In this document: positions 1-35,629 of the stretch, piece after piece
Layout of the letters: the number at the start of each line of letters is the position of its first letter
Position numbering within the stretch: position 1 is the stretch's first letter
Source: Candidatus Dormiibacterota bacterium
GTDB taxonomy: Bacteria; Vulcanimicrobiota; Vulcanimicrobiia; Vulcanimicrobiales; Vulcanimicrobiaceae
Assembly (NCBI GenBank): GCA_035532835.1
Contig: DATKQG010000072.1
Coordinates: forward strand, 1 to 35,629
DNA: 35,629 bases
Direction: 5' to 3'
Notes under the pieces: generated by a model
What the model was told of the DNA's origin: nothing
The model's database searches: none
What the model saw: only the letters and a program-made list of their open reading frames with translations
Translations under genes and position numbers: made by a program

Positions 1-726
1 TTCGGCGATACGATCGTTCGCGAGGTGATGCAACCGCGCCCGAATATCGTGGCCGTCTCGGTCGACGATTCGCCGCGCCGCGCGCTCGACGTGGTGATCT
101 CCGAAGGCTATTCCAAGCTCCCGGTATTTCAAGAATCGAAGGACGATATCGTCGGCGTCGTACACGACCGCGAATTATTGATCGGTCTGGCTACGGGCAA
201 TCTCGCGCAAAGCAGTTTGCGCACGCTGATGCGTCCGGTCGTCCACGTGCCCGAGACGAAGAAACTCGCCGAATTGCTGCGCGAGATGCAGCGCGATAAA
301 TTCTCGATGGCGATCGTCGTCGACGAGTACGGCGGTACTGCCGGCCTGGTGACGATGGAAGATCTGCTCGAAGAAATCGTCGGCGAGATTCGCGACGAAC
401 ACGACGAAGACGAGCAGGAGGCGATCGCTATCGTTTCGCCGCGCGAAGCGGTAGTCGAGGCCGGCACCAGCATCGACGATGTGAACGACGAACTCGGCAC
501 GGCCTTGCCGACCGACGATTTCGAGACGATCGGTGGCTACATCGTCGGTTTATTCGGACGTTTGCCGACCGAGGGAGAAGAAGTCGAAGCGGACGATCGC
601 ACGCGCTTGCGCGTCGAGCGAACGCGGGGGCGTCGCATCCTAGCCGTACGCATTTATACCGACGGCGACGTGCAGCAGACGCAAAGCAATGGGCAGGCGG
701 TGGCCGGTAGCAGCGATGTCTCCTGA
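1..726 (+). CDS. CorC/HlyC-type CBS domain protein, 5' end cut by window
   Basis: The reading frame is open from the first base, and its first residues (FGDTIVREVM) are the conserved linker of the HlyC/CorC family, so the true start lies upstream and the N-terminal membrane domain (DUF21/CNNM in this family) is outside the window. What is visible is a tandem CBS pair (about residues 10-130, with VVDEYGGTAGLVTMEDLLEEIVGEI typical of the second CBS) followed by the C-terminal CorC_HlyC transporter-associated domain (FETIGGYIVGLFGRLP, then a basic stretch). Family members are linked to magnesium or cobalt efflux and resistance; the exact substrate cannot be read from sequence. The stop overlaps the start of the cytidine deaminase gene by 11 nt, so the two are probably co-transcribed. 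Confidence 0.9.
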   Translation, partial: FGDTIVREVMQPRPNIVAVSVDDSPRRALDVVISEGYSKLPVFQESKDDIVGVVHDRELLIGLATGNLAQSSLRTLMRPVVHVPETKKLAELLREMQRDKFSMAIVVDEYGGTAGLVTMEDLLEEIVGEIRDEHDEDEQEAIAIVSPREAVVEAGTSIDDVNDELGTALPTDDFETIGGYIVGLFGRLPTEGEEVEADDRTRLRVERTRGRRILAVRIYTDGDVQQTQSNGQAVAGSSDVS

Positions 727-1105
727 GGCGCTTTTGGAACGAGCGCGCGCGGCTCGCGGGAGCGCATACGCACCCTATTCGCAGTTCGCCGTCGGTGCGG
801 CGGTGGAGACCATCGACGGCGACGTCGTCGTCGGATGCAACGTGGAGAATGCGAGTTACGGGCTCTCGATCTGCGCCGAGCGGGCGGCGTTAGTGCATGC
901 GATAGCCTTGGGGCATCGGTCGTTTCGTGCGATCGCGATCGCCGGCCCGGATGGGGCTGTGGCCGCGCCCTGCGGCGCCTGTCGCCAGTTCATCGTCGAA
1001 TTCGGCGAAGGGATTGCGGTGATCTACGTGGGCTCCGCCGGCCCGATCCAAACGAGCGCCGGGGAACTGCTCCCACACGCGTTCGGGCCGCACAGCCTCG
1101 CGTAA
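716..1105 (+). CDS. cdd: Cytidine deaminase
   Basis: This 129-residue protein has the length of homotetrameric bacterial cytidine deaminases, which convert (deoxy)cytidine to (deoxy)uridine in pyrimidine salvage. The zinc site is complete: CAE (C53 ligand, E55 proton shuttle) and PCGAC (C86 and C89 ligands). The substrate-loop sequence NVENASYG precedes it. The start chosen is the ATG at 716, which begins MSPEALLERA. A longer frame from 689 adds nine residues without family similarity and would overlap the upstream gene further. The ribosome site is weak (GG-rich stretch), consistent with translational coupling to the CorC gene. In many bacteria cdd lies near era and recO; here recO follows directly and era is absent. 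Confidence 0.93.
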   Translation: MSPEALLERARAARGSAYAPYSQFAVGAAVETIDGDVVVGCNVENASYGLSICAERAALVHAIALGHRSFRAIAIAGPDGAVAAPCGACRQFIVEFGEGIAVIYVGSAGPIQTSAGELLPHAFGPHSLA

Positions 1106-1114
1106 GGAGCGGCA

Positions 1115-1840
1115 GTGAGCGCAGCGCGATCGTACAAAACCAACGCGGTCGTCTTGCGCGGTCGCCAGTTGGGCGAAGCCGACCGTATCTTCACGCTGTT
1201 CACCGATCAGCGCGGAAAGCTCGATGCGGTCGCAAAGGGGGTCCGGCGGCCGAAAAGTCACCTCTCCGGTCGTTTGGAATTCGGAAACGAATGCGTGATG
1301 ACCATGCACCGCGGGCGTTCGCTCGATGTCATCGTTGCCGCGGATATTGCGCGAGCGCCGTGGAGCAAGCTGGTCGATCCCGATCGCTTCGCGGTGTTTT
1401 CGCTGGTCGCCGAAGTGATCGACGCTTTCTGCGAGCCCGATCTGCCCATGCCGGACGTGTATGCGCTGCTGACCGGAGCGGTCGCGGCGATCGCGGCGAG
1501 CGACGAGCCGCGATCGCTGATTCCGCGCTTTTCCATACGCCTGCTGTGCGCGCTCGGGCTAGACCCGGCGGTCGATTGCTGTGTGCGTTGCTCGCTCGAT
1601 TTCGAAGGACACGCGTGGCTCGATCCCGATGCCGGGGGCTTGATCTGCGGAGCGTGCCGCGAGCGCTGGCGCGATTTGATCGAATTCGACGAAGCGGACT
1701 TGCAGAACGTGCGCGCCGTCGGAGCCGCTAAAGGGAGCGCGGCCCGCGCCACCGTACGCGCAACGCCGCGCGTCGAACGCGCGATCGAAACGCTACTCGC
1801 GCACCACTTGGGCCGCCGCCCGAAAGCGAGCATCCGATGA
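1115..1840 (+). CDS. recO: DNA repair protein RecO
   Basis: RecO acts in the RecFOR pathway, binding single-stranded DNA and helping load RecA at gaps. The 241-residue protein has the N-terminal OB-fold signature (YKTNAVVLRGRQLGEADRIFTLFT, then GKLDAVAKGVRRPKS), a helical middle region, and a zinc-finger-like set of cysteines (CCVRC at about 149-153, then CGAC at about 180-183). The start is GTG at 1115, preceded by a good AAGGAG at 1104-1109. The stop overlaps the ruvX start as ATGA. The gene lies in a co-directional run from the CorC gene to doxX, probably one transcript. Confidence 0.92.
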   Translation: MSAARSYKTNAVVLRGRQLGEADRIFTLFTDQRGKLDAVAKGVRRPKSHLSGRLEFGNECVMTMHRGRSLDVIVAADIARAPWSKLVDPDRFAVFSLVAEVIDAFCEPDLPMPDVYALLTGAVAAIAASDEPRSLIPRFSIRLLCALGLDPAVDCCVRCSLDFEGHAWLDPDAGGLICGACRERWRDLIEFDEADLQNVRAVGAAKGSAARATVRATPRVERAIETLLAHHLGRRPKASIR

Positions 1841-2259
1841 GTATCATGGCGCTCGACGTCGGCACCAAGCGGATCGGCGTCGCGATTGCCGACCCGAGCG
1901 GAACGTTCGCCTTGCCCGTCGGAACGGTCGAGCGCTCCACCCTCAACGCCGATTTGGAGCGACTCGCCGAGTATCTCACGTCGTACGCCGTGACCGATTT
2001 GGTGATCGGCGATCCGGTCGCGCTCTCGGGGGAGCGCGGGATCGCGGCTCAAAAGATGGATGCGTTCATCGAACAACTCGCGCGGATCTATGCGGGGCGC
2101 GTCCACCGCGTAGACGAGCGCATGACCACGGCGCAGGCGACCAAGACGTTGATCGCCGCGGATGTCTCGCGCAAGAAACGCAAAGGAGTGGTAGATAAGA
2201 TGGCGGCCGCGCTCATTTTGGAGACGTTTCTGTCGCGGCGCAGAAACGAGGCGCGCTGA
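1837..2259 (+). CDS. ruvX: Putative pre-16S rRNA nuclease / RuvX (YqgF family)
   Basis: This 140-residue RNase H-fold protein matches the usual YqgF/RuvX length. It shows the N-terminal MALDVGTKRIGVAIADP motif with the first catalytic Asp, GDPVALSGERG in the place of the family G-P-G-E-G loop, and DERMTT near the C-terminus with the last acidic pair. Family members process the 5' end of 16S rRNA in E. coli and cut Holliday junctions in vitro in some species. The start ATG overlaps the recO stop (ATGA), and its own stop shares one base with the mltG start (TGATG), so the three genes are translationally coupled. A ruvX/yrzB/mltG neighbourhood is familiar from Firmicutes. Confidence 0.93.
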   Translation: MSIMALDVGTKRIGVAIADPSGTFALPVGTVERSTLNADLERLAEYLTSYAVTDLVIGDPVALSGERGIAAQKMDAFIEQLARIYAGRVHRVDERMTTAQATKTLIAADVSRKKRKGVVDKMAAALILETFLSRRRNEAR

Positions 2260-3257
2260 TGCGCGTACTCCTGCGAATCCTCGCAACGCTCGCGACCGTC
2301 GTCGTTCTGGTGGCCGCCTCGATCGCCGCCTGGTTCGCCTACGCGGCGTTTGGGGACCGCTCCCTGCCTGCCGTACCCAAGCAAGTCGTCATCGTTCGCG
2401 GTTCGTCGCTGGCCGATATCGCCGAGGAGCTTTCGAACAACCGCGTGATCGCAAACGGCCTGGCCTTTCGGTTGCTTGCGCGCCTCCAAGGTAGCGAAGA
2501 AGACGTGCGAGCGGGCGCGTACCGATTTGCCCCGCATCAGAGCCAAAATGAGATCCTCCAGGAACTGCGCACGGGCGGAGCACAGATCGCGCGCTGGGTG
2601 ACGTTCCCCGAGGGATTTACCGACCGGCAGATCGCGCAGCGATTGCAAGACGAAGGTATCGCGAGCGCCGCAGTGCTCGATCGCCGGTTCGCAACCACCG
2701 GGCTGAACGTCGGTGGTACGCGCACGCGGAACCTAGAGGGCTATCTCTTTCCCAGCACCTACCTGGTCGACGTAGCCGCGACGCCTTCGCAGATCGTGAC
2801 GATGCTGACGGGGCAGTTCTTCAAAGAGCTTCCGGCCGACGCCGCCCAGCGAGCGGCAGCGCTCCACGTGACGGTGCCGCAGGCGGTCACGGTCGCATCT
2901 TTGGTCGAGCGCGAAGCCAAGATCGATGCCGATCGCCCGATGATCGCCGGGGTCATCTACAACCGGCTGCGGGCGCACATGCCATTGCAGATCGATGCCA
3001 CCATCGAATACGCCCTCCCGCATCACAAGGCGGAACTCTCCTACGCCGACCTGAAGATCGATTCGCCCTATAATACCTACCTCCACGAGGGGCTGCCCCC
3101 CACGCCGATCGCCAATCCCGGGTTACCCTCGCTGGAAGCGGCCCTGCATCCGGCGAAGACCGATGCCCTCTATTACGTCTACTGTGGCGGAGGCCACCAC
3201 GTCTTCGCGAAGACGCTAGAACAACACCAAGCCAACGTAGCTCGCTGCTTAAAATAG
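2259..3257 (+). CDS. mltG: Endolytic murein transglycosylase MltG
   Basis: MltG cleaves nascent glycan strands and helps set their length. The 332-residue protein has one N-terminal membrane segment (about residues 5-30), then a LysM-like region (VVIVRGSSLADIAEELSNN, about 43-61), then the YceG catalytic domain. The catalytic Glu is at about residue 217 in ASLVEREAKID, followed by the conserved VIYNRLRAHMPLQIDATIEYAL and SPYNTYLHEGLPPTPIANPGL segments. Length and order fit the family. The catalytic domain would face the periplasm. The start is the ATG sharing its A with the ruvX stop. Confidence 0.95.
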   Translation: MRVLLRILATLATVVVLVAASIAAWFAYAAFGDRSLPAVPKQVVIVRGSSLADIAEELSNNRVIANGLAFRLLARLQGSEEDVRAGAYRFAPHQSQNEILQELRTGGAQIARWVTFPEGFTDRQIAQRLQDEGIASAAVLDRRFATTGLNVGGTRTRNLEGYLFPSTYLVDVAATPSQIVTMLTGQFFKELPADAAQRAAALHVTVPQAVTVASLVEREAKIDADRPMIAGVIYNRLRAHMPLQIDATIEYALPHHKAELSYADLKIDSPYNTYLHEGLPPTPIANPGLPSLEAALHPAKTDALYYVYCGGGHHVFAKTLEQHQANVARCLK

Positions 3258-3267
3258 GAGCATCCCC

Positions 3268-3567
3268 ATGTCGTCCAACAACGGTGAAGCCAAGAGCGGA
3301 CCGCTCGAACTGAGCGAGGTGCTCCATATCGAAACCAAAGAGGGTACCGAATTACCGTTCGAAGTCGTTGGAATTCTCGAAGATCCCGATGACGGCGCAT
3401 CGTACGCGGTGCTCATGCACGAACCCGAAGATGAAGAGGGCGAGAGCGAATTCATCGTCACCGATCTCGAAGGCAATCTGCTAGAAGACGAAGATCTCGC
3501 ACAGGAGATTCTCGATGAATTCCTGGTCTTCGCAGAAGAAGCCGGCGACGACGGGGGCGAGGCCTAA
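3268..3567 (+). CDS. DUF1292 (YrzB-like) acidic protein
   Basis: This small, very acidic 99-residue protein matches the DUF1292/YrzB family: LPFEVVGILEDPDDGASYAVLM, then an acidic turn and EFIVTDLEGNLL, with a C-terminal helix rich in Glu and Asp. The molecular role of the family is not established. In Bacillus the yrzB gene also lies next to ruvX, so the position after ruvX and mltG supports the assignment. A clear AGGAG at 3256-3260 precedes the ATG by seven bases. The stop TAA at 3565-3567 appears to overlap the unusual start of the next gene. Confidence 0.85.
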   Translation: MSSNNGEAKSGPLELSEVLHIETKEGTELPFEVVGILEDPDDGASYAVLMHEPEDEEGESEFIVTDLEGNLLEDEDLAQEILDEFLVFAEEAGDDGGEA

Positions 3568-4700
3568 TTCGCGTTCTCGTTCTTTCGGCGAGCGTCGGCG
3601 TCGGCCACGTTTCGGCTGCAAATGCGGTCTGTGCGGCATTGCGCACCATCGATCCCGAGGCGCACACGCAGGTTGTCGATTCGTACCAATACGCCGCGCT
3701 CGTCGTCTCTCGCGTGGTTTCGGACGGGTATTTGCGGATGGTCAAAACGATTCCGCAACTCTATCGCTACGTCTACGACCGCGCCGAGCGTGCCACCGAG
3801 GTGGGGCCATTTCGCACCTGGGCGCACCAATTTACGGCCGGTAACCTGCGCCCGCTCATCGAGCAAGAGCGGCCCGATGTGGTGGTCTGCACCCATGCCT
3901 TTCCATGCGGTGCCATGGCCGAGTATAAGCGGCTGTACGACGATGGGCCGCCGGTCGTCGGAGTCTTGACCGATTTCGCCGTCCATGGATTTTGGATCCA
4001 CCGGAACGTGGACGGCTACGCGGTGTCGACCCAGGCGATTCGCGAAGTCATGCTTGCGCGCGGCGTGGAAGCTTCGCGCGTGGTCGTGACGGGAATCCCT
4101 GTGAATCCGCGCTTTGCACCGAGCGACGAGCCCCAGGAACTGTTGCGCGAGCGGCTCGGGCTTCCGCGCGCTCGTAAACTCGTGCTGATGATGGGCGGAG
4201 GCTTGGGCATCGGTCCGCTCGAGCAAATGCTCCGGTCGCTCGAACGCATCGAGACGCCGATTGGGGCAGTTGTGGTCGCCGGCAACAGCCGTCGCGTCGA
4301 ACGGCGCGTCCTCGAGGCGGCGGCTTCGGCAACCTACCCGGTGCGCGTCCTGCGCTTCGTCGATAACGTCTACGATTACATGCACGCGTGCGATGCGTTC
4401 GTCACCAAGCCGGGCGGCCTGAGTACGGCCGAGGCCCTCTGCGCGCAGATCCCGATGGTCTTGTGCAAACCGCTGCCCGGCCAGGAAGAACGCAACGCGC
4501 AGCTATTGGTCGAGTGGGGTGCGGCGCTTCGCGCGGACATGGACGAACTGCCCGCCGCGATAACGCGCGTATTCGATGGCGAGCAACGCCGTGAAATGAT
4601 CGGTGCGCAGCGGCGTACCGCCCACCCTCAAGCCGCTCTTGCGGCGGCGCAACTGATCGCGCGCATCGCGCGCGGGCAAAAGGAGCCGATATCCGCATGA
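3567..4700 (+). CDS. GT28 family diacylglycerol glycosyltransferase-like protein, apparent ATT start
   Basis: The protein resembles the MGDG synthase/UgtP/MurG-like glycosyltransferase group, which moves a sugar from a nucleotide donor onto diacylglycerol at the inner face of the membrane. The N-terminal glycine loop SASVGVGHVSAANAV, a TDFAVHGFWIH motif and the C-terminal donor motif KPGGLSTAEAL are all visible. Only a TTG at 3639 offers a standard start, but it would remove the whole glycine loop. In frame upstream there is no ATG, GTG or TTG back to a stop at 3516. The codon ATT at 3567 shares its first base with the preceding TAA and would give M-RVLVLSASVGVGH, exactly the family N-terminus, with GAGG four bases upstream. 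From there the protein is 377 residues. A nucleotide-sugar transferase in a cell-wall/envelope gene run makes sense. Sugar and acceptor are not readable from sequence. Confidence 0.82.
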   Translation: MRVLVLSASVGVGHVSAANAVCAALRTIDPEAHTQVVDSYQYAALVVSRVVSDGYLRMVKTIPQLYRYVYDRAERATEVGPFRTWAHQFTAGNLRPLIEQERPDVVVCTHAFPCGAMAEYKRLYDDGPPVVGVLTDFAVHGFWIHRNVDGYAVSTQAIREVMLARGVEASRVVVTGIPVNPRFAPSDEPQELLRERLGLPRARKLVLMMGGGLGIGPLEQMLRSLERIETPIGAVVVAGNSRRVERRVLEAAASATYPVRVLRFVDNVYDYMHACDAFVTKPGGLSTAEALCAQIPMVLCKPLPGQEERNAQLLVEWGAALRADMDELPAAITRVFDGEQRREMIGAQRRTAHPQAALAAAQLIARIARGQKEPISA

Positions 4701-5272
4701 CCTTGCCCTCACCCAAGACCTACGCATTCTGGCTAGCCGTGCTACGCATATTCACCGGCGCCGCATGGATCGTTCACGGGGTCGGAAAGTTCACCCAGAG
4801 TACGATGTTTATGCCGCCAAACGGCTTTATCGTTGGATTCATCGCAAAGGCTGCGACGTCGACGACGGGGCCGTATCACGATTTTCTCGTCAACGTCGTG
4901 CAACCGAACATCGCGATCTTCGCCGAACTCGTGCGTTTAGGTGAAGTGCTGACGGGCTGTGCCCTTCTGTTGGGTGTTTTCACGCGCCTTGGCGGATTCG
5001 TGGGCGTGCTGCTCACGCTGAACTACATGGCCGCGAAGGGCGCCCTCGGATCGGTGGAGGGTATCGCCGGAATGGATGCCGCCATGCTCGCGCTTTCCGC
5101 AATCAATGTGGTGTTGCCGACGGGACGGATGCTGGGCATCGACGCATTGCTGGGACGGCGTCGCGCGGCCCCGCCCGTTGTCGTCGCCCCGGTGCCGGTC
5201 CATGCGGCTCCGGTGCACGCGGAATTCGTTGAAGAACAGCCGCTCGAAGGGCCGTCCGCTCCGAAAGAGTGA
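4697..5272 (+). CDS. DoxX family membrane protein
   Basis: This 191-residue protein has the DoxX layout: an N-terminal segment with the WIVHGVGKF motif, four hydrophobic helices (about residues 10-30, 70-95, 98-115 and 122-142), and the GEVLTGCALLLGVFTRLGG sequence typical of the family. A 45-residue tail rich in Ala, Pro and Val (APPVVVAPVPVHAAPVHA) follows and is probably cytosolic and disordered. DoxX-like proteins are linked to quinone or thiol redox and oxidative stress in a few organisms; a specific role is not readable here. The ATG overlaps the previous stop as ATGA, making this the last gene of the 5' run. Confidence 0.85.
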   Translation: MTLPSPKTYAFWLAVLRIFTGAAWIVHGVGKFTQSTMFMPPNGFIVGFIAKAATSTTGPYHDFLVNVVQPNIAIFAELVRLGEVLTGCALLLGVFTRLGGFVGVLLTLNYMAAKGALGSVEGIAGMDAAMLALSAINVVLPTGRMLGIDALLGRRRAAPPVVVAPVPVHAAPVHAEFVEEQPLEGPSAPKE

Positions 5273-5317
5273 GCCGAAGCGACAGAAGTCCGATAGGTGA
5301 GTGCTGCGCCGATGTGG

Positions 5318-5323
5318 TATAGT
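5318..5323 (+). promoter_or_regulatory. Candidate -10 box for tRNA-Ser(GCT)
   Basis: TATAGT lies about 30 bases before the mature tRNA 5' end, where a tRNA promoter -10 is expected. No good -35 is visible upstream, so this is a weak call. An octamer GCGATCGC sits between it and the tRNA (5346-5353). Confidence 0.35.
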
Positions 5324-5353
5324 CGTCGGCGCACCTCCCCGGGGTGCGATCGC

Positions 5354-5441
5354 GGAGAGGTGGCCGAGCGGCTGAAGGCACTCGTTTGCTAAATGAGCAT
5401 ACGCCAAAAGCGTATCGAGGGTTCGAATCCCTCCCTCTCCG
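5354..5441 (+). tRNA. tRNA-Ser(GCT)
   Basis: This is an 88-nt class II tRNA. The acceptor arms GGAGAGG (5354-5360) and CCTCTCC (5434-5440) pair fully, with G73 as expected for serine. The anticodon loop TTGCTAA gives GCT at 5388-5390, reading AGC/AGT codons. The long variable arm ACGC..GCGT and the T-loop GTTCGAATC are clear. The 3' CCA is not encoded: the bases after G73 are AAT. It must be added after transcription, unlike the other five tRNAs in the window, which carry CCA in the DNA. Confidence 0.97.
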
Positions 5442-5508
5442 AATCGATACACCGGAAGGAAAAAACGTCGATACGACGTATCCGGGAAGGTCGCCGCAGG
5501 CGACGCGT

Positions 5509-5585
5509 GCGGTCGTAGCTCAATTGGATAGAGCAACAGGCTACGAACTTGTAGGTTGGGGGTTCGAGTCCCTCCGACCGCACCA
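5509..5585 (+). tRNA. tRNA-Arg(ACG)
   Basis: This is a 77-nt tRNA with acceptor arms GCGGTCG and CGACCGC, a D arm GCTC..GAGC, anticodon stem ACAGG/CTTGT and loop CTACGAA, giving anticodon ACG, with encoded CCA at 5583-5585. The A34 of this tRNA is the standard substrate of TadA, which is encoded at 14659 in this window. Inosine at that position lets it read CGT, CGC and CGA. It lies 67 nt after tRNA-Ser(GCT) and is followed closely by a terminator. Confidence 0.97.
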
Positions 5586-5590
5586 TCTGC

Positions 5591-5624
5591 AAAACGGGCT
5601 TCGCAATGCGAAGCCCGTTTTCTT
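5591..5624 (+). terminator. Rho-independent terminator of the tRNA pair
   Basis: A perfect 14-bp stem (AAAACGGGCTTCGC at 5591-5604, loop AAT, complement at 5608-5621) ends in TTTTCTT. It starts six bases after the CCA of tRNA-Arg, so it should end the tRNA-Ser/tRNA-Arg transcript. Confidence 0.9.
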
Positions 5625-5693
5625 ACGAGTCCGAGTCACGCTCGTAGCCGGAGACCCGTTCATCCAGGGTCGGGCGCACAATCGGGGTGAGAT

Positions 5694-6461
5694 ATGCTTG
5701 CACAGCTGGTCTTAGGCGTGCTTCTGGCGGACGCGCCGCCTACGCCGCTTCACCAAATCGGTCACGTGAAGGTTAGCTTGGCCTGTAGCACGTTACATCA
5801 GAGCGTTGCGCCGGCGATCCAAGGGATCCAGGCTAACGACCGCATCATCGGCATCGGTAAGCAGCTCTTTTTTATTATGGGGAAAGATGCAACGCAGGGC
5901 GGCAGCGGCGCCGCATTTACGCTGGATCAGCTAAACATGGAACGCGGTGTGTCGCTGCTGGTAGCAAATCTCGCAAAACTCGATGCGCTCATCGCAACAA
6001 TACCCGCCCCGAAAGGCGATTCTCCCGACGATCGTCTCGCTGCGGCCATGCGGAAGCGGCTGGAAGCGGTGGCCGATCAGCAGCGAAAAGCGATCGGCAT
6101 TATGAACGGGGTCGTTGATTCGGAGAGCCTGGGCGATCTTCAAGGCGCCGGCGACGATCTCACCAAAACGACCATGCCCGAAGAAGTGCGGGGACGTCAG
6201 CTTATCCTCGGGTCTCCTCCGCCGACATTAGGAACGGCAAACATCAACGGTGCCGGCCTTGCTCTGACTCCGGATGAAAAGTATTCGGCCCGGCAGCTTG
6301 CGAAAGAATCCCAGTTCGGCAACAATCCCTTCGCGACGTCCATGGCAAACCTGGAGATCGAGCAGCGCGATCTTGCGATCCGAGAACGTGCCGCCAGCGT
6401 GCCGATCCTGGAAGCGGTGGCGGCATGTGGGGGAGGGCCGACACCGGCGCCGACGCCGTAA
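5694..6461 (+). CDS. Secreted or periplasmic protein of unknown function
   Basis: I do not recognise a family. The 255-residue product starts with a short hydrophobic stretch (MLAQLVLGVLLADAPP) that looks like a weak signal peptide. The body is helical and rich in Ala, Leu and Asp (for example LLVANLAKLDALIATI and a charged helix around RLEAVADQQRKAIGI). The protein ends in a Pro-Thr-Ala tail (GGGPTPAPTP). A GGGGTGAG purine stretch just upstream supports the ATG at 5694. Two cysteines far apart (near residues 31 and 243) might form a disulfide. It stands alone between a tRNA terminator and a convergent dodecin gene. Confidence 0.6.
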   Translation: MLAQLVLGVLLADAPPTPLHQIGHVKVSLACSTLHQSVAPAIQGIQANDRIIGIGKQLFFIMGKDATQGGSGAAFTLDQLNMERGVSLLVANLAKLDALIATIPAPKGDSPDDRLAAAMRKRLEAVADQQRKAIGIMNGVVDSESLGDLQGAGDDLTKTTMPEEVRGRQLILGSPPPTLGTANINGAGLALTPDEKYSARQLAKESQFGNNPFATSMANLEIEQRDLAIRERAASVPILEAVAACGGGPTPAPTP

Positions 6462-6540
6462 GCTTCAGTGCTTGTGGGCGCAACGGCTGACGACCCGAGT
6501 ATCCGAGCCGTCAGTCCCGATGGTTACGCAAAGAACCGCT

Positions 6541-6741
6541 TCAGTTTTTCAACACGAACGAGATCTTTGCGTTGATGCGATACTTCTCGATGGCCCCGTC
6601 GTCGTCGATGGTCGCCTCGAAGTTCTGGATGTAAATCGACTTGACGCCCTCGAGAGTTTCGCTCGCCTGCTTTACAGCATTCTGCGCTGCATCTTCCCAG
6701 CTTTTGCCGGACTCGGCCAGCACTTCGATGACTTTCAACAT
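6541..6741 (-). CDS. Dodecin family flavin-binding protein
   Basis: The 66-residue product matches dodecin in length and pattern: a first strand (KVIEVLAES), a helix (SWEDAAQNAVKQASETL), then two long strands (VKSIYIQNFEATIDDDG and IEKYRINAKISFVLK). Dodecins form hollow dodecamers that store or buffer flavins. The Trp in SWEDA is the residue that normally stacks on the isoalloxazine ring. It lies 12 nt after the BON-domain gene on the same strand, with a G-rich ribosome site in the gap, so the two are probably one operon. The first gene's stress-type product suggests a stress role. Confidence 0.9.
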   Translation of the reverse strand: MLKVIEVLAESGKSWEDAAQNAVKQASETLEGVKSIYIQNFEATIDDDGAIEKYRINAKISFVLKN

Positions 6742-6753
6742 GTGCCGTACCCC

Positions 6754-7413
6754 CTAGGAGATCGCGATGAAGTTGTCTACGCACGTGACACCCGGAATGC
6801 TCCAGGCCGCCTGCACGGCTTTTTCGCGTTCGAACCAGGTTCTGGCGCTGCCGCTCAGCGTCACCTTTCCCTCCGAAACCGAGACGGCGATCTTCTTCGC
6901 GTCGAGATCGGCCATGCGCTGAAGCTCGGAGTGAATTTTCCGTTTCACTTCGTCGGTTTTGAATGATGGAGCCGGCATGACGCTGATGAGGTTGCTGACG
7001 TCCCTGACGCCGATGACGCGGCGTGCTTCATACGCAGCCTCCTGGGACTGATAGTACCAGGGTACCTCGCCGCTCAGCGTGACGTGGCCGTCCTTTACGA
7101 CGAACTTCACGGCGCTGGGGATAATGGTATTGGATACGAAGCGGCGCTCGATCGCTAGTGCGATGTCGCTGTCGGTCCGGACGTGCGTGGACGGGAGATC
7201 GACCGTTAATTCGTCGGCTATACCCCGTACGCCGCGAATGCGTTTGATCGCGTCTTCAGCTTCCCATTTTTGATTGAAGTTGGGGACCGTCCCGCGCAAC
7301 GTTACGACACCCTCTTTGGTGGTGATGGCGATATCGTCCGCGTTGATCCGCGGATCGTATGCGAGCTCTTCGATGATCTCTTCTTTGAGATCCAGACTCT
7401 TGGTGGTGTTCAT
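6754..7413 (-). CDS. BON-domain protein, three BON repeats (OsmY-like)
   Basis: The 219-residue product has three BON domains (about residues 8-70, 82-145 and 155-219). Each shows the pattern of a helix, then a KVTLSG or VVTLRG strand-turn and a G-V closing segment (ITTKEGVVTLRGTV, VVKDGHVTLSGEVPW, VSEGKVTLSGSAR). BON proteins such as OsmY and Kon are envelope-stress proteins thought to bind phospholipid or interact with membranes. No signal peptide is visible from the chosen start, so a cytoplasmic location is possible. The ATG at 7413 is preceded by a perfect AGGAGG (7420-7425 on this strand) at seven bases; a longer frame to 7497 adds 28 unrelated residues. It faces Hsp20 across a 251-bp divergent region. 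Confidence 0.88.
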   Translation of the reverse strand: MNTTKSLDLKEEIIEELAYDPRINADDIAITTKEGVVTLRGTVPNFNQKWEAEDAIKRIRGVRGIADELTVDLPSTHVRTDSDIALAIERRFVSNTIIPSAVKFVVKDGHVTLSGEVPWYYQSQEAAYEARRVIGVRDVSNLISVMPAPSFKTDEVKRKIHSELQRMADLDAKKIAVSVSEGKVTLSGSARTWFEREKAVQAAWSIPGVTCVDNFIAIS

Positions 7414-7616
7414 GAAATGCCTCCTAGTGTGTAGACGCTGCTTGCTACGCCCAATACGGGCGCACGCCGACGTTGGCGGTCGGACGGCGGGCAACAAAGC
7501 GTGCCACTCTCTGCTTGCGTTGCGATGTGCGCGTCATAACCTTTTTATAGCGTGGGACCGGGAAGAGCTCGCGAAGATCGCTCACCAATTCTTCTTATCG
7601 CTGCGGTAGTCTCGAT

Positions 7617-7633
7617 GTGCGGCCTGTCCGCAC
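7617..7633 (+). promoter_or_regulatory. Hairpin in the likely hsp20 5' leader
   Basis: GTGCGG (7617-7622), loop CCTGT, and CCGCAC (7628-7633) form a perfect 6-bp GC-rich stem about 30 bases before the hsp20 ATG. A CTTC at 7633-7636 could also pair with GAAG at 7657-7660 around the ribosome site. Small heat-shock genes often carry RNA thermometers in this position, but the sequence does not match a named class, so function is only suggested. Confidence 0.35.
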
Positions 7634-7664
7634 TTCATCTAAACCCGAAAGGACACGAAGAATC

Positions 7665-8096
7665 ATGGCACAGCTACTAAAGGTTAAGAGCGGCAGCGGC
7701 GATCTCGCGCTGCTCGATCAAATGTTCGACTCGTTTCTGGATTGGCAACGGCCGGCAGCATTCGGCTACGGGAACATGCCGATCGATCTGTACGAGCAAG
7801 ACGGCAAGTACGTGCTTGAGATGTCCGTCCCCGGGCTTGAGCCCAAGGACATCAACGTCGAAGTAAGCGGCGGCACGGTGTCGGTTACCGGCGAGCATAC
7901 CGGTAAAACCGAAACGAAAGACGTCCGCTACCACCGTCGCGAGATGCGCCATGGATCGTTCTCGCGCTCGATTACGCTTCCGCAGGATCTCGACGCGAAC
8001 TCGGTGACGGCGACGGTGAATAACGGCATCCTCAAGGTCGAGCTGACCCCGATAAAGCCGCTTTCGCCCAAGAAGATCGCCGTAACGTCTGTCTAG
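7665..8096 (+). CDS. Hsp20/alpha-crystallin small heat-shock protein
   Basis: This 143-residue protein is an ATP-independent holdase chaperone of the Hsp20 family. The alpha-crystallin domain runs from about residue 40 to 135: MPIDLYEQDGKYVLEMSVPGLEPKDINVEV, the R-H/RE-rich loop (VRYHRREMRHGSFSRSI), and the closing GILKVELTPIKP. The C-terminal I-x-I/V anchor is present in form (KKIAVTSV). The start at 7665 gives MAQLLKV. A frame from 7617 would add 16 residues and covers a hairpin, so is less likely. GAAAGGA lies about 12 bases upstream. Divergent from the BON/dodecin operon, which suggests shared stress control. Confidence 0.94.
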   Translation: MAQLLKVKSGSGDLALLDQMFDSFLDWQRPAAFGYGNMPIDLYEQDGKYVLEMSVPGLEPKDINVEVSGGTVSVTGEHTGKTETKDVRYHRREMRHGSFSRSITLPQDLDANSVTATVNNGILKVELTPIKPLSPKKIAVTSV

Positions 8097-8116
8097 TTAC
8101 AACCGGAGTACGATAC

Positions 8117-8148
8117 ACGAGTGGGGAGGCAGATGCGTCCCCACTTGT
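8117..8148 (+). repeat. Inverted repeat after hsp20 / candidate left-end hairpin
   Basis: ACGAGTGGGGA (8117-8127) and TCCCCACTTGT (8138-8148) can pair over 11 positions with one G-T, leaving a 10-nt loop. It could be the subterminal left-end hairpin of the IS element or a terminator-like structure for hsp20. No T-run follows, which favours the first reading. Confidence 0.5.
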
Positions 8149-8303
8149 ACGAAGCCGCGGTAGCGAGTAGGATGCGAGCGACCCCGTTGCAAGCGGCGAC
8201 GATATTTCGCCGCGTTGGTGGCAAGGCGTCTAGCCGTAACGCCACGGACAACGGCGCACTTTTCCGCTCTGCGCCTTCACTCGGCCACCCAGTTGGCACT
8301 GCG

Positions 8304-8320
8304 CCTACTATAATCGTAGG
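8304..8320 (+). promoter_or_regulatory. TATAAT box directly before the tnpB start
   Basis: A perfect TATAAT (8309-8314) lies six bases before the GTG start of tnpB, flanked by the short inverted repeat CCTAC/GTAGG. At this distance transcription would begin at or next to the start codon, giving a leaderless mRNA. No matching -35 is visible at 16-18 bases; TTGGCA at 8293-8298 is too close. Confidence 0.45.
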
Positions 8321-9550
8321 GTGAAGCGCATTGAAACCGTGCGACTCTACCCGACCGCCACTCAAGACGCGGCGCTTCACCACGCGCTCCATGTCACGCG
8401 TCATCTTTACAACGCTGCGCTCCAGCAGCGTAAAGACGCCTATCGGCTGCGTGGTGTGAGCGTCTCGATGAAGATGCAGTATGCCGAGGTGACCGCGCTG
8501 CGCAAGGACTCGCATCACCTGGCGGGCGTTTTTCGTGAGTGCGAGGATGCGGTGCTGCGCCGCCTGGATCTCGCTATGCAGGCCTTCTTTCGGCGATGCA
8601 AGCAGGGCGAAACGCCAGGCTTCCCGCGCTTCAGGGCTGCCCGCCGGTGGCGGCAAATCACCTACCCACATGGCGATCGCGCGCTGAAGTTCGATGCGCC
8701 GCAGCACCGCGTCCGAATTGCGGGCGTAGGTAGCGTGAAGCTGCGTAAGGGGCGCGCCGTGCCGCCGCATGGCCGTGCGTGGCTGGCCTGCAAGCTCGGG
8801 CGCTGGTATGCCCAATTCGAGTGCGAGCGCGCGGTCGAGCCTTTGCCGGAAACCGGGCACGCGATTGGGCTCGATCGCGGTGTGAACGTCTTGCTAGCAA
8901 CCAGCGATGGTGGGCTGATCGCGAATCCGCGTCATGTCACGAAGGCACGGCTGCGCGTTGAGCGGGCGCAGCGCGTGGTTGCCAAGCGTAAGCGGCGCGG
9001 GAAGAACCGGCGTAAGGCGATTGATTCGCTCGCGCGCCTGCACGAGAAGGTCGCCCGGCAGCGCCGTGACTACGCGCACAAGGTCTCACGTAAGCTCATC
9101 GAAGCGAACGACGTGTTGGTGCTGGAAGACTTGCGACTGCGCCATATGGCGCGCAGCGCAAAAGGCACCATCGAAGAACCCGGCCGCAAGGTTGCGGCAA
9201 AAGCCGGGCTGAATCGGGCGCTGCTCGATGCGGGCTTTGGCATGATCGCGCAGTTGATTGCGGAGAAGGCTGAAAGCGCCGCCCGCACGGTTCTCTGCGT
9301 AGATCCGAAGTACACCTCGCAAACGGGCGCCGCGTGCGAGCATATTGCAAAAGGGAATCGCTCGGGGCTGCAGTTCGCCTGTGTCGCGTGTTCGCACGTC
9401 GATCATGCGGACGTGAATGCCGCGCGAGTGATTCTTCAGCGGGCTCAGAAGGGGCCCTTGGCGAGCTGCGCCGCAGTGGCGGACGGCACCGACCCAAGAA
9501 CCGCGCTAGCGCCGAGTGGACCTCGGCTCACGCTGCACGATGCAGCGTGA
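8321..9550 (+). CDS. tnpB: TnpB, IS200/IS605 family RNA-guided nuclease/transposase accessory
   Basis: This is a 409-residue OrfB/TnpB protein. The N-terminal helix-turn-helix-like part (KRIETVRLYPTATQ, then GFPRFRAARRW) is followed by a split RuvC nuclease. The acidic residues are D185 in IGLDRGVN, E269 in LVLEDLRL and D364 in DHADVNAA, so the catalytic triad looks intact. The zinc finger is unusual: C339, C354 and C357 are present, but the first Cys of the usual C-x-x-C pair is Gly336 (SQTGAAC). TnpB proteins use an omega RNA made from the 3' end of the element to cut DNA and keep the element in place. Start is GTG; no ribosome site is clear. The C-terminal 35 residues are low in family similarity and overlap the candidate right end. 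Confidence 0.93.
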   Translation: MKRIETVRLYPTATQDAALHHALHVTRHLYNAALQQRKDAYRLRGVSVSMKMQYAEVTALRKDSHHLAGVFRECEDAVLRRLDLAMQAFFRRCKQGETPGFPRFRAARRWRQITYPHGDRALKFDAPQHRVRIAGVGSVKLRKGRAVPPHGRAWLACKLGRWYAQFECERAVEPLPETGHAIGLDRGVNVLLATSDGGLIANPRHVTKARLRVERAQRVVAKRKRRGKNRRKAIDSLARLHEKVARQRRDYAHKVSRKLIEANDVLVLEDLRLRHMARSAKGTIEEPGRKVAAKAGLNRALLDAGFGMIAQLIAEKAESAARTVLCVDPKYTSQTGAACEHIAKGNRSGLQFACVACSHVDHADVNAARVILQRAQKGPLASCAAVADGTDPRTALAPSGPRLTLHDAA

Positions 9551-9551
9551 G
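9527..9551 (+). ncRNA. Perfect hairpin over tnpB stop, candidate omega-RNA / right-end element
   Basis: CTCACGCTGCA (9527-9537), loop CGA, and TGCAGCGTGAG (9541-9551) make an 11-bp perfect stem across the tnpB stop codon. A second small stem (AAGCA 9565-9569, TGCTT 9574-9578, then TTTT) follows. In TnpB systems the omega RNA derives from the 3' end of tnpB and the right end, so this is where it would be expected. Call rests on position and structure only. Confidence 0.45.
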
Positions 9552-9607
9552 GGCGCAGACTTCGAAGCAATAGTGCTTTTAGGGAGTATTCGCTCTGTTC
9601 GCAAGCG

Positions 9608-12205
9608 TTATCGGGCGTTGAGCGCACGAAGTGCCTTGGGGACTTCCGCCCAGAACGTTCCGGCGAACGCAAGGCCGATCGCCAGACCGAAATCTGCAGC
9701 GTGCAGCGCGGTCGCCTTGAGATCTTGCTGAACCGGCGCAACGAATGTCACCGCGATCACGAAGGCGATCGTTACCGCCGCCCAGGCGGTCATGACGCGA
9801 TTCGAAAACAGGCCCCGTTTCATCAAGGGATCGTTTCCCGATCGCATCGTCAACGCAAGAAAAACGTGCCCGAAAAGCCACGTGACGAAGGCCATCGTCT
9901 GCGCGCGCACGAGCGCGGCGCCGCCGAACCAGGTGACGAGATACGCAACGGAGACCGCCGCAAAAAGGCCGAACGATGCGCTAAAGATTCCGCTTACCAT
10001 GCCGCGATTCATGAACGGCGTATGCGGATCGCGCGGAGGACGCCGCATGACATCCGATTCCGCGGGTTCTGCGACGAACGCGGCCGAAGCGGCTAAGTCC
10101 ATGAAGAGCTCCATGAGAATGATTTGAATCGGGGCGAACGGGACGGGCGCGCGCAGCAGGACGGGGAGCAGAACCGAAGCAGCAAGCGCAACTTTGCAGG
10201 CGAGATAGTAGCGCACGCCTTTGCGGAGGTTATCGAACAGAGTACGCCCTTCGTGAATCGCGTTGACGATCGTGGCGAAGTTGTCGTCGGCGAGCACCAG
10301 GGAGGCGGCGTCGCGCGCGATGTCGGTTCCCTTCTCACCCATGGCAACGCCGATATCGGCGGCGGCCAGTGCCGGAGCATCGTTGCTTCCGTCACCGGTT
10401 ACGGCAACGCGTTCGCCGCGAGATTGCAGCGATCGAATGATCCGCAATTTGTGTCGCGGAGTCACGCGCGCGACGACGGCGGTCGTATCGAGCGCATCGG
10501 AAAGCGCTTCATCCGAGAGTGCGTCGATATCCGAACCGGAGAGTGTATGCCCGCGCGCATCGAGTCCGACGCTCTCGGCGATTGCGGCCGCCGTGAGCGC
10601 ATGATCGCCCGTGAGGATGATCGTGCGGATTCCGGCCCCCCGGCACGCTGCGATCGCGCCCTTGACCTCGGGTCGCGGGGGATCGGCGAAAGCCGCAAGA
10701 CCGACGAACGTCAGCTCGCGCTCAACCGCTTCTTGCGTGGCGCCTGCATCCTGCTCCAACGTACCCTCGGCCAAAGCGAGAACGCGCATTCCTTGCGACG
10801 CCATGCGGGCAGCGGCTGCGCGAACGCCGGCCTGCTCCGTCTCGTCGAGGACCGACGCCGCGAGGACGGCTTCAGGGGCGCCTTTCATGGCGACGCGAGA
10901 GGCGCCGCCGGCGCGCGCCTGCCACACGACGCTCATTCGTTTGCGGGCGTTGTCGAATGAAAATTCCTCTCGTACGATCGTCTCATCGCGAAGGCTTGCG
11001 AGATCGATCCCGTCCGCGCGAGCCGCGCGTAGCAAGGCGGTCTCCAAAGGATCGCCGACAAACGCTTCACCACTTTCGAGTGCGTCGTTGCACAGCGCGC
11101 CGATCTCCAGCATGCGGCGGCGGCGATCGAGCGGATCGAACTGCACGACTTCCGTTTGATTTTCCGTTAGCGTTCCGGTTTTGTCGGTCGCGATGACCGT
11201 GACGGCGCCGAGCGTTTCCACCGCGGGCAATCGCTTGACGATGGCGTGAAGCCGTGCCAAGCGCCAGGCGCCAAGGCCCAAGACCATCGTCACGATGATC
11301 GGGAGTTCTTCGGGGATCATCGAGAATGCGAGTGAAAGGCCCGTGAGGATCATCGTGCGCGGCGATTGATGGTTGAGTGCCCAACCAAGAAGCGGGACGA
11401 GGATGCTGATGCCCAGCGCGAACCACGCGAGCCAGATGCTGAGATTGGCCATCATCTGCTGCAGGGGAGTGCGCGGAGGCTTTACCTCCTGGGCGAGTGC
11501 AGCGAGCCGCCCGAGCTCGGATTGCGCTCCGGTGGCGACAACGGCCGCCGTCCCATGACCGCCGCTCACCATGGTGCCGGCGTAGAGCATATTTACGCGC
11601 TCGGCAAGCGGCGTTGCCGCGGCGAGCAGCGCGCCCGCATCCTTTCGCACCACCGCCGATTCACCGGTGAGCGTCGATTCATCCACACCGACGCCATATT
11701 CCTCAAGGAGGCGTGCATCGGCCGGCACGCGATGTCCCGCACTGATGACGATGATGTCTCCGGGAACGAGCGACTCCACGGAAACTTCGCATGCACGACC
11801 GTCACGAACGACGATCGACTCGGGCTCCGCGAGCGTACTGAGGGCGGAAATCGCATGCTTCGCGCGATATTCCGTAAAGACTTCCGCCGCCACCAGCGCG
11901 GCGATCACGCCGAAGATCGTGATCGCATCGGCCGGTTGCCCCCATACGGCGTAGAGAATGCCGGTCCCGATGAGCAGAAGAATCATCGGCTCCCGAATCT
12001 CTTCGAAAAAGATTCCTACGAATGTCGGTGCTCCGGCTGCGTGTAGCCGATTGGGGCCATACCGTTCGGCGCGGCGCGCGACCTCGGCCGTATCAAGCCC
12101 CGCCTTCGCGTCCGTCGCAAGGCGTTGCACGAGCGCTCCGGAGGTTACGGCGTGCCAATCGGTCTCGGAAACGGTTGCGTCGCCGGCGCTATCGAGTCGC
12201 CGCAA
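9608..12205 (-). CDS. P2-like cation-transporting P-type ATPase
   Basis: This 865-residue protein has the full P-type layout: N-terminal cation ATPase domain (about 15-85), actuator with TGES at 180-183, M4, the phosphorylation site DKTGTLT (D341), the nucleotide-binding KGAPE motif, the hinge TGDGSNDAPAL, and a C-terminal set of membrane helices. It groups by eye with P2 (Ca/Na/K/Mg-like) pumps. The ion-site residues differ from calcium pumps: M4 has PEELP (298-302) instead of PEGLP, M6 has MELFMD where calcium pumps have NLVTD, and the hinge has Ser where Val is usual. Substrate is therefore open. The gene is convergent with the tnpB element. The ATG at 12205 is the first in frame; a GTG at about residue 12 is an alternative start. 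Confidence 0.9.
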   Translation of the reverse strand: MRRLDSAGDATVSETDWHAVTSGALVQRLATDAKAGLDTAEVARRAERYGPNRLHAAGAPTFVGIFFEEIREPMILLLIGTGILYAVWGQPADAITIFGVIAALVAAEVFTEYRAKHAISALSTLAEPESIVVRDGRACEVSVESLVPGDIIVISAGHRVPADARLLEEYGVGVDESTLTGESAVVRKDAGALLAAATPLAERVNMLYAGTMVSGGHGTAAVVATGAQSELGRLAALAQEVKPPRTPLQQMMANLSIWLAWFALGISILVPLLGWALNHQSPRTMILTGLSLAFSMIPEELPIIVTMVLGLGAWRLARLHAIVKRLPAVETLGAVTVIATDKTGTLTENQTEVVQFDPLDRRRRMLEIGALCNDALESGEAFVGDPLETALLRAARADGIDLASLRDETIVREEFSFDNARKRMSVVWQARAGGASRVAMKGAPEAVLAASVLDETEQAGVRAAAARMASQGMRVLALAEGTLEQDAGATQEAVERELTFVGLAAFADPPRPEVKGAIAACRGAGIRTIILTGDHALTAAAIAESVGLDARGHTLSGSDIDALSDEALSDALDTTAVVARVTPRHKLRIIRSLQSRGERVAVTGDGSNDAPALAAADIGVAMGEKGTDIARDAASLVLADDNFATIVNAIHEGRTLFDNLRKGVRYYLACKVALAASVLLPVLLRAPVPFAPIQIILMELFMDLAASAAFVAEPAESDVMRRPPRDPHTPFMNRGMVSGIFSASFGLFAAVSVAYLVTWFGGAALVRAQTMAFVTWLFGHVFLALTMRSGNDPLMKRGLFSNRVMTAWAAVTIAFVIAVTFVAPVQQDLKATALHAADFGLAIGLAFAGTFWAEVPKALRALNAR

Positions 12206-12208
12206 TAT

Positions 12209-12371
12209 CTACCGCTTTCGAGCTTCGCGATCGATGAGCTCGCGTTTGCGCGCTAAGCCCCACGCGCGGACGTCCAGCGGCAGCCCCGCATGCGGAGTCG
12301 CCCCCGCGCAACTCCGAGATCCACAACGCATAGATGCCGTGGTGACGTTCGCCGAACTCTTTAGCCGACAT
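12209..12371 (-). pseudogene. Probable frameshifted small protein gene
   Basis: From the ATG at 12371 the first frame reads MSAKEFGERHHGIYALWISE and continues LRGG. About 85 bases in, the protein-like character moves to another frame that reads LPLDVRAWGLARKRELIDRE and stops at 12209. Total length, 163 nt, is one base off a multiple of three. Both halves use GC-rich third positions like nearby genes, and joined they would make a basic protein of about 54 residues. I do not recognise the family. A real one-base indel, a sequencing error, or chance are all possible. Confidence 0.4.
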
Positions 12372-12547
12372 TCCCCACTTGACAGTTCCTTTCGAGCCGA
12401 CTCCGGATGATTCCGGCCGTTTCCGGGCACTCGGCGGGCCCAGCCGCCGGTTTCGCACGACTTGAAGGTCCGCCCGGGCTCGCCGTTATTATAGCAAAAC
12501 CGCTGCAGAGCAGTTGCGGAGTTGCAAAGATATCTGGTGTATCCGGT
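12372..12547. other. Intergenic stretch without recognised gene
   Basis: Together with the frameshifted ORF beside it, this fills the 342-bp gap between the ATPase start and the protease-like gene stop. It holds GC-rich sequence, an AT-richer patch (TTATTATAGC near 12487-12496) and no convincing ORF, hairpin terminator or RNA gene. Confidence 0.5.
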
Positions 12548-14077
12548 TTAGTGTTTATGCGGGGTCATGACGATGATCGATTGCGGGTAGTCGAAGACGA
12601 AATTAAAGTGGCGTAAAAAATCGAGACCAATCAGCCCGGCGTGTTTCGAGAATTCGTGCGAAGCGCACGCGACCGGCGTTTGATAAACGATCGGGCCGAG
12701 GTTAATGGAGTCGATCTGTCCGCACCGCGTCCATTCTTCCTGTTGCATGCCGACGAGGGTCGCGCGACCCGTCAAAATCGTCAATCCGTGGTCGAGCAAA
12801 TCCGCGGAAAAAATAATCAACGACGGATCGCCGGTATCGAACGTCGCGTCGATCGTTACCTTGTGATCCAACGTAACAGGCACCGAAGGCGTGTCGGTGC
12901 TGAGATCGACCAGCAAGGGAAGACCAGCCGACGTATTGAGACTTGCCGTCGCAGGGTTCTGAATCCGCATCGTCTGGCTCGCCGTGTCGAGCGTAACCAT
13001 CGCGCCGGCAAGCAGATCGAACCCGACGAGCCCGTCCGGGTTGACGCGATCGGACTTACGTGGGTAATGGTTGTTGTATGTCTGTACGACCGTATTCGAA
13101 AGCGTGTTACCGCCGATCTCGATGGTTCTCACCCGCCGCGTTCGCGTTTTGAATACGCCGGCGACACCCACGGCAGAAGAGTCGGCGATGCTCGCAACCT
13201 TAGCGCGGTCCGCGAACTGATCGGTCAGGGTTATGCCGGAATCGCCCGTGTCCAAAATAAAAGTTCCTGGCACGCCGTTGACCGTTGCGTCAACGTAAAT
13301 GCGATCGCGGGTAACTTGGATCTTAAACGGGCGATCGTTGGTGAAGGCCCATCGTGCTTGGGGGGCCGGAGGATGCAATTCGGCGGCGGTTACCGCGGGA
13401 TCGATGCGCGATTTGGTATAGGTAAAGACACCGCCGCCATCGCCGATGCGAAACGAGCCGATCATGCGTTTGCCGGGCGCGATCGTCATATACGATGCGA
13501 TCGTATATGACGTTTCCTCGCTTCCGCCGGGGTCGATGACCGCCCGGACGTAGGCTCCGGTTTGCGGATCGACATAGAGATCGATCGGGGTCGCGCCGCC
13601 CATCGCGACGCGAACGATCGGATAGCTCTTACCGTCGACCGTTCCGGTGCCGTGCAGCGTGCCCGGAAGTTCGCTGGTTCCCTCGGAAAACAACACGTCG
13701 GCGGCTAATTGGTAACTGGCTCCCGTACCGACGATCGGCGTGACGAAGCCGTTGTAGTTCGTCTCCCAGAAAACGTGCCCGGTGAAGCCCAATGAGTCGG
13801 TCAGGCCGGTTTTTGCGTCGCTATAGTCGCGCCGAAGGAGCATCCCGGCGCGAATCTCCGTTGCGCGCTGGGTTACCTTGCCTTTGGACGTTCGAAATTC
13901 GCGCGTTAGCTGCAAGCCCGGGACGCTGCCGTCTCCCAATTGCCAGCCGACGTAAGCGCGATGTTTGGCTAATAACGCGGCCGCATCGTCGGCTCGTGCC
14001 GGCAGCGGCGCAAGGGCGCCGCCGAGCAATGCAAAAGCCACCACGGCAGAAAGAACGTGCTGTAAAACCACCCGCAT
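12548..14077 (-). CDS. Secreted protein with two retropepsin-like aspartyl protease domains
   Basis: The 509-residue product starts with a signal peptide (MRVVLQHVLSAVVAFALLGG, cleavage probably after PLPARA, about residue 29). Residues 35-240 form a beta-rich region reminiscent of lipoprotein-sorting (LolA-like) folds. Two retropepsin-like motifs follow: VPGTFILDTGDSGITL (DTG at 276-278) and TIDATFDTGDPSLIIF (DTG at 414-416). Each is later followed by a hydrophobic-G-x-D segment (DGLVGFDLL at 348-355 and AGLIGLDFL at 481-488). Retropepsins normally dimerise with one Asp per chain; this chain carries both halves, like pepsin. C452 and C471 may pair. Start: the ATG at 14077 has GAGGGG upstream; a longer frame to 14164 adds 29 residues before the signal peptide. 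Substrate is unknown. Confidence 0.8.
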   Translation of the reverse strand: MRVVLQHVLSAVVAFALLGGALAPLPARADDAAALLAKHRAYVGWQLGDGSVPGLQLTREFRTSKGKVTQRATEIRAGMLLRRDYSDAKTGLTDSLGFTGHVFWETNYNGFVTPIVGTGASYQLAADVLFSEGTSELPGTLHGTGTVDGKSYPIVRVAMGGATPIDLYVDPQTGAYVRAVIDPGGSEETSYTIASYMTIAPGKRMIGSFRIGDGGGVFTYTKSRIDPAVTAAELHPPAPQARWAFTNDRPFKIQVTRDRIYVDATVNGVPGTFILDTGDSGITLTDQFADRAKVASIADSSAVGVAGVFKTRTRRVRTIEIGGNTLSNTVVQTYNNHYPRKSDRVNPDGLVGFDLLAGAMVTLDTASQTMRIQNPATASLNTSAGLPLLVDLSTDTPSVPVTLDHKVTIDATFDTGDPSLIIFSADLLDHGLTILTGRATLVGMQQEEWTRCGQIDSINLGPIVYQTPVACASHEFSKHAGLIGLDFLRHFNFVFDYPQSIIVMTPHKH

Positions 14078-14135
14078 GGACACCCCTCTATCGCTGAAGC
14101 GATCTATAGAGCGGTCGGTTATACGGCCGGGGTAG

Positions 14136-14165
14136 TTGCACCTTGCGGGAGGGTTCTGGTACACT
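14136..14165 (+). promoter_or_regulatory. Sigma70-type promoter before tRNA-Met
   Basis: TTGCAC (14136-14141), an 18-base spacer, and TACACT (14160-14165) preceded by TGG. It ends 24 bases before the mature tRNA-Met 5' end, a normal tRNA promoter distance. Confidence 0.6.
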
Positions 14166-14189
14166 GCGGTGTCGAAAAGATGATTTTCC

Positions 14190-14264
14190 GGCTCGGTAGC
14201 TCAGTGGTAGAGCAGGGGACTCATAAGCCCTTGGTCGCAAGTTCGAATCTTGCCCGAGTCACCA
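14190..14264 (+). tRNA. tRNA-Met(CAT)
   Basis: This is a 75-nt tRNA with acceptor arms GGCTCGG/CCGAGTC (one G-T), D arm GCTC..GAGC, loop CTCATAA (anticodon CAT at 14222-14224) and encoded CCA. The 1-72 pair is a normal G-C, so it is not an initiator. The anticodon stem GGGGA/GCCCT has an A-G mismatch at 31-39. Elongator Met is the default call, but the anticodon arm also resembles the lysidine-modified Ile2 tRNA, which carries CAT in DNA as well. Confidence 0.9.
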
Positions 14265-14277
14265 TGTTTTGAGGGGA

Positions 14278-14303
14278 GTGGCCGCCTAAGCTATGGCGGC
14301 CAC
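14278..14303 (+). terminator. Hairpin between tRNA-Met and the small Cys protein gene
   Basis: GTGGCCGCC (14278-14286), an 8-nt loop, and GGCGGCCAC (14295-14303) form a perfect 9-bp GC stem. No T-run follows, so it may be a weak terminator, an attenuator, or a processing or stability element in a tRNA-mRNA transcript. Confidence 0.4.
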
Positions 14304-14330
14304 GACGCTCTCTGAGGTACGCTGTAGCCC

Positions 14331-14643
<313 letters not shown>

Positions 14644-14658
14644 TCTTCCCCATATAGC

Positions 14659-15168
14659 ATGAACGAATCCGAAGCACCGCAGTCCCCCGATGACGAGGCC
14701 CATCTGAGGCGTGCCCTGGAGCTCGCCGCCGCCGCGGCGGCCTGCGGCGAGGTGCCGATCGGCGCGGTCCTGATCAGCGGCGACCTGCGCCTCGAAGCCA
14801 AGAACGAGAAAGAATCCCGGCCCGACGCCACCGCTCATGCCGAAATGCTGCTCATTCGCCAAGCCTGCGAAGCGCTCGGGGTTTGGCGCCTCTCCGAGGC
14901 AACGCTGTACGTCACGAAAGAGCCCTGCGTCATGTGCGCCGGCGCCATCATCGCCGCGCGCATCAAACGGGTCGTCTACGGTGCGCGAGACCCCAAAGGC
15001 GGTGCCGACGGCGGCGCCTTCGACATCCTACGCTCGCCGCAAACCAACCACCGCCTCGAAGTAACCGCCGGAATACTAGAGAGCGAAGCCTCCGATCAGC
15101 TCCAGCGCTTCTTCCGCGCCAAGCGCCAACCCACCGCAGAAGAAGGTTTCAAAGCCCCGACGCTGTAG
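14659..15168 (+). CDS. tadA: tRNA adenosine(34) deaminase
   Basis: TadA converts A34 to inosine in tRNA-Arg(ACG). The 169-residue product has the deaminase zinc site H60-A-E62 and PCVMC (C90, C93), followed by AGAIIAARIKRVVYGARDPKGGA and a C-terminal helix that ends FFRAKRQ, all typical of TadA. The residues around VPIGAVL and N49 fit the tRNA-binding pocket of the family. It lies between two tRNA genes on the same strand and 9 kb from its predicted substrate tRNA. It starts 16 bases after tRNA-Arg(CCG), so it is probably made from a transcript released by tRNA processing. No strong ribosome site is visible. Confidence 0.95.
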   Translation: MNESEAPQSPDDEAHLRRALELAAAAAACGEVPIGAVLISGDLRLEAKNEKESRPDATAHAEMLLIRQACEALGVWRLSEATLYVTKEPCVMCAGAIIAARIKRVVYGARDPKGGADGGAFDILRSPQTNHRLEVTAGILESEASDQLQRFFRAKRQPTAEEGFKAPTL

Positions 15169-15201
15169 TAACGCACGCTTCGGAAACACGATCCGAACCA
15201 C

Positions 15202-15292
15202 GGAGAGGTGGTCGAGTGGTTGATGGCACCCGCCTCGAAAGCGGACGAACGTGATGAGCGTTCCGAGAGTTCGAATCTCTCCCTCTCCGCCA
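15202..15292 (+). tRNA. tRNA-Ser(CGA)
   Basis: This is a 91-nt class II tRNA with acceptor arms GGAGAGG/CCTCTCC, G73, encoded CCA (15290-15292), anticodon stem CCCGC/GCGGA and loop CTCGAAA (anticodon CGA at 15236-15238, reading TCG), and a long variable arm. Its acceptor arm is identical to that of tRNA-Ser(GCT) at 5354. Confidence 0.96.
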
Positions 15293-15297
15293 TCTAC

Positions 15298-15334
15298 AGC
15301 AAAGGGACTCGGTCAAAGACCGGGTCCCTTTGCT
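15298..15334 (+). terminator. Terminator-like hairpin after tRNA-Ser(CGA)
   Basis: AGCAAAGGGACTCGGTC (15298-15314), loop AAA, and GACCGGGTCCCTTTGCT (15318-15334) pair over 17 positions with one G-T. Only a weak T-rich tail (GTCCTTGTT) follows. It begins six bases after the tRNA CCA, the same spacing as the terminator at 5591. Confidence 0.8.
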
Positions 15335-15395
15335 GTCCTTGTTCGTGGTATTGCCTCGGAACGCTCATCAACGCCGCAGGCGCTGCGCCCTTTTC

Positions 15396-16091
15396 TTAGG
15401 CCGGCGTTTCAAATGTGCCCGGGCTGTTTGCGGTTCCACGCCATTCGGGCTTTCGTTCTTGCTCGGCCTCCGATAGTGCGCGCCGCACGCCGGTTGCTTC
15501 GAAGTCCTTGGTATACACCGGTGATCCGGGCTGTTGCCGCCAAGAATCTGCGATACTCCCACTATCGACCGGATCGAAGCCGATGTCGTCGATCAATCGC
15601 ATGACGACGGCCTTCGCCCTAGGATCGTCGCCGGCTACGGGCAGCGCGATCCGCCCGGGCGTCCCTTTGGGCTTCCCACCTTCAAGAAGATGTTGCGCGT
15701 AAATGTTATTGAAGGCTTTGACCACGGGCCGATGCAGCCGTTGCGCAACCCAACCGCTCTCGGTCATACCGTTCTCGATCGGTTCGATGCGGCCGTCGCG
15801 CTGCCGCGGATAGTAGTTTCCGGTGTCCACGACGACGACATCGTCCGGAACGCCGGAAAACACATCCGCTGGAAGATCGGCAACGTGCCGCTCTGGGATT
15901 GTGACGATAACGACGTCTCTGCCCCGAGCCGCGTCCCGCACGGTTACCGCTTCGGCTCCGGTCTCTGCCGCAAGATCTTGCAGCGTTTCGGGTCCGCGGG
16001 AATTTGCGACGGCAACCTCGTGTCCGGTTGCGCGAAAGCGACGTGTCAGTGCAGCGCCGATGTTTCCAGAGCCGATAATGCCTATCTTCAT
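15396..16091 (-). CDS. NADPH-dependent F420 reductase-like NAD(P)-binding protein
   Basis: The 231-residue product begins MKIGIIGSGNIGAALTRRF, a Rossmann GxGxxG loop with an Arg-rich ending that favours NADP. It continues with the F420-oxidoreductase pattern: VANSRGPETL, VIVTIPERHVADLP, VVVDTGNYYPRQRDG, and VVKAFNNIYAQHL. Relatives reduce coenzyme F420 with NADPH or act on other small substrates; whether this organism makes F420 is not shown here. The start at 16091 has GAGGAG about ten bases upstream; a longer frame to 16151 adds 20 residues before the Rossmann strand. It stands alone, convergent with the tRNA run. Confidence 0.85.
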   Translation of the reverse strand: MKIGIIGSGNIGAALTRRFRATGHEVAVANSRGPETLQDLAAETGAEAVTVRDAARGRDVVIVTIPERHVADLPADVFSGVPDDVVVVDTGNYYPRQRDGRIEPIENGMTESGWVAQRLHRPVVKAFNNIYAQHLLEGGKPKGTPGRIALPVAGDDPRAKAVVMRLIDDIGFDPVDSGSIADSWRQQPGSPVYTKDFEATGVRRALSEAEQERKPEWRGTANSPGTFETPA

Positions 16092-16152
16092 ACCTATTAC
16101 TCCTCGATTACTCAACCCCACTGTGGCGAATACGGGTTTCGACCGCGGCACG

Positions 16153-16926
16153 TCAGCGAATTCGAAGAGGAGGCCTTGCCGCGCCCGGGCCGGTGGGGGC
16201 GGCGGACGGGCTCGGCGTCGGCGAGGGCGCGAGCGCGGGGTCCGGAGGAACCGTGGGGAAGGTAAATTGGTCGAACGTGATATCGGCGACGACTTTGAAC
16301 GTCATGAACGCGACGTGTTGCGTTGCCGAATAGACGCCGTGCGTAATGAGCCAGTAGCCGTTGATGAGTTGATAGTCCAGCAAGATTTGTTCGTCGTCGC
16401 TGGTCGAACGCATCACGATGCGCGAGGGTAAGTGCGTGGCGGGGTCTTCGATGATGTCCGCCGGATAGAATCCATGGAAGCGCGGGGTGGGAGCGAGCAG
16501 CAGATGCACCGCGCCGTCGGTGGAATCGGGAGCGTACGTCGGTACGAAGAAGCTGTTATACGCCACCGTCTCGTTCACGCTTGGATCCGGAGCCGGAATC
16601 GCAAAATACCAGGGCTTCGCGCGCGTCAGGCTGATATCGACGCGCTTGAGATTCGCAAAATAGCTGAATCCAAAACTCGAAATCGGATCGAAAGACGGGA
16701 TGATGGGGAAGGCTTGCCCGGTTCGCCGTTCTCCGTGCGGAAGATCCTGCATCACGGCGGTATCGTCGGCGACGCGCACGGCCACGCTCCGGTTGATGTC
16801 CTGCACTCGATTCGCTCCCGTGACGTGCGTGCGCTCGCGATACGTCATGTACGTCGGCTGCGATTGCTCGAAGGTTTGAGCCGTTCGGTTGACCAGGAGC
16901 GCGAAGGCGATATCGGGGCTGATCAT
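16153..16926 (-). CDS. Protein of unknown function with Pro-rich tail
   Basis: I do not recognise a family. The 257-residue product begins with a short helix (SPDIAFALLVNRTAQTFEQ) and continues as a beta-rich body (THVTGANRVQDINRSVAVRVADDTAVM, FHGFYPADIIEDPATHLPSRIVMRS, LDYQLINGYWLITHGVYSA), which by eye resembles outer-membrane lipoprotein-sorting (LolA-like) folds. It ends in a Pro-Ala-Ser tail (PSPTPSPSAAPTGPG). The ATG at 16926 has AAGGAA upstream at nine bases; no signal peptide is seen from this start, and an in-frame stop lies about 55 bases further up. It is divergent from the M20 amidohydrolase with a 56-bp gap. Confidence 0.65.
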   Translation of the reverse strand: MISPDIAFALLVNRTAQTFEQSQPTYMTYRERTHVTGANRVQDINRSVAVRVADDTAVMQDLPHGERRTGQAFPIIPSFDPISSFGFSYFANLKRVDISLTRAKPWYFAIPAPDPSVNETVAYNSFFVPTYAPDSTDGAVHLLLAPTPRFHGFYPADIIEDPATHLPSRIVMRSTSDDEQILLDYQLINGYWLITHGVYSATQHVAFMTFKVVADITFDQFTFPTVPPDPALAPSPTPSPSAAPTGPGAARPPLRIR

Positions 16927-16982
16927 GCGCAGGTTTCCTTCGCGAGAGGGATGCTCGCCACCGCCGCCGCAGTTCGAAGATC

Positions 16983-18179
16983 ATGATCGCCCAAGCATCA
17001 ACCGACGTTCTCGAGCGCGTCGTCGAACTACGCCGTGCCATCCATCGGCGCCCGGAACTCGGCTTCGAAGAGCACGAGACCTGCGCGTTGGTCGAGCGCG
17101 AATTGGACGCTTTGGGCATCGAGCACCGCCGCCTCGCGAAGACCGGCGTCGCAGGCATTCTTCGCGGTGCGCTTCCCGGCCACGTCGTAGCGCTACGAGC
17201 CGATATGGACGCCTTGCCGATTACCGAGCGCACGGGGCTGCCGTTTGCCTCCGAAATCGCGGGGAAAATGCACGCCTGCGGGCACGATGCGCACACCGCG
17301 ATGCTCCTGGGCGCCGCTCGCGTCTTGGCGGGGATGCGCGAGCGGCTGCACGGTACCGTCGTTTTGATCTTTCAACCGGCCGAAGAAGGGCCCGGCGGAG
17401 CCGAGCCCATGATCGAGGCGGGGGTGCTGGACGATCCTGCGGTCGAGGCGATTGCGATGCTGCACGTCGATGCGCGGATCGCTCCCGGCCAGATCGGCAT
17501 TACGCCGGGGCCGGTCAACGCGTCGGCAGACGAACTCTTCATCACGGTACGCGGCAAAGGCGGCCACGGGGCCTATCCGCACACCTCCGTCGATGCGATT
17601 CCGGCAGCGAGCGCGATCGTGCTCGGGTTGCAGAACATCGCCGCGCGCGAGACCGATCCGCTCAAGAGCGTCGTCGTGACCATAGGAACGATCGTCGGGG
17701 GGTATCGCAATAACGTGATCGCCGACGAGGTGCAGATGACCGGCACGCTGCGCGCCCACGAACCGGAGATTCGCGACGCGCTCGAAGCCCGGGTGCGACG
17801 CGTTGTCGACGGCATTGCCGCCGCGTATCAAGCTACAGCCGAAGTGCGCATCGTTAAGGGCTACCCGCCGGTCGTCAACGATCCGTTGCTGGCCGAGGGC
17901 TTCGCCGCCTACATGCACGAGCACAGCGAGTTGAGCGTCGAGCGCCTTCCCCCAACGATGGGCGGCGAGGATTTTGCGTACTTCGCGCAACGCGTGCCGG
18001 GTCTGCACGTCAGGCTCGGGATCCGGAGCGAAGCGGCCGGCTCGACTCATTCCGGGCACTCGCCGCAGTTCCGCATCGACGAGGCGGCCCTGCCGGCCGG
18101 GGTCGAAACCCTGGTGGCCTTTGCCGTCGCGGCCGGTGACGGAAGCGTCCCGATTCCTGAGAAAAAATACCAACTCTAG
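16983..18179 (+). CDS. M20 family amidohydrolase (M20D, N-acyl-amino acid hydrolase-like)
   Basis: The 398-residue protein matches the M20D amidohydrolases (IAA-amino acid, hippurate and N-acetyl-diaminopimelate hydrolase group) in length and motifs: RRAIHRRPELGFEE near the start, RADMDALPI, HACGHDAH (97-104), QPAEEGPGGA, the dimer-domain GKGGHGAYPHTSVDAI, MGGEDFAYF, and a late H-S-G-H metal ligand. Such enzymes bind two metal ions and release an amino acid or its conjugate from an acyl group. The exact substrate is not readable. The stop TAG shares a base with a GTG that may start the next gene. Confidence 0.92.
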   Translation: MIAQASTDVLERVVELRRAIHRRPELGFEEHETCALVERELDALGIEHRRLAKTGVAGILRGALPGHVVALRADMDALPITERTGLPFASEIAGKMHACGHDAHTAMLLGAARVLAGMRERLHGTVVLIFQPAEEGPGGAEPMIEAGVLDDPAVEAIAMLHVDARIAPGQIGITPGPVNASADELFITVRGKGGHGAYPHTSVDAIPAASAIVLGLQNIAARETDPLKSVVVTIGTIVGGYRNNVIADEVQMTGTLRAHEPEIRDALEARVRRVVDGIAAAYQATAEVRIVKGYPPVVNDPLLAEGFAAYMHEHSELSVERLPPTMGGEDFAYFAQRVPGLHVRLGIRSEAAGSTHSGHSPQFRIDEAALPAGVETLVAFAVAAGDGSVPIPEKKYQL

Positions 18180-18229
18180 TGGGTGCGACAAAAGCAGGCA
18201 CTACAGGTGGGGTATCGAACGAAACTGAC

Positions 18230-18733
18230 ATGGCGATTGTTAGCGAAAGCCTCGCCCACCCAGGCCAGCGTTCTTTTAGTGCCAGCTTGGATATCGATGC
18301 GTCTGCGGAGGATGCGTTCGGGCTGCTCTGTGCGGTCGAGAAATGGCCCGTCTGGCTCTCGATTCTGCGGAGCGCGAAGCTGGCCCATCCGGCTAACGCC
18401 CTAGCACTGGGGAGCGAAGTCGTCCTGCGAGCAAGCGTTCCGGGCGAAGAAGAGCAGCTCTACGAAGTCGACCAATACATCGCAAACTATCACCTTTCGC
18501 TGGTGGGAGCGTACTCGGTCCGGCGGCGCCTGGATTTTCGGATCGAACGCAAGACCTCGCGATCGCGGCTTCACGTGAAGCTGGCCTATCCAGCCTACGG
18601 CGGCCGCGTCGGGGTCCTGATGGACCGGTGGAAGCACGGCCGGCGCCTGACGCACGCCCTCGACGAAGCCTTACTCCATTTCAAGGGCTTGGCCGAGTAC
18701 CGCAGCGCCGATGGATTGCTCACGGACCTCTAG
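18230..18733 (+). CDS. SRPBCC (polyketide cyclase/START-like) protein
   Basis: From ATG 18230 the product has 167 residues and shows the SRPBCC pattern: a first strand (RSFSASLDIDASAEDAFGLL), VEKWPVWLSILRSAKL, a beta-sheet run (YEVDQYIANYHLSLVGA, RLDFRIERKTSRSRLHVKLAY) and a long C-terminal helix (HALDEALLHFKGLAEY). The fold binds hydrophobic ligands; the ligand is unknown. A GTG at 18179, overlapping the M20 stop as TAGTG, would add 17 residues. Neither start has a good ribosome site, so the choice is open. It is followed by an inverted repeat and a consensus promoter for the next gene. Confidence 0.75.
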   Translation: MAIVSESLAHPGQRSFSASLDIDASAEDAFGLLCAVEKWPVWLSILRSAKLAHPANALALGSEVVLRASVPGEEEQLYEVDQYIANYHLSLVGAYSVRRRLDFRIERKTSRSRLHVKLAYPAYGGRVGVLMDRWKHGRRLTHALDEALLHFKGLAEYRSADGLLTDL

Positions 18734-18755
18734 CAGTCGTTGACCGCGACTGCTA
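18731..18755 (+). repeat. 9-bp inverted repeat with the -35 box in its loop
   Basis: TAGCAGTCG (18731-18739) and CGACTGCTA (18747-18755) are perfect complements with a 7-nt loop that contains most of TTGACC. The left arm starts with the SRPBCC stop codon. It may be an operator or a terminator-like stem; no T-run follows. Confidence 0.55.
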
Positions 18756-18769
18756 GGGTTCGGTATACT
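18740..18769 (+). promoter_or_regulatory. Sigma70-type promoter placed for a leaderless fmdB-like mRNA
   Basis: TTGACC (18740-18745), an 18-base spacer and TATACT (18764-18769). The A of the ATG at 18777 lies eight bases after the -10 box, the normal distance to a transcription start. The mRNA would begin at the AUG, and no ribosome site is present in the gap CTGTCCACC... before it. This is the clearest promoter in the window. Confidence 0.7.
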
Positions 18770-18776
18770 GTCCACC

Positions 18777-19025
18777 ATGCCGTTGTACGATTATCAGTGT
18801 TCCAAGTGCCAGGCCCTGACCGAGATTCGTCATGGCTTCGATGACAATCATAGCGACCCGTGCCCCAAGTGCGGCGGCGCGCTCAAGCGCGTTTTCAACC
18901 CGGCCCCGATCCTCTTCAAGGGCTCGGGATTTTACATCACCGATTCTCGCCCGTCCAAGCCTGCTGAATCCAAGCCTGCCGAATCCAAACCGGCTGAATC
19001 GAAATCGAGCGATTCGGCCGCCTGA
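18777..19025 (+). CDS. FmdB-family zinc ribbon protein with SKPAE repeats
   Basis: The 82-residue product starts MPLYDYQCSKC and has a four-Cys zinc ribbon (C8, C11, C29, C32), then the family segment LFKGSGFYITDSR. FmdB-type proteins are small regulators or factors of uncertain role. The C-terminus carries three copies of SKPAE from a 15-bp tandem repeat (18954-18998), a flexible charged tail. It has its own promoter at 18740 and probably a leaderless mRNA. The stop shares one base with the next start (TGATG), so the next gene is coupled. Confidence 0.88.
   Translation: MPLYDYQCSKCQALTEIRHGFDDNHSDPCPKCGGALKRVFNPAPILFKGSGFYITDSRPSKPAESKPAESKPAESKSSDSAA
18954..18998 (+). repeat. 15-bp tandem repeat, three copies
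   Basis: Three in-frame copies of TCCAAGCCTGCTGAA (18954-18968, 18969-18983, 18984-18998) differ at a few wobble positions and encode SKPAE each time. A fourth, degenerate unit follows. Copy number could vary without breaking the frame. Confidence 0.85.
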
Positions 19026-19345
19026 TGGCGCACGCGCAGCTCGGCCTCTGGGTCTTGATCGCCGGCTGCATCGGCGCGCTGGTGCTGATCGGCGCCGGTG
19101 GAGCGATTGCCGGACTCTCCGCTACGCGGTTGCAGCGCCACGCTGCGCGAACGCGTGACGCCGCGCTCGCAATCGTCGATCCCGCCAAACTCGCGGGCGA
19201 TGTGGCACGCCTCAAGAGCGCCGCTGACGGTTGCTCCGCAGAACTCGCGCGACTCGCGGCGATTAGCGCCCATCTCTGGGACGTCGTAGGGCGCGTGGCG
19301 CGCCTGCTCCTGATCGTTCGTGCCTTTCTGGGCAGCGCGAGCTAG
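19025..19345 (+). CDS. Small membrane protein of unknown function
   Basis: The 106-residue product has one clear N-terminal membrane helix (about residues 5-32: LWVLIAGCIGALVLIGAGGA), a charged helical middle (TRLQRHAARTRDAALAIVDPAKL, about 33-58), and a second hydrophobic stretch near the end (VARLLLIVRAFLG). No family is recognised. The ATG shares its A with the fmdB-like stop, so it is translationally coupled and probably made with it. Its TAG stop overlaps the TAG of the convergent methyltransferase-like gene in the palindrome CTAG. Confidence 0.65.
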   Translation: MAHAQLGLWVLIAGCIGALVLIGAGGAIAGLSATRLQRHAARTRDAALAIVDPAKLAGDVARLKSAADGCSAELARLAAISAHLWDVVGRVARLLLIVRAFLGSAS

Positions 19346-20517
19346 GTCGCTTCCGGTTCCTCGGGCGGCTCCCACTCCCAGGACGACTCCGGCGGTACCC
19401 CTTCGGGCGGCACCCCGAAAGCAACGCTCTCGCCCGGCATGGCAAATGGCGCGCCGAAGGGATACGGCTGCGGCGGGGGCACCGAGGCGGCATCGGGTGG
19501 CGTGGGCGCTCCAAACGGCAGACCCGGCGAGAAGCTCGGGACCGGTTCGGGCGACCCAAAGCCGAAGCCGGCGCTCTCTCCGAACCCCGCCTCTGTCGGG
19601 GCGTTAGCGGGTGCGGGCGCGGCATGCGATGCGGCAGAAGGCGGATCGATCGGCGGAAACTCATAGCCCGTCTCTTGGCTGACGATCGGCGCCGCCGACG
19701 CGCCCTGCACGGAAGCGGGCGACGGAACGACGGCGGCCGATGGGCGGGTCGCGATGGCGTTCTGCGTGCTGCGCTGAGTAAAGGACGGCACGACCAAATC
19801 ACCGAGCGCCGCGCCGACCAGAACGTATCGCGGAGGCGGAAGCAGTTGTACGTCCGAGCGCTTGGCGATCTCGCGCAAATCGTCGACGTACAGGGCGGGA
19901 GCCTCTTCGACTTCGATCGTGTCGATCAGCAAAGCGATCGTATCGAGCAGATATTCTCGCGGTGGAACTTTTGCAAACGCGAACACGTGCTGCGAGACGT
20001 CGGCTTTTACCGATTGCAGCAACTTCTTCCAATACTCGAGCGGCTGATAGTACTCGAATTGGCCCAGTTCACGCTTTGCTTGCGAGTAGAGTAATGCGAT
20101 ACGCTTGCCGAGCGGGTCGGCCGGCGGCGCGGGCTCGATCAGCGCAACGCGTTTGGCGACGCGGGATAACTCGAACAGCACCTGCGCGTGAAAAAACGGA
20201 TCGATCTCGTGCAGGTAATGAAACGAAATCGCGAGATCGAACGATGCGTCGCGCGCCGGAATGACCGACGTACTTCCCCGCAGCAGCGTCGCTCCCAAAT
20301 GCGCGAAAGCGTTGATCTGATCGTTACGGTGCTCGATGACCGTAACCTTGGCACCCTCGCGTACCGCGCGCTCGACCTGCCTGCCGTCGGGGCCGTAGCC
20401 GCAGAACAGCACCTTGCTGCCGGGCTGGAGCGCGATCGCCTCCCACAGCAGCGTCTCGAGGTACTCCGACTCGCGTTGGAATTCGTCGGCTGTATAAACC
20501 GGTGCGTCCAGGTTCAC
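19342..20517 (-). CDS. Class I methyltransferase-like protein with long Pro-rich tail
   Basis: Residues 1-240 resemble a SAM-dependent methyltransferase: a helix before motif I, motif I as VLFCGYGPDGRQ (about 36-47), VTVIEHRNDQINAFA for the acidic strand-2 end, and FDLAISFHYLHEID. Motif I lacks the usual D-x-G-x-G pattern, so SAM binding is not certain. Residues 245-391 are low complexity, rich in Pro, Ala, Gly and Phe (ESAGFGFGSPEPVPSFSPGLP), ending in EWEPPEEPEAT. Its start overlaps the aroA stop by four bases (both on the minus strand), so the two are coupled. Substrate is unknown. Confidence 0.65.
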   Translation of the reverse strand: MNLDAPVYTADEFQRESEYLETLLWEAIALQPGSKVLFCGYGPDGRQVERAVREGAKVTVIEHRNDQINAFAHLGATLLRGSTSVIPARDASFDLAISFHYLHEIDPFFHAQVLFELSRVAKRVALIEPAPPADPLGKRIALLYSQAKRELGQFEYYQPLEYWKKLLQSVKADVSQHVFAFAKVPPREYLLDTIALLIDTIEVEEAPALYVDDLREIAKRSDVQLLPPPRYVLVGAALGDLVVPSFTQRSTQNAIATRPSAAVVPSPASVQGASAAPIVSQETGYEFPPIDPPSAASHAAPAPANAPTEAGFGESAGFGFGSPEPVPSFSPGLPFGAPTPPDAASVPPPQPYPFGAPFAMPGESVAFGVPPEGVPPESSWEWEPPEEPEAT

Positions 20518-21800
20518 GAGCGTTGCACGCTCTCAAGCGTCGGGATGAATGCGGGAAAGCTCACATCGATACTATCGGCACGATCGATCGTAATCGGACC
20601 CGCGGCGCAGGCCAGGACCGCCGCCGCCATCGCCGTTCGATGATCGTGCTCGGTTTCGAGCACGCGGCCGGTCGCTTGCGGCGTGCCTCCCTGGATAACG
20701 ATTCCGTTCGGTAGCGTTTCCATGGCGATTCCCACGGCTGCGAGCAGTCGCTCGATGGCGGCGATGCGATCGGACTCTTTCGTGCGCAGTTCGCCGATGC
20801 CGGTGATCTTGGTCGAACCTTGTGCGAACGCCGCTGCAACGGCCAGGAGCGGGATCTCGTCGATGGCGCGCACCGCAAGGTCGCCCCCGATTGTGGTTCC
20901 ATGCAACTGCGCGTGGCGGACCGCGATGTCGGCGACGGGTTCGCCGGAGACGGTGCGGGCGTTGCGCAACTCGATCGCGGCACCCATCGCAAGCAGCCCG
21001 TCGATCAGACCGGTGCGGGTGGGATTGACCCCGGCGTTGCGAATGACGATCTCGCTCTGCGGCGTAATCGTCGCCGCCGTGATAAAAAATGCGGCGGCCG
21101 ATGCATCTCCGGCGACGTCGATGTCGCGCGGCGTTAGCGCGGTCGACTTCAGCGCGATCGTTTTGCCGTCCCAGGTGATATCGGCCCCAAAATACTGCAG
21201 TAGGCGTTCGGTATGATCGCGCGAAGCCCGGTCGCCCGAGATGACGATCGGCGTCGCCGCATAGAGTCCGGCCAGCAACAGCGCCGATTTAATCTGCGCC
21301 GATGCGGAGACCAAGATGAAATGCGTGGTTTGGATCTCCGGCGTTCCCAAAAACTCGACCGGCATGCGTCCGTCGGTCGTACGAATCTTGGCTCCGAACG
21401 CGCGCAACTGGGCGGCAACCGGTTCCATCGGTCGCTTGCGAAGCGAATCGTCGCCGTCGAATCGGGCCCGAATATTTGCGCCGGCGCAGAGCCCGAGCAT
21501 CATCCGGGCGGTGGAACCGGAGTTCATGCAATCCAATGGTCCGGGCGATTCGCGTAACCGGCCGCCGCTCACCACGATATCCGCGCCATCGGTCGCGCAG
21601 CTAGCGCCCAATGCGAGGAGTGCTTCGAGGGTTGCTCGGACGTCACGGCCTGGATTGAGATTCGCAATACGAACCGGTGAGAGTCCATGGGCTGCAAGCA
21701 TCAGCGCGCGGTGCGAGATCGATTTATCGCCGGGGACGGTCAAATCACCGCGAAGCGCTCCGGAAACGAACGTCCGCGGAGCAATCTGAGTTTCGGTCAT
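20514..21800 (-). CDS. aroA: 3-phosphoshikimate 1-carboxyvinyltransferase (EPSP synthase)
   Basis: AroA transfers the enolpyruvyl group of PEP to shikimate 3-phosphate, the sixth step of chorismate synthesis. The 428-residue protein has the family length and motifs: GDKSISHRALMLAA at the N-terminus, NSGSTARMMLG, GDDSLRKRPMEPV, the middle GDRASRDHTERLL, DVAGDASAAAFF, LRTKESDRIAAIE, and DHRTAMAAAVLAC near the end. All are in order, so the enzyme looks intact. It is the first gene of a two-gene minus-strand unit with the methyltransferase-like gene. No other aro gene is nearby. Confidence 0.96.
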   Translation of the reverse strand: MTETQIAPRTFVSGALRGDLTVPGDKSISHRALMLAAHGLSPVRIANLNPGRDVRATLEALLALGASCATDGADIVVSGGRLRESPGPLDCMNSGSTARMMLGLCAGANIRARFDGDDSLRKRPMEPVAAQLRAFGAKIRTTDGRMPVEFLGTPEIQTTHFILVSASAQIKSALLLAGLYAATPIVISGDRASRDHTERLLQYFGADITWDGKTIALKSTALTPRDIDVAGDASAAAFFITAATITPQSEIVIRNAGVNPTRTGLIDGLLAMGAAIELRNARTVSGEPVADIAVRHAQLHGTTIGGDLAVRAIDEIPLLAVAAAFAQGSTKITGIGELRTKESDRIAAIERLLAAVGIAMETLPNGIVIQGGTPQATGRVLETEHDHRTAMAAAVLACAAGPITIDRADSIDVSFPAFIPTLESVQRS

Positions 21801-21953
21801 CGCTCGTGAGGTTCGCTATCGATACTCCGAAAGGCCTCGCCCGAGCGCGGTTTTAACGCGGAAACGGGCTGGGCTCTCAGCCATGTCCCGGGCCATCCAC
21901 GATGCATATCGGGGCAGTCGCTACGCCGTACGCGACGACCAAGCATTCTCGGT

Positions 21954-23441
21954 CTAGAGAAAGGTCGTGCGAATATAGGTTGCGACCTCGCGTACCTGAT
22001 CCGCTGAGAGCGTCGAGGGAAAGAGCTTCGGCATGCCGCCGGAGGGGTTTTCGATGAACGCGATCGTGCCCGCCAGCGTTTTTCGCTGGGCGATTTTATG
22101 GAGATTCGGGCCCGCGCCGCCCTCGCCGTTAGCTCCATGACACATCGAACAATTCGCAGCGAAGATTGCTGAGCCCGCGCGAACGTCGGCAGCCGGAGAT
22201 GCCGTCGCCGTAGTCCCGCTCGCAGCAACGACCGCTGCGCCTGGTGCTCCCGGTGCTGCCGCGGCCGAGGCGGGTTCCTGATGGCTCGGCGTGCGAAACC
22301 AAGGACCCGCCCAGAGCAACTGGTAGCTCGTGACCGGTCGAGCGCCGACCGACGACGCATTCTCCAACGTCAGAACGAGATTCGGCATGATGCTGAACGC
22401 AAGGTCGCCGATGTAGTTATTTTGGATTGCGCCCAGACCGTCGTTGGTTCGTTCGTAGCGCGAATCGATGTGAAGCCAGGCGTACGGATTGTAGATCGCT
22501 TCGTACGACATCCCGTTGCTGCCGGCGGCCAACGACGCGCCATCGTTGGGATTGTTGTCGTAACCGACGAGCGCCATGGCGTTCAGGCTGTATTTAGGTG
22601 AAGTTGAATAGGATACCAGCGCCATTTCACGGCCGAAGCGATCGTTTGCGCCGGATGGCAGCGGAAACGTCCCGCTCATCGCGGCGATGCCGCCTGTAAA
22701 ATGCGAATTTGGGTTCATGAAGAGCAGCGAGCCTACATAGCTCTGCCCCTCGCCGCCCGAATCGACATCACCGTCGAACGCGCTTTCGGCGGCGCCGGTG
22801 TTCGTGAGGTAGGCGACTGTGCCGATAAGGCCCTTGCTTCCCATCTGCGTGTAAGATCCACCCCAGCGGTTGTCGCCCACGCCCACCGTGTTCAATCCAA
22901 CCGGCATCGCTGCGAGCGAGTAACCGGAGAGGGAAAGTGACTGGCTCAGCCATGGGGCGAACATCGGCGCCGGGAATTTTCCTATTTGCAGGCTCCCGTT
23001 TCCTGACGAGAATCCGTTGTATGCCGCCCAAACCTGATCGACCGCGGCTGCCGGAACGCCGCCTTCCACGATGGGGACGGAGGCGTAATAGGTGACATCC
23101 TTCCCGAGATACCCGGCAGCAAGAAATTGTGCGAGATCGACGACAACGTTGGGTAGCCCCGGCGTCGGCGTATTGGAGCCGATTCCCGTTATTTCAAACG
23201 AGACGGGGTCCCGGGAATTTTCTTCCATCTGTCTGTGCGCATCGAGCCCCTTGGTAAAGTTTGTCGCTAAAATATATCGACCGTATGCATTGAGATTCGG
23301 CGGCGCGCTGTGGCACAGCGAACAACTGACTCCTTGCCCGTTTGCGAAGACGGGGATTGCCTGGGCGACGCGCGGATACAGCGCCGCGACGAGCGTGGCG
23401 GCTATCGCGACTTGCATCAATATGTGATAGCGGGGATGCAT
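21954..23441 (-). CDS. Predicted outer-membrane porin-cytochrome with two haem motifs
   Basis: The 495-residue product begins with a signal peptide (cleavage after VAQA, residue 28). An N-terminal haem motif CSLCH (40-44) follows in VSCSLCHSAPPNLNAYGRYI, a pattern known from cytochromes fused to outer-membrane barrels. Residues about 70-395 alternate polar and hydrophobic residues, with repeated aromatic girdle-like strands (DVTYYASVPIVEGG, SYVGSLLFMNPNSHFTGGIA, YSLNAMALVGYDN), as in a beta-barrel. After an Ala/Pro linker (about 398-420), a class I cytochrome c domain carries CSMCH (431-435) and a likely Met ligand near 470 (GGMPKLF). Start is the ATG at 23441; 23477 and 23417 are alternatives. 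A terminal residue F/L ending fits outer-membrane export poorly or well depending on which domain is last. Role in electron transfer is inferred. Confidence 0.78.
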   Translation of the reverse strand: MHPRYHILMQVAIAATLVAALYPRVAQAIPVFANGQGVSCSLCHSAPPNLNAYGRYILATNFTKGLDAHRQMEENSRDPVSFEITGIGSNTPTPGLPNVVVDLAQFLAAGYLGKDVTYYASVPIVEGGVPAAAVDQVWAAYNGFSSGNGSLQIGKFPAPMFAPWLSQSLSLSGYSLAAMPVGLNTVGVGDNRWGGSYTQMGSKGLIGTVAYLTNTGAAESAFDGDVDSGGEGQSYVGSLLFMNPNSHFTGGIAAMSGTFPLPSGANDRFGREMALVSYSTSPKYSLNAMALVGYDNNPNDGASLAAGSNGMSYEAIYNPYAWLHIDSRYERTNDGLGAIQNNYIGDLAFSIMPNLVLTLENASSVGARPVTSYQLLWAGPWFRTPSHQEPASAAAAPGAPGAAVVAASGTTATASPAADVRAGSAIFAANCSMCHGANGEGGAGPNLHKIAQRKTLAGTIAFIENPSGGMPKLFPSTLSADQVREVATYIRTTFL

Positions 23442-23562
23442 ACTTGAACCGTTCCGGCTACCGAGCCTGTGGATCATGCAAATCTTAGCCTAGGGTAGCA
23501 AGCCGGATAGCGCTGTCGCATTTTGCTCATCCGCGGTGTGTTTCCACCGGACCGGATATGCT

Positions 23563-23587
23563 AAAAAGGCCCGTGGATGGGCCTTTT
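23563..23587 (-). terminator. Terminator after tRNA-Leu
   Basis: On the minus strand AAAAGGCCC, a 6-nt loop, and GGGCCTTTTT form a 9-bp stem ending in five T. It lies 17 bases after the tRNA-Leu CCA, a classic rho-independent terminator. Confidence 0.9.
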
Positions 23588-23603
23588 AAACGAATTTAGA
23601 AGA

Positions 23604-23687
23604 TGGTAGGGAAGGTGGGATTCGAACCCACACGAGTTGCCCCGGCCGCTTTTGAGGCGGCTGCGTCTGCCGTTCCGCCACTTCCCC
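23604..23687 (-). tRNA. tRNA-Leu(CAA)
   Basis: This is an 84-nt class II tRNA on the minus strand. Acceptor arms GGGGAAG/CTTCCCT pair with one G-T, the discriminator is A, and CCA is encoded (23604-23606). Anticodon stem GCCGC/GCGGC encloses CTCAAAA, giving CAA (23652-23654), reading TTG. The variable arm and T-loop GTTCGAATC are present. It lies directly behind the large fusion gene, only 8 bases after its stop, so may share its transcript. Confidence 0.96.
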
Positions 23688-23695
23688 GTGGACGA

Positions 23696-26600
23696 CTATC
23701 GGCGATTCGCGCCGCCGCCTGATGCTCCTTGCAGGCGCAGCTCGATTCGAACCGGCGTATCGGCGGGGTAATCGAGCCGGTCGAGGCGATAACCGCGGCG
23801 CTCCAGGCTCGATTGTTGCGTGCCGGTGGGCCAGGTCACGGTCAGCAAGGAGGGTAGCGCGAACGCGCTCAACGAGCGGCCGGGAGCCGACGCCTCAAGC
23901 GTCACGACGAGCGTATGGGAGCCGGCCGCGAGCTCGTAGGTCTTGTGAAAGCGAACGCCCGCGCTACCAAGGTCCGGCGCGGTATAGTCGCAGCGCAGCA
24001 GGGCTCGGGTTGGATCCGCAGCGTCGAGCGCGCAACGATAGGCGCGGTTGAAGGTCCCGGCTTCCAGCGGGTGCGTGTAGCGGGCGATATAGTCGCGGGG
24101 AGAGGGCGTGGCCGGCGTCTGCACGTCGTCTCGAAACGCTCCGATAGTCGTGAACGCGTTTTTTCCCGAACCGTCGTGCGTGAAGACGAACGCACGCGCG
24201 CCGGCGCCGGGAGCGACGACGACTCGCACGATGCCGTTATCCAACACGTCGTCGCGCGTGCCATCGGCGAGTACGTCGGCGCGGTATGCCACCGCGTGCC
24301 CGTTGGGAACGGTGCGCCAAGTGGGCGCAATCGGTGCCGGTGTCACCGGCGAGGCCGATTCGGCTTGGAGTTGCGCAACGGTCCCGTCGGCTCGGATGCG
24401 CAGATCGACGGCGCCGCCTTCGGGTACGCTCATCGACGGGATGGCGATGCGTCGTCCCGCGAGATCGATCGCCGTTGCAGCGCTCGTGCGTACGGCTGTG
24501 CCCGGGTTCATCACGTCGAGGATGCCCGAGCGGCCGTCCGGTGAAAGCAGTAGCGATGCGTCGGTTATGCCTCCCGTCGAGGAACGAGCGCCCGCCGCGA
24601 GGGCGTCGTTCGCGTTAGCGACAACGATGCCGCCGCGTTCGCGAAATGCGCGGAGCAACGCCACGACGCGCGGCGTGAAGCGCAGCGGAAACCCCGTCGC
24701 GGGAACGATGAGCACGTGCGTCCGGAGCAGATCGCGCAAGCTGTCGTAGCGCAGATCGACCAGGCGGCACGTCAGCGCCAGAGCGCGGCAGCGCTGTTGG
24801 CTCGCGATCGTCAGCGCCGCGAGTTCGGCAACGCGCTGGTTATTCATCAATGCGGATTCATAAGCACTCGTCAGCCACGCGATCGACGCATCGCTACGCG
24901 GCCGGAGCGACGCAAGGTACGTGCCGTATCGTTGCACGAGGTGCCCAAAAGCCGCGGTGGGAGCATAGCGCGGCGACGGCTTGCCCGCACGCGTCAAGGC
25001 CGCATCCCAGGCATACGACCAGTTTGCCCACGGAGCTTCCCATCCGGGCGGATCGAGGGTATCTTGAACCGGAAAATTCACCACGCCGTGCGCGCCTTGC
25101 TGCAACATTTGATGCAGCGCGAGCGTGGTATTTTCGGGAGCGGCGGGACGCGGCGCGATTTCGTCGGCGCCTTGAAGCCAGCCGGCTTGGAATTCGCTCG
25201 TCATCACGGGCCGGCGAGATTGGGTCTGCAGAAGTCCGGTTGAAAACGCCAACTGCGCGAGATCGTGGTCGCCGATGCGATAGGCGTCGCTCTGGTACCA
25301 GTTACCCCACGCCCACACGGGCGCGGAAGCGGTGACCTTCATCTGATACGTGTTGATAAACAGCGGGACGTGCGTGCCAACGGTTTGTTGCACCGTCGTC
25401 TTGAGCCAACTCATGTATGCGTGCCAATGGGGAGCCGGCCAGGTGTCGTTGTCGATGTATGCGCCCTGGTCGTCGTCGAGCGCGACCGCGATCACGTCGT
25501 GCGACCACGGGGCAATCTCGTGGAGGACCAAATGCAGCCATGCGGCGGCCGCGCGGAGATGCGTGCCGTTGCGTAACCACTCGGCTGCTGCGGCGTCGGC
25601 ATGCGCATTTTGCAGCGTTGCGGTGGCCGGGTACCGGCCTTGCAGAATATCGTGGAGGGGCATATCGTATGCGGGTTGCTCGAGCAGCCAGGCGGGATAG
25701 CCGCCGTTGCGCCACTCGTTGCGAATCACGGGGCCGGGCCGAACGATCGCCTTCAGTCCGAGTCCGTGAATGATGGAAAAGAGCGCCGGGAGATTGCGGC
25801 GCGGGTCGGTCTTTCCGGTAAAATCGATCGTATGCCGGTTCGGCTCGTGCCAATTCCAAATGAGATAGAGATCGATCGTGTTGATGCCCATCGCTTTGTA
25901 TGCTAGGAGATCGCTTCGCCACTGCGAGCGCGGCGTACGCTCGTAGAAGAAGGCCGCACCATAGACGAAGAAAGGTTTGCCGTCGACTTGGAACTCCGGC
26001 GTGCCGCCCTGTTGAACGATCGCCGACGTATGCCACGTTTGCCATCCGCCTGATGCGGCGCGAGCGTGCAGCGGTACGACGAGAAGCGCGAGCAGTAGGC
26101 CCGCAACGAACGGCCACGCGCGCTGCGTACGGGCGAGAAGCACATATGCGAGAATGCCGATTGTCAGCCAACCCATGCCGAGTGCCAACGCGGTAAAGCC
26201 GGTGTACCATAGCGCGAGCGACCACCCCGCCAGCGCGACGAGCGACGGCAGCGGGTACAGCGGCATCCGAAACGGCGCTGCCGGATCGCGCCGTCGCAGC
26301 AACGCGAGCCCGAAGATTTGCGCGATACTTTGGATCAACACGATGCCCGCCGTCAGAAACGCGATCACTTGATCGAGTGAGAAGAAGCTTGCCACGAGGG
26401 AGAGGGCACCGACGGCGAGCAGCGCGCGATGAGGAAAGTCCTTGCTCGCATGCAATTTGGCAAAATACGGTAAGAACGTTCCTTCGCAAGCCGCCGCATA
26501 GGGTATGCGAGAGAATCCGAGCAAGTTTCCGTAGAGGGACGCAAACGCGGTCACGAGCACGAGCACGGTGCAGATGCGCGCCGCAAGGACACCCCAAGTT

Positions 26601-27442
26601 CGCTCGACGACCAACGCTCCCACGTACATGGCCTGCGCGGTCGGTTGACCGTGCGCGTCGAGTAGCGAACGCCAGGGAATGACGCCCAGCACGCCGATCT
26701 GCAGCGCCACGTAGAGCGCGGCGACGATCAGCACCGAGAGGAGAATCGATCGCGGAATCGTGCGGTGCGGGTTCACCACCTCGTCGCCTAGCAGCGCAAC
26801 GTCCGAATATCCACTGTAGTCATAGAGGGTAATGTAGAGCGCCGTTCCAAAACCCGCGAGCAAGCCGGTGCCGATGTGTAGCGGAGCATCTAGATGAAAG
26901 ACCGTCGCGAGATGCGCGTGCGGAAGCGCTGCGACGATGATAAAGGCCAGCGTCGAAATCGCCGCGACGGCCAAGACGATCCCGGTGATCGCGACGCGTC
27001 GCGTCTTGCGGTAGAGTAACGCGATGGTGGCGAGGCCGACTGCTAACGCCACCGCATCGTGCAGCCACCACGACGCACCGATCGCCGGGACGAGATAGGC
27101 TGCGTAGTTGGCGAAGCCGATGTACCCGCTCGCCAGCAAACAGGGCGCCGCGAGCAAGAACTGCCAATTAAAGAGAAAGGCCAGCGCGCGCCCGAGCCGC
27201 TGGGGTCCGTAAGCCTCGCGCAGGTATGCGTACGTGCCGCCGGAGCCGGGAACGCGGGAGGCCAACTCCGCCCACACGAGGCCGTCGCACAGCGCGACGA
27301 CCGCTCCGCCGATCCAACCCAGGAGCGCCAGCGGCCCCCCTAGCGCGGAGATCACCAACGGAATCGTTACGAGCGGCCCGATACCGATCATCGTGATGAC
27401 GTTGAGGGCGACGGCACCGCGAAGATCGATCGCTCGTTGCAT
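23696..27442 (-). CDS. APC-family permease fused to GH35-like glycoside hydrolase
   Basis: One uninterrupted 1248-residue frame. Residues 1-437 are an APC-superfamily permease with 12 likely helices; TM1 carries the broken-helix GIGP motif (ALNVITMIGIGPLVTIPLV), and there is a typical GLVWAELASRVPGSGGTYAYL segment. Residues 441-462 (RAWPFVAGLLLALLVVPLHA) are a thirteenth hydrophobic segment that looks like a signal sequence. Residues about 480-820 match the GH35 beta-galactosidase TIM barrel: NTIDLYLIWNWHEP, IVRPGPVIRNEWRNGGYPAWL (568-585 region) and the nucleophile motif TSEFQAGW (E750). The acid/base region reads ALDDDQG (654-660) instead of QIENEYG. Residues about 860-960 resemble a GATase-like trimerisation domain, and the C-terminal 200 form beta-sandwich-like sequence. 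With 13 helices and an inside N-terminus the hydrolase would lie outside the cell membrane. Sugar substrate and permease substrate are unknown. Confidence 0.85.
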   Translation of the reverse strand: MQRAIDLRGAVALNVITMIGIGPLVTIPLVISALGGPLALLGWIGGAVVALCDGLVWAELASRVPGSGGTYAYLREAYGPQRLGRALAFLFNWQFLLAAPCLLASGYIGFANYAAYLVPAIGASWWLHDAVALAVGLATIALLYRKTRRVAITGIVLAVAAISTLAFIIVAALPHAHLATVFHLDAPLHIGTGLLAGFGTALYITLYDYSGYSDVALLGDEVVNPHRTIPRSILLSVLIVAALYVALQIGVLGVIPWRSLLDAHGQPTAQAMYVGALVVERTWGVLAARICTVLVLVTAFASLYGNLLGFSRIPYAAACEGTFLPYFAKLHASKDFPHRALLAVGALSLVASFFSLDQVIAFLTAGIVLIQSIAQIFGLALLRRRDPAAPFRMPLYPLPSLVALAGWSLALWYTGFTALALGMGWLTIGILAYVLLARTQRAWPFVAGLLLALLVVPLHARAASGGWQTWHTSAIVQQGGTPEFQVDGKPFFVYGAAFFYERTPRSQWRSDLLAYKAMGINTIDLYLIWNWHEPNRHTIDFTGKTDPRRNLPALFSIIHGLGLKAIVRPGPVIRNEWRNGGYPAWLLEQPAYDMPLHDILQGRYPATATLQNAHADAAAAEWLRNGTHLRAAAAWLHLVLHEIAPWSHDVIAVALDDDQGAYIDNDTWPAPHWHAYMSWLKTTVQQTVGTHVPLFINTYQMKVTASAPVWAWGNWYQSDAYRIGDHDLAQLAFSTGLLQTQSRRPVMTSEFQAGWLQGADEIAPRPAAPENTTLALHQMLQQGAHGVVNFPVQDTLDPPGWEAPWANWSYAWDAALTRAGKPSPRYAPTAAFGHLVQRYGTYLASLRPRSDASIAWLTSAYESALMNNQRVAELAALTIASQQRCRALALTCRLVDLRYDSLRDLLRTHVLIVPATGFPLRFTPRVVALLRAFRERGGIVVANANDALAAGARSSTGGITDASLLLSPDGRSGILDVMNPGTAVRTSAATAIDLAGRRIAIPSMSVPEGGAVDLRIRADGTVAQLQAESASPVTPAPIAPTWRTVPNGHAVAYRADVLADGTRDDVLDNGIVRVVVAPGAGARAFVFTHDGSGKNAFTTIGAFRDDVQTPATPSPRDYIARYTHPLEAGTFNRAYRCALDAADPTRALLRCDYTAPDLGSAGVRFHKTYELAAGSHTLVVTLEASAPGRSLSAFALPSLLTVTWPTGTQQSSLERRGYRLDRLDYPADTPVRIELRLQGASGGGANRR

Positions 27443-27457
27443 CGAAGCCTAGTTCGC

Positions 27458-28498
27458 ATGCACCAAACGTCTCCCTACGCGCGCTTACAGGGCTTGAGCG
27501 GCGATCTCCACGTCGATTTCATCGAAAGTGCGGCCTTGCGCGGCAACGCTTTGGGCGACCCGGCGGTACGGCCGTCGATCGTCTACGTTCCGCCCGGGTA
27601 CGATCCGCAGGGCTCGCAGCGCTATCCCGTGCTGTACTGTTTGCACGGATATACCGGCGATGCGGCGGCGCTGCTCGCGACGCGTCCGTGGGAGACCAAC
27701 GTCGTGCAGTGGGCCGATCGGCTAATCGTCAAAGGCGAGATGCGGCCCGCCATCGTCGCTTTGGTTGACGGATTCACGCGTTTGGGCGGGTCGCAGTACG
27801 TCGATTCGGCGCACAACGGTGCGTACGCGACCTACGTCGTTCGCGACGTAGTGGGCCATATCGACGCCTCGTATCGGACGATTGCGCGAGAGGGTGGCCG
27901 CGCGGTCTTCGGCAAGTCCTCCGGCGGATTCGGTGCGATGCACCTCTCGATCGCGCACCCCGGTATCTTTGCGGCATTTGCGTCGCACAGCGGAGATGCC
28001 TACTTCGAATACGCGCACCCGCGCGGATTCGCCGACGCGCAACGAACCCTCGAACGCTTCGATTTCGATCTCAAACATTTCGTCGAAGATTTCGAGGCGC
28101 GGCATAAACGTTCGCAGGCCGAGTACGGCACGATGGAAATGCTCGGATATGCCGCCGCGTATTCTCCGCGCTCCGGTGCTGCGTTCGACATCGATCTGCC
28201 CTTCGATCGCGCCACGGGTGCCATCCGCCAGGACGTCTTCGCGCGCTGGCTGGCGTTCGATCCGGTCCGGCGCATCGGTTCGAGCGTGGCGGAACTGCAG
28301 CGCTTGCGGCTGCGTTACCTCGATTGCGGTCGCCGCGACGAATATGGCCTCGATATCGGTGCGCGTTTGGTCGCGACCGGCCTCCGGAACGCCGGGCTTT
28401 CGGTCGTGCACGAGGAATTCGACGACGACCACCGCAACGTGGGGTACCGTTACGCCCGTTCGCTCCCGCTGCTCGCAGCCGCTTTGGATATAGAATGA
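27458..28498 (+). CDS. Putative alpha/beta-hydrolase esterase (esterase D-like)
   Basis: The 346-residue product belongs by pattern to the putative esterase family (Esterase D, S-formylglutathione hydrolase, enterochelin esterase): SIVYVPPGYDP, YPVLYCLHGYTGD (oxyanion segment), the nucleophile elbow GKSSGG (Ser154), DCGRRDEY for the acid and DDDHRN for the His. No signal peptide. The start at 27458 is 15 bases from the divergent fusion gene start; an ATG at 27437 would overlap that gene. It is followed by a secreted protein gene with ATGA overlap, so they are coupled. A role near a sugar hydrolase, such as deacylation of sugars, is only a guess. Confidence 0.82.
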   Translation: MHQTSPYARLQGLSGDLHVDFIESAALRGNALGDPAVRPSIVYVPPGYDPQGSQRYPVLYCLHGYTGDAAALLATRPWETNVVQWADRLIVKGEMRPAIVALVDGFTRLGGSQYVDSAHNGAYATYVVRDVVGHIDASYRTIAREGGRAVFGKSSGGFGAMHLSIAHPGIFAAFASHSGDAYFEYAHPRGFADAQRTLERFDFDLKHFVEDFEARHKRSQAEYGTMEMLGYAAAYSPRSGAAFDIDLPFDRATGAIRQDVFARWLAFDPVRRIGSSVAELQRLRLRYLDCGRRDEYGLDIGARLVATGLRNAGLSVVHEEFDDDHRNVGYRYARSLPLLAAALDIE

Positions 28499-29106
28499 TA
28501 CGTTGGATCGCGCTTGCTTCGCTCGTCGCCCTGGCTCTAGTGCCCTCGCTCCCCAGTGCGGCACAAGTGCCCGCACCTGCGCAAGTTCAGGCTCAGGCCA
28601 GTCCGCAGCCGACGCCCACCCCGGACCCGCACGTGTACGACGACCCCGCAATGCACTTCGTCGCGCCGCCTCACTATATACTCTTGACGCGCAGGCCCAC
28701 GCCCCAGCTCGCCGAGCTCGGCAACGATCCGGCGATCATCGCGGTATGGCTGCTGCACGAAAAGGGTAAACCTCAGCGCGAGCTCACGCTCTCGATGGAA
28801 TCGTATACCGATGCGGTCAGCACTTTTGAATCGAGTTTCGAGAGCCAGATCCGTCAAAAGGTCGATGGGTTGCTCGTGCGCGATAAACAGCCCATCACGT
28901 TGAAGAACGGCATGCCGGCATATTTCGTCGACACGACGTTCGGCTCGGGATTTACGACCGAGAAGCAGTTCGACGTGGTCTGGGCCGATGGGCAGCGCGG
29001 CGTGATTCTCGCCCTTGCCGGACGTTTGGGCGAGATCGATGCGCAGGATGCCAAAGCGGCGTTGCTCGACGTTTCGGCGACGCTCTATCCTACCAACGAG
29101 CCCTAA
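28495..29106 (+). CDS. Secreted protein of unknown function
   Basis: The 203-residue product starts with a signal peptide (MIRWIALASLVALALVPSLP, cleavage near AAQ at residue 23-24), then a Pro/Gln/Ala linker (PAPAQVQAQASPQPTPTPDPH), then a compact domain (AMHFVAPPHYILLTRR, PAIIAVWLLHEKGKPQRELTLSMES, MPAYFVDTTFGSGFTTEKQFDVVWADGQRGVILALAGRLG). I recognise no named family; the pattern recalls periplasmic domains such as DUF1795/PsbP-like folds. The ATG overlaps the esterase stop (ATGA), so both are probably one operon. Confidence 0.75.
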   Translation: MIRWIALASLVALALVPSLPSAAQVPAPAQVQAQASPQPTPTPDPHVYDDPAMHFVAPPHYILLTRRPTPQLAELGNDPAIIAVWLLHEKGKPQRELTLSMESYTDAVSTFESSFESQIRQKVDGLLVRDKQPITLKNGMPAYFVDTTFGSGFTTEKQFDVVWADGQRGVILALAGRLGEIDAQDAKAALLDVSATLYPTNEP

Positions 29107-29125
29107 TACCGCGGATCGGCGGCAG

Positions 29126-30283
29126 CTACGAAACGCCGGCCGGCATCGGCGTAGCGGCCAGGGCGGTACGGAGATCGTCGAGCAAATCGTCGAGATCTTC
29201 GATGCCGACCGAGAGGCGCAGCAGCCCGTCGGTGACGCCGCGGCGCTCGCGATCTTCTTTCGGGATCGATCCGTGCGTCATCCGGGCGGGATGGCAGATC
29301 AGCGATTCCACGCCGCCGAGGCTTTCGGCCAAGCTGAAATACTGTAAGCGGTTGGCGAAATCGAGGGCGCGTTCTTGCGGCCCGGTGAGAACGAACGAGA
29401 CCATGCCGCCGAAGCCGCTCATCTGGCGTTTCGCAAGCGCGTGTTGCGGGTGCGAGGCGAGGCCCGGGTAATAGACGCGCGCGACATCGTGGTGCGCCTC
29501 CAGAAATTCCGCTACGGCTTGAGCGTTGCGCGCGTGCTCGCGCATCCGCAGCGCGAGCGTCTTGGCGCCGCGCATCGTGAGCCACGCATCGTGCGGCCCC
29601 GGTACTCCGCCCACTGCGTTCTGATGGAACTTGATCACATCGTACAGATCGCGATCGTTTGTGAGCGCGGCACCGCCGACAACGTCGCTGTGCCCGCCGA
29701 TGTACTTCGTAGTGGAGTGCACCACAATATCGGCACCAAGACTCAACGGTTGCTGAAAGTACGGCGAAGCAAAAGTATTATCGACGACGACGATGGCTTG
29801 GCCGCGCAGCGCGCAGATCGCCTCGATATCGATGAGCTTGAGTAACGGGTTGGTCGGCGTCTCGATCCAAAACATTTTGGTGTTCGGCTTGACGGCCGCT
29901 CGCACCGCATCGAGATCGCTCATATCCACGTAGGTGAAATCGATGCCGTAACGGGAGAGTACTCGCGAGAAGAGCCGATAGGTTCCGCCGTACAGATCGT
30001 CGGTAACCACGACGTGATCGCCGGCGCTCAACGTATTGAGGACTGCCGCCGTGGCTGCCATCCCGCTCGCGAACGCGCTTCCATATCGCGCGTCCTCCAG
30101 CGAGGCAAGCTGCGCTTCGAGCGCGCTGCGCGTCGGATTAACGGTGCGGCTGTAATCGAAGCCCTTGTGCTCGCCGACGGCATCCTGCGTGTAGGTGGAC
30201 GTTTGATAGATCGGGACGATCGTAGCGCCGGTCGTAGGGTCGGCTTCCTGGCCGACGTGGATCGCTCTGGTGCTGAACTTCAC
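29126..30283 (-). CDS. Cystathionine gamma-lyase / gamma-synthase family enzyme
   Basis: The 385-residue protein is a PLP-dependent Cys/Met-metabolism enzyme. It shows FDYSRTVNPTRSALE, ASGMAATAAVLN, the aspartate and cofactor region VVVDNTFASPYFQQPL, the PLP lysine in HSTTKYIGGHSDVVGG, and ESLICHPARMTHGSIP near the end. It could act as cystathionine gamma-lyase or gamma-synthase; sequence alone does not separate these. The gene upstream is a cystathionine beta-synthase and overlaps it by four bases, which favours gamma-lyase in reverse transsulfuration (homocysteine to cysteine). Confidence 0.9.
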   Translation of the reverse strand: MKFSTRAIHVGQEADPTTGATIVPIYQTSTYTQDAVGEHKGFDYSRTVNPTRSALEAQLASLEDARYGSAFASGMAATAAVLNTLSAGDHVVVTDDLYGGTYRLFSRVLSRYGIDFTYVDMSDLDAVRAAVKPNTKMFWIETPTNPLLKLIDIEAICALRGQAIVVVDNTFASPYFQQPLSLGADIVVHSTTKYIGGHSDVVGGAALTNDRDLYDVIKFHQNAVGGVPGPHDAWLTMRGAKTLALRMREHARNAQAVAEFLEAHHDVARVYYPGLASHPQHALAKRQMSGFGGMVSFVLTGPQERALDFANRLQYFSLAESLGGVESLICHPARMTHGSIPKEDRERRGVTDGLLRLSVGIEDLDDLLDDLRTALAATPMPAGVS

Positions 30284-31677
30284 GGAGTCTCCGAGGAGGT
30301 GGAGAGAAAGCTGATGATGTCTTGCCGCGTGACCACGCCGATCGGGTCGCCGTCGTCGGTAACGACGATGGCGGGGTTCGCGAGCGTCAGCAGTTTGTAG
30401 GCTTTATCGATCTCTTCGTGCTGCTCGAGCGAAGGGAAGGCGCGGCCCATTACCTCGCCGACGGGCTTGTGCAGGATATCCGCCTGATCGAACACGGCCT
30501 GCATGACGCCGACATCGTTGATGCTGCCGACGATATCCGCTCCGCTCATCACCGGAATCTGCGAGATTTCGTATTTACGCAGCAGATCGAGCGCGGTTCG
30601 CACGGTGTCGTCGGTGGTGACGGTGATCAGGGGCGGTAACGGCGTCTTACCGCGCAGCACGTCGCCGACCATTGCGAGGCGCTTGCCCTCGGAGAGGAAG
30701 CCGTTGGCGATCATCCACTCGTCGTTGAAGATCTTCGACATGTAGCCGCGGCCCGAATCGGGGAACAGCACCACGACGATGGCATCGTTCGGCAGCGTCT
30801 TCGCGAGTTTGATCGCCGCGACGGCGGCGGTCCCCGACGATCCACCGACAAGCAAGCCCTCTTCGCGCGTGATGCGGCGGGCCATCAAGAACGACTCGCG
30901 ATCGGAGACGCGCACCATTTCGTCGATGACCTTGAGATCGACGGTGTCGGGCAAATAGCTCATGCCGATGCCTTCAACCGCATACGAGCGCGGCGTATCA
31001 CCGGAATAGATGGAACCTTCGGGATCGGCTCCGACGACGTGAATGTTCGGATTGCGTTCTTTGAGATAGCGGGCCGTCCCGGAGATGGTGCCGCCGGTAC
31101 CGATACCCGCAACGAAATGGGTGATCTGCCCGTGCGTCTGCTCCCAAATTTCGGGCCCGGTGGAGTGGTAGTGGGCTTCGGGATTCTCGTGGTTGTGAAA
31201 CTGATTGGGTTGGAACGCGCCGGGAATTTCGGAAGCGAGCCGATTGGCAACGCCGTAATACGATTCGGCGGAATCGGTCGGCACGTTGGTGGGCGTTACC
31301 ACGACCTCAGCCCCGTAGGCGCGAATCAGATCGATCTTTTCCTTGGCCATCTTATCCGGCATCACCAGGATGCAGCGATAGCCGCGAATCGCGGCGGCCA
31401 TGGCGAGCCCCGATCCCGTATTTCCGCTCGTCGGTTCCACGATCGTGCCGCCGGGCTTGAGGTGCCCGGAGCGCTCCGCGGCCTCCAACATGGCCACCGC
31501 AGGGCGATCTTTGACGCTCCCTCCGGGATTCATGTACTCCACCTTTGCAAGCACCAAGCAACCGGCACCGTCGGTGACCTTATTGAGCTTGATAAGCGGG
31601 GTATTGCCGATCGCCTCTAGGGCATCGGAGCAGTAGTCGGGGCCGGTCGCCCGATCGGAGGGAGCCGTTTCTAGCAT
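30280..31677 (-). CDS. Cystathionine beta-synthase with C-terminal CBS pair
   Basis: The 465-residue protein has a fold-type II PLP domain (about residues 15-320): AIGNTPLIKLNKV, the PLP lysine in NPGGSVKDRPA, the phosphate-contacting TSGNTGSGLAMAAAI, and GTGGTISGTARYLKE. A CBS pair follows (about 335-465: ITVTTDDTVRTALDLLRKYEISQIPV, and ANPAIVVTDDGDPIGVVTRQDIISFL), as in regulated CBS enzymes. It condenses homocysteine with serine (or an activated serine) to cystathionine. The start chosen is ATG 31677 (MLETAPSDR); a GTG at 31719 would add 14 residues. It is the first gene of a two-gene unit with the lyase. Confidence 0.93.
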   Translation of the reverse strand: MLETAPSDRATGPDYCSDALEAIGNTPLIKLNKVTDGAGCLVLAKVEYMNPGGSVKDRPAVAMLEAAERSGHLKPGGTIVEPTSGNTGSGLAMAAAIRGYRCILVMPDKMAKEKIDLIRAYGAEVVVTPTNVPTDSAESYYGVANRLASEIPGAFQPNQFHNHENPEAHYHSTGPEIWEQTHGQITHFVAGIGTGGTISGTARYLKERNPNIHVVGADPEGSIYSGDTPRSYAVEGIGMSYLPDTVDLKVIDEMVRVSDRESFLMARRITREEGLLVGGSSGTAAVAAIKLAKTLPNDAIVVVLFPDSGRGYMSKIFNDEWMIANGFLSEGKRLAMVGDVLRGKTPLPPLITVTTDDTVRTALDLLRKYEISQIPVMSGADIVGSINDVGVMQAVFDQADILHKPVGEVMGRAFPSLEQHEEIDKAYKLLTLANPAIVVTDDGDPIGVVTRQDIISFLSTSSETP

Positions 31678-31748
31678 GCGGTCCCGCTTCCGCGAGAGCG
31701 CGAGCGGAGCCTGCGTCACAAGGGCAGCGGGCTGCGCGCTCGAAACAA

Positions 31749-31760
31749 CAACATATGTTG
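31749..31760. promoter_or_regulatory. 12-bp palindrome over the lipoprotein start codon
   Basis: CAACATATGTTG (31749-31760) is a perfect palindrome that includes the ATG at 31755. It lies in the short divergent gap between the cystathionine beta-synthase gene and the lipoprotein gene. It could be an operator or chance. Confidence 0.3.
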
Positions 31761-32114
31761 CGCTTTGCTCGTTTCGCGATGCTGTTAGCCGCCGTGGGTC
31801 TGGCTACGTCGATGTTGGCCGGGTGCAACGACGATAGCGCCCTTCCGCCGGCCGGAAAGTATTCGGCGTTCTCCGGAACCGTGATCGATCGCGCGACCAA
31901 TAAGCCGCTTGCGGGCGCGGTCGTCACCGTCGATACGGTACTGACGGCCACCACCGACGCCGCCGGAAAATTCACCATCGCCAAGGTGCCCAGCGGCATC
32001 GTCGATTACAGCGTTCAGGCTAACGGCTATACGGTGCTCACCTCAACGGCGAACACCGATCCGGGCAAACCGTTCGAACTCGACGTTAGCCTCGATCCGT
32101 CGCGGCCGCACTAG
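31755..32114 (+). CDS. Lipoprotein with carboxypeptidase-regulatory-like (beta-sandwich) domain
   Basis: The 119-residue product begins with a lipoprotein signal (MLRFARFAMLLAAVGLATS, lipobox MLAGC with Cys at about residue 24). The mature part has the carboxypeptidase-regulatory-like fold: FSGTVIDRATNKPLAGAVVTV, TTDAAGKFTIAKVPSG and YSVQANGYTV. Such domains are common in envelope proteins and bind proteins or sugars. No ribosome site is clear; the palindrome CAACATATGTTG covers the start. It is divergent from the cystathionine beta-synthase and its end overlaps the yvcK stop region on the other strand by 29 bases. Confidence 0.82.
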   Translation: MLRFARFAMLLAAVGLATSMLAGCNDDSALPPAGKYSAFSGTVIDRATNKPLAGAVVTVDTVLTATTDAAGKFTIAKVPSGIVDYSVQANGYTVLTSTANTDPGKPFELDVSLDPSRPH

Positions 32115-33438
32115 GGCGGCGATACGATTTCGCCGGCTTAACCAGCGTCGCGCGTTCCGCTACCGCCTGATCGATAATAGAAAACACCACCGCCGCTAAG
32201 CGATCCGGGTCGTGCCGCACCGTTTGCGTTTCGCTGATGACTTGAGCGCCGACAGCCCTGACGCCGAGCCGCTCGATCCGTTCGAAATCGGCGACGACCG
32301 GGACTTGGCCTTCCTCTGCGTACGTCTCCAAAAGCCGCGAGGGCGGCTGCTCGTTGACGATAACGTATTCGCAGACGGGGCCTCCGGCATTGGCGAAGAG
32401 CGTCTCGACATGCTGGGCCGCGGTCATGCCCTGCGTCTCTCCAGGCTGCGTCATGACGTTACAGACGTACATCTTAATCGCCGACGACGCTGCGATTTCA
32501 CTGGCGATGCGTTCGATCAGCAGGTTCGGTAAGATCGAGGTGAAGAGCGAACCCGGCCCCAGGACGATGGCATCCGCCTCGCGGATCGCCTGCACCACCT
32601 CATCGAGCGGCTCGACCCTCGCGGGATCGAAGAAGACGCGTTTGATCGGCCGCTGCGCCAGCGGAATCGCCGACTCGCCTTCCACGATACTTCCATCGTC
32701 GAGTTCCGCACAGAGGCGTGCGACGCTCAAGGTGGCGGGCAAAACGCGACCGACGATATTGAGGACGCGGCTCGATTCTTTGATTGCGATATCGAAATTG
32801 CCGGTGATGCCCGTCATCGCCGCGAGAAAAAGATTTCCGAACGAATGGCCGGTGAGTCCTTCACCTTCTTGGAAGCGGTAACGGAATAAATCGGTGACGA
32901 GGGCCTCGTTATCGGCGAGCGCGACCAAGCAGTTGCGAACGTCGCCCGGCGGCAGCACGCCAAGTTCTTTCTGCAATCGGCCGGACGAGCCGCCGTCGTC
33001 GCTCACGGTAACGACTGCGGTCAGGTTACTCGTGCGACGTTTGAGACCGCGTAGCAATGTTGAAAGCCCGGTACCTCCGCCGATCGCCACGATTTTATAG
33101 CCGTTCTCAAGCCGCCGGCCGATCAGCGTATCGAGAATTCCGGCGCGGCCTCGCGTGCTTGCCGCTCGCACCAGCGCACGCAGCCATTGGCGCACGCCGG
33201 AGACAATCATGAGGATCCCGACGATGCCGAAGACCCATGTTAAATATGCCGGGGAGAAGTAATCGTCAACCGCACCATCGAGGATCTCGTTGATGTGGAA
33301 GCCGACCCCTTCGGCAACGAACCAGCGATTGATCGCGTCGATCACCAGCACGGTCCCCACCACCGAAAGGATGAGCCAGCGCTTGACGCCGATACCCGGA
33401 AGAAACCAGCGCAGCGAAGAGATGGGGTTGCGGCGCAT
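32086..33438 (-). CDS. yvcK: Gluconeogenesis factor family protein (YvcK/CofD-like)
   Basis: The 450-residue product has two N-terminal membrane segments (about residues 19-38 and 65-88), then the CofD-like domain: IVAIGGGTGLSTLLRGLK, VTVSDDGGSSGRLQKELGVLPPGDVRNCLVAL, GLTGHSFGNLFLAAM, VLGPGSLFTSILPNLL and VCNVMTQPGET. YvcK proteins bind UDP-sugars and affect carbon flow, cell shape and wall synthesis. The N-terminal helices are not in Bacillus YvcK but occur in other lineages. The ATG at 33438 shares one base with the rapZ stop (TGATG). A longer frame to 33645 overlaps rapZ and is rejected. whiA, which often follows, is absent. Confidence 0.92.
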   Translation of the reverse strand: MRRNPISSLRWFLPGIGVKRWLILSVVGTVLVIDAINRWFVAEGVGFHINEILDGAVDDYFSPAYLTWVFGIVGILMIVSGVRQWLRALVRAASTRGRAGILDTLIGRRLENGYKIVAIGGGTGLSTLLRGLKRRTSNLTAVVTVSDDGGSSGRLQKELGVLPPGDVRNCLVALADNEALVTDLFRYRFQEGEGLTGHSFGNLFLAAMTGITGNFDIAIKESSRVLNIVGRVLPATLSVARLCAELDDGSIVEGESAIPLAQRPIKRVFFDPARVEPLDEVVQAIREADAIVLGPGSLFTSILPNLLIERIASEIAASSAIKMYVCNVMTQPGETQGMTAAQHVETLFANAGGPVCEYVIVNEQPPSRLLETYAEEGQVPVVADFERIERLGVRAVGAQVISETQTVRHDPDRLAAVVFSIIDQAVAERATLVKPAKSYRRPSAAATDRG

Positions 33439-34286
33439 CAGCGCACGATGTCCCGTGCGTCGATCGTGAGCGCTAGCTTTGGGTCGCGAGCGAGATGTTC
33501 GCGAACGCGGTTTGCGACGTAGACCGAGCGATGGCGCCCGCCCGTACATCCGATGCCGATCGTGAGATGAGCCTTGCCTTCTGAAATATAGCGGGGGATC
33601 AAGAAGTCCAGCAGATCGAAAGTTTTCGTCAAAAACGGTTCGCATGCCGCATCCGCGTGGATGAACGCGGCGACGACGGCATCGTCCCCGGTGAGGGAGC
33701 GCAGCGCGTCATCGTAATTAGGATTGCGCAGAAAGCGCACGTCGAAGAGCAGATCGATATCCAACGGCAAACCGTATTTGAATCCGAACGGCACGAGCGT
33801 CACGGCGAGGGCTGGGCGCTCGCTGGATCCGAACGCCGCGGAGAGGCGATGTTTGAGGCCCCCATGCGTGAGTTCGGTCGTATCGATGATGGTATCCGCG
33901 CGTTCGCGCAGGGGCATCAGCAGGGCGCGCTCGGCCGTGATCGCATCGCGTAAGGAACCGATCTCCGCGAGCGGATGGCGCCGCCGCGTCTCGCTAAAGC
34001 GGCGCATGAGCGACTCGTCGCTCGCTTCGAGGTAGACCAAACTTACGTCGTGTTTTGCGCGGGCGGCTTCGATGGCTTCGAGCGGGTTGCCGAGTAGCCG
34101 TTCGCCGTGCGCGTCGAGCGTCACCGCGATTTCGCGCACCTGCGCTCGATCGAGCGTCTGCAGGGTCGTCGAGAGCGCCGCGGGAGGCAGGTGCTCGACA
34201 CAGTAGAAGCCCAAATCTTCAAAGGTCTTGATGGCTTGGCTGCGGCCGGCACCAGCCGGACCCGCGAGAAATACGACATGGGCCAT
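33438..34286 (-). CDS. rapZ: RNase adapter protein RapZ (YvcJ)
   Basis: The 282-residue protein matches RapZ/YvcJ, which binds nucleotides and, in E. coli, guides RNase E to small RNAs of the GlmS pathway. The N-terminal Walker A reads GPAGAGRS (9-16), so the usual Lys is Arg15. The family segments FEDLGFYCVEHLPPAAL, LVYLEASDESLMRRFSETRRRHPL, FGFKYGLPLDIDLLFDVRFLRNP and IGCTGGRHRSVYVANRV are all present in order. The stop shares one base with the yvcK start, giving the common rapZ-yvcK pair. Divergent from the DUF2203 gene with a 33-bp gap. Confidence 0.94.
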   Translation of the reverse strand: MAHVVFLAGPAGAGRSQAIKTFEDLGFYCVEHLPPAALSTTLQTLDRAQVREIAVTLDAHGERLLGNPLEAIEAARAKHDVSLVYLEASDESLMRRFSETRRRHPLAEIGSLRDAITAERALLMPLRERADTIIDTTELTHGGLKHRLSAAFGSSERPALAVTLVPFGFKYGLPLDIDLLFDVRFLRNPNYDDALRSLTGDDAVVAAFIHADAACEPFLTKTFDLLDFLIPRYISEGKAHLTIGIGCTGGRHRSVYVANRVREHLARDPKLALTIDARDIVR

Positions 34287-34319
34287 AATCAGGACTTACA
34301 AAGGGATCGTCGCACGAGC

Positions 34320-34712
34320 ATGAAGCTGTTTTCTCCGGATCGCGCCAACGCCCTCATCCCCAAGCTGACGCCGCTTGTCGAAGAGCTGCTTACTAAGCGC
34401 CGCGACCTGGCCATTACGCTGCTGGAGAGCGACCCTGCTCTGCGGCGAACCCCGCCGAGCACCTCGCGACTGGCCGGCGTTCGCTCGCCGTTTCCACCGC
34501 CGCGTTTCGGCGAGCGCAAGAGCGAGATCGTGCGCCTCATCCACCGGATCGAGTCATTCGGTTGCATCGTCAAGGATATCGACCTCGGACTGCTCGATTT
34601 CCCGTCGTCCAGCGAAGGCGAGCCGATATATCTCTGCTGGCGGATCGGAGAACGCCGGATCCAGTACTGGCACCGTGCGGATGAGGGCTTTAGCGAACGC
34701 AAAGAACTATAA
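34320..34712 (+). CDS. DUF2203 family protein
   Basis: The 130-residue product has the DUF2203 pattern: FSPDRANALIPKLTPLVEELLTKRRDL, a charged helix (SEIVRLIHRIESFGCIVKDIDLGLLDF) and the ending IYLCWRIGERRIQYWHRADEGFSERKEL, where W-H and G-F-x-x-R are the family signature. The role is unknown. The start ATG at 34320 gives MKLFSPDR; AAAGGGA lies about 14 bases upstream. A longer frame from 34107 overlaps rapZ and is not used. The next gene is convergent, with a shared hairpin between them. Confidence 0.88.
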   Translation: MKLFSPDRANALIPKLTPLVEELLTKRRDLAITLLESDPALRRTPPSTSRLAGVRSPFPPPRFGERKSEIVRLIHRIESFGCIVKDIDLGLLDFPSSSEGEPIYLCWRIGERRIQYWHRADEGFSERKEL

Positions 34713-34739
34713 AGGCCGGCACTCGGCCGGCCCCTATAG
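34707..34739 (+). terminator. Hairpin between convergent genes
   Basis: CTATAAA-GGCCGGC (34714-34720), loop ACTCG, GCCGGCC (34726-34732), then CTATAG gives a 7-bp GC stem with an outer CTATA/TATAG pairing. It lies between the DUF2203 and DUF1858-like genes, so it could end transcripts from both sides. Confidence 0.65.
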
Positions 34740-34746
34740 CATCGTT

Positions 34747-35154
34747 CTACATCGCCGGAGACGCTGTAGCCTCGACCGGGGTAAAATCTTCCGCGAGCCC
34801 CTGCAACCGCACGTCACCGAACTCGGCGGTATAGGCACCGCTTTCGAAGCTGGTGATTTCGCCGATCTCGGGAACGTTGGCGAGCTGCGGCACCTTGGCG
34901 CGGATCTCATCGGGAATGCGTACCTTATCGCCGACGGCTAGGCCGCCCTCGTCAAAGAGCGCATTGAGGCTTTCGAGCAACATCGGGAGCGGGATGCCGT
35001 AATCTTCGCTCACCGCACCGATCGTATGCGATTCGCTAATGGCGCAGTTGGAACAACCGCCGAGATGGAAGCGCGCAAACACGCGGCGCGCGCCGGCGTG
35101 CAGTTGAAACGCTTGGTCGACGGTCATCTCGGGGGAAAATTGCTGTTGGCTCAC
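34747..35154 (-). CDS. DUF1858-like (disulfide/redox domain) protein
   Basis: The 135-residue product has an N-terminal DUF1858-like segment (MTVDQAFQLHAGARRVFARF, then the redox pair GGCSNC and ESHTIGAVSEDYGI), a domain found next to hybrid-cluster and iron-sulfur proteins. The C-terminal half (PDEIRAKVPQLANVPEIGEITSFESGAYTAEF) is unfamiliar. Start: GTG at 35154 with GAGGA nine bases upstream; a TTG at 35169 adds five residues but has its purine run too close. Role is unknown. The two Cys may form a disulfide or bind a metal. Confidence 0.78.
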   Translation of the reverse strand: MSQQQFSPEMTVDQAFQLHAGARRVFARFHLGGCSNCAISESHTIGAVSEDYGIPLPMLLESLNALFDEGGLAVGDKVRIPDEIRAKVPQLANVPEIGEITSFESGAYTAEFGDVRLQGLAEDFTPVEATASPAM

Positions 35155-35240
35155 GGTTCTCGTCCTCAAACTCCTGGCTGGTCTACTTCAATTGGATATA
35201 ACGTGCCGCGGTCCCCGCGGGTTGCGGCCCAAAGAGCGCG

Positions 35241-35629
35241 GAGTACGCCTATAAGCCGGATTCTGTAGGGCCCGTCCTTGCGAACGTTCCCCGACGGCCA
35301 TCTATCTGGGGTACGCGTCACCGCGCACCTCGGTGCGATGTATCTCGAGCGGACGGGCCGTCCGGTCCGCAAGCGGACGATCGAGCGATCTTGCTTCAGG
35401 TGGGGTTTACCCGGACGCACGTTACCGTGACATCCCGTGAGCTCTTACCTCACGATTTCACCCTTGGAGACGGGCCGGCTTGCGCCGACATCGCCTTCGG
35501 TTTGTTTCTGTGGCACTTTCCTTCGAGTCACCCCGACAGGACGTTATCCTGCACCCTGCCCTGTGAAGCCCGGACTTTCCTCACCCTAACGGCCGCGAAC
35601 GACCGTAAAGCGCGGCCGTCCAGCGTACT
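35241..35629 (-). ncRNA. rnpB: RNase P RNA (class A), runs to window end
   Basis: The minus strand has the bacterial RNase P RNA core. The 5' part holds GAGGAAAGTCCGGGC (about 35569-35583, CR-I), with ACAGGGCAGGGTGCAGGATAACG beyond it. Middle parts hold GAAACAAACCGAAGGCGATG and AAGGGTGAAATCGTGAGGTAAGAGCTC. The 3' part holds GGGTAAACCCC (the tRNA-CCA contact loop) and ACAGAATCCGGCTTATAGG (35248-35266, CR-V). The P1 arms AGTACGC and GCGTACT pair at the two ends. The 5' terminus lies at or one or two bases past the window edge. Confidence 0.95.

Follow-up and report, generated by a model that had tools for sequence, protein, structure and literature searches.

An APC-superfamily permease fused to a GH35-type enzyme through a predicted internal signal peptide in a family of Eremiobacterota

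In one family of the uncultured phylum Eremiobacterota, a permease of the APC superfamily and a GH35-type enzyme are encoded by a single gene, in which the tail of the permease runs directly into a predicted signal peptide. Computation establishes that the parts are fused, that this fusion is old and conserved, that the enzyme faces outward, that the predicted cleavage site is conserved and which residues occupy the active site; actual cleavage, catalytic activity, a substrate and a coupling to transport are inferred. The reading considered here to have about an even chance of being correct is that the gene encodes a fused precursor that is cleaved into an exo-glycosidase of the periplasm and a permease that takes up what this enzyme releases, or a related solute. 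Each part is a member of a known superfamily. In the open-access literature, no description of an APC permease joined to a glycoside hydrolase was found, and to that extent the statement of an earlier, sequence-based note that no system of this design had been described is borne out.

The gene lies on the minus strand of the window, that is, the whole stretch of 35,629 nucleotides that was analysed, which belongs to a MAG of 2.89 Mb. It is a single frame of 1248 codons (27442-23696) that starts with an ATG at 27442, ends with a stop at 23696-23698 and contains no internal stops. The first module (residues 1-445; 26108-27442) is a permease with 12 transmembrane segments (TMs) that ends in its native tail, R-x-x-R-x-W-P-F. 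It was delimited by Pfam (AA_permease_2, residues 11-417, E 5.9e-33), PDB sequence matches, fold and the ends of standalone relatives. Then come the h- and c-region of the internal signal peptide (residues 446-462; 26057-26107; VAGLLLALLVVPLHARA), which were recognized by family comparison and carry a predicted signal peptidase I site, A460-R461-A462, just before A463. The remainder is the GH35-type enzyme, which is predicted to be exported (residues 463-1248; 23699-26056) and was identified by Pfam, by PDB sequence and fold matches and by an AF2 model. Within it, the model, Pfam and an hhalign alignment with canonical GH35 place a catalytic TIM barrel at about residues 480-820 (24983-26005), while the model and the invariant columns define C-terminal alpha/beta and beta domains (residues 821-1248; 23699-24982) with an invariant Cys pair, C885/C892, that may form a disulfide. 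The match to Glyco_hydro_35 (PF01301; residues 484-592, E 1.9e-33) is above the cut-off, spans only the first third of the model and is shared by 56 of the 56 aligned family members. Thus, the uninterrupted frame and the Pfam domains confirm one gene with the order that had been proposed, permease and then GH35-type enzyme. The join itself also stands, although family comparison moves it slightly from the proposed base 26122 (residue 441) to residue 445/446, at about base 26107.

Next to the fused gene there is a divergent PF00756 esterase (27437-28498, plus strand), whose true start is probably downstream of the TTG at 27437; a signal peptide is not visible in it. In most relatives with conserved gene order, such an esterase adjoins the GH gene, whether this is fused or standalone. 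Elsewhere, the window encodes an IS605 OrfB/TnpB-type protein with a Cas12f-like TNB domain (8321-9550, plus strand) and a protein in which two stretches match an aspartyl protease domain (PF13650; 12548-14164, minus strand).

The same domain order was searched for in 99 genomes of the same Eremiobacterota family, with separate copies scored at E <= 1e-60; some further genomes were cut by contig ends. A fused ORF that spans both parts is present in 49 of the 99, distributed over 20 genera, and the identity among its members is about 47-61%. None of the genomes with an intact fused ORF carries a separate copy at that threshold. Both parts are found as separate genes in 20 genomes and both are missing from eight, and permease-only and GH-only genomes also occur, which indicates that coupling between enzyme and permease is not obligatory. 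One genome has two different fused copies (L125, 935-4846; L126, 2708-7165). In a scan of genome contigs, all 46 loci belonged to Candidatus Eremiobacterota/Vulcanimicrobiota or to MAGs labelled only as 'bacterium'. The recurrence of the fused ORF across these genomes and genera excludes chance, an assembly error or a frameshift at the join. In effect, the idea that an assembly or sequencing error united two genes is extremely improbable, as the identical join is seen in independent MAGs from 20 genera, at 49-61% identity. Nothing was found in its favour, and the one broken relative has frameshifts, with an ambiguous base at the break.

The earlier note had counted relatives with two separate genes as evidence against a true fusion. 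Such relatives do exist, in the 20 genomes mentioned above, but the 49 fused genomes and the basal branches of the permease tree speak for it. The root of this tree was set with six relatives, from Novosphingobium, Sphingomonas, Gemmatirosa, Streptomyces and Embleya. Each of the three basal Eremiobacterota branches contains fused members, and the tree requires at least five changes of state. Consequently, the separate state is most simply secondary, and the simplest reading of the sequences would be one old fusion with several later separations, with repeated fusion as the alternative. The GH gene, whether fused or alone, often keeps the same genomic position: aroA flanks it on one side, and on the other lie the divergent esterase and the genes for cystathionine gamma-synthase and cystathionine beta-synthase. 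The separate permeases mostly lie away from this locus. In the split loci, tblastn found no permease remnant upstream of standalone GH genes and no GH remnant downstream of standalone permeases. Two permeases from another family of the same class (f3; L107 and L108) nest within the permease-only clade of the family studied here, which suggests transfer between families.

The join follows the native C-terminal tail of the permease, R..WPFA. In most separate permeases, the stop comes a few residues after R..WPF(A); in the fused proteins, R..R.WPF stands directly before a hydrophobic stretch of about 15 residues, which leads into a small-residue motif. Among 48 fused proteins, 92% have A-x-A in the c-region; as a background value, 30% of the 14-residue windows taken over the whole permease part contain this motif. 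In addition, the standalone GH of genus g33 begins with MPIRRLIRALLALALLLFPLHARA and continues with ASG (...FPLHARA, then ASG), and the window protein is close to it, with VAGLLLALLVVPLHARA and then ASG. Together, the native tail, the hydrophobic stretch, A-x-A and this GH start identify the thirteenth hydrophobic segment as the signal peptide of the enzyme, as had been suspected, and the permease tail as its charged part. All the elements of an internal signal peptide are present: a charged n-region, a short h-region, a c-region with A-x-A and signal peptidase I in the genome. Expression of the enzyme as a second gene from an internal start was also considered and seems unlikely, as no conserved internal start is evident in the sequences of the relatives that were compared.

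The topology of the protein is indicated by the charges of its predicted loops. In the window protein, 20 Lys and Arg are found in 95 inside residues versus 2 in 65 outside residues, and in 33 fused relatives the counts per 100 loop residues are 21.3 inside versus 3.6 outside. These charges place the C end of the permease inside and the enzyme outside, so its outward orientation, another proposal of the earlier note, is upheld. The invariant C885 and C892 fit an oxidising compartment and, thus, an exported enzyme. Three genes for signal peptidase I and one for an Omp85 protein are present in the source genome, so the enzyme would be expected in a periplasm. By contrast, the lasting tether of the catalytic part that had been envisaged is doubtful, because the segment ends in a conserved signal peptidase I site; on this sequence evidence, the enzyme is probably freed by signal peptidase I rather than tethered, and cleavage is considered about two-thirds likely.

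According to the proposed mechanism, the permease module would insert co-translationally with both its N and C ends inside. Its Arg-bearing tail, R..R.WPF, would then act as the n-region of the internal signal peptide, which would direct the translocation of the GH35 module through the membrane. Cleavage at A-x-A, between A462 and A463, would probably be carried out by signal peptidase I, yielding a free periplasmic exo-glycosidase and a permease in equal amounts. The sugar that the exo-glycosidase removes would be a terminal, beta-linked one, with an amino sugar such as glucosamine as the likeliest candidate; the permease would import this product or a related solute.

As for the permease, it has both the AA_permease profile and the fold of the APC superfamily. 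Its nearest solved structures, by sequence and fold, are BasC, xCT and LAT1, and Foldseek retrieves the light chains of LAT1-CD98hc. A TM5 Lys is conserved in LATs (Lys154 in BasC, whose role is described in PMC6472337); here it aligns with the invariant Ala161. The nearest permease relatives found outside the phylum are six matches in plasmid records (E < 1e-30), from few organisms. Relatives with 38-46% identity lie beside GH92, GH4, GH2, PfkB and RpiR genes, a GH2 with an exo-beta-D-glucosaminidase Ig domain, GH65 together with a HAD protein, and ROK regulators. The neighbours are RpiR, PfkB, GH4, GH2, GH92 and a TonB receptor in Novosphingobium, and RpiR, a carbohydrate kinase, GH4, GH92 and a TonB receptor in Sphingomonas. 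In these sphingomonad operons (L147, L148), an APC permease of the same subfamily accompanies RpiR, a PfkB kinase, GH4 and GH92, which is an unusual transporter for a glycan-use operon. In Streptomyces, the permease has a convergent GH65 gene and a HAD-family protein (phosphatase/mutase-type) nearby; two Embleya records have a divergent ROK protein (regulator) beside it. These carbohydrate genes make a sugar-related solute the probable cargo, and the neighbourhoods point to a carbohydrate-linked APC subfamily. They also render doubtful the amino-acid cargo that the earlier note had considered.

A sugar-related cargo is estimated to be about two-thirds likely and glucosamine in particular about one-third likely. 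The strongest individual clue to glucosamine, or to a related amino sugar, comes from Gemmatirosa, where a secreted-looking GH2 with an exo-beta-D-glucosaminidase Ig domain lies directly downstream of the permease relative (L150, 8725-11076), as its predicted activity equals that of the fused GH35 even though the family differs. Glucosamine catabolism is not evident in the source genome, where a NagB-like match is weak and below the cut-off, and the immediate neighbours of the fused gene are transsulfuration and housekeeping genes rather than sugar genes.

The structure prediction is confident for the enzyme part (787 residues, pLDDT 89.4, pTM 0.90, from a 56-row alignment) and matches GH35 enzymes. 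By both sequence and fold, the best PDB relatives are archaeal exo-beta-D-glucosaminidases (5gsm, 8oug, 5gsl and 6jow) and a GH35 beta-1,2-glucosyltransferase. In its second half, the barrel has diverged beyond the reach of the Pfam GH35 model, and a PDB sequence search with this half found no match. The hhalign profile alignment with canonical GH35 of the same phylum pairs LDDDQGAY with VENEYGSF and SEFQAGW with SEFYPGW. E750 (25193-25195) thus occupies the nucleophile position, after strand beta7. After strand beta4, where canonical enzymes have the acid/base Glu in ENEYG, the enzyme has instead Asp658, in LDDDQG; such a change from Glu to Asp is unusual in clan GH-A. The preceding residue, D657, is also Asp, while beta-galactosidases have Asn at this position. 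In GlmA, the equivalent Asp178 binds the C2 amino group, and the D178N variant is inactive (PMC6566704). Across 78 relatives, free-standing enzymes as well as fused ones, D656, D657 and D658 (25469-25477) and E750 do not vary, and E576, Y526 and the surroundings of the active-site residues are invariant or nearly so. The enzyme falls outside the GlmA family of NCBIfam (NF041127), with 109 bits against a cut-off of 1500. Because of the unusual acid/base Asp, catalytic competence seems likely from these residues but is not assured, and D658 may make the activity low or different.

If cleavage fails, the protein would be an uncleaved, single-chain analogue of the animal heteromeric amino acid transporters, such as LAT1-4F2hc, with the outside TIM barrel held on an extra helix as a lid, a stabiliser or a tethered enzyme. 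This is a somewhat doubtful possibility. The order of the parts is equal, a LAT-like permease, one membrane segment and an extracellular glycosidase-fold domain, and the closest solved sequences include, besides BasC, the light chains xCT and LAT1, the latter also by Foldseek. However, the signal peptidase site is conserved, the hydrophobic stretch is short with Pro/Gly near the site, and the parts occur as separate genes in 20 genomes. The full-length AF2 model (pTM 0.53), with low confidence in TM13 and the linker (pLDDT 44-56), shows no confident packing between domains and lends no support to a rigid assembly, but it is compatible with packing as well as with its absence. Moreover, the outside domain is of GH35 type and not the GH13-like domain of SLC3, so any likeness to 4F2hc would be convergent. 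It is unlikely that, in such a convergent counterpart, an attached GH35 domain with a live active site hands its (amino-)sugar straight to an undescribed, carbohydrate-carrying APC subfamily.

There is also a small likelihood that the GH part has lost its hydrolase activity and acts by binding sugar or as a structural element. The presence of D658 at the acid/base position in 78 of 78 relatives would fit this, as would the divergence of the second half of the barrel from the Pfam model and PDB sequences. Nevertheless, decayed active sites usually drift, and here the active-site residues and their surroundings are (nearly) invariant. Similarly improbable is a passenger arrangement, in which reasons of expression alone have brought a secreted glycosidase and an amino acid permease into one gene, without functional coupling. 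In its favour, 20 genomes encode the parts as separate, unlinked genes, and some genomes have just one of them. Against it, the fusion persists in 20 genera, and glycosidases also adjoin unrelated relatives of the permease. The cleaved precursor, if correct, would unite import and outside digestion in one gene, in at least 20 genera of a little-known group of soil bacteria, and the split and fused states inside one family offer a natural comparison. It would also bring in a predicted APC subfamily, with the motif GxGP[FL]xTIP, that carries sugars or amino sugars and not amino acids, and a predicted GH35 clade with an Asp as acid/base.

Several known systems resemble parts of this arrangement. 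FbcH of Bradyrhizobium is a cytochrome b/c1 precursor that is cut at an internal signal peptide. It is likewise a membrane protein and an exported protein made as one chain, although it belongs to a respiratory complex and is unconnected with sugar transport. The SLC7/BasC L-amino acid transporters share the 12-TM APC fold and about 25% identity and are the closest solved structures; in contrast to them, the permease described here has the TM1 motif GxGP[FL]xTIP, Ala161 for the LAT Lys and relatives beside carbohydrate genes. FrlA is an APC permease of a glyco-amino acid and works with the PfkB-type kinase FrlD. The permease has weak matches to FrlA, far below the FrlA cut-off, and a fused or exported glycosidase is absent from that system. 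The archaeal exo-beta-D-glucosaminidases are the best sequence and fold matches of the enzyme, which has the Asp before the acid/base position, as in GlmA (Asp178), and the Tyr and Glu of the -1 subsite. Unlike them, the enzyme has Asp for the acid/base Glu and a nucleophile motif of beta-galactosidase type, SEFxxGW, is predicted to be exported and is fused to a permease. Finally, LAT1-4F2hc and b0,+AT-rBAT combine a LAT-like permease, one TM and an outside TIM barrel of glycosidase fold, but as two disulfide-linked chains with a GH13-like fold, whereas here there is one gene, a GH35 fold, a conserved active site and a predicted cleavage site. The fusion also offers a convergent comparison for the old question of why a glycosidase-like ectodomain accompanies the amino acid transporters of animals.
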